NCBI GenBank assembly: GCA_016218575.1
Contig: JACRDN010000014.1
Coordinates: 1 to 64,000 of the forward strand
Length of the DNA: 64,000 bases
Direction: 5' to 3'
Source of the DNA: Elusimicrobiota bacterium
GTDB taxonomy: Bacteria > Elusimicrobiota > Elusimicrobia > UBA1565 > UBA9628
The notes beneath the pieces were generated by a model. The model saw only the letters and a list, made by a program, of their open reading frames with translations, did not search any database and was not told the DNA's origin. Positions 1-64,000 of the stretch are shown piece after piece (the first letter of the stretch is position 1; each line of letters opens with the position of its first letter). The translations under genes and the position numbers were made by a program.

Positions 1-159
1 ATCGGCCGAAGATGGGCCTGCCTGAAGGGCCGGGGCACTTTTGGGCTGCGACTTCGTCTCTCGTCACTCACATACCGCTGCGGGTATGCTCGCTCCTCGA
101 TCCTCGTCTCGCTCCAAAATTGCCCCGGCCAGTTGGTCATAGTATTTCATTGCGAGCCC
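1..159. repeat. Partial copy of 270-bp palindromic insertion element
   Basis: These 159 bases match 15532-15690 with three substitutions and no gaps, so they are the right-hand part of the same element; the left part lies outside the window. The copy ends in the terminal inverted repeat GCGAGCCC at 152-159. On the minus strand this end supplies the last three codons and the stop of the lemA-family gene (Gly-Ser-Gln-stop). The near identity over 15 kb points to recent movement or gene conversion. Confidence 0.85.
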
Positions 160-743
160 TCAAACTTCACCTGCGGCGCCTGCTGGGCTTGGGCAGCCGC
201 CTCGAAATAGGGGCGCCCCTTGAAGCCGGAGAAGTTGGCGATCAAGGCGGCGGGCATGCGCCGGATGGCCGTGTTGTAGGCGACAGCAATTTCGTTGAAG
301 GCCCGGCGCTCGACCGCGATGCGGTTTTCCGTTCCTTCGAGCTGGACCTGCAGGTCTCGGAAGTTGGCGTTGGCCTTGAGCTCGGGATATTTCTCGACCA
401 CCACCAGGAGGCGGCTCAGGGCCCCGCTCAAGGCGCCCTGGGCGTCCTCGAATTTTTTGAATTGGCCCGGATCGTTGAGGAGGCCTTTGTCCACGTTGAG
501 GCCGCCCACGCGCGAGCGAGCTTCGACTACGGCGGCCAAGGTGGATTTCTCGAAATGGGCTGCGCCCTTGACCGTTTCCACCAGGTTCGGGACGAGGTCC
601 GCCCTGCGCTGGTAGACGTTCTGGACCTGGGCCCAGGCTCCGCTCACAGCCTCCTGTTTGCCGACCAGGCTGTTGTAGGTCCCCACGGCCCAAAGGACAG
701 CCACCAGCGCGAAGAGCCCCAGCGCGGACAGTAGCGTTTTCAT
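147..743 (-). CDS. lemA: LemA family protein
   Basis: LemA-family protein of 198 residues with one N-terminal membrane helix (about residues 4-22) followed by the helical LemA domain. Family signatures are clear: the QRRADLVPNLV block near residue 46, then SALSRLLVVVEKYPELKAN and the LEGTENRIAVER block. LemA proteins are membrane-anchored with the helical domain outside the inner membrane; their biochemical role is unsettled. The start has a GGAAG-like ribosome site. The gene lies 10 bp downstream of ahcY, so the two are probably cotranscribed. The last three codons and stop come from the palindromic element at the window edge. The natural family C-terminus ends near the preceding VKF, so little was probably lost. 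Confidence 0.93.
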   Translation of the reverse strand: MKTLLSALGLFALVAVLWAVGTYNSLVGKQEAVSGAWAQVQNVYQRRADLVPNLVETVKGAAHFEKSTLAAVVEARSRVGGLNVDKGLLNDPGQFKKFEDAQGALSGALSRLLVVVEKYPELKANANFRDLQVQLEGTENRIAVERRAFNEIAVAYNTAIRRMPAALIANFSGFKGRPYFEAAAQAQQAPQVKFEGSQ

Positions 744-753
744 GGCTTCCCAA

Positions 754-2067
754 TTAATAGCGGTAATGCTCGGGCTTAAAGGGCCCCTCGGGGCTGATCC
801 CGAGGTAATCGGCCTGTTCCTTGGAGAGCTTGGTGAGCTTTGCTCCCAGCTTCTTGAGGTGCAGGCGAGCCACCTTCTCGTCCAATGCCTTGGGCAAGGT
901 GTAGACCTGGTTCTTGTATTTTCCCTTGCCGCGGTTGGCCCAGAGCTCGACCTGGGCCATGACTTGGTTGGTGAAGGAGTTGCTCATCACGAAGGATGGG
1001 TGCCCGGAGGCGCAGCCGAGGTTGACCAGGCGCCCGGAGGCCAGCACGGTCAGGACCTTGCCGTCGGGCCAGACGTATTGGTCCACTTGGGGCTTGATGT
1101 TGACCTTGCGCAGCTTCTTGTCGTCCTCCAAAGAGGCGACCTCGATCTCGAGGTCGAAATGGCCGATATTGCAGACGATGGCCTGGGACTTCATCTTGTC
1201 CATGTGCTCGCGGCGGATCACGTCCCGGCAGCCCGTGGTGGTGACGAAAATGTCTCCGGCCGCCGCGGCGTCCTCCATGGTGACGACCTGGTAGCCCTCC
1301 ATGCAGGCCTGCAGGGCGCAGATGGGGTCTATCTCGGTCACGAGCACCCGCGCGCCCATGCCCCGGAGGGAGTGGGCGCAGCCCTTGCCCACGTCGCCGT
1401 AGCCGCAGATGACGGCTACCTTTCCCGCCACCATGACGTCGGTGGCGCGCTTGATGCCGTCTATCAGCGATTCCCGGCAGCCGTAGAGATTGTCGAATTT
1501 GGACTTGGTGACGGAGTCGTTGACGTTGATCGCGGGGCACTTGAGCGAGCCTGCGGCATGGCGCTGGTAGAGGCGGTGCACCCCGGTCGTGGTCTCCTCG
1601 GAAAGGCCGGCGATGTCCTTGAAGAGCTCCGGGTATTTGTCATGGACCATGTTGGTGAGGTCCCCGCCGTCGTCCAGGAGCAAGGTCGGCCCGGAGCCGT
1701 CGGGCCAGCGCAAAGTCTGCTCGACGCACCAGTCGTACTCCGCCAAGCTTTCGCCCTTCCAGGCGAAGACCGGGACCCCGGCTTTCGCCACGGCTGCCGC
1801 GGCGTGGTCCTGGGTTGAGAATATGTTGCAGGAGCTCCAGCGCACCGAGGCTCCCAGCTCCACCAAGGTGTCGATGAGGACCGCGGTCTCGATGGTCATG
1901 TGCAGGCAGCCCGCGATCCGGGCTCCCTTCAGGGGGTTCTTTCCTTTATATTCCTCCCGCAGGGCCATGAGCCCGGGCATTTCGCTCTCCGCGATGGTTA
2001 TTTCCTTCTGTCCCCACTCGGCAAGGCTGATGTCCTTCACTTTATAGTCCATGGTGGCGGTGGTCAT
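754..2067 (-). CDS. ahcY: Adenosylhomocysteinase
   Basis: S-adenosylhomocysteine hydrolase, which reversibly splits SAH to adenosine and homocysteine and so keeps methyltransferases free of product inhibition; cytosolic, NAD-dependent. Visible features include the N-terminal substrate domain ([26 protein letters not shown]), the catalytic-region [13 protein letters not shown] motif, the NAD-binding [10 protein letters not shown] loop and the C-terminal KPEHYRY ending typical of the family. Length (437 aa from the chosen start) is normal. I start at the ATG at 2067 because AAGGAGAG lies just upstream; an in-frame extension lacks a site. It heads a short operon with the lemA-family gene and is divergent from the mscS gene. 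Confidence 0.96.
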
Positions 2068-2092
2068 AGCTCTCCTTTTTTTGAACATTGGG

Positions 2093-2098
2093 ATTATA
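2093..2098 (-). promoter_or_regulatory. Probable -10 element of ahcY-lemA
   Basis: TATAAT on the minus strand, 25 bases upstream of the ahcY start, in the 70-bp gap shared with the divergent mscS gene. I see no convincing -35 hexamer at 16-18 bp, so this is a -10 call only. The gap is too short for an SAH riboswitch. Confidence 0.4.
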
Positions 2099-2137
2099 CA
2101 AATAAATTGTTATCATGCGGTCCATGGTGCTGGACAT

Positions 2138-3160
2138 ATGACCGCCTACTTCTACGCTGGCGCGGTTTTCCTGTCCTTGGTGCTTGGCATGCTGGTCCTG
2201 CGCCGCGCGGCGCTCGGGCGCATGAGGGCCTGGGCCAAGAGAACCGTTTGGGAGGGCGACGACTTGCTGGTCGAGCACCTGGCCCAGGTCCGGCCTTGGG
2301 AGGGGCTTCTCTTGGCCCTCTATCTGTCGGTTCGCTCCCTCCAGATTCCGGCTTCGGCGCACCGCTTCCTTTATGTTTTCTTGGTCCTGGTTCTGACCTA
2401 CCGCGCGGTGCGCCTGCTCCAGGACGCGGCCGCTTTCGCGGTGCGGCGCCTGGCCCTTCCCGAGCCTGGGCAGGCCCAGGCCATTGCCCAGTCCACGGTG
2501 CGCAACATCATTTACCTCCTCAACGCTTTGATCTGGGTGGGAGCGCTTCTCTTCGCCCTGGGCAATCTTGGCATCAACATCACCGCCATGCTCACGGGCC
2601 TGGGCATCGGGGGCGTGGCCGTGGCCCTGGCGGCCCAGGCGGTGCTGAGCGACCTCTTCTCGGCCATGGCCATCTTCCTCGACAGGCCTTTCGTGGTCGG
2701 GGACGCCATCGCGGTGGACTCCTTTTCGGGCACGGTGGAGCAGATCGGGATCAAGACCACGAGGGTGCGTTCCGTTTCCGGCGAGCTCCTGGTTTTTCCG
2801 AACTCCTTCCTGGCCTCGGCCAAGATACGCAATTTCCGCTATCTGCGCGAGCGCCGGGCGACTTTGTCCCTGGGGATCTCGCGCCGGACGCCGCTCGAGA
2901 AGATCAGACGGGTGGGGCCGCTTGTCCGCGAGATTGTCTCGAAAGCGCCCGCGGCGCGCCTGGAGCGGGTCCATCTCAACGAGATCGCGGAGGCCGCCTT
3001 CAAGTTCGAGGCGGTTTATGTCGTCATGGACCCGGATTTCAACCGCTATATGGACCTCCAAGAGGAGATTCACTTCGCCCTGATCGAGGGCCTCAAAAAA
3101 GAGGGGATATCCCTCGCTTACCCGACGCAAGTGCTCCTCCAAGAGCCCCAGAGCGCCTAG
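2138..3160 (+). CDS. MscS-family mechanosensitive ion channel
   Basis: Small-conductance mechanosensitive channel, about 340 residues. Four or so hydrophobic helices fill the first half; the pore-lining TM3 is recognisable as the Gly/Ala-rich stretch GIGGVAVALAAQAVLSDLF, followed by the beta domain that opens with FLDRPFVVGDAI and the VSGELLVFPNS strand. The family releases solutes through the inner membrane under hypo-osmotic shock. The start at 2138 is chosen because the in-frame region upstream overlaps the ahcY promoter. The gene ends with a 4-bp overlap against the convergent yaeQ-like gene. Confidence 0.93.
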   Translation: MTAYFYAGAVFLSLVLGMLVLRRAALGRMRAWAKRTVWEGDDLLVEHLAQVRPWEGLLLALYLSVRSLQIPASAHRFLYVFLVLVLTYRAVRLLQDAAAFAVRRLALPEPGQAQAIAQSTVRNIIYLLNALIWVGALLFALGNLGINITAMLTGLGIGGVAVALAAQAVLSDLFSAMAIFLDRPFVVGDAIAVDSFSGTVEQIGIKTTRVRSVSGELLVFPNSFLASAKIRNFRYLRERRATLSLGISRRTPLEKIRRVGPLVREIVSKAPAARLERVHLNEIAEAAFKFEAVYVVMDPDFNRYMDLQEEIHFALIEGLKKEGISLAYPTQVLLQEPQSA

Positions 3161-3681
3161 ACTTTCTTCAGCTCGGCCACGATGGGGCGCTCATTGACGA
3201 CCGCGTTGAGCATGAGCCCTCGGCTCTCGCCGTAGACCTCGGTTTTCTCTGCCACGCAGGCGATCCAGGATTTAAAGGAGCCTTCGGGCCAGGCCCAGAT
3301 CTCGACGCGCTTGGAGCGTTCGAGACAGTCCCCTAGGTCCTTGCGCAGGCGCCGGGCCTGGCGCTCGTCGGCTTTGAGCGCTACGATGCGGGCTTGGGGC
3401 AGGCGCCGCAGGAGCTTGCCGAGCTTGTGGAGGCTCACCTGGCCGCACTCGACCCAGAGCCGTATCTCCCCGCCCTGGTCCAAGGCCATGAGGTCCGGGA
3501 TGAACTCCTGGGCGGCCAAAGCCGGATGCTTGGCGCTGGCCTCGACGACCGGTTCCCAGTCCCAGAACAAAAGGTAGGCGGCGAGCTTCAAGGCCAAGTG
3601 CTCTCCGGTCTCGTTGGGGCCGGGGACCAGGAGGAGCTTGCGCGATCCGCCGTTGACGTGGAGGTCGCAGCGGATCTTCAT
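3157..3681 (-). CDS. yaeQ: YaeQ family protein
   Basis: Protein of 174 residues matching the YaeQ family throughout: it opens with MKIRCDLHVNG, carries a GEHLALKLAAYLLFW segment, then PDLMALDQGGEIRLWVECG, which is the PD-(D/E)XK-fold core. YaeQ has a nuclease-like fold, but its substrate is not known; links to RfaH-type regulation are historical and weak. It is separated by 9 bp from the upstream sterol-desaturase-like gene, so it probably sits at the end of the aminotransferase operon. It converges on mscS with overlapping stops. Confidence 0.9.
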   Translation of the reverse strand: MKIRCDLHVNGGSRKLLLVPGPNETGEHLALKLAAYLLFWDWEPVVEASAKHPALAAQEFIPDLMALDQGGEIRLWVECGQVSLHKLGKLLRRLPQARIVALKADERQARRLRKDLGDCLERSKRVEIWAWPEGSFKSWIACVAEKTEVYGESRGLMLNAVVNERPIVAELKKV

Positions 3682-3690
3682 GCGGCCGGG

Positions 3691-4473
3691 CTATTTGAAG
3701 GGCAAAGCCAGGAGCCAAAGCAGGCTCTGGGCCCGCCACTGGCGGTGTTCGGGAAGGCCCAAGCTCATCTCCAAGTGGCCGTCCCGGGGCTGGGCGCGGT
3801 AGCTCGAGAATATCCAGTCCCACCAGGGCACGTTGAAGCTGAAATTGCTGTTGGTCTCGCCCGCGTCCATGCTGTGGTGCACCCGGTGCATGTCGGGCGT
3901 GACCAGGACCAGCCTCAGCGTCCGGTCAACCCCCGCCGGCAGGTTAATGTCGGCGTGGTTGAAGAGCGATGTCGCGTTGAGAACGATCTCGAAGGCGGCC
4001 ACGGCACTCCAATGCGCGCCGAGCGCGGCCACGGCGGCGAACTTGATGGCCATGGAGATAAGGATCTCCAGGGGATGGAAGCGCAGCCCCGTGGTGAGGT
4101 CCAGGTCCACGTCGGTGTGGTGGACCTGATGCAGTCGCCAGAGAATGGGCGCGCGGTGGAAAATCCTGTGCTGCCAGTATATGACGAGATCGAGGGCCAG
4201 GAAGCCCGCGGCGAGCTCAAACCCCGCCGGCAGATCCAATCGGTTGAAGAGGCCCCAGCTGCGGGACTCGGCGAGCTTGGCCCAATCCGCCAGGACCAAA
4301 GGCAGGCCCAGGCGCAGGGCCAGGGCGTCCAGGGCCAGGATGCCGAGGTTGCTTCGCCAACGGAAAAGCCTCGAGGCCGCCAAGGGGCGGCGGGGGGAAA
4401 GCCGTTCCCAAATCCCCGAAAGCGAGAAGGCCCCGGCGAATCCCCCTAGCCGCGCGGCCGCCTCTGGCGTCAT
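3691..4473 (-). CDS. Sterol desaturase / fatty acid hydroxylase family protein
   Basis: Integral-membrane di-iron oxygenase family protein of 260 residues. The histidine clusters that bind iron are all present: WQHRIFH, LHQVHHTD and MHRVHHS, separated by hydrophobic segments. Such enzymes hydroxylate or desaturate lipids at the membrane face using O2; the substrate here is unknown. The ATG at 4473 overlaps the stop of the upstream aminotransferase as ATGA, which fixes the start and implies translational coupling. A much longer open frame continues upstream but is only an out-of-frame read of the aminotransferase gene. Confidence 0.88.
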   Translation of the reverse strand: MTPEAAARLGGFAGAFSLSGIWERLSPRRPLAASRLFRWRSNLGILALDALALRLGLPLVLADWAKLAESRSWGLFNRLDLPAGFELAAGFLALDLVIYWQHRIFHRAPILWRLHQVHHTDVDLDLTTGLRFHPLEILISMAIKFAAVAALGAHWSAVAAFEIVLNATSLFNHADINLPAGVDRTLRLVLVTPDMHRVHHSMDAGETNSNFSFNVPWWDWIFSSYRAQPRDGHLEMSLGLPEHRQWRAQSLLWLLALPFK

Positions 4474-5654
4474 CGCCGGGCGAGGAAGTCTCCGATGCGC
4501 CGGGCCGCCAGCGCCAGCTTCTCCTTCGGCGCCACCAAGGAGAATCGGATGTAGCTTTCCCCATGCGGCCCGAAGCCGACTCCCGGGGAAAGCACCACGC
4601 CTTTCTCGAGGATGAGGCTCTCGGCGAAGGCCAGAGAGCCTTTCTTGCGGGCAACCTCGGGAAGCCGGCCCCAGAGGTACATGGCCGCCCTCGGGGCGGG
4701 CACTTCCCAGCCGATGCCGGCCAGGGCCGCCACCAAGGCGTCCCGGCGCTCGCGGTAGACGCGGCAAGCCTCGGCGATGGAGTCTTGGGGGCCGTTCAAG
4801 GCCTCGACCGCGGCCCTTTGGATGAAGCTCGGGATGCCGTAGTCGAGGAAGCCCTTGAATTTCCCGAGGTGCGCGATGGCCTCGGCGTTGCCGACGACAA
4901 ATCCGATGCGCCAGCCCGCCATGGAATAGGTTTTGGAGAGGGAGTGGAACTCCACGGCGCGCCTGCGCGCTCCCGGGAGCTGGAGAATGGAGGGAGCGCG
5001 GTAGCCGTCGAAGGTGAGCTCGGAATAAGCGTTGTCGTAGGCCACCAGGCACCCGTGTCTGCGCGAGAAGGCCAGGGCCTCCTCCAGGAGCCCGGCGTCC
5101 TCCAGCACCGCCCCCGTGGGGTTGTTGGGGTAGTTGAGCAGGAGTATCTTGCAGCGCCTCGCGGCCTCGGCCGGGATTTTTTTGAGGTTGGGGAGGAAGC
5201 CGTTCTCTTCCTTCAAGGGCATGAGGAAGGGCTTGCCCCCCGCCAGGATCACCCCGTTGTAATGCACGGGGTAGCAGGGATTGGGGACGAGGACTCCCTG
5301 CCCCGGTTCCAGGAGCGCCATGAACAAATGGGCGAGGCCTTCTTTCGACCCCACCAAGGGCAGCACCTCTTTTTCCGGGTCCAGGGCCACGTTGAAGCGT
5401 CTTGAATACCAGGCGGCGATGGCTTTTCTCAGCTCCGGAAGCCCTTGGGTTTGGGGGTAGCGGTGGGTCCAGGGCTCATCCACGGCCGCCTTCAAGGCCG
5501 CGACCACGTTTGGGGGGCTCGCAAGATCGGGGCTGCCCTGCCCCAGGTCTATGATGGGAAGTCCCGCGGCCTGGGCCTGGAGCTTGAGGGCATGGAGCCG
5601 GACAAAAAGGTAAGGAGGAAGGCCTGAAAGTTTTTTGGATGGAATCGGGCGCAT
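4470..5654 (-). CDS. Class I/II PLP-dependent aminotransferase (DapL/AlaA-like)
   Basis: Aminotransferase of fold type I, 394 residues. The PLP-binding lysine is in SLSKTYSMAGWR, the substrate-domain NYPNNPTG motif is intact, and the C-terminal arginine motif appears as SYIRFSL. The overall pattern (IIDLGQGSPDLASPP near the start, then HRYPQTQGLPELR) is closest to the LL-diaminopimelate aminotransferase and alanine/aspartate aminotransferase groups. DapL would make LL-diaminopimelate for lysine and peptidoglycan, but I cannot separate this from a general alanine aminotransferase. It is first in the operon with the desaturase-like and yaeQ-like genes. Confidence 0.85.
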   Translation of the reverse strand: MRPIPSKKLSGLPPYLFVRLHALKLQAQAAGLPIIDLGQGSPDLASPPNVVAALKAAVDEPWTHRYPQTQGLPELRKAIAAWYSRRFNVALDPEKEVLPLVGSKEGLAHLFMALLEPGQGVLVPNPCYPVHYNGVILAGGKPFLMPLKEENGFLPNLKKIPAEAARRCKILLLNYPNNPTGAVLEDAGLLEEALAFSRRHGCLVAYDNAYSELTFDGYRAPSILQLPGARRRAVEFHSLSKTYSMAGWRIGFVVGNAEAIAHLGKFKGFLDYGIPSFIQRAAVEALNGPQDSIAEACRVYRERRDALVAALAGIGWEVPAPRAAMYLWGRLPEVARKKGSLAFAESLILEKGVVLSPGVGFGPHGESYIRFSLVAPKEKLALAARRIGDFLARR

Positions 5655-5686
5655 GAATTCGATGCCATTATACTATTATAAAAGCC

Positions 5687-6112
5687 ATGCGAACCATGAC
5701 GCGCCTGGTGGCCTTGGGGCTTCTCGTCTGTTTGGGGGCGGCGATATTGCGCCTGGACTGGCCCAAATACCAACGCCTCAAGGCCCGCGGGGTCTGGGTC
5801 GAGGGTTGGGTCACGGCCAAGGGCCTGGGGGAGAAGGACTCGGTCAGCTACTCTTTCTTGGTCGGGTCCAAGCTTTACAGCGGCGAGGGCCGCGCCGGCT
5901 ATGGCAATCCCGCCTTCCCGTCTCTGGCGGTGGAGGACAGGGTTATCGTCTATTACCTGCCCCAGAACCCGGATGTCTCCTGCCTGGGCGTTCCTATGGA
6001 GCTTCTCAGGGAGCAGAACCGGGTGATGGCCTGGCTGATACTGATCCTGGGGATGTTCCTGGGCTTGATCCTATACCAGGAGTTTAATTCCCGGCCGGAT
6101 GTAAGGCGCTGA
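5687..6112 (+). CDS. DUF3592-type membrane protein
   Basis: 141-residue protein with two membrane helices (about 7-24 and 114-133) flanking a small beta-rich domain. The VEGWVTAKGL start of the domain, the YSFLVGSKLYSGEG strand pair and VYYLPQNPDVSCL near the end match DUF3592, a family of unknown function. A TATACT hexamer lies only 12 bases before the ATG and no Shine-Dalgarno is present, so the message may have an extremely short leader. The 3' end overlaps the next gene on the opposite strand by 29 bp. Confidence 0.75.
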   Translation: MRTMTRLVALGLLVCLGAAILRLDWPKYQRLKARGVWVEGWVTAKGLGEKDSVSYSFLVGSKLYSGEGRAGYGNPAFPSLAVEDRVIVYYLPQNPDVSCLGVPMELLREQNRVMAWLILILGMFLGLILYQEFNSRPDVRR

Positions 6113-6887
6113 GGTCCTTGTAGAGCAGGATCGAGAAGGCCACTATCCAGCTTCCCACGATCCCTCCCGCCCACTCGCTGATAAAGCTCGCGGCCTGCCC
6201 TCCCGCGAAGGAAAGGCTTTGCGGCAGGACGGTCAGAGCCAAGCCCGAGCCCAAGCGGAGGGCGAGCATGACGAGCATGTTGGTGAGCATTACGGCGAGG
6301 CTTGCCGCGATGAGGTTTCCCACCACCTTGCCCATGTGCGCGATCGCGATCTGCTTGCTGCGCGCCAGCGCCGCAGGTCCCACGTAGCCCTCCAGGAGCA
6401 CCGACAGGTGCACGAAGCAGTAGCGGATGGAGAGGATGACCCCGGGGACGATGAGGAGAATATAGCCCAGCACGATGTAGAGAAGGGCCCGCAGCTGGGT
6501 GAGGGCGAAGGGCCAGAAGCGCTGGAAAGAGAAGGAGTAGGATTGCTGGAAATCCAGGGCTTCGCCCTTGTCGCGGAAGTACAGGGAGAAGATGAGGGCC
6601 ATGAAGGCCAGGGCTTGGATCATCTTGCTGATTAAGGCCACGGGGATGAGAAGCAGGGCGCCCAGTTGCCCCGCCATGAGGGCCTCGCGCAGGGATTCCT
6701 TGCTGGTAAGCCCGGTCATAGCCATGACCGCGCTCATGAGAACGAAACCGGGCAAAAGCCCGGCCCCAACGATAAGGGCGGTCTCGCCGAGCCCGGCCTT
6801 GGCCAGGCCGAAACTGGCTTTAAGCAAAGCCCCGAGCTTGCGCGGCTCTGCCGGCGCGGGCGGCGCTTGAGGGGTGATGTCTTCCAT
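6084..6887 (-). CDS. Multi-spanning membrane protein, DUF975/YciC-like
   Basis: 267-residue protein with about six membrane helices and a Pro-rich cytoplasmic N-terminus. The stretch LLIVPGVILSIRYCF followed by a conserved Glu a few residues later resembles the core of DUF975/YciC-type membrane proteins, whose role is unknown. The start is supported by AGGAG nine bases upstream. It lies 28 bp downstream of the secreted protease gene and is probably cotranscribed with it, which makes a membrane partner for that protease possible but unproven. Confidence 0.7.
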   Translation of the reverse strand: MEDITPQAPPAPAEPRKLGALLKASFGLAKAGLGETALIVGAGLLPGFVLMSAVMAMTGLTSKESLREALMAGQLGALLLIPVALISKMIQALAFMALIFSLYFRDKGEALDFQQSYSFSFQRFWPFALTQLRALLYIVLGYILLIVPGVILSIRYCFVHLSVLLEGYVGPAALARSKQIAIAHMGKVVGNLIAASLAVMLTNMLVMLALRLGSGLALTVLPQSLSFAGGQAASFISEWAGGIVGSWIVAFSILLYKDLSALHPAGN

Positions 6888-6915
6888 TTTTAGGGCTCCT
6901 ATATTTTAGCATAAA

Positions 6916-8058
6916 CTAATCCGGCTCTCCGGGCGCCGCCAACGCGGCGGCCCAGATCGGAATTTTGCTGAGAGCGTCTTCGGGCACGTCATCGTGGTAA
7001 TTGAGGCCCCAGGAGTTGCGGGACTTGAATACCCGCGCGCCCTCCGGATTTCTGCCGTAGCCGGTCAATACGAATATGTGGAAGGAACCGCGCTTGAAGC
7101 GCTCTCCCTTGCCGTCCCTCCAACCGTCGAGGTCGTGAAGGTCTATCCCGAAGACTACGGGGCGCGCGGCTTGCTTGCCGCAGAGCTGGCGCCTGATCCA
7201 GCCGGCGGCGCCGTCCACCCGAGAGCCTCCGGCGAGCTTCACGATGCGCATATGTTCGAAGTTGTATGCCTTGCGCACGTCGGCGCGGTCCCGGAGGATT
7301 TCGTCCAGCTTGCCCTGGTCGTTGCGGCCGAGTATCAGGTCCGCGATGGAGTCGTGCTGGGCGTCTAAATCCTGCCGCGGGTCGAGTTTCCCCGCCCAGA
7401 AGGAATGGGCGATCGCCTGGGCCCGCAAAGCGAGCTTGATGCTTTGCGCGAGGGATTTTAGCTCGTCCTCCCTATGCGGGAAGCCTTGGCTCATGAGCAC
7501 CAGGCGGACGGCCAAAGACAGGGTGGGGTAGCGCTTAAAGAGGGCGTCCACCTCGGCCTTCGTTTCCCGCCGGCCGTATCGAGTGGGGCTTTGGAGCTCG
7601 AGGAGCCTATGGATCGTATAATCCCGCCAGTCGCGGTAATTGTCTATGGTTTCTCCCAAGGGCACGGTCTTTCGGCGCGCCACTCCGTTCCATAGCGCGA
7701 CGCGCAGGTCCCAGAGGGAATCTCCGCCCTCGGCATGGTTAAAGGCGTCTTCGATATCCGCGGCCGTGAGCCTGGGGATGAAATCGCCCTGGTCCATCAG
7801 CCTGCGAAAGAACCACGGGGAGCCCACCGTGCTCATGACCAGGAGGTCGGCCGGGGACAGCATCTCGGCCTTCCCGGAGGAGCGCCGGATCGCGGCCTCG
7901 AGGAGTCGGGTCGCGGCGAAGGCATGGCAGGCGCTCAAGTCCTGCTGGCGCTCGATCGGCGGCCCGGGAATCTGCCAGGACACGTCGCACTCGAGCTTCT
8001 CGGCCCAAGCCGGCGCCAGCCCGGCGAGGACAAGGACCGAGGCGAACTTCATCAACAT
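6916..8058 (-). CDS. Secreted papain-like (C1) cysteine protease homologue
   Basis: 380 residues with a signal peptide (about 1-19, cut after AWA). The catalytic arrangement of the papain clan is visible: RQQDLSACHAFAATRL (Gln and Cys), then SFHIFVLTGYGRN (His) and VFKSRNSWG (Asn). Between them lies a roughly 230-residue helical insertion that I do not recognise, making it longer than a simple papain domain. It should act in the periplasm or outside the cell. A TATACT element sits 7 bases before the ATG, so the transcript is probably leaderless. The neighbour downstream is a membrane protein of unknown role. Confidence 0.72.
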   Translation of the reverse strand: MLMKFASVLVLAGLAPAWAEKLECDVSWQIPGPPIERQQDLSACHAFAATRLLEAAIRRSSGKAEMLSPADLLVMSTVGSPWFFRRLMDQGDFIPRLTAADIEDAFNHAEGGDSLWDLRVALWNGVARRKTVPLGETIDNYRDWRDYTIHRLLELQSPTRYGRRETKAEVDALFKRYPTLSLAVRLVLMSQGFPHREDELKSLAQSIKLALRAQAIAHSFWAGKLDPRQDLDAQHDSIADLILGRNDQGKLDEILRDRADVRKAYNFEHMRIVKLAGGSRVDGAAGWIRRQLCGKQAARPVVFGIDLHDLDGWRDGKGERFKRGSFHIFVLTGYGRNPEGARVFKSRNSWGLNYHDDVPEDALSKIPIWAAALAAPGEPD

Positions 8059-8165
8059 GGGTGGTAGTATAACGGGGCCCCGGGAAATTGCAAGGGCCGA
8101 GTCTTCCCGGGCATGATCGGAAGAGGGCGATTCTTGACTATATCGTATAATGGGAGCTCATATCC

Positions 8166-9044
8166 ATGAACCTCTTTTCTCGTAAGATTTTCTCGGGAGT
8201 ATCTCCCACGGACAAGGATTGGGAGAACCATTTGGCCCAGGCTCATGGGAAAACGCCGGGGATGACGGAGAAATGCTTCGCGGGATTTCCCACCGACCTC
8301 GGGCCCAACACCTACGAAGTCATGGCGAGCGCCTTGGATGAGTTCCAAGGCAAACCGATCGAGGTCCTGGACCTGGCTTGCGGAGACGGCTACATCACCC
8401 CTTTATGTCTGAGCCGCATGCAAGAGGGAGGCCGCTTCGTGGGCGTTGACATGGTTGCCTCCGAAGTTGGGTCCGCGAATGAGAGATTCCGGAGGGAAAA
8501 TGTCGAGTTTCTGCAAGCCCGAGCCCAAGAGCTGCCTTTCCCAAGCGGAAGTTTTGACGTCGTCATCTGCCACTTAGCCTTGATGCTCATGGTCCCCATC
8601 GAGCCTGTCGTGGCCGAGGTCCGCAGGGTTTTGCGCCCGGGCGGGACGTTCGCGGCCGTCGTAGGGCGCAACGCGTCCTCGGGCGGGCTCTACGGCTTGA
8701 TGGGGAGCGAAATTTCCCAATTCATTAAAACAGAGCTTTCAAAAGGAGCCGCTTTCCGCACCGGCGATTCGCGGCTTGAGTCCAGGGAGGGGATTCAAGA
8801 GCTCTTCGATCCGCGGTACTTCCTCCCCAATATCAATTTCCAGGATTTTACCTTGAAAATCAGCGGAGCCCCCGGGACTCTCATGGGAATTTTGGAACAC
8901 TTCTACATCCTCAATATTTTAGGCGAAGCGGCCAAGAAAAAAGTCCGCGCGGATTTGCTGCGCCATTTGGAAGGCAAGGCAAAACAGCAGGGCGAGGTCC
9001 TGCTTGGGCTTCCCTTGCTGAAATTTAAAGTCAAGACTCGATGA
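8166..9044 (+). CDS. Class I SAM-dependent methyltransferase
   Basis: 292-residue methyltransferase. Motif I is VLDLACGDGYITP, followed by the acidic GVDMV strand, LPFPSGSFDVVICHLAL and VRRVLRPGGTFAAVVG, the usual order for the UbiE/Coq5-like Rossmann superfamily. The C-terminal third is variable and probably reads the substrate, which I cannot predict. A TATAAT box lies at 8146-8151. The stop overlaps the start of the lipoprotein-like gene by 4 bp, so these two are translated together ahead of the export operon. Confidence 0.85.
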   Translation: MNLFSRKIFSGVSPTDKDWENHLAQAHGKTPGMTEKCFAGFPTDLGPNTYEVMASALDEFQGKPIEVLDLACGDGYITPLCLSRMQEGGRFVGVDMVASEVGSANERFRRENVEFLQARAQELPFPSGSFDVVICHLALMLMVPIEPVVAEVRRVLRPGGTFAAVVGRNASSGGLYGLMGSEISQFIKTELSKGAAFRTGDSRLESREGIQELFDPRYFLPNINFQDFTLKISGAPGTLMGILEHFYILNILGEAAKKKVRADLLRHLEGKAKQQGEVLLGLPLLKFKVKTR

Positions 9045-9568
9045 TGCGGCTAGCGCGCGCTGGATCGCGGGTGTTCGTCTGCGTTCTCCTGGAAGCTCTT
9101 GCCTGCGGCGAAAAACCGGCCTACACGGATTTGCGGGGTTCATTTTCCAGCCAGGCGCCGCCAAGCTGGAGAGTTCTGGAAAACCAGGGCGGAGCCCAGC
9201 GGGTCTCCTTCATCGGGCCGAGCTCCGGCCCCGGGGCCTTCTCGACCTCTCTAGGCGTTTATTTCGAGCCCGGGGGCAATGACCTTGCCGCCCTGCGGGC
9301 CTACGCCCGAAGGCAGGCCCTGGGCGGGGGGGAGAGCTCGCCTCTGATTCCTCGGCCGTGGAAGGGCGGGAGGGCCTATCAATTTTCCCTTTCGCGCGAG
9401 GAGCGCCTGGCGCATGGCCCGGCCCTGGAGCGGCGCCGCGAGGCCTTCGTGCTCATCCCGGTCCGCTCGGGATTCTACGTCCTCGTCCACTCGGCCCCCG
9501 CGGGAACGTTCGCCCGCGCCCAGCCGGAGTTCGGCGCCTTGGCGGACAGTTTCCATACGGTGAATTAA
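9041..9568 (+). CDS. Probable lipoprotein of unknown function
   Basis: 175-residue exported protein. The N-terminus has a hydrophobic stretch ending in EALACGEK, an acceptable though weak lipobox, so lipid anchoring at Cys22 is likely. The rest is a small mixed domain with a GAFSTSLGVYFEPG strand and a conserved-looking final ADSFHTVN, reminiscent of PsbP/DUF1795-like proteins that cover a single compact beta sheet; that resemblance is weak. It overlaps the upstream methyltransferase by 4 bp and precedes tolC by 20 bp. Confidence 0.6.
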   Translation: MMRLARAGSRVFVCVLLEALACGEKPAYTDLRGSFSSQAPPSWRVLENQGGAQRVSFIGPSSGPGAFSTSLGVYFEPGGNDLAALRAYARRQALGGGESSPLIPRPWKGGRAYQFSLSREERLAHGPALERRREAFVLIPVRSGFYVLVHSAPAGTFARAQPEFGALADSFHTVN

Positions 9569-9588
9569 GTATACTGTCATTCAATTCT

Positions 9589-10896
9589 ATGGCTCTTGGG
9601 CTTGTGGTTCTGGCGGCGGCCTTGGCCGGGCCCTGCCGCGCCGAGACGAGTTTTACCCAGGAGAGCTACCTCCGCCTGGCTCTCGAAAATTCCCCGGAGC
9701 TGCGCTCGGCCGAGGCCGCGGCCGAGGCGGCCTCGGCGAAATGGAAAGAGGCCGTGGGCGACGCCTGGCTTCCCGCCCTATCGGCAGAGGCCCAGGCCGC
9801 CCCGTGGGGAAAGAACCCGCTCCATAGCGACCGCTTCAGCTCCTGGAGGCTTAACGGCTCGGACGTCAAATACGACGCGAGCCTGTCGCTCAACCTCTTC
9901 AACAGCTTTCTCGACTCGCGCAAGATCCGCCAGGCCGCGCTGTCGCGGGACCTCTCCCGAGCTCGGCTCGACGAGGTCCGGCAGGACCGGGCCCTGCAGG
10001 CGGTGAAGGCCTACCTCGATCTGGCCCTTAAGCAGGGGCTCAAGGAAGTGGCCGACTCTGATCTCGAGGCCCAGAAGGCGCAGTACCTCCTCACCCAGGA
10101 CCTCTACAAGAACGGGATGAAGAGCAAGAGCGACCTTCTCAAAAGCGAGACCGACTGGCGCTCGAGCGAGCTGCGCGCCTTCGCGGCGGAGGCCGAGCGC
10201 CGCAAGTCCCTTTACCGCTTCAACGTTCTCATAAGCCGCGACCCCGAGGAGCCGTCCCGCCTTGAAAGCCTCGTTCCCCCGGAGCCCTTGTCCGGGGAGT
10301 TCCCGGCCTCCGCGAGGAAGGCGGTGCTCGAGCGGCCAGAGATGCGCCAAGCCGAGTTGGCGCTGGCCCAGGCCCGGACGAGCGCGGCCTCGGCCCTCCA
10401 GAAGCTGTTCCCGACCTTGAGCGCCGCCGCTCATTGGAGCGCCGCCAAGGCCGCGACCTTCGGGGACCCGAGCCTCGGCACCGGCCGCTCGCGCCCGAAC
10501 TATTACCTGGGGGTCAGCCTCTCTTTGCCGGCGGGGTTCAACGGCTTTAGCCAATGGCAGGAGCGAGCCTCGGCCGCGGCGGAGCTGAGGAAGAGTCGGG
10601 AGGACCGAGAGGCCTTGGTCCGCCGGGTGCGCGAGGAGGTGTACGTGGCGCGGATCAATTTCGACCTGGCCTTGAATTCCTTCCGTCTCGGGCGCCAGCG
10701 TCAGGACATCGCCCGCGACAACCTGGAGCTCGTGACCCAGCAGTACCGCCAAGGCAGCGCCGACGTCATTCGCCTGGCCCAAGCGCGGCAGGACTACCTC
10801 CAGTCCAGGGTCGAGCTGGAGCGCCTGCTCCACGACAGCCGTCTCGGCTGGATCCAATACCGCCAGGCCGTGGGAGAACCCTTATGGGGAAACTAA
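9589..10896 (+). CDS. TolC-family outer membrane efflux protein
   Basis: 435-residue outer-membrane channel subunit. It has a signal peptide (cut near PCRA), then the duplicated helical-hairpin architecture of TolC: NSPELRSAEAAAEAA in the first repeat and VTQQYRQGSADVIRLAQARQDYLQSR in the second. Trimers form the barrel and periplasmic tunnel through which the downstream adaptor and ABC transporter would export substrate. The ATG at 9589 follows TATACT (9570-9575) by 13 bases. The adaptor gene starts inside this gene's last codons, confirming an operon. Confidence 0.92.
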   Translation: MALGLVVLAAALAGPCRAETSFTQESYLRLALENSPELRSAEAAAEAASAKWKEAVGDAWLPALSAEAQAAPWGKNPLHSDRFSSWRLNGSDVKYDASLSLNLFNSFLDSRKIRQAALSRDLSRARLDEVRQDRALQAVKAYLDLALKQGLKEVADSDLEAQKAQYLLTQDLYKNGMKSKSDLLKSETDWRSSELRAFAAEAERRKSLYRFNVLISRDPEEPSRLESLVPPEPLSGEFPASARKAVLERPEMRQAELALAQARTSAASALQKLFPTLSAAAHWSAAKAATFGDPSLGTGRSRPNYYLGVSLSLPAGFNGFSQWQERASAAAELRKSREDREALVRRVREEVYVARINFDLALNSFRLGRQRQDIARDNLELVTQQYRQGSADVIRLAQARQDYLQSRVELERLLHDSRLGWIQYRQAVGEPLWGN

Positions 10897-11831
10897 GGCA
10901 TTTCTACTTGAAGCGCAGGAAAACCGCCGTCGCCTCCGCCGCCATCCTGGCTCTGTTGGCAGGCGGCGTCGGCTACAAGCGCTATAAGGCCGCGGACAAG
11001 GCTCCGGCGGGCTTCGAATCTCCGAGCCAGGGGGACATCGAGGTCCACTTCAAGGACAGCGGCGACATCGCCCCCAAGGTGTTCGTGGACGTGGCCTCCA
11101 AGGTGAGCGGCCGAGTCATCGAGCTCAAGGTGAAGGAAGGCCAGGCCGTGCAAAAGGGCCAGGCCTTGGCCGTGGTCCAGCCCGGGCGTACAGAGTCCGA
11201 ACGCTACGTTCCCTCCACCGTCGGCGCGCCCCTTGCCGGGACCGTGATGCGCTACGTGCCCGCCGCGGACAACAACTACAACGTGAAATTTCCCCGCATC
11301 GGGGACTACCTGACCGGCCTTTTCGATTCGCAGAGCCCGACCTATCTCATGACCGTGGCCGATCTTTCGCGCCTCGTGGTCAACATGCAGATCAACGAGA
11401 TGGACGTCTTGAAGCTGTCGGCGGGCCTTCCCGTCACGGTGACCGTGGACGCCTTGGACGGGCAGGTTTTTCCGGCGCGCGTGAGCTTGATAGCGCCCCA
11501 GGCCGAGAAGAATAACGCCGGGCTCAAGGTGTTCAAGGTCGAGGTCGAGCTGGACCGGGCCGAGCCGAGGCTCAAGCCCGGCATGACGGCACGGGTGGAT
11601 GCCCTTCTCGAGAAGAGGAAGGGTGTTCTCCGCGTGCCCTTGTCCGCCGTTTTCGAGGAGAGCGGTAAGACTTACGTTTACGTTGATAAGAAGAAGGGAA
11701 ACCCCGATCGCATCCGGGTCGAACTCGGCCTTCGCAGCGAGATGGATGCAGAACTCCTGGACCCCAAGACCCTCTCGGGCAAGGACCGGCTTCTCACCGA
11801 GAAGCCGGCGGAGAAGCCCAAGAAATCGTGA
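10884..11831 (+). CDS. HlyD/MacA-like periplasmic adaptor protein
   Basis: 315-residue membrane-fusion protein: one N-terminal anchor helix (about 13-30), then the biotinyl-lipoyl-like half motif ASKVSGRVIELKVKEGQAVQKGQALA near residue 70 and a beta-barrel region ending LKPGMTARVDALLE. It lacks the long alpha hairpin of classical MacA, so the adaptor is compact. It should link the TolC protein to the MacB-like permease. The ATG at 10884 overlaps tolC by 13 bp, and its stop overlaps the ABC ATPase start. Confidence 0.88.
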   Translation: MGKLRHFYLKRRKTAVASAAILALLAGGVGYKRYKAADKAPAGFESPSQGDIEVHFKDSGDIAPKVFVDVASKVSGRVIELKVKEGQAVQKGQALAVVQPGRTESERYVPSTVGAPLAGTVMRYVPAADNNYNVKFPRIGDYLTGLFDSQSPTYLMTVADLSRLVVNMQINEMDVLKLSAGLPVTVTVDALDGQVFPARVSLIAPQAEKNNAGLKVFKVEVELDRAEPRLKPGMTARVDALLEKRKGVLRVPLSAVFEESGKTYVYVDKKKGNPDRIRVELGLRSEMDAELLDPKTLSGKDRLLTEKPAEKPKKS

Positions 11832-12493
11832 ATCTGATCGAGTGCGCGGGCTTGAAGAAGACCTACGGGGAGGGCAGCGCCGCCTATACCGCCCTGCGCG
11901 GGGTGAGCTTCAAGATCGAGAAGGGGGAGTTCGCGGCCATCACCGGCCCCTCGGGCTGCGGCAAGTCCACCTTGATGCACCTCTTGGGGCTTCTCGACCG
12001 GCCGAGCGGGGGGGAGCTGAGCTTGATGGGCCACGCCTGCCAGGACCTCTCCGACGACCAGCGCACGCGCCTGCGGCGGGAGAAGATCGGCTTTGTGTTC
12101 CAGGCCTTCAACCTCCTGTCGCGCCACACCGCCCTCGACAACGTTTGCCTGCCCATGGGCTACGCGGGCGTGCCCCGGGTCGAGCGGGCGCTCAGGGCCG
12201 TGGAGCTCCTGACCAAGGTGGGCCTCGAGGACAGGGTCACCCACACCCCGCTAGAGCTTTCCGGCGGCCAGCGCCAGCGGGTGGGCATCGCCCGGGCCCT
12301 GGCCAACAGGCCGAGCCTTCTCTTGGCCGATGAGCCCACCGGAAACCTCGACTCCAGCTCCAGCGCCGAGATACTGGCCCTTTTTCGGGAGCTCAACCGG
12401 GAGGGCATGACCGTGGTGCTCGTCACTCATGACCGCCAGATCGCGGAAAGTGCTAGCCGCCTAATCCGCATCAAGGATGGCCAGCTGGTGTAG
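11828..12493 (+). CDS. ABC transporter ATPase, MacB/LolD type
   Basis: 221-residue ATPase with Walker A GPSGCGKST, the LSGGQRQRVGIARAL signature, Walker B LLLADEPTGNLD and a switch His in VLVTHD. The short length and sequence pattern are those of the LolD/MacB group, which powers mechanotransmission rather than classical transport. Translation starts at a GTG that overlaps the adaptor stop (GTGA). The partner permease begins 5 bp after its stop. Confidence 0.95.
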   Translation: MNLIECAGLKKTYGEGSAAYTALRGVSFKIEKGEFAAITGPSGCGKSTLMHLLGLLDRPSGGELSLMGHACQDLSDDQRTRLRREKIGFVFQAFNLLSRHTALDNVCLPMGYAGVPRVERALRAVELLTKVGLEDRVTHTPLELSGGQRQRVGIARALANRPSLLLADEPTGNLDSSSSAEILALFRELNREGMTVVLVTHDRQIAESASRLIRIKDGQLV

Positions 12494-12498
12494 CCGCC

Positions 12499-13767
12499 AT
12501 GGAATCATTGCAGACGGGGTGGTTGGAGATACGGTCGCATAAGATGCGGTCGTTCTTGAGCTTTTTCGCGATTTCTATCGGGGTCGCCTCTATCCTCTAT
12601 ACCTTGGCCCAGATCAAGGGGGTCAACCAGCGTGTAGCGGAGAATTTTAAGCTCATGGGGCCGGGGCGCCTGGAAATCGAGAAGAAGCGCGACTATGTTT
12701 CCCGGGGGCTCTCCGCGGGCTTGAACTCGGACGACGCGGATGCCATCCGCCAGAGCATGCCCGAGCTTTACATGGTCTACCCACTGGCGCGGGCCTGGGG
12801 AATGCATTTTCGGTTCCGGGAATTTTACAAGGAGGATTTCGTGGTCACCGGCGTCACCGAGGAGTGGTCCAAGCGGGACTGGGTCTATCAACTGCGCGGC
12901 CGATTCCTAAATTCCGAGGACGTGAGGCGGGGAAACCGGGTCTGCCTCTTGATTCAGCCGGGAGGCTGGATCGAGAAGCCCTGGTGGGCCAAGTTTTTCC
13001 GGGAGATGCCCATCGAGGGCCTGCTCAAGCGCCGGGACCTCCTGGGTCAGACCGTGATGATCGGCGACCATCTCTTCGCCGTGATCGGAATTTTGAGCGA
13101 GCCTCCCCGGGACAAGGATCCACGCTGGGGGCACAACTCCTATGGAGGAAGCGGCACGGTGCTGGTCCCCGTCACCACGTACCAGAGGCTTCTGGCCCGA
13201 CGAGGCGACGGCAGTCCCAGGTCGGTGAGCGAGATCCAGGTGGACACCGGGGAGGAGGCCACCGTCCCGCTCTACAAGCGCCGCATCGAGGGGCTTCTCA
13301 AGGCCCGGCATCGCGAGGAGGACTACGAGGTCAAGGACAACCGGGACGAGATCCAGGGCATACTCAACAGCGTGCGCCAGTACGTCATCGCGATATTGGC
13401 GGTCGGGATCGTGGCGATATTGGCCGGGGGCATCGGCATCATGAACGTGACCTTGGCCACGATTTACTCCCGCATCAAGGAGATCGGGGTCCGGCGCGCG
13501 GTGGGCGCTACCCGGGGGGACATCCTCAGGCAATTCGTGGTGGAGGCCATGATTTTGGGCTTCCTGGGGGGGGTCGCGGGCCTGGGCCTGGGCACCGCCG
13601 GGGTTTTGTACCTCTCGCGCAACGCAGACCGAGACTTCTCCAGCCTGACCCCCTTCCATTTCCTGCTGACCTTGGCGATCGCGGTCGGGACGGGTTTCCT
13701 GTTCTCCCTATATCCGGCCAGCAAGGCGGCCCAGCTCGATCCCATCGAGGCCCTGCACTACGAGTGA
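12499..13767 (+). CDS. MacB/FtsX-type ABC permease
   Basis: 422-residue permease with the MacB layout: one N-terminal helix (SFLSFFAISIGVASILY), a large periplasmic MacB_PCD domain (about 45-270), then three helices forming the FtsX domain (AILAVGIVAILAGGIGIMNVTLA and two more), ending with PIEALHYE. IKEIGVRRAVGATRGDI is the coupling motif common to FtsX proteins. With the ATPase, adaptor and TolC homologue it should form a tripartite exporter for a peptide, lipid or antibiotic-like substrate. Confidence 0.93.
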   Translation: MESLQTGWLEIRSHKMRSFLSFFAISIGVASILYTLAQIKGVNQRVAENFKLMGPGRLEIEKKRDYVSRGLSAGLNSDDADAIRQSMPELYMVYPLARAWGMHFRFREFYKEDFVVTGVTEEWSKRDWVYQLRGRFLNSEDVRRGNRVCLLIQPGGWIEKPWWAKFFREMPIEGLLKRRDLLGQTVMIGDHLFAVIGILSEPPRDKDPRWGHNSYGGSGTVLVPVTTYQRLLARRGDGSPRSVSEIQVDTGEEATVPLYKRRIEGLLKARHREEDYEVKDNRDEIQGILNSVRQYVIAILAVGIVAILAGGIGIMNVTLATIYSRIKEIGVRRAVGATRGDILRQFVVEAMILGFLGGVAGLGLGTAGVLYLSRNADRDFSSLTPFHFLLTLAIAVGTGFLFSLYPASKAAQLDPIEALHYE

Positions 13768-13790
13768 GAATAATTAGGTAAAATAAAGCC

Positions 13791-13979
13791 ATGAAAAGGA
13801 AGGATTTGGTGCGCCATTTAACGGAAAACGGCTGCGTGCTCGTGAGGGAGGGCGGTAAGTACTCGGTGTTCCAGAACCCCGCCACCCAGAAGGAAGTGCC
13901 GGTGACCCGCCATCCCGAGATGGAGGATTTCGCGGCGCGCAAGATCTGCAAACAGCTGGGGATTCCGCCTCTAGCGTAG
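13791..13979 (+). CDS. Solitary HicA-like protein lacking the usual catalytic His
   Basis: 62-residue protein of the HicA/YcfA mRNA-interferase family. It opens MKRKDLVRHLTENGC, has the double-stranded-RNA-binding-like fold pattern and ends ICKQLGIPP. In active HicA toxins a His follows the Gly pair (GxxH or GGH); here the corresponding stretch is REGGKYSVF, with Tyr in place of His. There is no hicB antitoxin on either side. I infer a domesticated or inactive member. A TAAAAT box ends 6 bases before the ATG and no ribosome site is visible. Confidence 0.78.
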   Translation: MKRKDLVRHLTENGCVLVREGGKYSVFQNPATQKEVPVTRHPEMEDFAARKICKQLGIPPLA

Positions 13980-15329
13980 GAGCCGGCGCGAGATGTCGTT
14001 GGCTTTGCGGACCAACGCGCCTTCATCCGCGGTCAAAAGCCTTCCGTCCTCCACCACGATCCGGCCGTTGACTATGGTCCACTTCGCGCGATGCCCGGTC
14101 CCGCAGAAGAGGAGTGCGGCCACGGGATCGCTCATGGCCCCGGCGTAGTCCACCCTGTTCAGATCGAATATGGCGAGGTCGGCCGCTTTGCCGGGGGCGA
14201 CGGCGCCGATGTCGTCTCGCCCGAGGACCCTGGCGCCGCCTCGCGTCGCCATCCACAAGGCATCCCGGGCCGGCATGGAGCCGACCCCGCTCTTGATGCG
14301 GTGGATGAGGAGGCACTGGCGGACTTCCGCGAGCATGTCGCCCGAGTCGTTGGAGGCCGAGCCGTCCACTCCCAGGCCTACCGCGATTCCCGCGTCCAAA
14401 TAGCGCCGCACCGGGGCGATGCCGGAGCCCAGGCGCAGGTTCGAGGTCGGGCAATGCGCCACCCCGGCGCCGGCCTTGGCCAAGCGCCGAATCTCGCCCT
14501 CGTTTAAATGCACCATGTGGGCAAACCAGGCGCTCGGACTGAGCCAGCCGACCGACTCGATGAAGTCAAGCGGGCGCATCTTGTAGCGCTGAAGGCAGTA
14601 CTCCTCCTCATCCAAAGTCTCGGCCAGATGGGTGTGCAGGCGCACCTTCCAGCGCTTGGCCTCGGTCGCGATCTCCCGCATGAGTCCGGGGCTCACGGAG
14701 AAGGGCGCGCAGGGAGCCAGGCCCACCCGGCACATGGCGTAGGGGGCGGGATCGTGGTAGGCCTTGACCAGGCGCCCGCAGTCCTTGAGGATCTCTTCCT
14801 CGTTCTGGACGGCCTCCTCCGGCGGCAGGCCTCCCTGGGAGCGGCCGACCGACATGGAGCCGCGGGTGGGCGAAAACCGGATTCCGAGCCTGCGGGCCGC
14901 CTCGATTTGCCGGTCAATGAGTTCGTTGGGTTGGCCCTTGGGGAAAAGATAGGTGTGGTCCGAGGATGTGGTGCAGCCGGTGAGCAGGAGCTCCGAAAGG
15001 CCGACCTCGGCCCCGGTCTCGGCCGCCTCCGGAGTTAAATGCTTCCAGATCTCGTAAAGATGGACCAGCCAGTCGAAGAGCTTGGCGTCCTGTACCGCGG
15101 CTACGCTGCGGGTCAGGGCCTGGCAGAGGTGGTGGTGGGTGTTCACCAACCCCGGCAGAACGACGCAGTCCCGGGCGTCGAGGATCCGGGCGCCCTCCTC
15201 CTCGAGGTCCTTTCCCACGGCCACGATCACGCGGCCCCGGATCAGGATGTCGGCGCCCGCGAGCTCCGTGCGCGCATCGTCCATGAGGACTACGCGCAGG
15301 GCGTTCTTGACCAGCAGGGGCGGCACCAT
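13971..15329 (-). CDS. Amidohydrolase, 8-oxoguanine deaminase / AtzB-like
   Basis: 452-residue metal-dependent deaminase of the amidohydrolase superfamily. Metal ligands are visible: VNTHHHL near residue 64, HTHLAETLDEEEYC around 235, a later His in FAHMVHL and the Asp of GLGVDGSASND. The SSDHTYLFPKG segment and overall spacing fit the 8-oxoguanine deaminase / hydroxyatrazine hydrolase group, which removes an amino group from purine or triazine rings. A role in salvaging oxidised guanine is plausible; the exact substrate is inference. Its 3' end overlaps the convergent HicA-like gene by 9 bp. Confidence 0.82.
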   Translation of the reverse strand: MVPPLLVKNALRVVLMDDARTELAGADILIRGRVIVAVGKDLEEEGARILDARDCVVLPGLVNTHHHLCQALTRSVAAVQDAKLFDWLVHLYEIWKHLTPEAAETGAEVGLSELLLTGCTTSSDHTYLFPKGQPNELIDRQIEAARRLGIRFSPTRGSMSVGRSQGGLPPEEAVQNEEEILKDCGRLVKAYHDPAPYAMCRVGLAPCAPFSVSPGLMREIATEAKRWKVRLHTHLAETLDEEEYCLQRYKMRPLDFIESVGWLSPSAWFAHMVHLNEGEIRRLAKAGAGVAHCPTSNLRLGSGIAPVRRYLDAGIAVGLGVDGSASNDSGDMLAEVRQCLLIHRIKSGVGSMPARDALWMATRGGARVLGRDDIGAVAPGKAADLAIFDLNRVDYAGAMSDPVAALLFCGTGHRAKWTIVNGRIVVEDGRLLTADEGALVRKANDISRRLLR

Positions 15330-15370
15330 GGAGAGATTCTACTAAAATGGCGCGCGGAGCCGCCGTTTGT

Positions 15371-15401
15371 TATTGAAATTTAATTTCAATAAGGATATAA
15401 T
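15371..15401 (+). promoter_or_regulatory. Promoter with 21-bp palindromic operator
   Basis: TTGAAA (15373-15378), 17-bp spacer and TATAAT (15396-15401). A perfect 10-1-10 palindrome, TATTGAAATT-T-AATTTCAATA, covers 15371-15391 and so overlaps the -35 hexamer, as a repressor operator would. Predicted transcription begins near 15408, about 5 bases before the ATG at 15413. Downstream lies the CDF transporter gene, so a metal-responsive repressor is a fair guess. Confidence 0.72.
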
Positions 15402-15412
15402 ACACCGAGCTT

Positions 15413-16684
15413 ATGATTAAGGGCTCGCAATGGAATAATATGACCAACTGGCAGGCCCAGATTCGAGTTGATTTCGAGGCGCGAGGAGGGAGCAATGCCG
15501 CAGCGCATTGTGACCGACGAGCAACGAAGAAATCGGCCGAAGATGAGCCTGCCCGAAGGGCCGGGGCACTTTTGGGCTGCGACTTCGTCTCTCGTCACTC
15601 ACATACCGCTGCGGGTATGCTCGCTCCTCGATCCTCGTCTCGCTCCAAAATTGCCCCGGCCAGTTGGTCATATTATTTCATTGCGAGCCCTAAGCGCGCC
15701 GCCGCCTTGTTTCTCGCCCTGCTCACGGCCTGGGCGGCGCCCGCTCGCGCGCTGGCATCTCTCCCGGCTCGAGATATTCCTCGCCGTCTCTACTCCATAA
15801 TTCCGGAATCATCTCCGGCCCGCGCCATTCTACAGCCCGCCCGATTGGCGAGACCGGGACTCCTTGACCAAATCCGCGCCTACCCGAGTCATGTCATCCA
15901 TGCTGCGGCAGAAGAGGCTCCTGAAAGCCTCCATGGGCGGGCGGGGGCGCTTTTCGGCGAAGAGAGCAGATTGCGGGTCGCGGGGAGCGCGCTCCCCACG
16001 GGTTTAAGCCCGGCGCTTGCGCTACCCCTGTCCGTGCCGGCCCAACGGAAGGCCTATGTCGCGGCCTTAAAGAAGGTGGTAGGCTTGTCTTTCGCCATGG
16101 CGGGGGTGGAATTGGCGGGCAGCGCCGAAACGGAGAGCGGCTCTCTCTGGGCCGACGCCCTTCATCGGCTGGTGGACGCGTCCGTTGACCTTGGTTCGCT
16201 TATATCGAATTCCCTGGCCTTGGGCCATCCGGAATGGAGAGAGTCCAAAAGGGAAATGATCGACGCGGGGGTGGGGTTTTCCAGCGCCGCGATCATCTTG
16301 ACCATGGCGATTCTCACCGCAGCCCAGGCCGTGGAGCGCCTTTACGCCCCGGAGCCGCTCATGGGCTGGGCCACCATGCTTTTGGCTTTCGCAGGGCTCG
16401 GCGCCCAGCTCGGCTCGATCTACTTCCTCTATCCCCACCGCGAGGCCAACCAGAGCCTCAAAACGGCGTTCCTCCATGCGTTCGTGGACGCCCTGGGTTC
16501 CTTGGGAATCATCGCGGCATCCGCGGCGCAACTGGGTCTAGGCTGGTCCCTGGCCGACCCCATGGTCACCTTGGGCATCGTGGGGCTCATCCTGCGCACG
16601 GCCATCCCCCGGGCCATCGAGTCGGGCAAAGCCCTCTGGGCGGCTACAGCTTCCGGCCCATCACGGGGCAGTAAAGGCCCTTGA
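15413..16684 (+). CDS. CDF cation-efflux-like protein with in-frame palindromic insertion
   Basis: Cation diffusion facilitator-like membrane protein. The transmembrane region (about residues 210-410) carries two metal-site HxxxD motifs typical of CDF: DALHRLVDAS in TM2 and FLHAFVDALGS in TM5. The usual cytoplasmic C-terminal domain is absent. The original start is ATG at 15413, but a 270-bp element plus a TAA duplication was inserted after codon 3. Removing it restores M-I-K-R-A-A-A-L-F-L, a normal signal peptide. The insertion adds 91 codons without breaking the frame, so the signal sequence now begins near residue 94 unless translation restarts inside the element. Export of Zn or a similar ion is inferred. 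Confidence 0.72.
   Translation: MIKGSQWNNMTNWQAQIRVDFEARGGSNAAAHCDRRATKKSAEDEPARRAGALLGCDFVSRHSHTAAGMLAPRSSSRSKIAPASWSYYFIASPKRAAALFLALLTAWAAPARALASLPARDIPRRLYSIIPESSPARAILQPARLARPGLLDQIRAYPSHVIHAAAEEAPESLHGRAGALFGEESRLRVAGSALPTGLSPALALPLSVPAQRKAYVAALKKVVGLSFAMAGVELAGSAETESGSLWADALHRLVDASVDLGSLISNSLALGHPEWRESKREMIDAGVGFSSAAIILTMAILTAAQAVERLYAPEPLMGWATMLLAFAGLGAQLGSIYFLYPHREANQSLKTAFLHAFVDALGSLGIIAASAAQLGLGWSLADPMVTLGIVGLILRTAIPRAIESGKALWAATASGPSRGSKGP
15421..15690. mobile_element. 270-bp palindromic MITE-like element with TAA target duplication
   Basis: The element begins GGGCTCGCAATG and ends in the inverted complement; the terminal inverted repeats are 32 bp with one mismatch. Inner sequence continues as an imperfect inverted repeat almost to the centre, where CCCGAAGGG forms the tip, so a single strand could fold into one long hairpin. 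TAA flanks both ends (15418-15420 and 15691-15693). It encodes no transposase. Its length is a multiple of three and at least one frame on each strand is largely open, much like Rickettsia palindromic elements. A second copy lies at 1-159. Confidence 0.88.
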
Positions 16685-16796
16685 GCTCCCGCTTCCAGTG
16701 GAAGCGGTACTGCCTCCAGCGCTCCACCCATAGGCGGCAAAAGCCGCAGTCCCCAGCGTAAACGAGGAGAGGCTTTACGGAGCGTTCTCCCGGCAT
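16644..16796 (-). pseudogene. Remnant of a DCC-family (DUF393) thiol protein
   Basis: A 50-codon frame starting at ATG 16796 contains LLVYAGDCGFCRLWVERW, a good match to the N-terminal DxxCxxC motif of DCC/DUF393 proteins. These are normally about 120 residues or more, but here the similarity stops after the first helix and the frame runs antisense into the end of the CDF gene. I read it as a truncated relic. The rest of the 16685-16942 gap shows nothing else I recognise. Confidence 0.4.
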
Positions 16797-16942
16797 TATT
16801 CGACGAAGGCGATGGTTTCCATGGGGACCCGGAGGTTCCTTAACAATATCCCGGAGAAATCCCATGCAGCGCAACCTTTTGTTTGCCGGCCTGGCCTGAT
16901 TGGAAGTACTGTTGCGCAAGCTTAAGGTAAGAGAAGGCTTAT

Positions 16943-17161
16943 ATGAGGGTTCCCGGGGTTGATGTTCCACTTGGAGACCCGGCGAGGGCGAATCCCGAGC
17001 TCTGTTTGGACTGCCGTTGGCTGGCCTTGCGCAAGGGTCGCGGCAAAAAGGTCGGGTATTGGTGCCTGGTCAGGAACCAGTATCTTGGGGAGCACATCCT
17101 CTGGCGCCGGGCCTGCGGAAAATTTCGCCCCTGCGAGAGTAATAGGGTAAAAATCACATGA
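16943..17161 (+). CDS. Small Cys-rich protein, possibly zinc-binding
   Basis: 72-residue protein of no family I recognise. It contains five cysteines: a CLDC pair, then YWC, RAC and RPC, with several basic residues between, which suggests a small metal-binding or redox module. Its stop overlaps the start of the histidine kinase gene (ATGA), so it is probably translated with the kinase and may act as an accessory or sensor protein. That role is inference from position alone. Confidence 0.6.
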   Translation: MRVPGVDVPLGDPARANPELCLDCRWLALRKGRGKKVGYWCLVRNQYLGEHILWRRACGKFRPCESNRVKIT

Positions 17162-18318
17162 ATATATGGGGTCCGCTGCTGGACCAAATATCGGACGGGG
17201 TCATTGTTTCCGACGCGGAGAAGAAGGTCATCTATATCAATCCCGCCGGGGAGCGCCTACTGGATATTTCCGGTCTCCATAAGGAAGACATAAACATCTG
17301 CCAATTTCTCTGCGGGAGGCTTTTTTGCGCGGGATTCGAGGAGAATCGCGCAGATGGGTGCGTCTTGCGCGCCCCGGATTCCCAGAATATGTCAGTCACC
17401 TTCAAGGGCCGCCACGGTCCGCATTCTCTTTTCTACTGGCGGGAGGGGCACGTGCAGAGCCGCCAGGAGTGGAAGTTCCTGCGGGTCCGCTGCCTGAAGG
17501 TGGGAACCCCTATCGTGGTTGGCGGTCGGACGGGCCAGCACGTCACTTTCATCGAGGATGCCAGCGCGGAGGTGGAGCTGGAGAAACGCAAGGAGAACTG
17601 GAGCAGCATGATCCTCCATGATCTGCGCACTCCCATGACCAACATTCACGCGGTGCTGGGTATTTTCGAGGGCTATAAAGCCGGGCAGGCCTTGGCGCCC
17701 AAGGACATCGAGCTCATCGATATCTCCTTGCGCGGCTGCCGGAGGATGGAGGAGCTTCTCGATCTCTATCTGGGAATGGTCAAGATCGACTCCGGGGTTT
17801 TGACGGCCCATATCGAGGATTTGAACTTGAGCGCGCTGCTGGCCGAGGCGGTCAAGGAGCAGAAGGCCCAGGCGGACAAGCGCCGCATCGCCGTGGGCGT
17901 GGATGTCCCGCTCGAGCTCAGGGTCAGGGCGGACAGGGATCTCCTCTTCCGCGTCTGCCAAAATCTGGTCAATAACTCCATCAAATACGTTCAGGAGGGG
18001 GGGTGTTTGGCCATAACCGCCCGGGCTGGACAGGACGGCTCGATCGTCATCTCGTTCAAAGACAACGGCCCCGGCATCGCGGCCGGGGCGATTCCTGGGA
18101 TATTCGACCGCTTATCCCAGGTTTACGCGCACCGCGAGGGGCAAATGCAGGGAAGCAGGCTGGGGCTGATCTTCTGCCATGATGCTGTCAAGGCGATGAA
18201 TGGGATGATCGAGGTGGAGTCCGACACCGGCAAGGGGGCCGAGTTCCGCGTGCGCCTGCCGGGGACGGCGGCCGCGGCAGGCGCACGCGGTTCAAGCTCC
18301 GAGGCCGCTCGCCCCTAA
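17158..18318 (+). CDS. PAS-domain sensor histidine kinase
   Basis: 386-residue soluble kinase with no membrane helix. A PAS domain (about 5-50, VIVSDAEKKVIYINPAGE) is interrupted by a Cys-containing segment (ICQFLCGRLFCAGF) that could bind a cofactor. The phosphoacceptor His154 lies in MILHDLRTPM. The ATPase domain shows the N box (QNLVNNSIKYV) and G1 box (DNGPGIAAG). The canonical G2 GxGLGL is altered to GSRLGL, so activity may be reduced. It overlaps the small Cys-rich gene at its start. No response regulator follows on this strand. Confidence 0.88.
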   Translation: MNIWGPLLDQISDGVIVSDAEKKVIYINPAGERLLDISGLHKEDINICQFLCGRLFCAGFEENRADGCVLRAPDSQNMSVTFKGRHGPHSLFYWREGHVQSRQEWKFLRVRCLKVGTPIVVGGRTGQHVTFIEDASAEVELEKRKENWSSMILHDLRTPMTNIHAVLGIFEGYKAGQALAPKDIELIDISLRGCRRMEELLDLYLGMVKIDSGVLTAHIEDLNLSALLAEAVKEQKAQADKRRIAVGVDVPLELRVRADRDLLFRVCQNLVNNSIKYVQEGGCLAITARAGQDGSIVISFKDNGPGIAAGAIPGIFDRLSQVYAHREGQMQGSRLGLIFCHDAVKAMNGMIEVESDTGKGAEFRVRLPGTAAAAGARGSSSEAARP

Positions 18319-18921
18319 TTCCGGCCGCGCACGGAAATCCGCCCCGAGCGAGGCGGACAGCCGTTGGACGGCGTCCAAATCCACGCCTTTGCGCTCGATG
18401 GCAGTCACCGTCGTCTTGAGGCCGGCCTTGGCGCAGGAGGAGACGAAATCAAGGACGCTCTGAAAGCCCTTCTCCCGAAATCCCTTGCGAGGGGAGTGGA
18501 GCTCTGCCCATTGCCTCGGGTCGGCCGTGTTCAGACTGACGGATACCGCGTCGATGCAGGCCGCGAGCTCCGGGACGATGTCGCGTCCCCAGATGAGATT
18601 GCCCAGACCAATGGTGTTGAGGCGGCGCCAAACGCCGGGAGCCAGGCTCTTGGAGAGCGCCCCGATTTGGCGCACGACCTGCAGGCGGTAGGTTGACTCT
18701 CCCAGGCCGCAGAATACCAGCTCCCGCACGGGGCGCTTTCCCAGGGATCCTCTTACCGCGCGCTCCAGTTCCGCGGGGGAGGGCTCCCCGCCGCGGAGCC
18801 TGAGATTGCTGCCGTGGAAATCCCAGCTCCGTCCGCGCTTGAAGCAGAAGACGCAGGAGGTCGGGCAGCGGTTGGTGATGTTGAGGTACAGCCCGTTTTG
18901 GAAATAGTAGGCGATCTCCAT
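18292..18921 (-). CDS. Radical SAM protein, TatD-linked type
   Basis: 209-residue radical SAM protein. The [4Fe-4S] motif is NRCPTSCVFCFKRG (CxxxCxxC) near residue 18, preceded by LYLNIT. The GLGEST motif and the (beta/alpha) strand pattern continue to about residue 195. Length and motif order match the short radical SAM family often found beside tatD nuclease genes; no tatD is in this window. The substrate is unknown. It overlaps the kinase gene on the opposite strand by 27 bp, and its ATG overlaps the stop of the upstream receiver gene. Confidence 0.82.
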   Translation of the reverse strand: MEIAYYFQNGLYLNITNRCPTSCVFCFKRGRSWDFHGSNLRLRGGEPSPAELERAVRGSLGKRPVRELVFCGLGESTYRLQVVRQIGALSKSLAPGVWRRLNTIGLGNLIWGRDIVPELAACIDAVSVSLNTADPRQWAELHSPRKGFREKGFQSVLDFVSSCAKAGLKTTVTAIERKGVDLDAVQRLSASLGADFRARPELGASGLGA

Positions 18922-19271
18922 CAGGGCTGGGGGCCCGAGATCCAGCCGATGAGCTCTTCGATGGACACGGGCTTGGTGAACAGCTTCTCGATGGGATGGC
19001 CGTTGACGCTGCGCTCCGTGTAGAGAGCGCTGATCATGACTATGTGGAGGTCGGGTTGGATGCGTTTGGCCTTCTGGGACAGCTTGAAGCCGTCCATGGG
19101 GCTCATGCGGGCGTCCGTGATGAGCCAGTCAAAATGGGTGTTCTGCAGCAGACGCAGGGCCTCCTCGCCGCTCGCCGCCGTCTGGACGCTGAAGCCCGCC
19201 TGGCGCATGGAGAGTGCCAGCATATTGCGGCCGGAGTCGTCGTCGTCCACCACCAAAAGGGAAGTATTCAC
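18921..19271 (-). CDS. Single-domain response regulator (CheY-like)
   Basis: 116-residue receiver domain with the acidic pair VVDDDDSG, phospho-acceptor Asp in LITDARMSPMDG, the switch Ser in VMISALYT and Lys in LFTKP. There is no output domain. I choose the GTG at 19271 because an in-frame TTG upstream would add residues that are not part of the receiver fold. The stop overlaps the radical SAM start as TGATG. It may take phosphate from one of the nearby kinases. Confidence 0.85.
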   Translation of the reverse strand: MNTSLLVVDDDDSGRNMLALSMRQAGFSVQTAASGEEALRLLQNTHFDWLITDARMSPMDGFKLSQKAKRIQPDLHIVMISALYTERSVNGHPIEKLFTKPVSIEELIGWISGPQP

Positions 19272-19316
19272 GGGCCTCGGCGCTATTATTATCCGCAACA
19301 AAACAGCCAGGGGCGG

Positions 19317-20669
19317 CTATTTCAGGGAGATGCCGAAGGCCTTGAGCTTGCGCCAAAGGGTGTTGCGGCCGATCTTGAGCCTTTTAGCCGCCTCGACTTG
19401 GTTGTTTCCGCAGGCCTCCAGGACCTCGAGGATGTGCCGTTTTTCCATGACCTCGAGGGATTGGGGCCTGGCCGAGGGTCCGGCGGGGCGGGAGGGAGGC
19501 TGTATCTCGGGAGGCAAATCCGCCAGGGAGATCGCCCCGCCCGGAGACATGATCACGGCCCGCTCCATGGCGTGCTCGAGCTCCCGGACGTTGCCGGGCC
19601 AGGAGTAGGCCTTGAGGGCCTCGGCGGCCTGCGGGCTCAGGCGGCCCGCGCCGGCCTGCATCTTCTTGCGGGCCTTTCTGAGGAAATGCTCGGCCAGGGG
19701 CAGGATGTCCTCCACCCGTTCGCGAAGGGGGGGAATATGGATAGGGAATACCTTGAGTCTGTAGAAGAGGTCGTCGCGGAACTTCCCTTCCTGCACCAGC
19801 CTGGCAAGATCCTTGTTCGTCGCCGTGACGAGCCGTCCAGAGACCTTGATCGGGTGGTTGTCGCCCACCCTGCGGACCTCCCCTTCCTGCAAGGCCCGCA
19901 GGAGCTTGACCTGGAGGGCTTGGGTGGTCTCGCTGATCTCGTCCAAAAACAGGGTTCCGCCGTTGGCGTCCTCGAAAAGTCCCCGCTTGTTGCGCTCGGC
20001 TCCGGTGAAGGAGCCCTTCACGTGGCCGAAAAGCTCGCTTTCCAGGAGGCCCTCCGGCAGGGCCCCGCAGTTGATGGCCACGAAGGCGCCCGAGCGCCTG
20101 GAGCTGTTCTCATGGATGGCGCGGGAGATGATTTCCTTGCCGGTGCCGGACTCTCCCTGGATGAGGACGGTGGCCTCGGTGGAGGCCACTTTCTTGACCA
20201 AGTCGAGCACCTTCTGCATCGCGGGGCTCGCGTAGACGATCCCCTCGAAGCTGTATTTGCCCTTCACTTCCTCGCGCAGGCGGCGCACTTCTCCCAGGAG
20301 CTTGCGGTGCTCGAAGGCTTTGTTGAGGATGATGAGGAACTCCTCGGGCTGGACGGGCTTGGTCAAATAATCGAAGGCCCCGGCCTTCATGGCCGCCACG
20401 GCCGTGTCGATGGAGCCGTGGCCCGTGATGAGGACGACCTCCGCCTCGGGCTGGGCGCGTTTGGTCCGGCTCAGGACCTCGAGCCCGTCTATGTCTCCAA
20501 GCTTGAGGTCGGTCACCACCGCGTCGAAATCCTCGGCGGCGAGCTTGGCCAGGGCCTCTCGGCCGTTCTTGGCCGTCGCGACCTCGACGCCGCGCTTCTT
20601 GAGCTCCATGGAAAGAAGCGTGGAAAGGGAGAGGTCGTCCTCGACCAGGAGAATTCGCGGTGATTCCAT
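19317..20669 (-). CDS. NtrC-family sigma-54 activator
   Basis: 450-residue response regulator. A receiver domain (1-120, Asp54 in VVTDLKLGD), an AAA+ domain with Walker A GESGTGKE at 172-179, Walker B GGTLFLDE, and a C-terminal FIS-type helix-turn-helix (VEAAKRLKIGRNTLWRKL). The sigma-54 contact loop, usually GAFTGA, reads GSFTGA at 219-224. It lies 3 bp after the histidine kinase gene and close to a gene for a divergent sigma-54 factor, so kinase, activator and sigma factor probably form one circuit. Confidence 0.95.
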   Translation of the reverse strand: MESPRILLVEDDLSLSTLLSMELKKRGVEVATAKNGREALAKLAAEDFDAVVTDLKLGDIDGLEVLSRTKRAQPEAEVVLITGHGSIDTAVAAMKAGAFDYLTKPVQPEEFLIILNKAFEHRKLLGEVRRLREEVKGKYSFEGIVYASPAMQKVLDLVKKVASTEATVLIQGESGTGKEIISRAIHENSSRRSGAFVAINCGALPEGLLESELFGHVKGSFTGAERNKRGLFEDANGGTLFLDEISETTQALQVKLLRALQEGEVRRVGDNHPIKVSGRLVTATNKDLARLVQEGKFRDDLFYRLKVFPIHIPPLRERVEDILPLAEHFLRKARKKMQAGAGRLSPQAAEALKAYSWPGNVRELEHAMERAVIMSPGGAISLADLPPEIQPPSRPAGPSARPQSLEVMEKRHILEVLEACGNNQVEAAKRLKIGRNTLWRKLKAFGISLK

Positions 20670-20672
20670 GTC

Positions 20673-21764
20673 TTAGCCCTCGATCCAGGGCAGGAAAACG
20701 GTGAAGGAGGCGCCCTTGCGGGGCAGGCTTTTGACCTCGATGCGGCCGCCGTGGGCCTTGACGATGCGCTGGGCGATGGCTAGCCCCAGGCCCGTTCCCT
20801 GCCTCTTAGTGGTGTGGAAAGGCTTGAAAATCAGGGGCAGAACCGATTTCGAGATTCCCGGCCCCGTGTCGGCCACCTTGAAATAGGCGGAATGCCCTTC
20901 GTGCCCGGTGGAAACAGAAAGCGTTCCCTTGCCGTCCGTGGCCTGGACCGCGTTGAGAACGATGTTCCAAACCACCTGGCGGATCTGGTCCGAGTCGAAA
21001 GGGAAGGGTTTGACCGCCTCGGAGAGGCTGAGCTGCAGGGCGGTGGACCTGATGAGGTCGTGGTTGGAATGGACGATATTGGCCACCTCCCCCACCATGG
21101 CGTTGAGGTCCGCGCGCTCGAGCTTGAGCTCGCGCGGCCTGGCGTAGGCGAGGAAGTTGTTGAGGGCCTCGTTCAAGCGCTCCGACTCGGTCTGCAGGAC
21201 CCGCCGGACCATCTCCGCCTCCTCGGCGGTGAGCTTGCCCCCGGCGATCTGCTTGGCCGCCATGACGATGGAGCTCAAGGGGTTGCGGATCTCGTGGGCG
21301 ACCACCGCCGCCATCTCGCCGATGCTGGCCAAGGTCTCGGATTGGGCCACGCGGGCCTGGAGGGCCATCTGTTCGCTGATGTCGAGGGCCGTGGAGATGT
21401 AGCCCACGATCTCGTTCTCGGCGTTGCGCACGGCCGTGATCGTCAAGACCAGGGGAATCTCCCGGCCATCCTTGGCCTTGTTGATGATTTCCCCGCGCCA
21501 ATAGCCCTTTTTAGGATCGAGGATGCCTGACCACATGCGGTCGTAGAGCTCCTGCGTTGAATGGCGGGAGCGCAAAAGGCGCGGAGTCTTGCCGATGGCT
21601 TCTGCTGGGGTGTAGCCGTAATGGGTGGTGAAGGCCTCATTGACGTCCAGGATGACTCCATTGCGGTCGCAGTAGAACATCACGTCGTTTGATTGCTTAA
21701 ATGCCTGGTATAGGGATAGGGCTCTTTCGTGCGGGGTCGCGGGCCTTATGTTTTGTTCCATCAT
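20673..21764 (-). CDS. PAS-domain histidine kinase paired with NtrC activator
   Basis: 363-residue cytosolic kinase, NtrB/AtoS-like. A PAS domain with PAC extension covers about 20-135; His157 sits in VVAHEIRNPLSS; the ATPase domain has N box WNIVLNAVQA, G1 DTGPGIS and G2 GTGLGLAIA. The gene is immediately followed by the NtrC-type regulator, its likely target. It is divergent from the RpoN-like gene across a 130-bp gap. Confidence 0.94.
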   Translation of the reverse strand: MMEQNIRPATPHERALSLYQAFKQSNDVMFYCDRNGVILDVNEAFTTHYGYTPAEAIGKTPRLLRSRHSTQELYDRMWSGILDPKKGYWRGEIINKAKDGREIPLVLTITAVRNAENEIVGYISTALDISEQMALQARVAQSETLASIGEMAAVVAHEIRNPLSSIVMAAKQIAGGKLTAEEAEMVRRVLQTESERLNEALNNFLAYARPRELKLERADLNAMVGEVANIVHSNHDLIRSTALQLSLSEAVKPFPFDSDQIRQVVWNIVLNAVQATDGKGTLSVSTGHEGHSAYFKVADTGPGISKSVLPLIFKPFHTTKRQGTGLGLAIAQRIVKAHGGRIEVKSLPRKGASFTVFLPWIEG

Positions 21765-21789
21765 GGATCAAGCAAGGCTGAAAACGGCC

Positions 21790-21806
21790 TTGGCCGGATC
21801 ATTGCT
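21790..21806 (+). promoter_or_regulatory. Sigma-54-type -24/-12 promoter of the rpoN-like gene
   Basis: TTGGCCGGATCATTGCT matches the consensus TTGGCACG-N4-TTGCW at 15 of 17 positions as I count them, with the GG and GC pairs at the correct spacing. It points toward the rpoN-like gene, whose ATG is 88 bases downstream. This would put the sigma factor under its own control. Confidence 0.6.
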
Positions 21807-21894
21807 ACTAGGAATACTGAAACATTCCTGCCAGAACATTGTAGCTAATGTTCCCGGGTCGGATATAGCGAATATAGTAGGATAATGAACAACC

Positions 21895-22971
21895 ATGGCC
21901 CAACAGTCTCTCAGCCAAACCCTTAAAATCCAGCAGCGCATGGCTTTGCTCGGACGCCTGCGCATGGCCGAACTTATAGAGATGCCTGAGGGAGACTTCG
22001 CCCGCGAGGTCGAGAAGATCGAGAAGGACCCCCTGTTCTGCAAGCTCTACTTCGCCGGCCGCGAGAATCCCGGGGTCATCCGCCGCCAGCGCTGGCCCCG
22101 CGGGCGCCTGAGCGGGGGATTCTACGAGCTCAACGAGCGGACGGCGGCCGCCAGCGAGCGGGTCAAGGTCGAGGAGCTTCTCGAGGAAAAGCGCCGGCTC
22201 CTTCCCAAAATACGGAAGATGGGGCAGGAGGCTTTCGAGCGCTATTTTCTCTACGGCACCGAGCCCGCTTCCTTGGAGGAGATCGCGGCCCGCACGCGCC
22301 TGAGCCTGGCCGAGGTCCGGGCCATCCATGATTTCATCCTGGAAATCGGCGCCCAGACCGAGTTCGCGGGCCCCGCTCCAGAGGCCACGGCCAAAGCCCA
22401 GAATTGCCTGGCCCGCGTCAGCCTCGAGGACGGGGAGCCTGTTTTCGACTTCTTTTCCCCGTATTGGGCCAGGGGTCTCTACCAGATTCGCTACGATTTG
22501 CTGGAGGATTGGAAGACGGACGGGCGCCTGGCCCCGGCGGAGGTCAAGCGCCTGCCGCATCTGCTTAAGCGCATGGAGACCGCCAACCTGAGGCAGAACA
22601 CCCTTTTCCGCATCTTGGAGAGCTTGACCAAGCTGCAGGCCAAGTTCCTGACCACCCGCCGCGAGGACTTGAAGCGCCCCATCAGCCTGAGGAACCTGGC
22701 TTACCGCCTGGACCTGGCCCCGAGCACCGTGAGCCGAGCCGCCTCGGGGCGCTCCCTTAAGCTCCCCTGGGGGGACGAGGCCCCGCTCATCGCCCTTCTT
22801 CCCGGACGCCGGAATGTCCTGCGCCAGGTCCTCGGCCGGTGGCTTGCCCAGGAGCCGCGGGACACCGACGCCAAGCTCGCCCAAAGGCTCAACAAGGAAT
22901 ATGGAATTCGGGTTTCCCGCCGCACGGTCAACGCCGTCCGAAATGAGGTCGAGAATAAGCCGCCTGGTTGA
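21895..22971 (+). CDS. rpoN: Divergent RNA polymerase sigma-54 factor
   Basis: 358 residues, about 100 fewer than typical RpoN. Region I is visible (SLSQTLKIQQRMALL, then AREVEKIEKDPLF). The core-binding region is degenerate; the C-terminal DNA-binding part is clearer, with LAPSTVSRAASGRSLKLPWG for the usual helix-turn-helix and SRRTVNAVRNE in place of the RpoN box ARRTVAKYRE. It should direct RNA polymerase to -24/-12 promoters when activated by NtrC-like ATPases. The matching activator and kinase genes are next door and divergent. Confidence 0.85.
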   Translation: MAQQSLSQTLKIQQRMALLGRLRMAELIEMPEGDFAREVEKIEKDPLFCKLYFAGRENPGVIRRQRWPRGRLSGGFYELNERTAAASERVKVEELLEEKRRLLPKIRKMGQEAFERYFLYGTEPASLEEIAARTRLSLAEVRAIHDFILEIGAQTEFAGPAPEATAKAQNCLARVSLEDGEPVFDFFSPYWARGLYQIRYDLLEDWKTDGRLAPAEVKRLPHLLKRMETANLRQNTLFRILESLTKLQAKFLTTRREDLKRPISLRNLAYRLDLAPSTVSRAASGRSLKLPWGDEAPLIALLPGRRNVLRQVLGRWLAQEPRDTDAKLAQRLNKEYGIRVSRRTVNAVRNEVENKPPG

Positions 22972-23006
22972 AGTGTTGCGCTAGGTTTTGGCGGTAGGAG
23001 GACACC

Positions 23007-23477
23007 ATGTACGCAGCCGACATCATGCGCAGGAACGTCGTGACCGTGGCCCCGGAGATGACATTGACGGAGCTGGCCAAGCTCTTCATCGAGCGCAAAA
23101 TCACCGGAGCCCCCGTGGTCGATTCCAAGGGCAGGCTTTTGGGAGTCATCTCTCAAACCGATCTCGTGCGCCGCGACCGGGAGGAGCCCCAACGGGCCGA
23201 AATTCCTAGCTTCCACCGGCATCCCGACGACGCCGTGGGGGGGCCCGGCTATCAAATCGAATGCCCGGACTCCACCGCGGTCTCGGACGTGATGACCCCG
23301 ACGGTCCTTTCGGCCGATGAAACCGCTCCCGTCGAGGACCTGGCGCGGATGATGATGCGAAAGCGCATCCACCGCGTGGTCATCACCAGGGGAGGGCGCC
23401 TGGTCGGCATCGTCAGCTCCATGGACATGCTGCGGGTCGTGCTCGACATGTCGCTGCGGCTCAAAGCCCGGGCCTGA
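23007..23477 (+). CDS. Tandem CBS-domain protein
   Basis: 156-residue protein made of two CBS motifs: ADIMRRNVVTVAPEM at the N-terminus and VSDVMTPTVLSADE in the second half, each followed by a VGIVSS or LGVIS strand. Such pairs bind adenine nucleotides and report energy state; free-standing ones have varied partners. The GTAGGAGG upstream gives a strong ribosome site. It lies 35 bp before nifJ, so a link to pyruvate metabolism is possible. Confidence 0.88.
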   Translation: MYAADIMRRNVVTVAPEMTLTELAKLFIERKITGAPVVDSKGRLLGVISQTDLVRRDREEPQRAEIPSFHRHPDDAVGGPGYQIECPDSTAVSDVMTPTVLSADETAPVEDLARMMMRKRIHRVVITRGGRLVGIVSSMDMLRVVLDMSLRLKARA

Positions 23478-23512
23478 TCCTTGGAAAGAGCGTTGCGTAC
23501 AGTTAAAGGGCC

Positions 23513-26500
23513 ATGGAGGCCCCGGAATGCGACGCTGTCGACGGCAATGAGGCCGCGGGCCGGATCGCCTATTTCTTAAGCGAGCTCATCGCCATCTACC
23601 CCATCACCCCGGCCTCTCCCATGGGGGAATGGTCCGATCAGTGGTCCGCCGAGGGCCGCAGGAATCTCTGGGGTGCTGTGCCCAGGGTCGTGGAGATGCA
23701 GAGCGAGGCCGGGGCCGCGGGGGTCCTTCATGGGGCCTTGAGCGCCGGGGCCCTGGCCACCACTTTTACCTCCTCCCAAGGCCTGCTGCTCATGATCCCG
23801 GACATGTATAAAATCGCGGGGGAGCTCACGCCCTTCGTGATGCACGTGGCCGCGCGGGCCGTGGCGACCCATGCCCTCTCCATATTCGGCGACCATTCGG
23901 ACGTCATGGCGGCGCGCCAGACCGGGTTCGCCATGCTGGCTTCCTCGTCGGTGCAGGAGTGCGCGGACATGGCGGCGATTTCCCACGCCGCCACGCTGGA
24001 AAGCCGCGTGCCCTTCCTTCACTTTTTCGACGGCTTCAGGACCTCCCACGAGATCCAAAAGATCGCGCTGGTTTCTCAGGAGGTCCTGCGGGCCTTGGTC
24101 AGCCGGGAGTGCTTGTTGGCCCATCGCGCTCGCGGCCTGTCTCCAGACCGGCCTTCCATACGCGGCACGGCCCAGAATCCCGACGTCTTCTTCCAGTCGA
24201 GGGAGGGGTCCAACCGCTACCACCAGATGGCTCCCTCCATCGTCGAGGGAGTCATGAGGAGGTTCGCGTCCCTTACGAGAAGGGCCTACGGCCTTTTCGA
24301 GTACGTCGGACACCCGAAGGCCGACCGCGCCGTCATCCTGATGGGGTCTGCCGCGGGCGCGGCCGAGGAATGCGTTGAGTCCCTGAATCGCCAAGGGCAG
24401 AAGGTGGGTCTGCTCAAGGCCAGGCTTTACCGGCCGTTTTCCGCCGAGTCCTTCCTGCGGGTTCTGCCTTCCAGCGTTTACGCCCTGGCAGTCCTCGACA
24501 GGACCAAGGAGCCGGGGAGCCTCGGAGAGCCGCTATTTCTCGACGTGCTCGCGGCTCTTTCGGAAAGCGGGCGCCGCAAGGTCAAGGTCATCGGCGGCCG
24601 CTACGGCTTGGGCTCCAAGGAGTTCACCCCGGCCATGGCGGCGGCCGTTTTCGCGGAGCTTGCCCGCCCGCGGCCCAAGCCGCGCTTTACCGTCGGAATC
24701 AAGGACGACGTGAGCCACCTTTCTCTGGCTTGCGATCCTGATTTCCCCAACGAGGAGGCGGGCGCTAGAAGCGCCGTCTTCTTCGGGCTTGGGTCGGACG
24801 GGACCGTGGGCGCCAACAAAACAGCGGTCAAGATCATCGCGCGCCAGACGGGGCTTTACGTCCAGGCCTATTTCGTCTACGACTCCAAGAAGTCCGGTTC
24901 GCTCACGGTTTCGCACCTGCGCTTCGGCCCCCGGCCGATACGCTCGACTTTCCTCGTGCAGTCCGCGGACTTCGTGGCCTGCCATCAGGAGAGCTTCCTT
25001 GAGCGCTACGATATGCTGCGCTTGGCCGCGCCCGGGGCGGTCTTCCTTCTCAACACCTCGAGCCCGCAAAAGGCCTGGGACATCCTTCCGCTGGAGGTCC
25101 AGCGGGCGATCCTGGACAAGGGCCTGCGCTTTTACGCCATCGATGCCTGCGCTATCGCTCGGCAGGCCGGGCTGGGCGGGCGCATCAACACCGTGATGCA
25201 GGCCGCCTTTTTCGAGATCTCGGGCATCCTCCCCGGCTACAAGGACAGGCTCAAGGAAGGAGCGAGCAAGAGCTATGGCTCGAAGGATCGGGGCCTGGTC
25301 GAGAAGAACATAGCCGCCATCGAGGCGGCCTCGGCCGGGCTGTGCCGCGTCCCGGTCCCTCCCGCCCCCACGGCCGCGCGCCGGCGCGCGCCTCCGGTGG
25401 ACCCGAGGGCCCCGCGCTTCGTGCGGGAGGTGATAGGGCCCCTGATCGCGGACCAAGGGGACTCTCTTCCCGTCAGTCGCCTGCCGGCCGATGGTCGTTT
25501 CCCGGTCGGCACCGCGCGCTGGGAGAAGCGGTCCATCGCCCGTGAAATTCCGGTTTGGGACGAGGGGCTGTGCATTCAGTGCAACAAGTGCGCCTTGGTG
25601 TGCCCTCACGCAGCCATCCGCGTCAAGGCCTACCCCGGCGAGGCCCTGGCGGCCCCTCCGGAGGGCTTTAAGAGCGTGCCCTGGAAAGGGCGGGAATTTG
25701 CCCAGCCCTGCCTCTATTCAGTCCAGGTTTCCCCGGAGGACTGCACGGCCTGCCGCCTCTGCGTGGCGGTGTGCCCCGCCAAAAACCGGGACGCCTCCGG
25801 CGCAAAGGCCCTGGAAATGGCGGCTTTGGATTCGCGGACGAAGGCGAGGGAAAGCCGCAATTTCAGCTACTTCCTGGCCCTGCCAGAGTCCGAGCCGCCC
25901 CAGCCGGAGAGCGTGAAGGGCTCTCAACTGCGCGAGCCGCTCTTCGAGTTCTCGGGAGCCTGTGCCGGCTGCGGGGAAACGCCCTACCTCAAGCTTCTCA
26001 CCCAGCTTTTCGGCGATCGCCTCCTGGTCGCCAACGCCACCGGCTGTTCCTCGATATTCGGAGGCAATCTTCCGACCACGCCCTGGACGGTCAACAAGGA
26101 GGGCCGGGGGCCGGCTTGGTCGAATTCCCTGTTCGAGGACAACGCTGAGTTCGGGCTGGGGATGCGCTTGGCGCTGGATTACCGCCGGGGCTACGCCGAG
26201 GGCTTGTTGCGCTCCTTGTCTGGCGCGGTGGACCCGGGGCTGGCCGCGGAGCTCTTGGCCGCGGACCAACGGGAGGCCGGGGGAATTCAAGCCCAGCGGG
26301 GTCGCTTGGAAAGGCTTGCCCAGGCTTTGCAGGGGATGGCGGGCCCGGCGGCCCAGGAGCTCCTGAGCGTGGCAGACGGCTTTGCGCGCAAAAGCGTTTG
26401 GATCGTGGGTGGAGACGGCTGGGCCTACGACATCGGCTACGGGGGCCTTGACCACGTGTTGCGCTCGGGCGCCAACGTCAAGGTCTTGGTGCTCGACACC

Positions 26501-27037
26501 GAGGTCTACTCCAACACGGGCGGGCAGGCCTCCAAGGCCACGCCCCGCGGGGCGGTGGCGCGCTTCGCGGCTTCGGGGAAAAGCCTGCCGCGCAAGGACT
26601 TGGCTTTGGGAGCCGTGGCCATGGGAGGCGTCTACGTGGCCCGCGTGGCCATGGGTGCCAGCGACGTGCAGGCCGTCAAGGCCCTGGCCGAGGCCGAGGC
26701 CTACGAAGGGCCGGCCTTGGTCGTGGCCTATTGCCATTGCATCGCCCACGGCTACGACCTGTGCGAAGGCCTCTCCCAGCAGAAGCTCGCGGTGGAAAGC
26801 GGCCACTGGCCCCTGTTCAGGTTCAATCCCCGGCGCTCCGGGGCGCCGCCGCTTGCCCTTGATTCCCGCCTGGGCGGCGTTCCCCTGGAAAACTACCTCT
26901 ACCGGGAGGCCCGTTACCGCAGCCTCAAGGAAACGAATCCGGAGTTGGCCGCCCGGCTTCTGGAAGACGCCAAGGCCGACGTGAGGCGGCAGTGGAAGCT
27001 TCTAGAAGCCTTGGCCGGAGTTTTTACCGGGCCATGA
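23513..27037 (+). CDS. nifJ: Pyruvate:ferredoxin (flavodoxin) oxidoreductase
   Basis: Single-chain 1174-residue enzyme that oxidises pyruvate to acetyl-CoA and CO2 and reduces ferredoxin or flavodoxin; cytosolic, oxygen-sensitive. The N-terminal domain carries YPITPASPMGEW; the inserted ferredoxin domain has CIQCNKCALVCP at Cys687 and CTACRLCVAVCP at Cys744 for two 4Fe-4S clusters; CAGCGET at Cys817 begins the TPP domain with the proximal cluster, and GGDGWAYDIGYGG binds TPP-Mg. All domains are intact and the length is normal. It implies an anaerobic or fermentative lifestyle. Confidence 0.97.
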   Translation: MEAPECDAVDGNEAAGRIAYFLSELIAIYPITPASPMGEWSDQWSAEGRRNLWGAVPRVVEMQSEAGAAGVLHGALSAGALATTFTSSQGLLLMIPDMYKIAGELTPFVMHVAARAVATHALSIFGDHSDVMAARQTGFAMLASSSVQECADMAAISHAATLESRVPFLHFFDGFRTSHEIQKIALVSQEVLRALVSRECLLAHRARGLSPDRPSIRGTAQNPDVFFQSREGSNRYHQMAPSIVEGVMRRFASLTRRAYGLFEYVGHPKADRAVILMGSAAGAAEECVESLNRQGQKVGLLKARLYRPFSAESFLRVLPSSVYALAVLDRTKEPGSLGEPLFLDVLAALSESGRRKVKVIGGRYGLGSKEFTPAMAAAVFAELARPRPKPRFTVGIKDDVSHLSLACDPDFPNEEAGARSAVFFGLGSDGTVGANKTAVKIIARQTGLYVQAYFVYDSKKSGSLTVSHLRFGPRPIRSTFLVQSADFVACHQESFLERYDMLRLAAPGAVFLLNTSSPQKAWDILPLEVQRAILDKGLRFYAIDACAIARQAGLGGRINTVMQAAFFEISGILPGYKDRLKEGASKSYGSKDRGLVEKNIAAIEAASAGLCRVPVPPAPTAARRRAPPVDPRAPRFVREVIGPLIADQGDSLPVSRLPADGRFPVGTARWEKRSIAREIPVWDEGLCIQCNKCALVCPHAAIRVKAYPGEALAAPPEGFKSVPWKGREFAQPCLYSVQVSPEDCTACRLCVAVCPAKNRDASGAKALEMAALDSRTKARESRNFSYFLALPESEPPQPESVKGSQLREPLFEFSGACAGCGETPYLKLLTQLFGDRLLVANATGCSSIFGGNLPTTPWTVNKEGRGPAWSNSLFEDNAEFGLGMRLALDYRRGYAEGLLRSLSGAVDPGLAAELLAADQREAGGIQAQRGRLERLAQALQGMAGPAAQELLSVADGFARKSVWIVGGDGWAYDIGYGGLDHVLRSGANVKVLVLDTEVYSNTGGQASKATPRGAVARFAASGKSLPRKDLALGAVAMGGVYVARVAMGASDVQAVKALAEAEAYEGPALVVAYCHCIAHGYDLCEGLSQQKLAVESGHWPLFRFNPRRSGAPPLALDSRLGGVPLENYLYREARYRSLKETNPELAARLLEDAKADVRRQWKLLEALAGVFTGP

Positions 27038-27393
27038 AAGAGCGGGAGGCTCCGCTCCTAGGCGCGTCAGGCTGGAGCCGCATAAGGTCTTCGTGCAGTT
27101 CTAGGAGCTTGGGCAAATAGTCCGTGGGCAAGGGGGATGGGCCTCGGCTCATCCCCCGTTTGCGCCGGGGTGAATCGCTGCAGGCGATTTCCGGGATGGG
27201 CAGCACCATGCTTCTTTCGGCTAAAGTTGGACGTGGAACTCCTGCGGTTTCGAGGGGCGAGTGTCTTGTAACCAGAGCCTCTTGACAGAGCAAGGTTAGT
27301 GGTATACCCTCCTTAAGAGTGTCCCGATTTCAGGATTGCGGCATCCTCTCGTCGATAAAAGGACGTCTTATGCGGAAAGGCGGATAGGGATAA
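27038..27393 (+). other. Gap between nifJ and the autotransporter; weak promoter
   Basis: No convincing gene. A minus-strand open frame covers 27024-27293 but shows no family pattern and no ribosome site. TTGACA at 27282-27287 and TATACC at 27303-27308 could form a promoter for the autotransporter, though the 15-bp spacing is short. If used, it leaves an 80-base leader whose fold I do not recognise as a known riboswitch. Confidence 0.4.
27132..27157 (+). terminator. Strong hairpin downstream of nifJ
   Basis: GGGGGATGGGCC pairs with GGCTCATCCCCC, a 12-bp GC-rich stem with one G-U pair and a minimal loop. Only a short T run follows, so it is a hairpin of terminator type rather than a classic intrinsic terminator. 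Confidence 0.45.
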
Positions 27394-30300
27394 ATGAGAA
27401 AAATAAAGCATGGAATCGCCTCCGCCGCGCGATCTTTGAATTCCTTAAAAGATAGCCTCCGCGTCGCCTGCGCCTTGGCGGTTCTTTGCGAACAGGGCTT
27501 TGCCGCGACCTACACGGTCACCAGCAACAACGACGCCGGGGCCGGGTCCCTGCGCGACGCCGTCACCTCGGCCAACGCCGATCCCGGCAGCAGCATCAAC
27601 TTCAATCTCGGCGCCGGCCAGACCACCATCACCTTGGCCTCGAGCCTGCCCTCGATCACGGCCGGAGTCACCATAGACGGCTCAAACGGCGGCTCCCAGG
27701 TGACGGTGAGCGGCAATAACCTCTACCAGATATTCAACGTTGGTGCCGCCAACGTCGTCCTGCAGAACATGAGCGTGATCAACGGCGTCGCCCAAGGCGG
27801 CAACGGCTTGAGCAACGGGGCCGGCGGCGGGGGCGGCGGGGCTGGAATGGGAGGCGGGCTGTTCGTGGACAGCTCGGCCGGCGTCACTTTGTCCAACGTG
27901 ATCTTTACGGGCAACCAAGCCACGGGCGGCGCCGGCGGCGGCGGGACCAACACCAACGCGGTGGGAGGAAGCGGCGGTGCGGGAGGCGGGCCTCGGGGAG
28001 GGACCAACGGGAGTTCCGGCCCGGCCGGGGGCGGCAATAACACGGCGGGCACGAATAACGGGGGCGTTTCTTTCACCGGCGGCGGGGGCGGCGGCACCAA
28101 CACTTTCGGGGGCGGCGGGGCGGGTGCGGGCGGGGGCGGCGGGTTCGGGGCGGGCGGGGGCGGGGGCGGCAATGCCAACGGAAGCGGGGGCAATGGCGGC
28201 GCCGGAGGTTACGGCGGGGGTGGCGGGGGCGGCGGGTCCGGCTGGGCATCCCAGGGCTCCGGCGGGGCGGGGACGGGTGGTGGAGCCGGCGGCGGCGGAA
28301 GCGCTAACGGCATCATGGGCGGCCAGGACGGCGGCGGGGGCGGCGGCGGCGGCGGGGCGGGCCTTGGCGGCGCCATCTTCGTGCGCCCAGGCGGCATACT
28401 TTCCATTAGTGGCGGCAGCCAAATAGACGGCACCAACGCCGTGGGGGGCGGGGCCGGCGGCGGGGGCGGCCCTCAGGGCGCTGCGGGCGGTGCTGGGGGG
28501 ACGGCAAAGGGCTCGGGAATTTTCCTCGCGCAGAACTCCAACATCGTGTTCGCGCCGGGGGCGGGCGCCACCGTGACGGTCGGCGGCAATATCGAGGGCG
28601 ACGGCACCGACGACGGCATCCGCAAAAACGGGGCCGGCACGCTTTCTTTGACCGGCAACAACGCTTTCAGCGGCACGAGCATTTTGACCGCGGGAGTACT
28701 GTCCGTGGGCCACAACAACGCCTTGGGCAGCGCCATGCTCAACTTCGACGGAGGCTCCTTGAGAGCCGGCGCCAACGGGCTCACTCTCGTCAACAACATG
28801 AATCTCGGCCTTTCCGCGCCCGTAGACACCAACGGGAATAGCCTGACCCTGTCGGGCAATATCAGCGACATCCCGGGAGGAACGGGACTGGTCAAGAACG
28901 GGGCCGGGACCTTGACCTTGGCCGGAAACAACGTCTACAACGGCGGGACGACGATCAATGCCGGGACGTTAAGCATCAACAACTCGGGCAATATCGGAGG
29001 TGGGAACAAGTCCTTGACCTTTAACGGCGGCGCCTTGCTTACGACCGCGGCGAACTTCGCGGGAGACAACGACGTGCAGATCAACGGTGCGGGAGGCACG
29101 ATCCAGGTGAACGCCGGCAATTCGGCCTCCTTTAATGGCCGGTTCACGGGAGCCGGCGGGTTGTCCAAGTCCGGGGTCGGGACGGTGACCCTGACGAACC
29201 TCGCCAATAATTATTCGGGCGGGACGACGATCAACGCGGGCGTGCTCAGCATCTCCGGCGACACCAATCTCGGCAATGTCAACGGGGGAGTGACTTTCAA
29301 CGGCGGCACTTTGCAGGTCCTCACCGGCAACGGCACGCTGGTCTCCAACCGCGGCGTGACCATCAACGCGGGGGGAGCGACCATAGACACCCGAGGCGGG
29401 TCATTGGTCCTCTCCGGGCCCATAGGGGGGGCCGGAGGCTTGACCTACAACGACACTGCCTGCCCCGGCTGCGGCAGCTTCGAGCTCTCGGGCAACAACG
29501 CCTATGGCGGCGGGACGACGATCACGAGCGGGGTCCTCAAGATTTCCTCCGACGCCAACCTCGGCAACGCCGCGGGCGGCGTGACCTTGACCAATGCGGG
29601 AACTTTGCAGGCTTTGGGAACGTTCTCCTCGGGCCGCGGCATCACGTTGAACGGAGGAGGCACCTTGCACGCGGGCAGCGGGGCCACCGTGGCGACCTAT
29701 AATGGGATCGTGAGCGGCAATGGGGGGCTTACCATCATTAACGACCCGGCCGGCGGCGGCCAGGTCGCCTTGACCGGGAACAACACCTATACCGGCGGCA
29801 CCACCATCAACACCGGCTCCCTGGGGATTATCAGCGACTTGAACCTCGGCGATGGGGTCGGGGGCATTAGCTTCGGAACGATTGGGGCCACTCTCACGGC
29901 CAACGCCAACATCAATTCCGCCCGGGCCATCAATTTGGTCGGCGGCGGCACTTTCAATTCCCACGGCAACAAGGCCACCTTCTCGGGCATGATCTCGGGA
30001 AGCAATGGCCTGAGCATCCAAGATGACCTCGGGGGCGGCAGGGTCACTTTGAGCGGGAGTAACTCCTACACGGGCGGCACCAATATCATGGGCGGGGCGA
30101 CTCTGGCCGTCACGAGCAACGCCAACATGGGAGCCGTCGGCGCCGGCAACGGCCTCAACATATCGGGCGGGGGCACTTTGCGCACGGACGCGGGATTCTC
30201 CAGCGGAAGAGGCATCACCTTGCTGGGGGGGCAGGGGACCATCGAGCTGCGGGGATTCTCGTCGAATTTCTCGGGGTCCATCAAGGGCATCGGGGCCTTG

Positions 30301-32928
30301 AACGTCAACGACAATGTGGGCGGGGGAGCCCTTAACCTGAGCGGCGGCGGCAACAACACCTACTCGGGCGGGACCTTCATCAATTCAGGGGCGACTTTGG
30401 CGATCGGCAGCGACGGCAACCTCGGCTCGGGGAACCTGACCTTCAATGGGGGGACCCTCCGGACCCTGACCGGGGCCGGGTCCATCACGACCAACCGGGG
30501 CATGGTTATCAACGGAGCCGGCGGGACCATAGACACCAGCGGGGGCCGCTACATCATCAACAGCGTGATCGGCGGGACCGGGGTCCTGACCTTGAACGAC
30601 AAGGCCGGCGGCGCCGGCTCCTTGTTCCTTAATGGGGCCAACACCTATTCCGGCGGGACCACGATCAGCTCCGGCAAGCTTAACATCACCAACGACAACA
30701 ACCTCGGCGCTTTGAGCGGCGGGATCACCTTCAACGGCGGCACCTTGATCACGGGCGCTGGAATCCTCACTAACCGTGCCGTCACTCTCAATGGGGGGGG
30801 AGGCATCATAGACGCACTGGGATCGGTTTCTACGTTCTCCGGCGTGGTTTCCGGAAGCGGGCCCCTGACCATAGTTGATACCACGGGCAATGGGGGCATC
30901 ACCCTCTCCGGCAATAACACTTACAGCGGAGGGACGGTCATAGACGACGGCATCTTGAACATCTCGAGCGACGGAAACCTGGGCAATGCAGCGGGGGCGG
31001 TGACCCTGATCAACGATGGCGAGTTGACCATCTCCCAGGACGTTACTTCGTCGCGAAATATCATTCTCAACGCTGGAGGCAGCTTGAACACGGCTGGAAC
31101 CAAGATCGGCACTTTCTCGGGCATGATCAGCGGCAACGGGGGGCTGGAAGTCGAGAATCTCGACGGAGGCACCGGCGGCATCATACTGACCGGGAACAAC
31201 AGCTATACCGGAGGCACGACGATCGACTCGGGATTTCTCGCGGTCGCAAGCGACTCGAGCCTTGGCGACGCCGCGGGTGGCGTCACAATTGGAGACAAGA
31301 CCAGCGCCCTTAGGTTCACCTCCGGCGTCACCTCCGCCCGCGATATAAGCCTCGGCGCGGGCGGCACTCTCGACTACACGGCGGGGAACACGACCTTGTC
31401 TGGAACGATCAGCGGCGCTGGCGGCCTGTTCGTCAAGAACACCGGAGCCGCCGGGGCCTTGGCTCTGACCGGGGCCAACACTTACACGGGGGGAACCAGC
31501 GTTGATGGAGCCATTTTAGCCGTGAACAGCAACGTGGCTCTGGGAAATCTGGCCGGTGACATTACTTTGAAGAATAACGGCAGACTCAAGACAACGGGTG
31601 GAGACGTGTCTGCCAGCCGTGCCGTGACTCTAGCCTCGGGCGGGATATTGGACCAGAACGGCGGGGTCTTCTCTTTCAGCGGCATTATCGGCGGCGGCGG
31701 GGGCCTGGCCATCAGCAATTCCGGGAGCGGCGGCCGGGTCGCATTAAGCGGAAGCAACACCTTTACTGGCGGGGTGACCCTCAACAACGGGGCCACGCTT
31801 GCGGTCTTGGACGACGCCAATTTTGGGGCCGTCGGGGCCGCGAACAAGGTCACCGCCAACGGCGGAACTTTGCAGGCCTTGGCGGACCTCGTCTCGTCCC
31901 GCGGCATGGTCCTCAACGCGGCGCTGCCCTTAGACACCAACGGCTTCAACGCCACCTTGTCCGGCGTCCTGAGCGGGGCCGGGGCCTTGAACAAGATCGG
32001 CAGCGGAACCTTGACCCTTTCTGGGGCCAACACCTACGCGGGCGCGACCACGGTCGGGGCGGGGACCCTCGAGATCGGGCGCAATAACGCCCTGCCGGTC
32101 ACAGCGCTCAGCGTCGCCTCGGGGGCGACCCTGCGTACCAGGAATTTCGACCAGGCTTTGGCGTCCTTGATCAATAACGGCACCATCAACGCCGGGAGCA
32201 GCGCCATCACGGTGACGGGCAACCACTCCGGGTCCGGAACCTTGAACCTAATCCTGCAGAGCGGGTTTACCAATCTTACCGTGGGCGGCACCGCCGCGCT
32301 TGCCAACGAGACCTTGAACCCCAGCGTGGCCGCCGTTCCCGAGCCCGGGCAGTCGTTCACCGTGATCACGGCGGGGGCTATCAACGGGAAGTTCGCCGCG
32401 ATCAATAATCCCGCCGGGATCTACCTCGTCCCGCACTACTCCTCGACCGATCTCATCCTGTTCGTGGCGGTTCCCTCCTTCAGCACGCTTTCCGGGGATG
32501 CCACGCAGAATTCCGTGGGCGCGGCCCTCGACTCCCTGCGCTCTGAGGGGAGCGGCGGCGACGCGGAGACGGTGGTCAACGCGATCAACACCTTGACCAC
32601 CCCCCAGGCCAAGGAGGCGCTCAAGCAGGTGAGCGGAAGCTCCAACGCCTCTGCCATCGGCTCGACCGGCCCGACTTTCTCGACCTTGGTGTCGGGCTTT
32701 GCGGGGGGAGGCGGGGCTCTGGCCATGCGCTCCAACGACTTGCGCAACGACGAGTCGGAGGTCGAGAGGGTGGCTTATTACAAGGTCACCGGCGATTCCT
32801 TCTCTCCCGGAGGCCCCTTGCTGGCGGCGGCGGGTGGCAGCGACATGGGAGGGCTCAATTTGGGAGACCCGACCGGCCAGCAGTCCCCGTGGGGCTTTCC
32901 GCGGGATACGTGCACGGCAAATCGGTGA
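27394..32928 (+). CDS. Giant autotransporter passenger (PATR repeats, Gly-rich)
   Basis: 1844 residues. A long N-terminal signal (cut near GFAA) leads into TYTVTSNNDAGAGSLRDAV, the usual start of a right-handed beta helix. Residues about 140-360 are extremely Gly-rich. About 13 passenger-associated repeats follow, each built on LTLSGNNTYTGGTTI and spaced roughly 75-85 residues. The C-terminal linker (ALDSLRSEGSGGD) is that of type Va autotransporters. The frame ends at SPWGFPRDT and stop, just where a beta barrel should begin; the barrel is in another frame (32889-33587). So as written the passenger could not be anchored. It is a surface or adhesin-like protein by family. Confidence 0.85.
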   Translation: MRKIKHGIASAARSLNSLKDSLRVACALAVLCEQGFAATYTVTSNNDAGAGSLRDAVTSANADPGSSINFNLGAGQTTITLASSLPSITAGVTIDGSNGGSQVTVSGNNLYQIFNVGAANVVLQNMSVINGVAQGGNGLSNGAGGGGGGAGMGGGLFVDSSAGVTLSNVIFTGNQATGGAGGGGTNTNAVGGSGGAGGGPRGGTNGSSGPAGGGNNTAGTNNGGVSFTGGGGGGTNTFGGGGAGAGGGGGFGAGGGGGGNANGSGGNGGAGGYGGGGGGGGSGWASQGSGGAGTGGGAGGGGSANGIMGGQDGGGGGGGGGAGLGGAIFVRPGGILSISGGSQIDGTNAVGGGAGGGGGPQGAAGGAGGTAKGSGIFLAQNSNIVFAPGAGATVTVGGNIEGDGTDDGIRKNGAGTLSLTGNNAFSGTSILTAGVLSVGHNNALGSAMLNFDGGSLRAGANGLTLVNNMNLGLSAPVDTNGNSLTLSGNISDIPGGTGLVKNGAGTLTLAGNNVYNGGTTINAGTLSINNSGNIGGGNKSLTFNGGALLTTAANFAGDNDVQINGAGGTIQVNAGNSASFNGRFTGAGGLSKSGVGTVTLTNLANNYSGGTTINAGVLSISGDTNLGNVNGGVTFNGGTLQVLTGNGTLVSNRGVTINAGGATIDTRGGSLVLSGPIGGAGGLTYNDTACPGCGSFELSGNNAYGGGTTITSGVLKISSDANLGNAAGGVTLTNAGTLQALGTFSSGRGITLNGGGTLHAGSGATVATYNGIVSGNGGLTIINDPAGGGQVALTGNNTYTGGTTINTGSLGIISDLNLGDGVGGISFGTIGATLTANANINSARAINLVGGGTFNSHGNKATFSGMISGSNGLSIQDDLGGGRVTLSGSNSYTGGTNIMGGATLAVTSNANMGAVGAGNGLNISGGGTLRTDAGFSSGRGITLLGGQGTIELRGFSSNFSGSIKGIGALNVNDNVGGGALNLSGGGNNTYSGGTFINSGATLAIGSDGNLGSGNLTFNGGTLRTLTGAGSITTNRGMVINGAGGTIDTSGGRYIINSVIGGTGVLTLNDKAGGAGSLFLNGANTYSGGTTISSGKLNITNDNNLGALSGGITFNGGTLITGAGILTNRAVTLNGGGGIIDALGSVSTFSGVVSGSGPLTIVDTTGNGGITLSGNNTYSGGTVIDDGILNISSDGNLGNAAGAVTLINDGELTISQDVTSSRNIILNAGGSLNTAGTKIGTFSGMISGNGGLEVENLDGGTGGIILTGNNSYTGGTTIDSGFLAVASDSSLGDAAGGVTIGDKTSALRFTSGVTSARDISLGAGGTLDYTAGNTTLSGTISGAGGLFVKNTGAAGALALTGANTYTGGTSVDGAILAVNSNVALGNLAGDITLKNNGRLKTTGGDVSASRAVTLASGGILDQNGGVFSFSGIIGGGGGLAISNSGSGGRVALSGSNTFTGGVTLNNGATLAVLDDANFGAVGAANKVTANGGTLQALADLVSSRGMVLNAALPLDTNGFNATLSGVLSGAGALNKIGSGTLTLSGANTYAGATTVGAGTLEIGRNNALPVTALSVASGATLRTRNFDQALASLINNGTINAGSSAITVTGNHSGSGTLNLILQSGFTNLTVGGTAALANETLNPSVAAVPEPGQSFTVITAGAINGKFAAINNPAGIYLVPHYSSTDLILFVAVPSFSTLSGDATQNSVGAALDSLRSEGSGGDAETVVNAINTLTTPQAKEALKQVSGSSNASAIGSTGPTFSTLVSGFAGGGGALAMRSNDLRNDESEVERVAYYKVTGDSFSPGGPLLAAAGGSDMGGLNLGDPTGQQSPWGFPRDTCTANR

Positions 32929-33587
32929 TAAACGGGGGAGGGGGAGACGTCGTCAGCAAGAGTCTGCGCTACGGCTTCTACGGCGTGTCCGGCAAGGGGG
33001 ATTTTTACGCCAACCTGTACCTGGGAGGCGCGGAGGACTTCTTCGACTCCAGCCGCAACATAGAGTTTCCCGGGATTTCCAGGACCGCCACGAGCTCGAC
33101 AGGGGGCCGGGAGCTTAACGTGGATTCCCAGGTGGGCTACGACCTCAAGAAAGACGCCTACACTTTGACGCCCTTCGCGGGGCTCGCCTACGATCATTTG
33201 ACGGTGGATCCCTACACCGAGAGCGGGGCGGGGACCCTGAACCTCAGCGTCAATACCCAGCAGGCCGACTCGCTTAGATCCACCGTGGGGACCAAGCTTG
33301 CCTGTAAAATCCAGTCCTCGGCTCGCGTTTGGACGCCCTATTTGAGCCTGGGCTGGCAGCACGAGTACCACAATCAATCGCGTGCCGTCGACGCCCAGCT
33401 CAACTCGGGGGTGGGCAGCGCCTTCTCCTCCCAGACCGCCAAGGTGGACCGCGACGCGACCTTGGTCGGCGCGGGGCTTTCCACGAGCCTTTCCTCGAAC
33501 ATCGTCGCCAAGCTCATCTACGCCGGCGACCTGCGCTCGAACTTCGCCAATCACACCTTGAATGCCGAGCTGCGGTTCAAGTTCTAG
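32889..33587 (+). pseudogene. Out-of-frame autotransporter beta-barrel domain
   Basis: 232 codons from a GTG, starting VGLSAGYVHGKS and ending ELRFKF with the terminal aromatic residue expected of barrel proteins. This is a PF03797-like translocator missing its first strands. It is shifted one frame relative to the passenger. The passenger stops matching at SPWG, where barrels normally continue for some 40-50 residues before the GLSAGY strand. A deletion between two GTGGGG-like stretches would produce both the loss and the frameshift. No ribosome site supports separate translation. Confidence 0.72.
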
Positions 33588-34146
33588 CGCCTAACCTTCG
33601 GAACATTCTCGCGTAATCCTGGACCTGGAAATGGGCATTGAGCCCGCTCGGATTGGGGAAGACCCAAAGGCGTATGCGTCCGATCCGCTCCTTTTGCAGG
33701 CCGAGGCGGGCTTGCGGACGGTCGAAGGCGTCCCGGTACAGGCCCAGGCCGAGGAACGCCACCTGCCGCGGCTTGTAGCGCAGGAGCTTTCGCTCAAGCC
33801 TCTTGGCGCCCCGGCGCAGTTCCTGGCGCGTGAGCTCAGAGGCCGCCGCCGTGGCGCGGCCGACGATGTTGGTGATGCCCAGATTGGACTCGGGCAGTCT
33901 CCGGGAATCGCAGGGGGTCAGGGGCCGGCGCAGGAGGCCCGAGGCGTTGAGCGCGGGCCAGAATCGGTTGCCCGGCCGTCCGAAATGATGGCCGATGGCC
34001 GCCGTGTAGAGGCCCGGGTTGATCCCGACGAAGAGCACGTCCAGCCCCGGTCGGATGACGTCCTTGACGGTCTTAAACCTGGCGGCTTCCAATTCCGCCC
34101 GAGTGGGGGCGCAGCGCGCCTTTCGTCCCGCGCGGCGCGAGATCAC
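33577..34146 (-). CDS. mug: Mismatch-specific uracil/thymine DNA glycosylase (Mug/TDG)
   Basis: 189-residue glycosylase removing U or T from G mismatches. The active-site motif is FVGINPGLYTAAIGHHF with the catalytic Asn in GINPG; the second motif is FPNPSGLNAHF. FGRPGNRFWPALNASGL is the family's substrate loop. It starts at GTG 34146, overlapping the upstream receiver gene stop as GTGA, so it is the third gene of a kinase-regulator-glycosylase operon. The 3' end overlaps the autotransporter barrel by 11 bp. Confidence 0.9.
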   Translation of the reverse strand: MISRRAGRKARCAPTRAELEAARFKTVKDVIRPGLDVLFVGINPGLYTAAIGHHFGRPGNRFWPALNASGLLRRPLTPCDSRRLPESNLGITNIVGRATAAASELTRQELRRGAKRLERKLLRYKPRQVAFLGLGLYRDAFDRPQARLGLQKERIGRIRLWVFPNPSGLNAHFQVQDYARMFRRLGART

Positions 34147-34580
34147 GGCTGGTCACTGGGAAGAAGCAGCCTTCCTATTTCACGAACCATGGCCGCGCAA
34201 TCGTCGGGGCGGATCGGCTTTTGTAGGTGAACCATGGCCCCCAGTTTTCTCACGGCGTCGCGTTCTTGCTGTATATAAGATGATGAAAGAACCGCGACTT
34301 TCACTTTGCCAAGCCCCGCTCCCCATTCCTGATTCAGGCGCTCCAAGAGCTGGAGGCCGTCGATCCGGGGCAGATTTATGTCCAGGATGATCAACAAAGG
34401 CTTTTTGCTCGCCTCACGAGAGGCATAGGCTCCAGTACCCAGAAGATAATCCAACGCCTCCACTCCGTCTCGCGCCACCACGACTTCGTAGGGATCGAGC
34501 AGGTCTTCCAGCGCCATCTGGGTCAAGCGAGCATCGTCCTCGTCATCCTCCACCAGAAGCACCACGTTCTTGTCGTTCAT
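34143..34580 (-). CDS. Single-domain response regulator (Rcp1-like)
   Basis: 145-residue receiver with VEDDEDDARLTQMAL, the phospho-acceptor Asp in IILDINLPRIDGLQLL, switch Ser in AVLSSS and Lys in LQKPIRP. The extra loop before the Asp (LLGTGAYASREASKKP) is typical of the Rcp1 group that works with phytochrome-like kinases. It overlaps the kinase by 4 bp and the mug gene by 4 bp. Confidence 0.92.
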   Translation of the reverse strand: MNDKNVVLLVEDDEDDARLTQMALEDLLDPYEVVVARDGVEALDYLLGTGAYASREASKKPLLIILDINLPRIDGLQLLERLNQEWGAGLGKVKVAVLSSSYIQQERDAVRKLGAMVHLQKPIRPDDCAAMVREIGRLLLPSDQP

Positions 34581-36076
34581 CGGGTTTTAGCTGCGCGCGG
34601 ACCGCCATCCCCCAGAGTGAAGTAGAAGGTCGCCCCGCGCTCCACCTGGGCCTCGGCCCAGATGCGCCCTCCCTGGCGGCGGATTACGCGGTGCACGGTC
34701 GCAAGTCCGATGCCAGCGCCCGGGAAGTCGCCCGGCGCATGCAGGCGCTTGAACGCGCCGAAGAGTTTGTCCGCGTGGGCCATGTCGAAGCCGGCTCCAT
34801 CATCGCGGACGTGATACACCACCTCTGCCTGCCTCTTTGCCGCGCCGAACTCGATCTTCGCTCTGGGATGCCGAGCCGTGAACTTCCAAGCGTTCTCGAG
34901 CAGGTTTCGCAGAATGATCTGCAGGAATTCCGGATCTCCTTGGGTCACGAGGCCGGGAGCTATGATAAACTGGGCATTTCGCGCCGGCTGCGCCTTCTGA
35001 AGCTCATCGGCGATGCCCTTCGCCAATTGGCTTAAATCCACTGATTCGGACCTGGGCTCCTGCTGCAGGACTCGGGACAATTTCAGCAAGCCTTCGATGA
35101 TGCCGTCCATCTGGATGACATTGTTTTGTATCCGTTGAAGATAATCCTGGCTTTGCGCGCTCAACTTCCCCAGCGAGTCTTTTTCCAGCGCCGCGCCGAA
35201 GCCCGCTATTTTCCTCAAAGGAGCCCTCAGATCATGAGCGCAGGAATAGCTGAAGGTCTCCATCTCTCGAGTCACCGCCTCCAGCGCTTCTTTCGCGGTT
35301 CGAAATTCCTCCGCCCGCTTGCGCTCGGTGATGTCGATGATGGAAGCCAGGACGAAGCTGCCTTCGGGGGTCTCGATGGGGTTCAAGCCGATCTCGATGG
35401 GCACCTCGCGGCCGTCCTTGAGCAAGCCGTAGAGGTCGCGCCCGGCCCCCATGGCGCGGGTCTGGGGGGCGGCGAAAAAGGAGCGTCGGTAATCGGGGTG
35501 CTTGCCCCGGAACCGCTCCGGGACCAGCAGCTCGATGGGCTGCTGGAGCAGTTCCTTCCGGGGATATCCGAACAGCTTCTCTGTCTGGGAGTTGACCAGG
35601 ACGATGCCGCCGTCCTTTCCCACCATGATCATCGCGTTGGGCGCGGCTTCCACAAGGACTCGAAATCGCTCCTCTTCCAGCTTCTTGCGCGTCATGTCGC
35701 GTGTTACCTTGGAAAAACCGTACAGGACGCCCTTCGGGCCGTGAAGCGCTGTCATGACGACATTCGCCCAGAACTTCGATCCGTCTTTGCGCAGACGCCA
35801 GCCCTCATCCTCGAACCGGCCTGTCTCCGCAGCGATCTTTAGTTCGCGGACGGGTTTCCCGGAGGCGACATCCTGGGGGGTGTAAAAAACCGAAAAATGA
35901 GCGCCAAGGATCTCTTCGGCCTTATAGCCCTTCATCCGTTCCGCGCCGAGGTTCCAGGTCGTGACCTGACCTTCCTGGTTCAGCATGAAGATGGCATAGT
36001 CCTGGATGCTCTCCACGAGAAGGCGGAAGGCTTCCTCGCTGGGCCGAGAATTTGGAGCGGGATCGTTGCCGGGCAT
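34577..36076 (-). CDS. Double-PAS histidine kinase (bacteriophytochrome-type transmitter)
   Basis: About 499 residues, cytosolic. Two PAS/PAC domains (first opening FRLLVESIQDYAIFML, second FRVLVEAAPNAMIMVG), then a coiled linker, His in SCAHDLRAPLRKI and an ATPase domain with NLLENAWKFTA, DDGAGFD and GAGIGLATV. The transmitter is of the type that pairs with Rcp1-like receivers, which is what follows. I favour the ATG at 36076; an in-frame TTG at 36100 is the alternative, and neither has a good ribosome site. Confidence 0.9.
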   Translation of the reverse strand: MPGNDPAPNSRPSEEAFRLLVESIQDYAIFMLNQEGQVTTWNLGAERMKGYKAEEILGAHFSVFYTPQDVASGKPVRELKIAAETGRFEDEGWRLRKDGSKFWANVVMTALHGPKGVLYGFSKVTRDMTRKKLEEERFRVLVEAAPNAMIMVGKDGGIVLVNSQTEKLFGYPRKELLQQPIELLVPERFRGKHPDYRRSFFAAPQTRAMGAGRDLYGLLKDGREVPIEIGLNPIETPEGSFVLASIIDITERKRAEEFRTAKEALEAVTREMETFSYSCAHDLRAPLRKIAGFGAALEKDSLGKLSAQSQDYLQRIQNNVIQMDGIIEGLLKLSRVLQQEPRSESVDLSQLAKGIADELQKAQPARNAQFIIAPGLVTQGDPEFLQIILRNLLENAWKFTARHPRAKIEFGAAKRQAEVVYHVRDDGAGFDMAHADKLFGAFKRLHAPGDFPGAGIGLATVHRVIRRQGGRIWAEAQVERGATFYFTLGDGGPRAAKTR

Positions 36077-36418
36077 GGCCAGATGACAGTCATCATACAA
36101 ATTTAATCCAAAAGGTGCCGGCCCAGTCTACATGAAAGATAGAACTTTCCGGGTTGCATTCACGTGGTCGGCTTAGCGAATGCCCCAATGGCACGGTTCT
36201 CGCGCCTATCTCAGGCAGATGCCGGATTTGGCATTCCGCACAGGGGCCAGGGACTTCCCTATACCGACCTACAAGTGGTAAAATTGCCTCCTCGACCTTA
36301 GCCCGGCGTGTTCGAGCAAGGCCGCCCGACTCGCCGCTCACCTTCGACCTGGACTTTCAGCCCCGGCCCCAGCGGCCCCTCCGGCGCCTTCATGGGATAG
36401 GCGAGAGGAGCAGCAGCA
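36077..36418. other. Gap between kinase and RloC-like gene; possible island boundary
   Basis: 342 bp with no gene I can support. An extended -10 (TGGTAAAAT at 36276-36284) on the plus strand could serve the RloC-like gene, leaving a leader of about 130 bases; no -35 is evident. Composition and codon use change to the right of this gap, so the left edge of the accessory island probably lies here. I searched for a copy of the tRNA-Asp 3' end and found none. Confidence 0.4.
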
Positions 36419-39181
36419 GTGGCGAAGAAAGAAACGGCAGAAACCCCGACAGACCCCAGCCAGGCGATACTTTCTAAGGCCAAGGACTGGCCTGATTGGC
36501 AGCGCGACGCGCTTCGCCGTCTCGCGGAACTGGGCTCTCTGCGCGACGCGGACCGAGCGGACATGCTCGCGGCGATCAAGTTCAAGCACGTCCTCACCAC
36601 CACCCCGCCGCCTGAAGCAAAACCACTCGGCGCCGAGCACCTCACGAACACGGCCGCGAACCAACCCCGCCTCTCGATCGAAGCCCTGAGCGAAGCGGAG
36701 AACGTCAACCTGCTGAAGCCTGGGGAGAAGCTGGATTTCAAGTCGGACGGCATCACGCTCATCTACGGGGGCAACGGCAGCGGTAAGTCGGGATACACCC
36801 GCATCTTCAAGAAGGCGTGCGCCGCACGAAGCGCCGAGGACATCCTCGCGAACGTGTTCGACCCGAACTACAAGACTAAGTCTGCGGCAACTGCGAGGTT
36901 CAATATAGCCGAGACGGCCGGGATGACGAAGACCGAGGAGTCCCTGACCTGGGCCGCGAACGCTGCGTCTCCTGCCAAGCTCAGGCAGGTGCGGGTCTTT
37001 GATCGAAAGGCAGCCGCGATCTACGTCGAGGGCCCTGCCGCTCTGGCGTATGTTCCTTACAACCTTGACCTCTTCGATAAGCTCGCCGATGAGTGCGCCC
37101 GGCTGACGGAGACCCTCAAATCCGAGGCCAACGCCGCCGATGCCGCCTATTCGACATTGACGACCAGCGTGCCCGCGCGGGGCTCGGCCCAGATCAATGC
37201 CCGCACGATCACGGCGACGACCACCCAGGCCGCGATCGACGCAATGGCGAAGTGGAATCCCCAGGACGAGGCGCGGCTAGCCGAGGCCACCGATCTGCTC
37301 GAAAGACCGACCAAAGCGGTCGCCGAGGTGCGGGCCAAGAAGACTCGCTGCGATGGCCTGCTCAGCCGTATCAACCGCCTGGAGGTAGGGCTCTCCAAAG
37401 CCAAACTCGACGACCTCGAAGCCCGCCAAACTTTGGTGCGGGACACTCAGGCAGCGTCGGCGGCAACGTCCAAGGATTCGTTTTCACAGGATGCCGAGCT
37501 ACTCCCGGGCGTCGGCGGCGGGCCATGGCGAGAGCTTTGGAAGGCGGCCCGCTCATACTCGACGCAGGCCGCCTACCCGGGCACAGACTTCCCGGTCACG
37601 GCCGAGACGGGAGGCAAGGAGCCACGGTGCGTCCTGTGCCACCAGCCGCTTTCCGAGGACGCCTGCGGCCGGTTGAAGGGCTTCGAGGAGTTCGTGCGTG
37701 GGGATGTTGCGAACCGCGCCGCCGAGGCCGAGACAAAACTTGCCGAGGCCATGCGGGCCATCGACGCACTCTCTCCGGCTCTATCGACCGAGGACGAGGC
37801 GCTCTTGGGCGAGTTGAAGACGGACGCGCCTGAGACCGCGGCCAAGGTCTCAAAGTTCTTCGCCGAGGCCACGACGCGCAAGAACGACATCACCAACTCC
37901 GCCATTTTGGGCGATCTCATGACCATCGCGGCCGAGCCGACGCCCTGCTCGGCGGAGCTGAAGAAACTGGTCGACGCCCTGGACGCCAAGATCAGGGAGA
38001 TCGAGGCCTCATTGACGCCCGAGACGAAAAAGGCGCTCAGGCATGAGCAGGCTGATCTCGTGACCAAAAAGACCCTGGCCGAGCACAAGCCGACCCTTCA
38101 GCAGCTGATCGAGAATCGGCTTCTCAAGAAGAAACTCGACGAGTGCATCAAGGACGTCGGCACGAAGGCCATTACGGATGCCAAGGCGAAGCTCAATCAA
38201 CTCTTCGTCGACGACCTCTTCAAGGCAACGCTCAAGACCGAGCTTGAAGCGATCAGGGTCAGCCGCACCGTCACCCTCGACTTCAAGGTCACCAAGGGCA
38301 TCGCGTATCAGCGCGCCGTCTTCGGGGATTCCGCTTTCCCCAACCTTGATCAGGTCCTAAGCGAGGGCGAGCACCGTGCTGTCGCCATCGCCTGCTTCCT
38401 GGCCGAAGCCAAGATGCTCGGAGACCACCAGCCGCTTGTGATCGACGACCCGGTGTCCTCGCTCGACCACGAGAGGCGTCTCAGGGTCACGAAGCGCTTG
38501 GTGGCCGAGGCGAAGAAACGTCAGGTCGTGATCTTCACGCACGACATGGTCTTTTGGGCTGAGGTGGAACGGGAGGCGCAAGAGGCTCAAGTGCCGCTAC
38601 TCGTCAAAGACGTGCGGACGGAAGGAGGACTCTGCGGCAAGGTCGGTGAAGGCGACACCCCCTGGATCAACCTCAGCGTCCCGCTGAAGCTGAAGTATTT
38701 GGAGGACAAGCTCCTCCCAGACCTCAAGAACTTCGACTCAAAATCCCAAGAATTCGAGGACCGCGCTCGCCTAATCGGCGAGAAGCTGCGTGAGACATGG
38801 GAACGTCTGGTCGAGGAGGGCATCTTGCAGAGCACGGTGGTCCGCTTCCGCCACAGCGTAGAAACGCAGCGCCTGGACATGGTCCAGGTTTTGGATGAAG
38901 ATTGGGAGAAGGTCTACAAAGGGGTGTCTCGCACGTCAGGCTGGTCCCACGACAACGCGCGTGCGACGGCGGCGCCGCCACCAGAGATCGACGACCTGAA
39001 GAAGGAGGTCGAAGAGATCAGGACGCTCTCCAAGAAGCTTAAGAAGGATGGCGAAAAGTTACGAGCGGCCAGGCGGGCGCGTCTCGAAAGTCCCGGTGTA
39101 GGCACCGTGATCGCGACCGTGGGCCCCTCTGGGGATGGGGACAAGGCTGATGGCGCGACGGCGTCCGGAGCGAGCCACTGA
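36419..39181 (+). CDS. RloC-like ATPase with zinc hook, candidate anticodon nuclease
   Basis: 920-residue SMC/Rad50-like ATPase. Walker A GGNGSGKS is at 117-124, the signature LSEGEHRAVAIACFLAE and Walker B LVIDDPVSSLD at about 675-685, with a long helical middle broken by a CVLC zinc hook at 404-407. After the ATPase head, R791-E795 (RETWE) and H844 (GWSHD) resemble the Arg-x3-Glu...His triad of PrrC/RloC anticodon nucleases, though the His is further away than in those. RloC is thought to cut tRNA when restriction is overcome. The GTG start is preceded by GAGAGGAG. It converges on the restriction operon, separated by 11 bp. Confidence 0.75.
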   Translation: MAKKETAETPTDPSQAILSKAKDWPDWQRDALRRLAELGSLRDADRADMLAAIKFKHVLTTTPPPEAKPLGAEHLTNTAANQPRLSIEALSEAENVNLLKPGEKLDFKSDGITLIYGGNGSGKSGYTRIFKKACAARSAEDILANVFDPNYKTKSAATARFNIAETAGMTKTEESLTWAANAASPAKLRQVRVFDRKAAAIYVEGPAALAYVPYNLDLFDKLADECARLTETLKSEANAADAAYSTLTTSVPARGSAQINARTITATTTQAAIDAMAKWNPQDEARLAEATDLLERPTKAVAEVRAKKTRCDGLLSRINRLEVGLSKAKLDDLEARQTLVRDTQAASAATSKDSFSQDAELLPGVGGGPWRELWKAARSYSTQAAYPGTDFPVTAETGGKEPRCVLCHQPLSEDACGRLKGFEEFVRGDVANRAAEAETKLAEAMRAIDALSPALSTEDEALLGELKTDAPETAAKVSKFFAEATTRKNDITNSAILGDLMTIAAEPTPCSAELKKLVDALDAKIREIEASLTPETKKALRHEQADLVTKKTLAEHKPTLQQLIENRLLKKKLDECIKDVGTKAITDAKAKLNQLFVDDLFKATLKTELEAIRVSRTVTLDFKVTKGIAYQRAVFGDSAFPNLDQVLSEGEHRAVAIACFLAEAKMLGDHQPLVIDDPVSSLDHERRLRVTKRLVAEAKKRQVVIFTHDMVFWAEVEREAQEAQVPLLVKDVRTEGGLCGKVGEGDTPWINLSVPLKLKYLEDKLLPDLKNFDSKSQEFEDRARLIGEKLRETWERLVEEGILQSTVVRFRHSVETQRLDMVQVLDEDWEKVYKGVSRTSGWSHDNARATAAPPPEIDDLKKEVEEIRTLSKKLKKDGEKLRAARRARLESPGVGTVIATVGPSGDGDKADGATASGASH

Positions 39182-39192
39182 CAGCAAGCGAG

Positions 39193-39987
39193 TCAGACGG
39201 CGAACCTTGAGAAGACGGATCGATTCCGAAAGGTAGTCCTTGGGATATTGCAGTTCTTATAGAACGCGAGCTGTCGGCTGAACCGGCCTTCAGACCCATC
39301 AAGACGGAAATAGCCGATGCCAAAGGAGGTCCCGCCGGCTCGAAAACTTCGCTGCGCGAGCTGCTGGCACATCCTCAAGATTCGGAAAGCTTCTTCTTCA
39401 TCGCGACAGGCGTCAAAGGGAGAGAGATTTAACCTGCCGAGCGCCTCATTGGCGAGGTAGTTCCCAACTCCGGTCGTGGAGCCATGTCGAAGAAGCCACG
39501 TGATGCGAGGCGACGACCGGATTCCCTTTAGGGCGGAGAGGTCCTGGGCGAGGTTTCTTTTGCTGCGGAGAAATAGTCCGCGGTTTGGATCAAACCCGCC
39601 TAGTGCCCCTGGACTTGAAGGCAGTGCTGCGCGCACGCGCGAGAACCGACGGAAGTCCAGGAAAGAGCAATTACTCTTACCCCATGAAAGGGTCATGAGA
39701 TTGTGCTCCCGATGCCTCTTTGGGATGTTCCCGATCCGGAACTGTCCCGTCATGCCCAGGTGGACCGATACGGCCGTAGTGCCAGAGCGGAGTATCAGCG
39801 CCTTGGCCAAGGACGATATTTGAGTGCGCCGCCCCACCATGCTACGCAGCGCTCTTCGGGTTTCAGGAGGGAGAATCTTTGGGAGAAGGCTGCTTCCCAT
39901 GCAAAAAGATGCCCCATCTAACCGCCGACCGTGAGCAATGCGAGCGAGATCGGAAGCGAGGACAGCGACCTCAGGCATTTCTGGCAT
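39193..39987 (-). CDS. Fpg/Nei-family DNA glycosylase without zinc finger
   Basis: 264 residues. The N-terminal catalytic MPEMPEV gives Pro2 and Glu3; VHLGMTGQF matches the conserved HLGMTG strand; LDFRRFSRV is a variant of DPRRFG; TGVGNYLANEAL is the helix-two-turn-helix DNA-binding motif. The C-terminal zinc finger has lost its cysteines (one remains in YKNCNIP), so it would be a zincless finger. Family members excise oxidised purines or pyrimidines with beta/delta elimination. Here it is the last gene of the restriction-modification operon, 24 bp after the DGQHR gene, in AT-richer DNA than its surroundings. Confidence 0.83.
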   Translation of the reverse strand: MPEMPEVAVLASDLARIAHGRRLDGASFCMGSSLLPKILPPETRRALRSMVGRRTQISSLAKALILRSGTTAVSVHLGMTGQFRIGNIPKRHREHNLMTLSWGKSNCSFLDFRRFSRVRAALPSSPGALGGFDPNRGLFLRSKRNLAQDLSALKGIRSSPRITWLLRHGSTTGVGNYLANEALGRLNLSPFDACRDEEEAFRILRMCQQLAQRSFRAGGTSFGIGYFRLDGSEGRFSRQLAFYKNCNIPRTTFRNRSVFSRFAV

Positions 39988-40011
39988 GGGGGCGCGGTCC
40001 TTTTCTGCGAC

Positions 40012-41559
40012 CTACTCTTGGAATCCAGGATGCTTTTTTCTGATTGCGGCGACCAGGTCTCGGTGGAACGTCTTCCAGCCCTGAGAGGCGGTGTAATTTT
40101 GTCGCAGCTTGCTGGACTCCCAGGTTTTCCACTCGGTCTTGAGGGGCTGGAGGTAGCTTTTGATCGTATCGTGGTCGAGCGTGCCGCCGTGAGTGCGCAG
40201 CATCGATTTGAGAAGCTTGAGGAAGGCAGATATCCCGCGATTGGTGGCAATGATGTATCGATCCGGATCATTCCACTCGGTCTTGAAGATGCTCTGGATC
40301 GTTGAGAAGTACGTCCGAAGTGCCGTTACGTATTCGTCGGCGGTGTTCGCCACATAATATTTTCTGAGCAATCCGCGCGGCCCCAAAAGGCCCTTAAGAT
40401 CATAGCCCGCAAAGCCCTTGAGGGTGATCCGTTGGTCGCCAATGTCCAGAAGTCGCACGGTCTTTTTGAAGGGTGTCGCTTTGTTGAGTTCCACGACGAC
40501 GCGAATGGCCATCAGTTCGTTGTCTGCTTGGCAAAGCACATCATCCTTCGTGTACTTCAGATAGGCGACAAGATTGGCATCCATCCGCCGAGAATTATCG
40601 TTGATGGCGATGAAGGCATCCCGCTTGCGAGTATCATCCAGCTCTCTCAGGCCAGTTACCAAGACGTTATAGTTCTTGTGCACTTTCTCCTGGCAATGGC
40701 TGAACCCAAAAATCCGGTGCTGGCCATCGATAATTTCCATCGAGGCATATTCGAGTGGAATATTTAAGGCGACGAGACGGGCGTCGCTCCTTGAAAAGCT
40801 AACCCGAGCATTGTGTTCGTCGCGGAAGGTGTCTACATCCCTGAGATTCTGGACGGTAACATTTGGACCGAGGTGCAAGACCACATTCGTCGGGAGCATC
40901 GAGTCGCTCTGCGAGAGGAACTTTGCCACGCCAGGAAGCCGTTTTGCGCCCAGCATCCGTTGATAGGCTTTGGCGTCCCCCTGAGCGCGGCGGAAAATCG
41001 CGCAGGTCTTCAGAAGCTTCTCGGCCGGAATCGAGAAGCTGAAGAGCTCGGTCGCCGACTTGCTGGTAGGTTGGGCGAGCCGAATTGCCGGTACGGTCAA
41101 AATCGTTTTTTCTTCTCGGGTTCGGATGCCCAGCGAATGGATGATTTCAAAGCGGGCCCACTTACCGATAGCATCCGTGATCGCCTCGTAGTATTCCAAC
41201 TCATCAAGGCCCCAGGCAGTATCACCGTTGTCGCGGGCGAACTTCTTGTCCTGGGCCGATATTTCGTGTTCCGTGGATACGAAGAGAACTGCATCGGCCT
41301 TTAACTTCTTCTTGATGAAGTCGTAGTCGTGAACGTGCGTCGAGAAGGATTCCTTGAGTTCCTTGCGGGCCTTGTTCCAGCCGACGATTGAGATATCAAG
41401 ATCCTCATCGGTCGCGAAGAGGTCTACGGTCCTCTTCTTGCCTTTGATTTCAGCGATTTTCTCGGCGGGGTCGCTGGAGTTGGGCTGCGTCGTGAACCCA
41501 GCCTTGGAGAAAAGCTGCCAAACCCGTCGATTTAGGGCGGCGCCCTTGTCAGCTGCCAT
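40012..41559 (-). CDS. DGQHR-domain protein (DndB-like) with N-terminal nuclease-like domain
   Basis: 515 residues. The DGQHR motif is at 278-282 (MEIIDGQHRIFGF), followed by FIAINDNSRRMDANL, as in DndB/DpdB-type proteins tied to DNA modification and phage defence. Residues about 25-130 resemble a PD-(D/E)XK fold (RTVDLFATDEDLDISIVGWNK), but the E-x-K position reads WNK, so cleavage activity is doubtful. The gene lies 7 bp after the endonuclease gene and 24 bp before the glycosylase gene. Its role in the system is unknown; regulation or sensing of DNA modification is inference. Confidence 0.82.
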   Translation of the reverse strand: MAADKGAALNRRVWQLFSKAGFTTQPNSSDPAEKIAEIKGKKRTVDLFATDEDLDISIVGWNKARKELKESFSTHVHDYDFIKKKLKADAVLFVSTEHEISAQDKKFARDNGDTAWGLDELEYYEAITDAIGKWARFEIIHSLGIRTREEKTILTVPAIRLAQPTSKSATELFSFSIPAEKLLKTCAIFRRAQGDAKAYQRMLGAKRLPGVAKFLSQSDSMLPTNVVLHLGPNVTVQNLRDVDTFRDEHNARVSFSRSDARLVALNIPLEYASMEIIDGQHRIFGFSHCQEKVHKNYNVLVTGLRELDDTRKRDAFIAINDNSRRMDANLVAYLKYTKDDVLCQADNELMAIRVVVELNKATPFKKTVRLLDIGDQRITLKGFAGYDLKGLLGPRGLLRKYYVANTADEYVTALRTYFSTIQSIFKTEWNDPDRYIIATNRGISAFLKLLKSMLRTHGGTLDHDTIKSYLQPLKTEWKTWESSKLRQNYTASQGWKTFHRDLVAAIRKKHPGFQE

Positions 41560-41566
41560 GACGAAA

Positions 41567-42181
41567 TTACGGGGCGACGCCGAGGATCAGCAGGGGGACG
41601 GGAGGGTTCCCGCGACCGTGGCGGTAAACATTATGAACTTCCTTCTCAAACCAGGGCGGTCCGGAGGACATGTCCTTCTGCATGGACTTCATGGGGACGA
41701 TTTCGACCCCGACGTCTATTATTCCGCCGCTGTAGAAGGATAGATGTTTGACGAAAAGGTCGTAGGTCACCGAGAAATACTTGCCCATCTGCACTTCAAC
41801 GGCAACCTTGTTCTTCACGAAATCAGTCTGATTGAATGAATAGAGCTTTTCCTGGCCAATCGAATCTAGATATTTCCCCTGAGCCTTGAAGTCCATCGGC
41901 TCAAGAATTTCAGCTATCTTTCGATCGGCGGAAACATAGAATTGGCGTCTGCTCTCCTGCCAGCCATCGGCATTGAACAAGCGAGCGTACTCCTTGTTCA
42001 GGGCCTTGGGATTCCACATTGCCTTCCCTTCTTTGCGGCCCTTCTCCTTGCTAATTTTGGTCCTGAACTGAAGGGCGTCGACGGCTGCGATCACATCCAG
42101 GACCTTCTTGTAGAGGGTCTTGTGGTGAACGAGGAGATACTCTTCGCCATTTAAGTGCGAGTACTTGCCTAGCACCTTCAT
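41567..42181 (-). CDS. BglII-family type II restriction endonuclease
   Basis: 204-residue nuclease. The active-site pattern D120-x8-E129-x-Q131 (TDFVKNKVAVEVQ) has the same spacing as BglII Asp84, Glu93 and Gln95, and the following KYFSVTYDLFVKH and GVEIVPMKSM strands also fit that family. BglII relatives cut within GATC-centred sites such as AGATCT or RGATCY; the exact site here is not known. The ATG overlaps the methyltransferase stop (ATGA), which indicates coupling. Confidence 0.85.
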   Translation of the reverse strand: MKVLGKYSHLNGEEYLLVHHKTLYKKVLDVIAAVDALQFRTKISKEKGRKEGKAMWNPKALNKEYARLFNADGWQESRRQFYVSADRKIAEILEPMDFKAQGKYLDSIGQEKLYSFNQTDFVKNKVAVEVQMGKYFSVTYDLFVKHLSFYSGGIIDVGVEIVPMKSMQKDMSSGPPWFEKEVHNVYRHGRGNPPVPLLILGVAP

Positions 42182-43200
42182 GCGTGGACCAATTCTTTTC
42201 CTACGCCGTTCCTGGAGCCTCGCCGGGAATCCAGGAGAACGAGTTGGTCATGATTCCCGTTCGTATAAGTCGTGCCTTTCGAGGCCCCATTCCCATTGAC
42301 CTTCTTCGGGTCATATACGGGGCGATCCATCGGGCGGGTACGAAGTTGGCCGGCTGCGGCGAGGGCGACGCGCTGCTTGGCGACCTTGAGGTACTCAGGC
42401 ATGATCTCCGCCCCCACCGCCTTGCGCCGGTGAAGCACCGCCGCGACGGCGGTAGTCCCTACGCCCATAAAGGGGTCGAGGACTCGGTGGCCGGGAGCCG
42501 TGGTGGCAAGGACGAGGCGCTCGACGAGTTCGACGGGAAACTGGCAGGGGTGAATAGTCTTCTCTACGTGGTTATGCTTGACGTTCGGGATAACCCAAAC
42601 GTCGCCTGGATTCTTCCCGAGCGGATTGCAGGACAACTGGCCTGCTTTCGGCCCCTTGAAGTGCTTCTTGTTGGGATACTTCTGCGGGATTCGGACCGGA
42701 TCCAGATTGAAGGTGTGCTTATCGGACTTCGTAAACCAGGAGATCGTCTCGTGCCGCCCCGAGAAGCGCTTGGAGCAGTGTAGGCCATGCTCAAAGTGCC
42801 AAACGATCCGATTCCGCATCTTGAGGCCTAAGTTCTTAAAGATCGAGTAGAGCGGAATGTCGAGGGGAACGATTTCGTCCTTGCCGACGTAATTTCCAAC
42901 CTGCCAGCAGATACTCCCCGTATCCGCTAGGACGCGGACGCACTCGCGGATGACGACCTCTTGTTGGGCTAGATAACGCTCAAGGGGGGCGCGCTTCTCG
43001 TAGGACTTGCCGATGTTGTACGGCGGCGAGGTCACCACAAGCTGGACGGACTTGTCCGGGATCGAGGCCAGCAGATCAAGGCAGTTGCCCTGGAACAGGG
43101 CAACGTCGGCGCTCCGCGAAAAGGTCGAGGAGATCTCGAGCGACTTCGACTCCCGCACAACCGCATGGCCGTTCCGATAAGGTTTGCGATACTTAGCCAT
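42178..43200 (-). CDS. DNA methyltransferase, beta class, probably N4-cytosine
   Basis: 340-residue site-specific methyltransferase. The catalytic motif IV, TSPPYNIG at 57-64, comes before the SAM-binding motif I, DPFMGVGTTAVAA, near the C-terminus: beta-class order. A TSPPY or SPPY catalytic motif is more usual for N4-cytosine than N6-adenine enzymes, and M.BglII is of that kind. I start at ATG 43200 (MAKYRKP), which overlaps the stop of the HTH gene; a longer open frame upstream is only a shadow. It should protect the host from the adjacent endonuclease. Confidence 0.9.
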   Translation of the reverse strand: MAKYRKPYRNGHAVVRESKSLEISSTFSRSADVALFQGNCLDLLASIPDKSVQLVVTSPPYNIGKSYEKRAPLERYLAQQEVVIRECVRVLADTGSICWQVGNYVGKDEIVPLDIPLYSIFKNLGLKMRNRIVWHFEHGLHCSKRFSGRHETISWFTKSDKHTFNLDPVRIPQKYPNKKHFKGPKAGQLSCNPLGKNPGDVWVIPNVKHNHVEKTIHPCQFPVELVERLVLATTAPGHRVLDPFMGVGTTAVAAVLHRRKAVGAEIMPEYLKVAKQRVALAAAGQLRTRPMDRPVYDPKKVNGNGASKGTTYTNGNHDQLVLLDSRRGSRNGVGKELVHA

Positions 43201-43375
43201 TGATCTTCTCCAAGAGTCGGCCGAGCGCCTTGCGATCATAGAGCCGGTAGCCATTGATGGGGTGGCGTCGGCTCTCAAGCCTTCCTGTATTGTCCCAGCG
43301 GCGAAGCGTGATGGGTGAGACCCCAAGGACCTCCGCAGCTTGCTTGACGGTCAGGTACTCTTGAAATGTCTTCAT
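43193..43375 (-). CDS. Small MerR/excisionase-type HTH regulator
   Basis: 60-residue DNA-binding protein consisting of a single winged helix: YLTVKQAAEVLGVSPITLRRWDNTGRL then RRHPINGYRLYDRKALGRLL. I start at ATG 43375 rather than an upstream TTG. It begins the restriction operon and its stop overlaps the methyltransferase start, so it is well placed to act as a timing (C-protein-like) regulator or as an excisionase for the island. Neither is proven. Confidence 0.85.
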   Translation of the reverse strand: MKTFQEYLTVKQAAEVLGVSPITLRRWDNTGRLESRRHPINGYRLYDRKALGRLLEKING

Positions 43376-43509
43376 GTTAACCTTGTTCAAGGTTGCTCAT
43401 TGTACCGCTTCGACATATATCCGTCAAATTCCACGACGAAGCCGTTGTTTTGGACTCTCGGCCACCGCCCCAAGGGACTTAGTGCCTCGGGAGGAGGAGA
43501 AGATTTCGC

Positions 43510-43539
43510 TTGACATATATTACAGCGATAGTGTATCTT
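43510..43539 (+). promoter_or_regulatory. Promoter of the MerR-like gene
   Basis: TTGACA (43510-43515), 18-bp spacer and TATCTT (43534-43539). Start of transcription would be near 43546, only about 3 bases before the ATG at 43549. No ribosome site is visible, so the transcript is probably leaderless. A long spacer would suit regulation by a MerR-type protein. Confidence 0.65.
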
Positions 43540-43548
43540 TAACGGTTC

Positions 43549-44280
43549 ATGGCCAAGGCCCCCTTGATCGATCACGAAGACCTGCCGGTCAGGTCGGCGA
43601 AGACCTTCTTCATCGACAGGACTTCCTCCGAGCGCAGAAGCCTCAGCGGTTACCGGGATCGGTTCGTGATGCAGACGGACGACTTCATCGAGTTCTTCAA
43701 CAATTCCTATTCGCTCAAGGGCAAGGACCAACTGACTCGGCGCACGCTTCTATTCTACGGCTCGCCGCAGCTCCGGCTCTTGCCCCGGCCGGTCTATCGG
43801 AACCGCCACACCGGCTACTATATCTTTCCGGACCACTACCGCCGCTTGGCCATTATCTGGACCCTGCGGCAGAAGTTCTTTTTCCCCTTGGAGCTGATCA
43901 AGGTCCTGCTCCGGGGCATCCCGGAGGAGAGCTACGATCTGATCGAGGGCTGGTGGGGTTCGGGGGAAGATTTGCTGGACATGATCCCGCTCCTCAAGGC
44001 CGGCTTCACGGAGCAGGACGTCGACAATTACCGGGCCTGCAAGGGGCTGCTGCGGGCCGATGCGGCCCATCCGGAGCCGGAGCAATTGGCTCGCGAATCC
44101 AAGTTCAAGGCGCGGATCTTGGAGCAGCTCGCGGAGGATTATCAGGGGGTCAAAGACTGGATTTCGTCGGGTCGGGGCGTGAGATTTCTTCAGGCTTTGA
44201 GCAAAGCCAGAAAGGCGCATCCGCAACTTCAAGAGCGGCTGGCGAAGCTCAAGAAAGCCGGAGCGGGAGCGGGCGGCTAG
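43549..44280 (+). CDS. Unrecognised protein with MerR-like HTH
   Basis: 243 residues. The middle contains GYYIFPDHYRRLAIIWTLRQKFFFPLELIKVLL (split here in thought as the HTH wing and helix), which has the Y-x-x-x-x-x-x-RLxxI-x-x-LR pattern of MerR-type regulators. The rest is helical and ends in a basic, Gly-Ala-rich tail. I do not recognise the full-length family. It is divergent from the restriction operon and upstream of the Replic_Relax-like gene, so it may control replication or transfer functions of the island. Confidence 0.55.
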   Translation: MAKAPLIDHEDLPVRSAKTFFIDRTSSERRSLSGYRDRFVMQTDDFIEFFNNSYSLKGKDQLTRRTLLFYGSPQLRLLPRPVYRNRHTGYYIFPDHYRRLAIIWTLRQKFFFPLELIKVLLRGIPEESYDLIEGWWGSGEDLLDMIPLLKAGFTEQDVDNYRACKGLLRADAAHPEPEQLARESKFKARILEQLAEDYQGVKDWISSGRGVRFLQALSKARKAHPQLQERLAKLKKAGAGAGG

Positions 44281-44328
44281 GAGGACTTTTTTTGATCCGA
44301 GTATTACAGTGTAGATGTAGTATTAAAC

Positions 44329-44393
44329 GTCAGACCCCACCAACACCCTGTCCAACGACCCTTCTAACGGGTCTGACAGGGTGCTGGACAGGG
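44329..44393. repeat. Interleaved inverted and direct repeats
   Basis: GTCAGACCC (44329-44337) is inverted at 44369-44377, CACCCTGTC (44344-44352) is inverted at 44375-44383, and GACAGGG is repeated directly at 44375 and 44387. Such clusters resemble REP-like palindromes or iterons. It lies immediately before the larger nested palindrome. Confidence 0.7.
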
Positions 44394-44414
44394 ATGCGAT
44401 TTGAGAAAGCGATT

Positions 44415-44543
44415 GATTTTGCTGCCCAAAGTCGCCCGCCTCGAATCGCGAGAGGCCGCGATTCGCTTCCCGACCCCACCCCCACTACGACGAGAGGCGT
44501 GGTGGTGGGGTCGGGAAGGCGGCGGGCTGGGGGCAGCAAAATC
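44415..44543. repeat. Nested palindrome able to form a three-way (Y-shaped) junction
   Basis: Outer stem: GATTTTGCTGCCC (44415-44427) pairs with 44531-44543, 13 bp perfect, continued by GCCCGCC (44434-44440) with 44521-44527. Inside are two separate hairpins: CGAATCGCG (44442-44450) with 44457-44465, 9 bp; and CTTCCCGACCCCACC (44466-44480) with 44504-44518, 15 bp plus four more after a mismatch. The downstream gene's ribosome site begins two bases after the outer stem. Candidate replication or transfer origin, or a structured leader RNA. Confidence 0.8.
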
Positions 44544-44554
44544 AGGGGAGGTGA

Positions 44555-45475
44555 ATGGATATAAAGATGAGGTGGATCAGGAGGGGTTTGAGGTTGGAAG
44601 AACGGGACTATTCGGTGCTCTTTGCTCTGGAGAAGTGGGGCGTTTTGGGCCAGGGGCAACTGGATGGGCTGGCATTCCGCAGGGACATTTCCCAGGTGGA
44701 AAGGGTGCGGCTTTTCTTCAACGACACGAAGCGGAGCGACTATTGGCTGGGGGCTTACAAGCGGCTTTGGAAGCTGGAGAGGGCGGGATTTGTCCGGAGC
44801 GAAACCCGGCAGATCGGCCAACGCAAGCTCTATTTCTTGACCGGCAAAGGGCATCAGCGGCTCAGGTGGGAGGGCCGGGCGGCGATGCTTCGCTACCGCA
44901 AGGGACTGGCGTCAATCTGGCTTCGCCATGAGCTGGCGGTCAACGCGGTCGGGCTCATTGTGTCGGAACTGCTGGGCTTCGAGGTCACGACGGCTCGGGA
45001 ACGGTACGCGAGGAACCGAATACCCTTCCGCAAGCTGGCGGAGTACCGGCTCACCATGGCCGACCTGTGGATCCCGGACGCGGCGCAGCCCAAGGTGATC
45101 GAGGTGGAACTGGGCCAGAAGTCGGAGAAACGCTACGAGGAGATATGGGCGGCGTACCGGCGCGGCCTGCCGAAGGGCAGCATCCTGCTATACCTGGTCG
45201 GCTGGCCTCGTGGCGTCGAGTGCCTGCTCAAGCATGCGCGCCGGTACGGGCACCCCTACATTCATGTGGCGCACCTGCGGGATTTCCGGCGCTATCTTGG
45301 GCGGTGCGCGTTCACCGGCTGGAGCCCGCAGGGCGGGTATAGCCAGTTCCTTCTCAAGAGATTGAATGACGCGCCGGCCGTCCCGGCCGAGATCGTAGAA
45401 GCATGGATTCGTGAGGATAGTAAGGAGTTTAGGATGGCCCCAGCCGTCGCAAGGGAGGTGAATGCGGGCGCGTAG
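44555..45475 (+). CDS. Replic_Relax-like (MobC-like) DNA-binding protein
   Basis: 306 residues. The N-terminal winged helix (ERDYSVLFALEKWGVLGQGQL, then RLWKLERAGFVRSE) and a C-terminal nuclease-fold-like segment (LTMADLWIPDA, VIEVELGQKSEKRYEEI) have the order seen in replication-relaxation proteins of plasmids and integrative elements. These aid replication or mobilisation initiation, probably by binding the origin. GGGGAGGTG abuts the ATG at 44555 (spacing 3); ATG 44567 is an alternative start. It follows the nested palindrome, its possible binding site. Confidence 0.62.
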   Translation: MDIKMRWIRRGLRLEERDYSVLFALEKWGVLGQGQLDGLAFRRDISQVERVRLFFNDTKRSDYWLGAYKRLWKLERAGFVRSETRQIGQRKLYFLTGKGHQRLRWEGRAAMLRYRKGLASIWLRHELAVNAVGLIVSELLGFEVTTARERYARNRIPFRKLAEYRLTMADLWIPDAAQPKVIEVELGQKSEKRYEEIWAAYRRGLPKGSILLYLVGWPRGVECLLKHARRYGHPYIHVAHLRDFRRYLGRCAFTGWSPQGGYSQFLLKRLNDAPAVPAEIVEAWIREDSKEFRMAPAVAREVNAGA

Positions 45476-45590
45476 TCCGGCGTCCACCATGAAGAGAAGT
45501 CGCACGGTCGCAAGGGTTCCGCCCCTGTCGTCTGAACGCGGAGGGTAACCCCCAAGCCCATGAAGCGGGGAGGTTCGTATAGATACCCAG

Positions 45591-45758
45591 ATGCAGTGGT
45601 CGGAGAAGTGGCCGGTCGGCGCTCAGGGAGGCAGCGCGGAGGAAGGGCTTAGGATACTCGCTCGGATTATCGGGCGGAAGATGCTCAAGGAGCGGATGCT
45701 GGCGAAAGGGGCTCAAGCGGACAAGACGCCGAGCAACTCTGTCGTGGGTTGGGCGTAA
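45591..45758 (+). CDS. Small ORF preceding the serine recombinase
   Basis: 55 codons, too short for many gene finders. The sequence has a Trp/Gly-rich start, an amphipathic helix (EEGLRILARIIGRKMLKERM) and a Ser/Val-rich tail. Small basic proteins of this kind often sit just before large serine recombinases, so it could be a recombination accessory protein. The ribosome site (GGGGAGG) is 17 bases upstream, which is poor. The stop is 20 bp before the recombinase ATG. Nothing else is seen in the 45476-45590 gap. Confidence 0.5.
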   Translation: MQWSEKWPVGAQGGSAEEGLRILARIIGRKMLKERMLAKGAQADKTPSNSVVGWA

Positions 45759-45778
45759 GAATAGGAGGGAGACTAAAC

Positions 45779-47413
45779 ATGAACGATCAAATCAGAAGCG
45801 ACGGGACGACGCGGGCGGCGCTGTATGCCCGGGTCTCATCGGAACGGCAGGCGGACAAGGACCTCTCCATCCCGGCCCAACTCAAGGCGCTGAGGGATTA
45901 CGCGGTCCGGAGAGGCTGGGCGATCCATACGGAGTACGTGGACGAGGCCCGAAGCGCGAGGACGGCGGACCGGCCGAAGTTCCAGGAGATGATCTCGGCG
46001 GCGAAGCAGAAGCAGCCGCCTTTCAACACCATCTTGGTCTGGAAGCTCTCCCGGTTCGCGCGCAACCGCGAAGACTCGATCATCTACAAGAAGCTCCTGC
46101 GCAAGCACGGGGTAGACGTGGTCTCGATCAACGAGCAGATCGACGACAGCCCGTCCGGGAAGCTCTTGGAGGGAATCATCGAGGTGATCGACGAGTTCTA
46201 CTCGGCCAACCTCTCGCATGACACCATCCGGGGCATGAAGGAGAACGCGCGGCGCGGCTTCCTGAATGGGAGCATCCCGCCCTTTGGCTTCACCAAGGTG
46301 AAGCTGCGGGTCGGAAACGCGGACAAGTGGAAGCTCGAGCCCGATCCCAAGGAGGTCCCGGTCGTCAGGCGGATCTTCAAGATGTGCCTCGCCGGGAACG
46401 GCGCGAAGGAGATCGCGCGGGCCCTCAACGGCGAGGGGTTGCGAACGCGGCGCGGCAGAAAGTGGGAGATCAACGCGATCCACTACATCCTGCGCAACGA
46501 GACGACGACCGGGGTCCTGATCTTCAATCGCGTCAGCAAGAACTCGGTCAAGGCGGTGGAGCGGCCGGAGGACCAGATGATCCGGGTCGAGATGGCCCAC
46601 CCGGCGATCATCGAGCGGGAGGTGTTCGAGCGGGCCCAACAGCTCATCAAGTCGCGTAGCCCCCGGCGCGTGCATCCCCGGACCGTGACCAGCAATTACC
46701 TGCTGAGCGGCTTCCTGTTCTGCGGCAAGTGCGGGGCGAACATGGCGGGCTGCGCGGCGAAAAGCTCGCGGTTCTTCTACTACACCTGTCACAACAAGGT
46801 TCGGCGCGGCGAGCACGGCTGCAACGCGCCGCTTATCAACCGCGAGAAGATCGAGCGCTCCATAGTCGCGCAGCTCAAGCTGCGGGTCCTTACCGAGGAG
46901 AACCTGAGCAAGCTCATTCGCCTGATCAACGAGGACGTGAGCCAAGGAAAGAGCCAGGTCGAGGACCAGCTAGAGGAGAAGGACGGCCAGATCGAGGTCT
47001 TCAACGGCCGGCTGGACAAGCTCTACGCGGCACTGGAGACCGGCAAGCTGGACATGGACGACCTCGCGCCTCGCATCAAGGAGCTGCGCGGCCAGATAGA
47101 GGCCCTGAAGACCGCCAGGATCGACCTGGAGCTGCAAAGAGCGTCCGAGACCATCCAGGCGAACAAGGCCCAGGTGAAGGCCTACTCGGATGATCTCCAC
47201 GCGCTCCTGGAGGACGGCTCCGTGTTCGAGCGGAAGTCTTTCCTACGCACGTTCATCAAGCGGATCGACTTGGACAAGCCCAACGGCGGGACCATCGAGT
47301 ACACGCTGCCGCTCGTGCCCCTAAACAGAAGTGACCGCCCGAATGAGACGGGCGGTCACTCTGCTGAGGAGGTTCTATCTTTCAGACAAACTGGCGGGGT
47401 CGACGGGATTTGA
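45779..47413 (+). CDS. Large serine recombinase
   Basis: 544 residues. The resolvase domain opens AALYARVSSERQADKDLSI with the catalytic Ser near residue 20 and VWKLSRFARN further on; a recombinase domain follows (FTKVKL to about 250), then a zinc ribbon (FCGKCGANM, CHNKVRRGEHGC) and a C-terminal coiled coil. Such enzymes integrate and excise elements at short att sites without a host sequence duplication. The ATG at 45779 has AGGAGGGA upstream. The last codons run into the 3' end of tRNA-Asp on the opposite strand, so the enzyme lies at the right boundary of the island. Confidence 0.93.
   Translation: MNDQIRSDGTTRAALYARVSSERQADKDLSIPAQLKALRDYAVRRGWAIHTEYVDEARSARTADRPKFQEMISAAKQKQPPFNTILVWKLSRFARNREDSIIYKKLLRKHGVDVVSINEQIDDSPSGKLLEGIIEVIDEFYSANLSHDTIRGMKENARRGFLNGSIPPFGFTKVKLRVGNADKWKLEPDPKEVPVVRRIFKMCLAGNGAKEIARALNGEGLRTRRGRKWEINAIHYILRNETTTGVLIFNRVSKNSVKAVERPEDQMIRVEMAHPAIIEREVFERAQQLIKSRSPRRVHPRTVTSNYLLSGFLFCGKCGANMAGCAAKSSRFFYYTCHNKVRRGEHGCNAPLINREKIERSIVAQLKLRVLTEENLSKLIRLINEDVSQGKSQVEDQLEEKDGQIEVFNGRLDKLYAALETGKLDMDDLAPRIKELRGQIEALKTARIDLELQRASETIQANKAQVKAYSDDLHALLEDGSVFERKSFLRTFIKRIDLDKPNGGTIEYTLPLVPLNRSDRPNETGGHSAEEVLSFRQTGGVDGI
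47330..47360. repeat. 11-bp inverted repeat between recombinase and tRNA-Asp
   Basis: AGTGACCGCCC (47330-47340) and GGGCGGTCACT (47350-47360) form a perfect stem with a 9-base loop, inside the last codons of the recombinase. It may be part of an attachment site, which for serine recombinases is an imperfect palindrome, or a terminator-like hairpin without a T run. Confidence 0.65.
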
Positions 47414-47470
47414 ACCCGCGGTCTCCGCCTTGACAGGGCGGCGTGTTAGGCCAGGCTACACCACGACCCC
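47392..47470 (-). tRNA. tRNA-Asp (GTC)
   Basis: Cloverleaf on the minus strand: acceptor GGGGTCG pairs with CGACCCC, anticodon loop CTGTCAA gives GTC, T arm GCGGGTTCAAATCCCGT, and CCA is encoded (47392-47394). The recombinase gene ends inside its 3' part. Confidence 0.95.
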
Positions 47471-47550
47471 AGAAATTAGGAAAAAGAATTATACAAAATT
47501 GGAGGCGCTTTCGGAGCGGCGGCGGCGCTAAAGTTGTAGAATCTCGATCC

Positions 47551-47622
47551 GGGCCGTTAGCTCAGCGGTAGAGCGCTCGCCTTACACGCGATAGGTCGCA
47601 GGTTCGAATCCTGCACGGCCCA
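47551..47622 (+). tRNA. tRNA-Val (TAC)
   Basis: Acceptor GGGCCGT pairs with ACGGCCC, D arm TTAGCTCAGCGGTAGAGC, anticodon loop CTTACAC with anticodon TAC, T arm TTCGAATC. CCA is not encoded, unlike the neighbouring tRNA-Asp. Confidence 0.95.
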
Positions 47623-47664
47623 ATCCTTCCGAGAGACACAGCCAGGACGGGATCACGGCGGCGC

Positions 47665-47868
47665 TCAATTATCGCTTTTAAGCAAAGTTTGGAGCTCGGC
47701 TTGGGCGCTGGAGAGGTTTTCCTCGGCCGCGGCCAGGAATTTCTTGGCATAGATGAGCTGGATGTCGCCGGGTTTGTAGTAGGGGATTTCGAACTTCAAG
47801 GTCTCTATGCTCTGCTCGAGCCCCATGATCAGCCTCTGAAGGTAGTCCTTGCGGTCGGCGGCGGGCAT
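47665..47868 (-). CDS. Small helical protein of unknown function
   Basis: 67 residues, predicted to be mostly two amphipathic helices (YLQRLIMGLEQSIETLKFEI and LAAAEENLSSAQAEL) around PYYKPGD. No family recognised. The start ATG has no strong ribosome site, but codon use fits the neighbourhood. It is divergent from the cold-shock gene. Confidence 0.55.
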   Translation of the reverse strand: MPAADRKDYLQRLIMGLEQSIETLKFEIPYYKPGDIQLIYAKKFLAAAEENLSSAQAELQTLLKSDN

Positions 47869-47913
47869 AGCGGCTATTTTGGCTCATTTGGGAGAGGGGG
47901 GTCAAATTAGATC

Positions 47914-47941
47914 TTGCAAAGCATGCCATTCATGCTATAAT
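47914..47941 (+). promoter_or_regulatory. Promoter of the cold-shock gene
   Basis: TTGCAA (47914-47919), 16-bp spacer, TATAAT (47936-47941) with an extended -10 TGC. The leader of about 67 bases contains CCGCC-N7-GGCGG, a small hairpin, in keeping with structured leaders of cold-shock messages. Confidence 0.65.
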
Positions 47942-48014
47942 CAACAGAGGCCTCAGGGCCTTGCCGCCGAAGTCAGGCGGAGAATGCTTAAAGAATAAAG
48001 AGGATAGTATTAGA

Positions 48015-48218
48015 ATGCCAACAGGAAAAGTGAAGTGGTTCAATGATCAGAAGGGTTATGGTTTCATTACTCCGGATGATGGTTCGAAGGATTTGTTCGT
48101 CCATCATTCCGCAATCATGGGTGAGGGATTCAAGACCCTGGCTGAGAATCAAGCGGTTGAATTTGAGGTTCAGGAGTCCGACAAAGGTCCCAGGGCTGCC
48201 AACGTTAAGAAGCTCTAA
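48015..48218 (+). CDS. Cold-shock protein
   Basis: 67-residue CspA-family protein, an RNA chaperone with one OB fold. RNP1 is KGYGFIT and RNP2 is DLFVHHSAI; the ending [10 protein letters not shown] is normal. I place the start at ATG 48015, since residues upstream are not part of the fold. It has its own promoter and a strong intrinsic terminator, so it is monocistronic. Confidence 0.96.
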
Positions 48219-48240
48219 CCGCGTACAAGACCGTAAAAAC

Positions 48241-48271
48241 GAAGCCCGCCTTGCGGCGGGCTTCGCGTTTT
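48241..48271 (+). terminator. Intrinsic terminator of the cold-shock gene
   Basis: GAAGCCCGCC pairs with GGCGGGCTTC (10 bp, TTGC loop) and is followed by GCGTTTT. It ends just before the start of the lipid kinase gene. Confidence 0.85.
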
Positions 48272-48278
48272 ATAGGCT

Positions 48279-49199
48279 GTGAAAATTCTCTTTCTAATCA
48301 ATCCCGCCGCGGGCCATGGCCGGGCCCGAGGGCGCTGGGAAGCGGTTTCCCCCCGGATCCTCGAGGCGCACCCCGCCTCCGAGTATTGGATCGCGTCCAG
48401 CCCCGGCCAAGTCCGGGCCATGGTCCAAGACGGGCTTCGTGCCGGCTTTGATCTCCTGCTGGCCGTGGGCGGGGACGGCACGCTTGGGGAGGCGGTGGAC
48501 GGATTCTTGAGCGCTCCGGCCTCCGAGCGCGGGCAAGCGGGCTTGGGTACCTGGCCCGCGGGTTCCGGCTGCGACACGGCCCGGCATTTCGGCATAAAAC
48601 CCACCGCCGAGGCCCTGCTGACCCTCCTGGATCGGCCGCGCCTGCGCTTGGTGGACGCGGGAGTGTGTGAATTCTCGGACTTGGAGGGGCAAAGACGCCG
48701 CCGCCACTTCGTCAATGTCGCCGGTTGGGGCTTGGCCGGCGAGGTGGCGGTCCGGGTCGGCGCGGCGGGCAAGCCCTGGGGCGGAACCTTGAGCTATTTC
48801 GCGGCCTCGCTCGGAGCCTTGCTTGGCTCCAGGCCTCGCCCCATGGACCTGGTGATTGACGGAATTGCCCAGCCTCGCGATCTTTACCATTTGGCATTTC
48901 TTGCCAACACCAGCGCCGTGGGCGGGGGCATGAAGGTGGCTCCCGGGGCTGATCCCCAGGACGGTCTCCTCGACTTTGTGGCCGTGGAGGGGATTTCGCG
49001 CCTCGAGCTGCTGCGGAGATTTCCCTCCGTCTACTCCGGAAGGCATCTGGGCTCCGCAGGGGTCTTGTACCGGCGGGTCCGCCGCCTGGAGGCTTCCTCT
49101 CCGGAGAGGGTTTTCCTCAACCTTGACGGAGAAGCCGTCGGGGTTCTGCCGGCGCGCTTGGAGGCCTTGCCCTCCTGTCTGCCTTTTCTTTGGCCCTAA
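48279..49199 (+). CDS. Diacylglycerol/sphingosine kinase-like lipid kinase (YegS/BmrU type)
   Basis: 306-residue lipid kinase. It opens ILFLINPAAGHGRA, then the nucleotide-binding LLAVGGDGTLGEAVDGF, LGTWPAGSGCDTARHFGI, and a C-terminal beta domain ending FLNLDGEAVG. The family phosphorylates diacylglycerol or related lipids at the inner membrane. Translation starts at GTG 48279; no Shine-Dalgarno is obvious because the cold-shock terminator immediately precedes it. Confidence 0.9.
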   Translation: MKILFLINPAAGHGRARGRWEAVSPRILEAHPASEYWIASSPGQVRAMVQDGLRAGFDLLLAVGGDGTLGEAVDGFLSAPASERGQAGLGTWPAGSGCDTARHFGIKPTAEALLTLLDRPRLRLVDAGVCEFSDLEGQRRRRHFVNVAGWGLAGEVAVRVGAAGKPWGGTLSYFAASLGALLGSRPRPMDLVIDGIAQPRDLYHLAFLANTSAVGGGMKVAPGADPQDGLLDFVAVEGISRLELLRRFPSVYSGRHLGSAGVLYRRVRRLEASSPERVFLNLDGEAVGVLPARLEALPSCLPFLWP

Positions 49200-49206
49200 G
49201 TTTTGC

Positions 49207-49235
49207 TTGACCTCATCTGGGCATTCTGTTATTCT
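49207..49235 (+). promoter_or_regulatory. Promoter of the PilZ gene
   Basis: TTGACC (49207-49212), 17-bp spacer, TATTCT (49230-49235). Transcription would start near 49242, which is the GTG start codon itself, so the message is probably leaderless. Confidence 0.7.
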
Positions 49236-49241
49236 GTGCCT

Positions 49242-49661
49242 GTGAAATTCCTCGATTTCATCACGCGCTTTCGCAGATATCCCGAACCCTCCAAGAGCGA
49301 GTCTTCCGCTCAAGAACGGCGGCGCAGTCCGCGCTTGCGTCCTCCGAATCTATTGGACGTCTATTTCTGGGCCGACACCGACGTGCGCTACGGGGACGGG
49401 CAATTGGAGGACATCTCGACGCTGGGGGTTCTCTTTGCTTCTGAGCACGAGGTGCTGGCGGGGACTTTGATCAAGCTCAAGATCCATTTCCCGTATGCCT
49501 TTCGCCTCAAGGAATCCCTCAAGATGCAGGCCCGGGTGATGCGCTGCTCCAAGCTTAAATCCCAGAAGCGCTACAGGATTGCCTGCGAACTCGACCCGTT
49601 AGACGAAGAGTCTTCGGCCAAGCTCAAGGACTTCATGGGCTGGATCAAGGATAATCCTTGA
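49242..49661 (+). CDS. PilZ-domain protein, probable cyclic-di-GMP effector
   Basis: 139 residues from GTG 49242. The PilZ pattern is seen in ERRRSPRLRPPN (binding-site Arg residues), then EDISTLGVLFASE, the D-x-S-x-x-G motif. RVMRC and YRIACELDPLDEE complete the barrel. PilZ proteins bind c-di-GMP and act on motility or surface structures. A TTG upstream could extend it, but the promoter lies in that extension. Confidence 0.78.
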   Translation: MKFLDFITRFRRYPEPSKSESSAQERRRSPRLRPPNLLDVYFWADTDVRYGDGQLEDISTLGVLFASEHEVLAGTLIKLKIHFPYAFRLKESLKMQARVMRCSKLKSQKRYRIACELDPLDEESSAKLKDFMGWIKDNP

Positions 49662-49673
49662 TCCCCCTCGGCG

Positions 49674-50159
49674 TTATTGTATAGCTAGGACGGAATCGCG
49701 GCCCTTGCGCCGCTGGTCTATCAGGCTGTGGAAATACGCTATCTGCCTGGGGGTGGCGCCCCTTTCGACCAATCTGTCGGCGGTCTGAAGAGTCATCTCT
49801 TCCAATTTATGACCACGGCCGCCATCGAAAGGATTGGCCGCGTCCGCCACTGCAGCGGCGAGCCTTTTTAGTTCTTCGCGCGTGACAGAGCTTTCCGGCT
49901 CCATGGCGCGAGGCCTGAATATTCTGAAGACGAAGTTCGAGAGAGGGCGAAGCAAATGGTGTCCAGTTAGCGAGCGAATGGGTTGAGCGGGTGCCTTGGC
50001 CTCGGCGTTTTTTCCCGCATCCGTGGCCGCGCCAACAGCCATCTCAATGGACGCGATCCGAACTGGGTTTTTGCCTTGAGGCTGCGGACCCTGCGCGGAG
50101 AAGCTCGGCATGGCAAGAGAGACGAGGGTGGCGAGAAGGGCGTGGTGTAGATGTTTCAT
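49674..50159 (-). CDS. Exported protein of unknown function
   Basis: 161 residues. Signal peptide (about 1-23, MPSFSA cut), then a low-complexity Ala/Pro/Gly stretch, an RP-rich segment and a helical C-terminal domain (REELKRLAAAVADAAN; RQIAYFHSLIDQRRKG). No family recognised. The start at 50159 has GGAGG eight bases upstream. It converges on the PilZ gene. Confidence 0.6.
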   Translation of the reverse strand: MKHLHHALLATLVSLAMPSFSAQGPQPQGKNPVRIASIEMAVGAATDAGKNAEAKAPAQPIRSLTGHHLLRPLSNFVFRIFRPRAMEPESSVTREELKRLAAAVADAANPFDGGRGHKLEEMTLQTADRLVERGATPRQIAYFHSLIDQRRKGRDSVLAIQ

Positions 50160-50205
50160 GGGAGTAGCCTCCAAGTAAATTATAGGCCGAGGAGGCGTGC
50201 CCGGC

Positions 50206-50258
50206 CTGGGCCTTAAGGGGAAGGCCCAGTAGGCATTGGGCCTAGGCCGAAGGGCCTA
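50206..50258. terminator. Twin hairpins between two convergent-side genes
   Basis: CTGGGCCTT (50206-50214) pairs with 50221-50229; TAGGCC (50243-50248) pairs with 50253-50258, followed on the plus strand by CTTTT. They lie just past the stop of the small membrane protein gene and upstream of the exported-protein gene, and may separate these transcripts. Confidence 0.5.
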
Positions 50259-50480
50259 CTTTTCCCAGGGGATGTTTTGCTGGGGCGGCTCGGAGGCCTT
50301 CTGCGGCTGGAGCTTGACGCCTCCTTCGGAGAGAAAAACCAGGGCCTTAACGTCCTTCTTGAGGGCTTCAAGGGATTTGAGGCGCTCCGTGATCTCGATG
50401 ATTTTTCCGTGGATGATCCATAAGGTGGCCAGAACCACGATCGAGGCGAAGGCTCCCACGAATATGAAGAAGTCGTTCAC
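50256..50480 (-). CDS. Small membrane protein with coiled coil
   Basis: 74 residues: one N-terminal helix (FFIFVGAFASIVVLATLWII), a short coiled coil (ITERLKSLEALKKDVKAL) and a Pro/Gln-rich tail ending in WEK. No known family; the layout is that of small single-pass scaffold or DUF-type proteins. Confidence 0.6.
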   Translation of the reverse strand: MNDFFIFVGAFASIVVLATLWIIHGKIIEITERLKSLEALKKDVKALVFLSEGGVKLQPQKASEPPQQNIPWEK

Positions 50481-50593
50481 GGCATGAAATTATAGCCCAT
50501 TTGACGGGAAAATCAAGAGTAGGTCCAAAGTCCTAGGGCTTCCTGGGTCTCCCGACCCTGTTGCGGCCGCTCCGGGAGGACTACACTATTCCC

Positions 50594-51772
50594 ATGAAAA
50601 ATCTGATTCTCTCCAGTTTTATCGGTTTGGCGGGAACGGGTCTCGTCCAGGGACAAACCCCTGCCGATCCTCCCGAAGTCGCCCCGGCCGTCAGCGGTTC
50701 AGGGCAAGCATGGGAGGAGGGCGTCAGGTTCATCAGCCAGGCGTGGACGGATGTCCTTAGCGCCGTCACTCTCATGGACTCTCCGGCCGAGGGGGGCCAG
50801 GCGCCGGTCAATTTAGAGGTGGCCGGCATCGAGACCCCGGCCGCGCCGCAGGACTTGATCGCTTTCGATACCCAGGAAAGCGGCTCCGATTCGGCGGACG
50901 CCATGATGAAGCTTACCCAGAAGATGAAGAGCGTCGGGAAAACGTATTTTCTACCCTTGCCGGTCCCCGAATTCGTGGGCCTGGCCAAGGGAGACCGGGA
51001 CAAAAAGCCCCACGGCCCGGTCAGCCGCGTCAAATGGGCCCTGAAACAATGGAACGGCCGATTGCCGCTTCACCAAAATTCCAACTGGGGAGTTTATGAC
51101 GAGGATCTGGTCATGGCCTTGACCTTGTTCAAGGCGGTTTACGGTCTGGGGCAGGACGGCCACTCCATCGACTCGCAAACCGCCGCCTATTTAGGAAGCT
51201 TGGAAAGCAAGTCTTTCGCCAAGCTTTCGCTTCCCCCAAAGAGTATAGGCCAGAGCGTGCTTTATGCCGCTTCGCAATTCCTCGGCGTGCCCTACATTTT
51301 AGGGGGGGACGGAAGAAAATCCACGGACTGCGCCATGCTGACAAGGATGGCCGTTATTTGCGCGCTCCCTCATATGGGCGCCGCCAATCTGATTGGCGCG
51401 AACTTTACCCGTATGGCGGATATCCAATATCAGATGGCGAAAGGGAACATTTTACTCTCCCTGCGCAAGGGAAGCGGGAATCCGAAGGGAGGTCCCAAGC
51501 CGGGTGATTTGGTATTTTTCAATAATCCCACCAGCCAATCTGGAGAAGCCGTTGATGGGGTGACGCATGTCGGGCTTTACGTGGGTCAAGGAGGGCTAAA
51601 AACCGGCGGCTACATCTTGGTGGCTTCTTACAGTCGAGGCCAGGTGATTCTTGATCGCATGACGGAGGAGGACTATCTTTACGGTTATATCGTGGGCTAC
51701 GGCTACATCCCCGAGTTCAAGATTATGGCCGTGAGGAAGAAATCCCCCAAGGCCCAGCCCGGGCGCAAATAA
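50594..51772 (+). CDS. Exported NlpC/P60-type peptidase with peptidoglycan-binding-like domain
   Basis: 392 residues. Signal peptide cut near VQG, a disordered region, a helical domain (about 145-205) resembling PG_binding_1 (VKWALKQWNG, LFKAVYGLGQDG), then NlpC/P60: YAASQFLGVPYILGGDGRKSTDC with the catalytic Cys, and DGVTHVGLYVG with the His. These enzymes cut peptidoglycan stem peptides. DCAM replaces the usual DCSG, so specificity or activity may differ. Confidence 0.8.
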   Translation: MKNLILSSFIGLAGTGLVQGQTPADPPEVAPAVSGSGQAWEEGVRFISQAWTDVLSAVTLMDSPAEGGQAPVNLEVAGIETPAAPQDLIAFDTQESGSDSADAMMKLTQKMKSVGKTYFLPLPVPEFVGLAKGDRDKKPHGPVSRVKWALKQWNGRLPLHQNSNWGVYDEDLVMALTLFKAVYGLGQDGHSIDSQTAAYLGSLESKSFAKLSLPPKSIGQSVLYAASQFLGVPYILGGDGRKSTDCAMLTRMAVICALPHMGAANLIGANFTRMADIQYQMAKGNILLSLRKGSGNPKGGPKPGDLVFFNNPTSQSGEAVDGVTHVGLYVGQGGLKTGGYILVASYSRGQVILDRMTEEDYLYGYIVGYGYIPEFKIMAVRKKSPKAQPGRK

Positions 51773-51775
51773 AAA

Positions 51776-51847
51776 TGGCGAGGGACAGGATCGAACTGTC
51801 GACACCCGGTTTTTCAGACCGGTGCTCTACCACTGAGCTACCTCGCC
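51776..51847 (-). tRNA. tRNA-Phe (GAA)
   Basis: Minus strand: acceptor GGCGAGG, D arm TAGCTCAGTGGTAGAGC, anticodon loop CTGAAAA giving GAA, T arm GTTCGATCC. CCA is not encoded. Confidence 0.94.
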
Positions 51848-51902
51848 GGTAAAAAGAGAAAATACCATATTTAGGCGATTTTCCGCCACAGCTGCGGCGG
51901 GG

Positions 51903-52760
51903 CTATATCTTGACCGCCTTGGCCATCACGAATTCGTAGGGGATGAAGAGGCCCTCGGCGGCCAGGTGGGCCGCGGCCAGGCGGAACACCTCGGCGCGAA
52001 TGGCGGCCTGGGTCTCGGCCGGCAGGCTCTCTAGCATTAGGCGCGTGCGGCCGCCTCCCTGGGTCATGGTGTCCCAGTAGTGCTCTATCCCGTCGAAGCG
52101 AAAGGTCCCCGCCAGGCGGCTTGCGGATATCCGGGCAAGCCCCGCCTTCTTGAACGCGGCCTCGAGCGCTCCCTCCGCGCCGAAGGCGTAGAGGCTGGGC
52201 GCACCGGGGAGCTTGAGTTGGGGGGCTTGCTCGGTCATGGCCTTCATGACGAGCCCGGTCAAGAGCATCCTCTCGCGCAGGCCTTGGACCATGCAGGCGA
52301 CCGAGCCTCCGGGCTTGGCCACTCGGACGATCTCGGAGAGGGCCCTGTCGGGCCTTGAGAAAAGCATGAGCCCGAGCTGGCAGATTACGGCGTCAAACGA
52401 GTCGTTTGGAAGAGCCAGTTCTTCCGCGTTCATTTCCTCGAAATCAATGAAGTCAAGGAGGAGCTCCTTGGCCCTCTTGCGCGCGAGCTTGAGCATTCCC
52501 GGGGCCAGGTCCACCCCCAGTATCCGTCCGGCGTCGCCGACTTCCTTGGCCGCCGCCAGCGATGCCGCCCCCGAGCCGCAGGCCACGTCCAGGATGCGTT
52601 GTCCGGGACTCAACTCCGCGTAGGCGATGAAGGCCTGGGTGATGGGGCGGAAGTAGCGGGAGCTGACAAGGTCATAGGACGCCGCGACCTGGCTCCATGA
52701 TTTGCGCGACTGCCGGGTGTAGCCTGCGAAATCGAAATCCGTCTCGGCCTGTTGAGCCAT
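51903..52760 (-). CDS. Class I SAM-dependent methyltransferase (UbiE-like)
   Basis: 285 residues. Motif I is ILDVACGSGAASLAAA, motif II LGVDLAPGMLKLA, then LPNDSFDAVICQLGLML and RVAKPGGSVACMV. The N-terminal SWSQVAASYDLVSSRYF is like UbiE-type lipid or quinone methyltransferases; the substrate is not known. TATAAT on the minus strand ends 6 bases before the ATG, so it is probably translated from a leaderless message. Confidence 0.88.
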   Translation of the reverse strand: MAQQAETDFDFAGYTRQSRKSWSQVAASYDLVSSRYFRPITQAFIAYAELSPGQRILDVACGSGAASLAAAKEVGDAGRILGVDLAPGMLKLARKRAKELLLDFIDFEEMNAEELALPNDSFDAVICQLGLMLFSRPDRALSEIVRVAKPGGSVACMVQGLRERMLLTGLVMKAMTEQAPQLKLPGAPSLYAFGAEGALEAAFKKAGLARISASRLAGTFRFDGIEHYWDTMTQGGGRTRLMLESLPAETQAAIRAEVFRLAAAHLAAEGLFIPYEFVMAKAVKI

Positions 52761-52766
52761 GCGTCG

Positions 52767-52772
52767 ATTATA
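52767..52772 (-). promoter_or_regulatory. -10 element placing the start of transcription at the ATG
   Basis: Minus-strand TATAAT, 6 bases before the methyltransferase ATG. The overlapping plus-strand TATACA (52771-52776) could serve the divergent glycosyltransferase gene. No -35 is clear for either direction. Confidence 0.5.
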
Positions 52773-52792
52773 TACAATTAACGCTGGCTTCC

Positions 52793-53848
52793 ATGGACAT
52801 ATTGATAGTTAAGCTGTCCGCGTTGGGGGATGTCCTGCGCACGACCTCCCTTCTCAAGCCCCTCCATCGCCGCTACCCGGGGTGCCGCATCGCTTGGGCG
52901 ACAGCGGCCGGGGCCAAGGCGCTCATCGAGGGCAATCCCTGGATCGAGCGCGTCCTGAGCTTTGAAGAGGCCGCCGAGGACGGCCTCAACGGAAAATTCG
53001 ACCTGGTCCTGAGCCTCGAGGAAAGCGATGCTGCCGCGGCCCTGGCGCGCGCGGCCTGCCGGGGCGAGCTCGTGGGCGTGGTTCCGGGCCTCGGCTACAC
53101 TCCCTCGAGCGCCCCCTATTACGACATGAGCCTTCTTCACAAGGACTTGGACGGGGGCCATTCGGCGGCCGACCGCCTCAAGTCCCGCAACTTGGCTTCC
53201 TATGCCAAGTTGTGGCTGGACATTCTGGGCCTGCCCCTGCCGGATAGCGCCGCGGACTCGAGGCCCATCCTGGTTCTGCGCGACGAGGACCGGCGCGCGG
53301 CGAGGGACTTGGCGGCGCGGCACGGGCTTGCCGCGGGGGCGGCGCCCATCGGGATCAACACCGGCTCGGGCCGGCGCTGGCCTTCAAAGCAGCTTTCTTG
53401 CGAGCGCACCGCCGCCTTGGCCGAGGCTCTGCATCGGCGCTTCAAGCGCCCTATTTTGCTGCTGGGAGGCCCGGACGAGGAAGGGCGCAATCGGGAAATA
53501 ATGGAGCGGAGCCCCGCCGCCTTGATCGACGCCGGCACAGGGCACGGCGTCCGGGCCTTCGCCGCCATCGTGGAATCATGCGGCCTCATCGTGACCTCGG
53601 ACACGCTGTGCTTCCACGCCGCGACCGCGCTCGAAAGGCCCGTGATCGTCTTCACGGGGCCGAGCTCCGCCTCGGAGCTTGACGCGTTCGGCCTGGGGCG
53701 CAAGCTGTCCCCGGACCCTGCCTGCTCCTGCTTCTACCGGCCGCGCTGCGGCCGCGCCAAGCCCTGTCTCGAGGACATGCCCGTGGAGGACTTTCTCTCC
53801 GCGGCGGAGGCTCTGCTGGGGGCCGGAATGGGCGTCCCTGTCCAATGA
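52793..53848 (+). CDS. Glycosyltransferase family 9 (heptosyltransferase-like)
   Basis: 351 residues. MDILIVKLSALGDVLRTTSLLKPLHRRYP is a typical GT9 start, with GINTGSGRRWPSKQ and TSDTLCFHAATALERPVIVFTGPSS in the donor-binding domain. GT9 enzymes add heptose or a similar sugar to lipopolysaccharide at the inner membrane. The ATG at 52793 overlaps nothing and lies in the short gap shared with the divergent methyltransferase. The next gene overlaps its stop as ATGA. Confidence 0.88.
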   Translation: MDILIVKLSALGDVLRTTSLLKPLHRRYPGCRIAWATAAGAKALIEGNPWIERVLSFEEAAEDGLNGKFDLVLSLEESDAAAALARAACRGELVGVVPGLGYTPSSAPYYDMSLLHKDLDGGHSAADRLKSRNLASYAKLWLDILGLPLPDSAADSRPILVLRDEDRRAARDLAARHGLAAGAAPIGINTGSGRRWPSKQLSCERTAALAEALHRRFKRPILLLGGPDEEGRNREIMERSPAALIDAGTGHGVRAFAAIVESCGLIVTSDTLCFHAATALERPVIVFTGPSSASELDAFGLGRKLSPDPACSCFYRPRCGRAKPCLEDMPVEDFLSAAEALLGAGMGVPVQ

Positions 53849-54561
53849 GCCCGCGGATACTGGTCATGCTCCCCACCTACAACGAGCGGGAGAATATCCT
53901 GCCCTTGCTCGATAGGATTTTCGGCCTGGGCCTGGGCTTGGAAGCGGTGGTCGTGGACGACAAGAGCCCGGACGGAACGGGAGAGCTCGTGAGAAACATG
54001 GCCCGCCGCCGTCCAGGGCTGCACTTGATCGAGAGGCCCGGCCCGCGGGGCCGGGGGCTGGCGGGCCGGGAGGGTTATCTCTTCGCCCTGAGCCGGGGAG
54101 TCGACTATTTGGTCGAGATGGACGCGGATTTCTCCCATGAGCCGCGGCATATCCCCGAGCTCCTTGCCGCGGTTGAGCACTGCGACGTGGTCCTGGGGTC
54201 GCGCTTCGTCCCGGGCGGCGGGGATGCCGAAAGATCCTGGAGGCGGAGGGTTCTCACGCGCGCGGCCAACGCCTATGCCCGGCTCCTGCTCGGTCTGGAG
54301 GCGGCCGACTGCAATTCGGGCTTCCGCTGCTTCTCGCGCCGGGCCCTCCAAGGCATCCATCCCGAAACCATGAGCTCCCGCGGGCCATCCATCGTGCACG
54401 AGGCCCTTTACCGCGCCCATGCTGCCGGGCTGCGGATCAAGGAAGTCCCGATCGAGTTCGCCGAGCGCAGGGCCGGAGCCACCAAGCTCGACCTGGCGCG
54501 GCTCTTGAGCGGATTATGGTGGATCGCCAGGCTGCGCCTTCTTGGTTTTAAGGCGAATTGA
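53845..54561 (+). CDS. GT2-family glycosyltransferase, dolichol-phosphate-mannose-synthase-like
   Basis: 238 residues. VMLPTYNERENILPLL, then VVDDKSPDGTGE and the DxD-type EMDADFSHEP place it in the DPM1/polyprenyl-phosphate sugar synthase group. NSGFRCFSRRAL and EVPIEFAERRAG are conserved later motifs. No C-terminal membrane helix is present, so it is the soluble DPM1 type. It overlaps the GT9 gene by 4 bp, so both likely serve the same cell-surface pathway. Confidence 0.9.
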   Translation: MSPRILVMLPTYNERENILPLLDRIFGLGLGLEAVVVDDKSPDGTGELVRNMARRRPGLHLIERPGPRGRGLAGREGYLFALSRGVDYLVEMDADFSHEPRHIPELLAAVEHCDVVLGSRFVPGGGDAERSWRRRVLTRAANAYARLLLGLEAADCNSGFRCFSRRALQGIHPETMSSRGPSIVHEALYRAHAAGLRIKEVPIEFAERRAGATKLDLARLLSGLWWIARLRLLGFKAN

Positions 54562-54593
54562 CCTAAAAACGGGAAATATGTTTCGATAGGAGG

Positions 54594-55214
54594 ATGAACA
54601 TCATACCTCAAGTCATCGAGCGGGCCACTCAGGGCGCGGTAGTTGGTTACGACATCTATTCGCGGTTGCTCAAGGACCGCATCATTTTCGTCGGGGGCTA
54701 CGAGGGGGAGTTCACCACGGATTCCGCCAACATCCTCATCGCCCAGCTCCTCTATCTGGAGTCCGACGACAGCACCAAGGACATCAATCTCTACATCAAC
54801 TCTCCCGGGGGCATGGTCACTGCGGGCCTGGCGGTCTACGACACCATGCAATACATCAAGTCGCCCATCACCACCATCTGCATGGGCATGGCCATGTCTT
54901 TCGGCGCCGTGATCCTCGCGGCCGGAACCCGGGGCAGGCGTTTCGCCCTGCCCCAGTCGCGTATCATGATCCACCAGCCCTTGGTGGGGGGGATCTCGGG
55001 ACAAGCCACCGATATCGTGGTGGAGGCCAAGGAGATGGCCTACACCCGGACTACCCTGGAGAAGATCATGGCCAAGCACACCGGCCAACCCATGGAGAAG
55101 ATCACGCGCGACATGGAGCGCAACTATTACATGTCCGCCGACGAGGCCAAGACCTACGGCATCATCGACGAAGTCATCGTCGGCCACAAGCTCAAAGAGC
55201 TGGTCCACCGTTAG
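54594..55214 (+). CDS. clpP: ATP-dependent Clp protease proteolytic subunit
   Basis: 206-residue serine protease. Catalytic Ser102 lies in [13 protein letters not shown] (the usual AASMGA reads AMSFGA), His127 in RIMIHQPL and Asp172 in [28 protein letters not shown] is the normal N-terminus and fixes the start, even though AGGAGG directly abuts the ATG with no spacer. It forms a 14-mer degradation chamber with ClpX or ClpA. It lies just before the heat-shock operon but has no overlap with it. Confidence 0.96.
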
Positions 55215-55239
55215 GGCCTTAGTTCTCCGCCGTTCCCGT

Positions 55240-55268
55240 TTGACAGGGGAGGGGCCTTAGGCTATAAT
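55240..55268 (+). promoter_or_regulatory. Consensus promoter of the hrcA-dnaJ operon
   Basis: TTGACA (55240-55245), exactly 17 bp, TATAAT (55263-55268): a perfect vegetative promoter. The predicted start falls inside the CIRCE-like operator that follows, consistent with repression by HrcA. Confidence 0.9.
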
Positions 55269-55269
55269 A

Positions 55270-55296
55270 TTAGCAGTCGAACTATTTAACTGCTAA
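55270..55296. promoter_or_regulatory. Variant CIRCE operator (HrcA binding site)
   Basis: TTAGCAGTC-N9-AACTGCTAA. The classical element is TTAGCACTC-N9-GAGTGCTAA; spacing is identical and position 7 has changed symmetrically (C to G on one arm, G to C on the other), which keeps the dyad. It stands 12 bases before the hrcA ATG. Confidence 0.88.
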
Positions 55297-55308
55297 TTTA
55301 GAAACCCG

Positions 55309-56412
55309 ATGCGCCAGCTCAAGCCGGAAGTCGTCGAAGAGCGCAAAAAAAGCCTGCTCCAGTGGGTGATTCATTATTACATCAAGCATTCCCGGCCCGT
55401 GTCCTCCTCCGTGATCGCAGACGAGGCTGGGATGAATCTCTCCAGCGCCACGATCCGCAGCATTCTACAGGAGCTGGAGGAGGAGGGCTATCTCTTCCAT
55501 CCCCATACCTCGGCGGGACGCGAGCCGACGGACAAGGGGTACCGGTTTTACGTGGATTACTTGATCGACGTCCAGCGACTGGCCTCCGACGAGAAGGAGA
55601 AGCTCGAGAGGCAATACCGCAATCGCATCGAGGAAATGGACACCTTGTTTTCGGAGACATCGAAACTCCTCTCCAAGATCTCCCACGGGGCGGGCCTGGT
55701 GCTCTCGCCCAAGATGCGCAACCACGCCTTGAAGCGCCTGGAGCTTATCCATCTAGGCGGACGCAACGTGCTCGGCATCCTCGTGACGGAGGCGGGCATG
55801 GTCCGGCATTGGCCCATCCAGGTGGCATTCGCCCCTTCGGCGCGGCAGATCAACATGCTCAACCGCTTCTTGAACGACAATATCAAGGGCTGCAGCGTCC
55901 AGGAAGCCCAGGCCGCGGTGATGGCCAAGCTCGCGCAAATGGAGACGGAGTTCCGGGAGCTCACGGCCTTGGCCGGGGAGCTTCTGAAGGAAGTCGGGCA
56001 TGTCATTGTTCCAGAGGCTCTTTATGTGGAAGGCGCCGACAATATCCTGAGCCAAGCCGAGGATCTGGGGGACTTCCATACTTTGCAATCTTTGCTCAGG
56101 GTGATCTCGGAAAAGGAGGCCCTGGCCGGGCTTATGGAGGAGGAGCTTTCCCACCGCCTTAAGGAGGAGAAGGGGCTGGGAAAGCCCTTGCAGTCGCGCG
56201 TGCGCATCGGACAAGAGAGCGGCATCCCCGAGCTCGGGCCCTTCAGCCTCGTCACCACGACCTACGAGCATAAGGGCCGGATCATGGGGGTGTTAGGCAT
56301 TCTCGGATCCAAGCGCATGGAGTATTCGCGCATGATGAGTCTTGTCGAGTATATGAGCGACATCGTCTCGCGCAAGATACAGTCCTGGGACGTGGAGAGC
56401 GGCGATGACTGA
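55309..56412 (+). CDS. hrcA: Heat-inducible transcription repressor HrcA
   Basis: 367 residues. N-terminal winged helix (VEERKKSLLQWVIHYYIKHSRPV, then LSSATIRSILQELEEEGYL), the HTSAGREPTDKGYRFYVDYL motif diagnostic of HrcA, then a GAF-like domain (NVLGILVTEAGMV) and the C-terminal SLVTTTYEHKGRIMGVLGILGSKRMEYSRMM (shown in parts: TTTYEHKGR and LGSKRMEYSRM). HrcA binds CIRCE and is released during heat stress by way of chaperone titration. It is the first gene of the operon and so represses itself. Confidence 0.95.
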   Translation: MRQLKPEVVEERKKSLLQWVIHYYIKHSRPVSSSVIADEAGMNLSSATIRSILQELEEEGYLFHPHTSAGREPTDKGYRFYVDYLIDVQRLASDEKEKLERQYRNRIEEMDTLFSETSKLLSKISHGAGLVLSPKMRNHALKRLELIHLGGRNVLGILVTEAGMVRHWPIQVAFAPSARQINMLNRFLNDNIKGCSVQEAQAAVMAKLAQMETEFRELTALAGELLKEVGHVIVPEALYVEGADNILSQAEDLGDFHTLQSLLRVISEKEALAGLMEEELSHRLKEEKGLGKPLQSRVRIGQESGIPELGPFSLVTTTYEHKGRIMGVLGILGSKRMEYSRMMSLVEYMSDIVSRKIQSWDVESGDD

Positions 56413-56875
56413 TCCAGCCCAGGCCAAGCCGGAGGCCGCGCCCAAGGCCGATTATTACGACCAGCTCATAAGGCTCAAGGCCGAATTCGAGAATTACCGC
56501 AAGAGGGTGGATCGGGAGAAGCCCGAGTTCTACCGCCTGGGCAGGGCCGAGGTCCTCTTGAAGCTGCTCCCGATCTACGACCTCCTCCAACGGGCGCACG
56601 AACAGGTCCAGGCCCAAACCGAACTCGCCAAGGGGATGGAGGGGATTTTCAAGGAGTTCGAGAAGATTTTTAAGGAAGAAGGCGTGGCGGCCATGGACCC
56701 GGTCGGGAAGCCCTACGACAGCTATCAGCACGAGGTCCTGGGCGCGGTGGAGCGGGAAGACTTGGAGGAGGGCACGGTCGTGGACGTTCTCCAGGCCGGC
56801 TTCATGCTCCAGGACAAGGTGCTCCGTCCGGCCAAGGTCCGCATCGCCAAGAATAAGGAGACCCCCGCAACGTAG
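56405..56875 (+). CDS. grpE: Nucleotide exchange factor GrpE
   Basis: 156 residues. A long helix (YYDQLIRLKAEFENYRKRV), then LLPIYDLLQRA and the C-terminal beta wing PYDSYQHEVLGAV...VVDVLQAGFMLQDKVLRPAKV (two parts of one domain). It speeds ADP release from DnaK as a dimer. The start overlaps the hrcA stop by 8 bp, which implies coupling. The N-terminal tail is shorter than in E. coli GrpE. Confidence 0.95.
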   Translation: MTDPAQAKPEAAPKADYYDQLIRLKAEFENYRKRVDREKPEFYRLGRAEVLLKLLPIYDLLQRAHEQVQAQTELAKGMEGIFKEFEKIFKEEGVAAMDPVGKPYDSYQHEVLGAVEREDLEEGTVVDVLQAGFMLQDKVLRPAKVRIAKNKETPAT

Positions 56876-56887
56876 CAGGAGGAGACA

Positions 56888-58723
56888 ATGAGCAAGATCA
56901 TAGGCATTGATTTGGGAACTTCAAACACGGCCGCGGCCGTGATGGAGGGTGGAAAGTCCACCATCATCCCGTCGGCGGAGGGGACCTCCATCGGCGGCAA
57001 GGCCTTCCCGTCCTACGTGGCTTTCGCCAAGGACGGCCAGCTCTTGGTGGGCGAGCCCGCTCGGCGCCAGGCCGTGGCCAACCCGGAAGGGACCTTCATG
57101 GCCTTCAAGCGCAAGATGGGAACCGACCACAAGTACCGCTTCCAGGGCAAGGAGTACACGCCCCAGCAACTCTCGGCCTTCCTCCTGCAGAAGGTCAGGC
57201 GCGACGCCGAGGCCTTCCTGGGAGACAAGGTCGAGAAGGCCGTGATCACCGTCCCGGCCTACTTCAACGACAACCAGCGCCAGGCCACAAAGGACGCGGG
57301 GACCATCGCGGGCCTGGAGGTGGTGCGCATCATCAACGAGCCCACCGCGGCGTGCCTGGCCTACGGCGTGGACAAGAAGGGTAAGGACGAGAAGATCATG
57401 GTCTTCGATCTAGGCGGCGGCACCCTTGACGTTACCATCATGGACTTCGGGGGCGGGGTTTTCGAGGTCGTGTCGACCTCCGGCGACACCCAGCTCGGCG
57501 GCACCGATATGGACAATGCCTTGATCGACTTCATCGCCGGGGAGTTCAAGAAGGAGACCGGCGTGGACGTGCGCAAGGACCCCATGGCCATGCAGCGCGT
57601 GCGCGAGGCCTCCGAGAAGGCCAAGATCGAGCTTTCCTCGACCTTTGAGACGGACTTGAACCTGCCGTATCTCACCGCGGTGGACAATGTTCCCAAGCAC
57701 CTGGCCCTGAAGCTGACCCGGGCCAAGCTCGAGTCCTTGGTGGAGCCCATCGTCAAGCGCTGCAAGCACTCCATCGACCAGGCCTTGAACGACGCCAAGC
57801 TCAGGACCTCGGACGTCACCAAGATCATCCTGGTCGGAGGCCCCACCCGCATGCCCATCGTCCAGAAGTTCGTGGAGGACTACGTGGGCAAGAAGGTGGA
57901 GCGCGGCGTCGACCCCATGGAGTGCGTGGCCACCGGAGCCGGCATCCAGGCGGCGGTGCTCACGGGAGAGGTGAAGGACGTGCTCCTTCTAGATGTGACT
58001 CCGCTGACTTTGGGTATTGAAACCTTGGGGGGTGTCATGACGCCTCTCATCGAACGCAACACCACGATTCCGGTCGAGAAATCCCAGACCTTCTCGACGG
58101 CGGCCGACAATCAGCCGGCCGTCACCATCCACGTCCTGCAGGGCGAGCGCCCGCGGGCGGGGGACAACGTCTCTCTCGGGAAGTTCGACTTGGACGGGAT
58201 TCCGCCGGCTCCCCGCGGCGTGCCCCAGATCAAGGTCAGCTTCTCCATAGATGCCAACGGCATCCTGAGCGTCAAGGCAGAGGACTTGGGCACCAAGAAG
58301 GCCCAGCATATCACGATCACGGCCCCCAACAAGCTCAACAAGGAGGATGTCGAGAAGTACGTCAAGGAGGCGGAGAAGTTTTCCGACGAGGATAAGAAGT
58401 TCAAGGAGAAGGTCGCGGCCAAGAACGAGGCGGACTCGGTGCTTTTCACCTCCGAAAAGGCCTTGAAGGAGCATGGCGACAAGGTGCCCCAGGAGGATCG
58501 GGCCTCCATCGACCGCGGGATCTCAGAGCTCAAGGAGGCTCTCAAGGGAGAGGATCTCGAGCGCATCAACAAGGCCAAGGAGGAGCTTTTGAAGGCCTCC
58601 CACAAACTCGCCGAGGAGATATACAAGTCCGAGGCGGCCAAGGCCCAGACCGCGGGAGCGGCCAAGGGCAAGGGAGAGGGCGTGGTGGACGCGGAAGTGG
58701 TGGACGATGAGAAGAAGGACTAA
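56888..58723 (+). CDS. dnaK: Chaperone DnaK (Hsp70)
   Basis: 611 residues. [18 protein letters not shown] opens the ATPase domain; [17 protein letters not shown] and [17 protein letters not shown] are the other nucleotide motifs; [17 protein letters not shown] begins the substrate domain, and the C-terminus is an acidic lid. The catalytic cycle is driven by DnaJ and GrpE from the same operon. AGGAGGAGA lies before the ATG. Confidence 0.98.
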
Positions 58724-58731
58724 ATCACTAG

Positions 58732-59877
58732 ATGCCTGACGATTACTACAGTTTGCTGGGCGTTCCCCGCAACGCCTCGGAGGCGGAAATCAAGTCCGCC
58801 TACCGAAAGCTCGCCATGAAGTACCACCCGGACCGCAACCCCGGCAACAAGGATGCGGAGGAGAGCTTCCGAAGAATCAACTCGGCCTATGAGACGCTCT
58901 CCGACCCCAAGAAGAGACAGCTCTACGACCATTACGGAGAAGCCGGCGTTTCCGGCGCGGCCGGGGCGGGGCAGGGCTTCGGCGGGGCCAACCCCTTCGG
59001 GACCGGTGGCGTGGACGTGGGCGAGGTCTTCGGGGATCTTTTCGAGAGCTTTTTCGGCGAGGGGGGCGGAGGCCGGCGCGGCGGCCCGCGGCGCGGCAAG
59101 GACCTCAAGTACGAGGTAGAGCTGTCCCTTGAGGAGGCCTACCACGGCGCCCAGGTTCCCTTGAAGTTCGAGCGCATAGAAGCCTGCGCCACTTGCCGGG
59201 GAAGCGGGGCCAAGGGAGCTTCTGGGACCAAGCGCTGTCCTTACTGTCGCGGCACCGGGCGCGTGCAGTTTTCCCAGGGGTTCTTTACCATGACCCAGAC
59301 CTGCAGCCACTGCGGTGGGGAAGGCCAGGTGGTGGATAATCCCTGCAAGGACTGCCGCGGGACTGGCTGGGCGCGCCGGCAAGCGAGCCTCACCGTCAAG
59401 ATTCCTCCCGGAATCTACGAGGGCGCCACGCTGCGCATCTCCGGGGAGGGCGAGGCGGGGGGCCGCGGCGGCCCGCCCGGGGACCTCTATGTCCTCGTCC
59501 ATTTAAAACCAGACCCGCGCTTTGAACGCAAGGAGGACGACCTCGTCACCGAGTCCTCGGTGGACATCGCCCACGCGGCCTTGGGAACGACCTTCGAGAT
59601 CATGGGATTGGACGGGGAGCGCACCAAGATCAAGGTGCCCGCCGGGGTGCAGCATGGGGCTATGCTCCGCGTGCGAGACAAGGGCATGCCCAAGCTCCAC
59701 GGCCGAGGCCACGGCGACCTCCTGGTCAAGATCAAGGTTTCCGTGCCCAAGGATCTCACTCCTCATCAAAAACAGCTTCTCGAGGATTTCGCCAAGAGCC
59801 TGCGCGAGGACGGCGAGTCGAGCCCCTCCGATGGTAGGCAGGAAGGGATTTTTAAGAAAATTTTCGGGACGGACTAA
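58732..59877 (+). CDS. dnaJ: Chaperone DnaJ (Hsp40)
   Basis: 381 residues. J domain ([27 protein letters not shown] in KYHPDRN), a Gly/Phe-rich linker, four zinc-finger repeats ([32 protein letters not shown]) and the C-terminal substrate domain. It delivers unfolded clients to DnaK. It follows dnaK by 8 bp. Confidence 0.97.
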
Positions 59878-59884
59878 GGCCCTA

Positions 59885-60652
59885 ATGTCCCAGTTTTTCG
59901 TGCCTCCGACATCCCTCTCGGGCGATAAATTCCGCATCGAAGGCCCGGAGGCCCGCCACATAGTGGTCGTGATGCGCCGCAAGGTCGGAGAGGTCCTTCA
60001 GCTTTTCGACGGCCGGGGCCGGCGCTTCGAGGGAAGAATCGAGCGCATAAATGGCGATGGTTCGCTATCGGGCGCGATCCTCTCTTTTCTGCCCGCCGCC
60101 GAACCGGAGAGCGCCGCGGAGCTTTGGCTCCATCAGGGGCTTCTCAAGGCCGAGGCCTGGGAATGGATCCTGGAGAAGGGCACCGAGCTCGGCGTGGACC
60201 GCTTCATTCCCATCCTGACGCCGCGCTCCGTCGTCCTGTTGCGGGACAATAAGCGGATCGAGTCCAAAATGGAGCGCTGGAGGCGCATCCTCATGGCCGC
60301 GGCCAAGCAATGCCAAAGGGCGGAGCTCCCGGAGCTTCGGGAGCCGCTCGATTTTAGCCGGGCGCTCGAGGATTGCGCCGGGCAAGGGGCGAGCTTCCTG
60401 GCTTGGGAAAGGCTCTCGGGGGCCGCCGCTCCCAAACTAGGGGAGGAGCTTGCCCGGGCAAGACAAGCCTCGCCCGGCCGACTTCGCGTCAATCTATTCA
60501 TCGGCCCCGAGGGAGGTTTCTCCCAGGATGAGGCTGGCCTGGCGCAGAGCCGTGGCGTCATTCTCGTGGGACTTGGGCCGCGCGTCCTGCGCGCCGAGAC
60601 CGCGGCCTTGGCCGCCTGCGCTTTGGTAGGCCTTTCGTCCGGCGCCAGGTAG
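59885..60652 (+). CDS. rsmE: 16S rRNA (uracil1498-N3)-methyltransferase
   Basis: 255 residues, SPOUT fold. N-terminal PUA-like domain (QFFVPPTSL, ARHIVVVMRRKVGE), then KGTELGVDRFIPILTPRS and the knotted C-terminal core FIGPEGGFSQDE ... LGPRVLRAETAA. It modifies U1498 of 16S rRNA. I start at ATG 59885, 7 bp after dnaJ; gene order dnaJ-rsmE is common. The last gene of the operon. Confidence 0.93.
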   Translation: MSQFFVPPTSLSGDKFRIEGPEARHIVVVMRRKVGEVLQLFDGRGRRFEGRIERINGDGSLSGAILSFLPAAEPESAAELWLHQGLLKAEAWEWILEKGTELGVDRFIPILTPRSVVLLRDNKRIESKMERWRRILMAAAKQCQRAELPELREPLDFSRALEDCAGQGASFLAWERLSGAAAPKLGEELARARQASPGRLRVNLFIGPEGGFSQDEAGLAQSRGVILVGLGPRVLRAETAALAACALVGLSSGAR

Positions 60653-60721
60653 GCCCCTTGGCCCCCCTTTCCTGCCCGAAGGTCCCATCTCCGGGGTGCT
60701 GAGTCGTGATATCCTACATAG

Positions 60722-62257
60722 GTGCGGTCGGTACTCGCCGTTTTCCTCCTATCCTGCCCCTGCCTGGACGCCTGGGCCGGAGGCAATCTCCATGCCCGGG
60801 TTTTAAGCCAAGCCGAGTTCGCCGCCCAGGCTCCGGCCGCCCTTGCCGTGGGCGTCATTCCCGGTCCCTTGGGATCGGCCCTGCGCCTGGTCCCCGCAGC
60901 CCGGATTAAGGCCGCGACCTGGAGCCTCGCCGCGGGCTCCGCCGCGATGCGGCGCGGCTTGGCGGAGGAAAATCCCGGTGGGGCCGATCTCGCAGCGGAG
61001 AGAATGTATTCCGGCCGGGCTTTGCGCATGCAAGCCCCGGCGGCGCCGGTTTCCGCCATCGGTCGGGGCTCCGCCATGCTCCTGATCCCAAAGATCGAGC
61101 TCAAGCCCGTCCCTGCCGAGCTGGAAGAACCCCTCAAGGCGGCCATGGATCATCTGGAATACCTCGCGCTTGATGATCGGAGTCCTTTGTCCGATGAGGA
61201 CAAAGAACCGGTCTTTCTGGTCGCGTCCCGTTTGGCTGACATGATGAGTTCGGGCTTGCCTGGTTTTGGCGTTTTTCCCGCCGTGGTCCGTTTTAGCGAG
61301 GATTTTCTTCTGGGCTTCGCCGCTCCAGAAAAAATCGCCCTAGCCAGAGAGGTACTCAAGTCCCTGCGGGGCAGGTCCGAGGTTTTGGCTCAATATCTCT
61401 TCAACCAGGGCCACGGCTCCTTACACCCAAAGATGGGCACTGTTGAGAGAATAGAGCTCCAGCGCCGGATTTTCGGCGAGACGTATTCCCTAAGGGCCGT
61501 CTTAAGGGGCGTCATCGACTTGAAAAAGGAGGATGACTCGGAATTGGGTCAGAGGGCCGGGAAAAGCGTGAGGACCGACAATTATACCCCCGAATTCGAG
61601 GAAGCCTTTAAATCCTACGGCATCGATCCCGATTACGCGGCGATCGCGGCCCACGCCCTGGCCAGGCTCAGACCCGGTTCTCTGTATCGCATCGAGGCCT
61701 GGGGCGTGCTGCAGCATGATGATATCAAGCTCCTCTATGAAACGGATTATCGCCGCATCGGCAGGGACGTCAGGTTGAGGATCGCCGAACGCATCCGGAT
61801 TCTCATCCGGAACTATGAAACGAGGCGGTTTACGAAACCCCAGATTGAGGCCGCCCTCGAGCGCTTGGTTCCGGCCCGGGTTCTAGACCAGATGCTGCGT
61901 GACACCGGACTTTCCCGCGCCCATGTCCCATCCCTCCTCAAACACTCTGATTTCGACACGTGGATTTACAATTCGCACTCCACGGTGCTGGAACTAAAAG
62001 CGAAGGGCTTTGATCAGCGCCTGGCCTGGAAAATCGTGCTTAATCACGGCCCCAAGACTTCCGGATGGATGGAGCGCGCGCGCCCGGTGGTCGAGCGCCT
62101 GGGCAAGATCGTGCCCGGAGAGGATCTTTCCTGGGAGATCGCCAACCAGGAAGGCTTGCGCGACGCCATGGCTTGGGCCGAGTCACGCAAGCAAGAGTTG
62201 GGCGAGCGGCGCGGTTCTCGCAATGCTTGGCGAGGGGTCCTGCACGGGGAACAATGA
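60722..62257 (+). CDS. Large exported protein of unknown function
   Basis: 511 residues. Signal peptide (cut near AWAG) and an Ala/Pro-rich spacer to about residue 110; the rest is a compact helical domain with many charged segments (LRIAERIRILIRNYETRRF). No motif I recognise. The Ala-rich export leader resembles that of the CDF protein in this window, which suggests a shared lineage-specific secretion style. The start is GTG. Nothing else is seen in the gap after rsmE. Confidence 0.6.
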   Translation: MRSVLAVFLLSCPCLDAWAGGNLHARVLSQAEFAAQAPAALAVGVIPGPLGSALRLVPAARIKAATWSLAAGSAAMRRGLAEENPGGADLAAERMYSGRALRMQAPAAPVSAIGRGSAMLLIPKIELKPVPAELEEPLKAAMDHLEYLALDDRSPLSDEDKEPVFLVASRLADMMSSGLPGFGVFPAVVRFSEDFLLGFAAPEKIALAREVLKSLRGRSEVLAQYLFNQGHGSLHPKMGTVERIELQRRIFGETYSLRAVLRGVIDLKKEDDSELGQRAGKSVRTDNYTPEFEEAFKSYGIDPDYAAIAAHALARLRPGSLYRIEAWGVLQHDDIKLLYETDYRRIGRDVRLRIAERIRILIRNYETRRFTKPQIEAALERLVPARVLDQMLRDTGLSRAHVPSLLKHSDFDTWIYNSHSTVLELKAKGFDQRLAWKIVLNHGPKTSGWMERARPVVERLGKIVPGEDLSWEIANQEGLRDAMAWAESRKQELGERRGSRNAWRGVLHGEQ

Positions 62258-62313
62258 CGGGTTGGCCGCGTTGGAGCCTCTTCACGCTCCGGGAAATATG
62301 CTAAAAATGAGCT

Positions 62314-63189
62314 ATGGCGTTGGGGATTTTTCATTTTCAAGTGCTCACCGACGTCATCGAGAAAACCCACCACCTTTCCTCCGAGACTGAGCTGGCCGAC
62401 GTCGTCTTAAGCACCATCTCCAAGGCCTTCGACGCCGAGGCCGGGAGCATTTTTAAGGTCCGCCCGGACGAGACTTTGGAGCCCTTGGCCTCCTACGGTG
62501 TTACCGTGGAGGTCCTGCGCCAGGCCAAGTTCAAGGTGGGGGAGGGGGTGGCCGGCTGGGTCGCGCTTTTCTCCCGCGCGGTCCGGGTCGAAAATCCCCA
62601 GAAGGACCCCAGGTTCATGGGCAGGGTGGACGTCGCGACGGGCTTCAAGACCCGGGGTCTTGTCGCCGCCCCCATCCTCTCGGGGGGCAAGTGCATCGGC
62701 GTCATCGAGTTTTTGAACCGCCGGGGCGGCGCATTCAGCGACGCCGATCTTGATCTTGTCACCATGGTCGGGCGGGTGGTGGGAACCGTTTTCGAGAACG
62801 CATCCCTAATAGACCAGCTCGAGGCCAAGGCCGCCTTCCAGGAAGCCATCATCTCAAGCCTCTCGGCGGGAGTGATGGTGGTGGACCCGCAGGGAAGCCT
62901 CGTCGAGATGAACCCGGTGGCGGAGAGAATTCTCCGCCCGGACGCCGCCTTGCCCATGGGGAAGTTCTTCCCGGTCTCTCGGATATTTCCGAACCTGCCT
63001 CAATGGACCGCGGCGGTGGAGCGCGTGGCGCGCTCCGAAGAGCCGATCGCCGGGCAGGAGGCGCGCCTTGTCATCCATGGCCAGAACGTAGTCATCGGCT
63101 TCTCCGGCATGCCCATCCGGGACAAGCAGAACAAGCGCCTGGGTTCGGTCCTGCTGTTCCAGGACATCACCGCGAAAGCCGCGGGTTGA
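62314..63189 (+). CDS. GAF-PAS sensory protein
   Basis: 291 residues. A GAF domain (about 10-165; ELADVVLSTISKAFDAEAGSIF, then VAAPILSGGKCIGVIEFLNR) followed by a PAS domain (SLSAGVMVVDPQGSLVEMNP). It has no kinase, cyclase or DNA-binding output, so it must act on a partner, perhaps one of the nearby kinases. It is soluble. Confidence 0.85.
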   Translation: MALGIFHFQVLTDVIEKTHHLSSETELADVVLSTISKAFDAEAGSIFKVRPDETLEPLASYGVTVEVLRQAKFKVGEGVAGWVALFSRAVRVENPQKDPRFMGRVDVATGFKTRGLVAAPILSGGKCIGVIEFLNRRGGAFSDADLDLVTMVGRVVGTVFENASLIDQLEAKAAFQEAIISSLSAGVMVVDPQGSLVEMNPVAERILRPDAALPMGKFFPVSRIFPNLPQWTAAVERVARSEEPIAGQEARLVIHGQNVVIGFSGMPIRDKQNKRLGSVLLFQDITAKAAG

Positions 63190-63332
63190 CGGCCGCTTTT
63201 ATCCTGAGGCTTCTTTCCCGGATGAGGAGACGGCTTCCTCGGAGGGGAAGGCTATTTGCCCACAGCCATCTCGTTAACAGGCCTTGCCGTTGGCGTCAAG
63301 GTCTGTTAACCTCTTGCCAGGAGGTGCATTCC

Positions 63333-63800
63333 ATGAAAAAGGCGGTCTATTTCGTCGCAGCTTTTCTGGCGTTGAGCTTGGTCGGCGCGGCTTGGGCCGA
63401 GGGCCCGGAGGAGGCCCGGGACCTGGGCAAGCATAAGATGTTCAAGGAGGAATTTCTCAAGAAGCTCACGGATAAGCTCGAGCTTTCCGAGGACCAGCAG
63501 AAGAAGATCAAAGCGGTCCTGGACAAGTCCCGGCCGGAGGTGGAGAAGCTGCATTCCGAGATGAAGGCCTTGGGCCAGAAAATGAAGGGAATGATGGCCG
63601 AGACCAGGGAAAGCATCCGACAGTCCCTGGACCCTCGGCAGAAGGAGAAATTCGACGAGCTGATGGTGCGCATGAAGGAGCGGGCCCGCGGGCCCAAGGG
63701 GCGCATGCCCATGGGAATGGGGCCGCGGGGCCGAATGCCGACCCAGGGCGAAGGCGGCGCAGATGAGGGCCAGGAGCCTGACGAGGCTCCCGGAGAATAG
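63333..63800 (+). CDS. Periplasmic LTXXQ/Spy-CpxP-like protein
   Basis: 155 residues. Signal peptide (cut near WAEG), then a helical domain: LTDKLELSEDQQKKIKAVL is the LTxxQ-like motif and LDPRQKEKFDELM its repeat. A Met/Gly/Arg-rich tail follows (RMPMGMGPRGRMP). Spy-type proteins are periplasmic chaperones or metal-stress sensors; the Met-rich tail could bind copper, which is a guess. GGAGGTG precedes the ATG. Confidence 0.72.
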   Translation: MKKAVYFVAAFLALSLVGAAWAEGPEEARDLGKHKMFKEEFLKKLTDKLELSEDQQKKIKAVLDKSRPEVEKLHSEMKALGQKMKGMMAETRESIRQSLDPRQKEKFDELMVRMKERARGPKGRMPMGMGPRGRMPTQGEGGADEGQEPDEAPGE

Positions 63801-64000
63801 TCACATTAAGAGGTAGGTCGCCAGCGAAAAGTAGACGATCGTGCTCAAAAGATCCGTGAACGTCGTGATGAGGGGGCCCGTGGCGGTGGCCGGATCTATG
63901 CCGAGCCTGCGGAAGATGAGCGGCTCTATGGACCCGGCCGTGGCGGCCGAGGTCATGGACACGAACATCCCGATTCCCACCACCCAGGCGAATTTCCAGC
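63801..64000 (-). CDS. mgtE: MgtE-type magnesium transporter, C-terminal end (partial)
   Basis: The last 65 or so residues of a gene running off the window. GSIEPLIFRRLGIDPATATGPLITTFTDLLSTIVYFSLAT is the diagnostic end of the MgtE membrane domain (read as PLIFRRLGIDPA and PLITTFTDLLSTIVYFSLAT). MgtE is a Mg-gated Mg2+ channel of the inner membrane. Its N-terminal regulatory domains are outside the window. Confidence 0.9.
   Translation of the reverse strand, partial: WKFAWVVGIGMFVSMTSAATAGSIEPLIFRRLGIDPATATGPLITTFTDLLSTIVYFSLATYLLM

Follow-up and report, generated by a model that had tools for sequence, protein, structure and literature searches.

A phylum-wide family of palindromic MITEs in Elusimicrobiota, placed mainly at gene ends and once in frame in a cation-efflux gene

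An in-frame palindrome in a cation-efflux gene

The stretch of DNA analysed here, a window of 64,000 nucleotides from the start of one contig of an Elusimicrobiota bacterium, carries a CDF-family cation-efflux gene that is interrupted near its start by a palindromic element (Table 1). The product of the open reading frame matches Pfam Cation_efflux (E = 4e-21), and its ancestral signal peptide is now displaced to about residue 94. The 32-bp ends of the element, GGGCTCGCAATGGAATAATATGACCAACTGGC and GGGCTCGCAATGAAATAATATGACCAACTGGC, mismatch at one position, and the element strand has a folding energy of -168 kcal/mol versus -94 in shuffles (z = -14.8). A Pfam search with its longest antisense ORF gave no match. 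The initial annotation, made from the letters alone, had described a 270-bp element with 32-bp terminal inverted repeats (TIRs) carrying one mismatch and TAA on both sides; our sequence check agrees, as it does for everything that annotation had read directly.

In silico deletion of the element and one TAA restores the signal peptide MIKRAAALFLALLTAWAAPARALA on the CDF-family gene. The joined flanks read MIKRAAALFLALLTAWAAPARALASLPA, a typical signal peptide before the Cation_efflux domain, and the reconstructed pre-insertion site is ATGATTAAGCGCGCC. The insertion hit two adjacent codons, for Ile and Lys (ATT AAG), within the signal-peptide n-region. Element plus duplication amount to 273 bp, or 91 codons with no stop, so that the frame stays open, and the predicted peptide of the element contains GSQWNNMTNWQAQIR. 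The proposal of an in-frame insertion with a recoverable ancestral gene is thus borne out by the joined flanks. The CDF homologues of relatives likewise open with a signal peptide and do not have the inserted segment, contrary to what the initial annotation had named as refuting a mobile insertion; no close CDF orthologue turned up among the relatives searched (best 35-37% identity), and the empty site rests on these homologues together with the joined flanks.

Table 1. Features of the element and its surroundings in the window
Feature	Position	Strand	Basis or remark
Second copy of the window element, truncated at contig end	1..159	+	Target-site duplication TCA, 160-162
Sigma-70-like promoter TTGAAA-17-TATAAT, upstream of ancestral start	15373..15401	+	11/12 matches; 0.3 expected in shuffles
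ORF of 423 aa, CDF cation-efflux gene	15413..16684	+	91-codon insert after codon 2
Left target-site duplication TAA	15418..15420	n/a	
Palindromic element, subfamily A, 270 bp	15421..15690	+	Terminal repeats, copy comparison
Left terminal inverted repeat	15421..15452	+	Its first 30 bases pair as one half of the terminal stem
Left arm of conserved three-stem fold	15451..15552	+	Alignment columns 31-134
Right arm of conserved three-stem fold	15560..15660	+	Alignment columns 163-268
In-frame ATG within element, possible re-start	15617..15619	+	Start picked by codon-model gene caller
Right terminal inverted repeat	15659..15690	-	
Right target-site duplication TAA	15691..15693	n/a	
Rest of ancestral signal peptide (RAAALFLALLTAWAAPARALA)	15694..15757	+	

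The promoter ends 11 bases 5' of the ATG at 15413, and the message would therefore be nearly leaderless. Translation re-start at the ATG at 15617 is possible from the sequence, with a product that would begin MLAPR; no Shine-Dalgarno sequence is visible for this start. The 273-bp step and a single stop-free frame left the CDF frame open, and the protein, if made at all, would most likely carry a tolerated N-terminal extension from either the near-leaderless ATG or the internal one, with secretion of the extended protein probably impaired. At the opening of the contig, where the second, truncated copy lies, a minus-strand gene (147-743) terminates 13 bases into that copy.

Copies, distribution and a putative mobiliser

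The genome of the window (2.82 Mb in 23 contigs) contains approximately 35 copies of the element in three TIR subfamilies, with six full copies at 97-100% identity; the near-identity of these copies suggests recent mobility. Subfamily A (end GGGCTCGCAATG) measures 270 bp, subfamily B (end GGCCCTGTCAAGT) 268 bp, with some copies of 325-328 bp that hold an extra inner palindrome, and subfamily C (end GGGGTCGCGTCAT) 271 bp. Despite their differing ends, all three share the motif AATAATATGA. Fully bounded copies in this genome are flanked by identical triplets, TAA, TTA and once TCA, the exception being one B copy with TGA and TAA. Further copies with 3-bp duplications, which the initial annotation had named as the mark of a mobile element, are therefore present. 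Short, bounded by terminal inverted repeats, devoid of a transposase gene and dispersed in many copies with target-site duplications, the element is a real MITE.

Several variants depart from the standard architecture. Three B copies of 325-328 bp, at L101, L103 and L104 (contigs C19, C23 and C20 of the window's genome, G000), carry the extra palindrome of ~57-60 bp, and that of L101 differs from those of L103 and L104. A 46-bp miniature (G000:C22:40090-40135) consists of two subfamily-B ends face to face and nothing else, while a 40-bp remnant with the right end only (L096:3004-3046; G000:C14:133603-133646) sits between TTA duplications where a radical-SAM gene has its stop codon. Read outward, the outer end of subfamily B (for example L097:2993-3260) gives TTGACAGGGCC; each tip thus carries a perfect -35 hexamer, from which hybrid promoters with the flanks could arise.

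Of 117 nearby genomes, 38 contain relatives of the element; in a sample of 295 genomes from across the phylum the number is 54, four of them outside the class, and the named database records with the element core are Elusimicrobia MAGs. The ends differ between genomes yet are always self-complementary and of the form GGNNYYGTNA, and the duplications are again TAA or TTA. In G051, an order-level relative, one TIR (GGGCTCGCAATGAA) bounds size classes of ~160, 225, 268 and 383 bp on many contigs, which suggests a mobilisation common to several genera. Searches of plasmid and phage collections with the element gave no match. The initial annotation knew of no similar element in this lineage, and a limited literature search agrees, in that it returned no earlier description of an element of this kind for Elusimicrobiota.

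Across the 45 bounded copies from this genome and its relatives, the flanks are identical 3-bp TNA triplets, nearly always TAA or TTA. A preference for TNA targets, with a 3-bp repeat, is reported for the IS1031 group, and ISLrh has the TIR GAACCTGTCTAGTA and a TGA duplication (PMC12016507). The subfamily B end GGCCCTGTCAAGTA is identical to the ISLrh TIR at 11 of 14 positions; the other ends share G(G/A)NNYYGT only. The element resembles IS5-family, IS1031-group insertion sequences and their derived MITEs in its 3-bp TNA duplication and, in part, in a TIR of the type G(G/A)NN(C/T)TGT..., and IS5-type ISs with TWA duplications do occur in Elusimicrobiota. Two of these are an IS of 831 bp with PF13340 and PF01609, TTA duplications and the ends GAAACTGTTCACAA, and one of 949 bp with a TAA duplication and the ends GAGCCTATCCCAG. 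In contrast to such ISs, the element has no transposase gene and is nearly fully palindromic over 270 bp with internal arms, and the genome yielded no autonomous partner for it.

A search of the window's genome for PF01609 transposases returned none. In five genomes, no TIR pairs were found at IS-like spacing, the pattern matching MITE-sized pairs of 46-383 bp only. The surroundings of 50 transposase loci in relatives yielded only two IS5-type elements with TWA duplications and different ends, plus a single weak pair, with TCA, that has 3 mismatches; a set of 20 transposase loci gave no autonomous IS with the TIRs of the element. The assemblies are incomplete, and a partner may be missing from them. 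Since the element has no DDE transposase of the IS1031 group and the window's genome yielded none, we describe the element as IS1031-like in behaviour and do not file it as a member of IS5/IS1031. The TNA duplications and terminal repeats fit an IS1031-group enzyme and the search found none in the genome, and we therefore infer the mobiliser: an IS5-family, IS1031-group-like transposase that would move the element in trans by cutting YTAAR-like targets.

Insertion sites at stop codons and gene ends

Empty sites were rebuilt for the 45 bounded copies, with genes taken from a codon-model caller, some of whose calls have Pfam support. The duplicated triplet is a stop codon in 23 cases; 14 insertions are intergenic and eight lie within called genes, mostly near the 3' end. 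Among non-genic insertions, 21 of 35 are on stop codons versus 7.2 expected, or 9.4 when sites are weighted by the preferred target context of Y before and R after TAA (P<5e-5). The null comprised all noncoding or stop TAA/TTA sites of the same stretches, and none of 20,000 simulations reached the observed number. The significance of the excess comes from the relatives (14 stop insertions versus 4.0 expected); in the window's genome alone, the context-weighted comparison of seven with 5.4 expected is not significant (P = 0.19). One-sided copies at contig ends add five stop cases among approximately 13.

Copies are over-represented at convergent junctions (odds ratio 3.3, p = 0.004) and under-represented at divergent ones (p = 0.02). 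Five insertions fall at convergent pairs with overlapping stops, BacA/amidase and T2SSE/cytidylate kinase among them, where both genes end in the triplet. What keeps both intact is either the duplication of the triplet or a TAG made up of TA and the first G of the element. Conserved families that flank insertions include BacA, Amidase_2, T2SSE, cytidylate kinase, TopA, an RsmD-type methyltransferase, SCO1, Jag, MnmE and radical SAM. In the jag-mnmE operon of the window's genome (L105:3004-3285, contig C6), the element follows jag, whose stop is supplied by the duplication, and an ATG in its terminal repeat can now start MnmE (MTRPL-TDTIAA...); in G006 and G045 the mnmE start is apparently GTG or TTG.

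These sites point to a mode of persistence in which the target triplet can itself be a stop codon and the first base of the element is G, such that a stop would be rebuilt on insertion as TAA or TGA in the duplication or as TA|G across the junction. Since the stop is rebuilt, copies would survive mainly at gene ends, including those between convergent genes with overlapping stops. Target preference together with survival where nothing breaks is the simplest reading of the placement. Overall, we assign a probability of about 0.85 to the reading of the feature as a MITE of a phylum-wide Elusimicrobiota family with an IS1031-like mobiliser, surviving mainly at gene ends by stop rebuilding.

Conserved fold, inserted peptide and related systems

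Twenty divergent copies share a common fold of a terminal stem and two local arms, with 95.5% of cells paired and compensatory double changes in 53 of 82 pairs. Its covariation score of 0.480 compares with 0.155 for shuffles and falls to 0.05-0.08 on sliding. Taken singly, most sequences have a long hairpin as their best fold; across copies, pairing is kept at 93.9% in the local arms versus 80.9% in that alternative. An unlikely extension would make the element, with a three-stem fold under selection, a ready-made gene end throughout the phylum that rebuilds the stop, separates convergent genes previously lacking any gap, processes or stabilises both mRNA 3' ends and sometimes provides the start codon of the next gene, as it may for mnmE in contig C6. 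A related proposal, which we also consider unlikely, would have the element act as a structured RNA or DNA device with a regulatory role, recruited to gene ends for 3'-end processing or as a two-way transcription barrier between convergent genes, and for 5' leader control at the CDF locus. The paired cells, double changes, covariation and better-kept local arms speak for it, as does the excess at gene ends and convergent pairs. However, no U-tract terminator was found at the element, the common pairs show no clear strand preference (38 G-U versus 23 A-C cells), and an Rfam search returned no family at the gathering threshold, its only sub-threshold hit (isrO, E = 0.72) falling outside the element. 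Tolerance alone explains the placement, and the covariation may stem from selection on RNA or DNA structure or from template-switch correction of imperfect palindromes.

The initial annotation had drawn a parallel with Rickettsia palindromic elements (RPEs), which insert in frame in genes (PMC2229807, PMC10969869). One part of this parallel gained a second case. The copy at C18:41259-41528 splits a TPR/outer-membrane-type protein in its signal-peptide n-region, between MAIFDKPK and TDFFRVIAVGLLLFLLQPRLAAQ, in the same orientation and frame and with the same 91-residue peptide as the window copy, and several orthologues of this protein start with normal signal peptides that lack the insert. Both sites read NNT AAG, the form that the TAAG target takes in coding DNA. 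As a general description the parallel did not stand, in that the family does not live in frame within genes, as the stop-codon (23/45) and intergenic (14) insertions attest. A long ORF across a copy in G038:C22, considered as a further in-frame case, was rejected as an apparently spurious GC-rich frame.

A protein-coding palindrome of the Rickettsia type, which genes would keep as translated peptide while selection acts on its frame and length, is a very improbable account of the element. The two independent n-region insertions speak for it, as does a frame that most full-length subfamily-A copies, and the internally deleted one, keep free of stops. Against it, most copies lie outside genes, the main B and C copies and most relatives have stops in this frame, and shuffling the element leaves some frame fully open in approximately one case in five. 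The elements measure 259-286 bp, often a number not divisible by three, which makes the 273-bp step incidental. Codon-model scores are negative for the inserts, at -1.6 and -2.4 in the window versus +43 for the rest of the gene, and at -3.2 versus +72 for C18. We conclude that the inserted peptide reflects tolerance and not a coding function; the in-frame event at the window is genuine but secondary to the stop-codon pattern. An assembly artefact, or a CDF gene that was already a dead pseudogene, is more improbable again: many contigs of this metagenome-type assembly do end within copies, so that the repeat does confuse assembly, but the window copy is spanned, a few bases set it apart from each of the others, its TAA duplications match, its removal restores a clean signal peptide, and over the CDF part 330 codons remain open and score well as coding sequence.

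The closest parallels found to the Elusimicrobiota MITE are the Coxiella QMITEs and the RPEs. Compared by description only, RPEs are similarly palindromic and dispersed, and the element matches them in being open in frame inside genes in two cases with the same peptide. In contrast to RPEs of 105-146 bp, it measures ~270 bp, has a clear TNA duplication, occupies stop codons and gene ends as opposed to gene interiors, and keeps its frame open in one subfamily only; where RPEs recur in frame in genes with a conserved peptide, it clearly extends a gene product in two of the 45 bounded insertions, those of the window and C18. For QMITE1 and QMITE2 of Coxiella burnetii, the sections of PMC5896051 considered here describe annotated functional genes that are all hit at the 3' end, and in several of which the element supplies just the stop codon, much as seen here. 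QMITE2 differs in its 7-9 bp duplications and the QMITEs are unrelated in sequence, and those same sections mention neither a TNA mechanism nor overlapping convergent stops. The Chunjie MITE of Geobacter uraniireducens (cited in PMC10969869), likened here by title and citation only, is also a MITE of ~235 bp in tens of copies, from an unrelated lineage; its title reports insertion in an operon without disturbing it. New in this MITE are the range across a whole phylum, the niche at stop codons and the conservation of a three-stem fold.

The family offers a testable rule for how a transposon persists in a gene-dense genome, namely that the target triplet is a stop codon regenerated on insertion. 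Its phylum-wide set of copies would also allow two questions to be taken apart, namely selection versus template-switch mutation as the source of covariation in palindromes, and the tolerance of signal peptides for in-frame palindrome insertions. Furthermore, Elusimicrobiota annotations may hold false N-terminal or C-terminal extensions and contig breaks that are due to this element.
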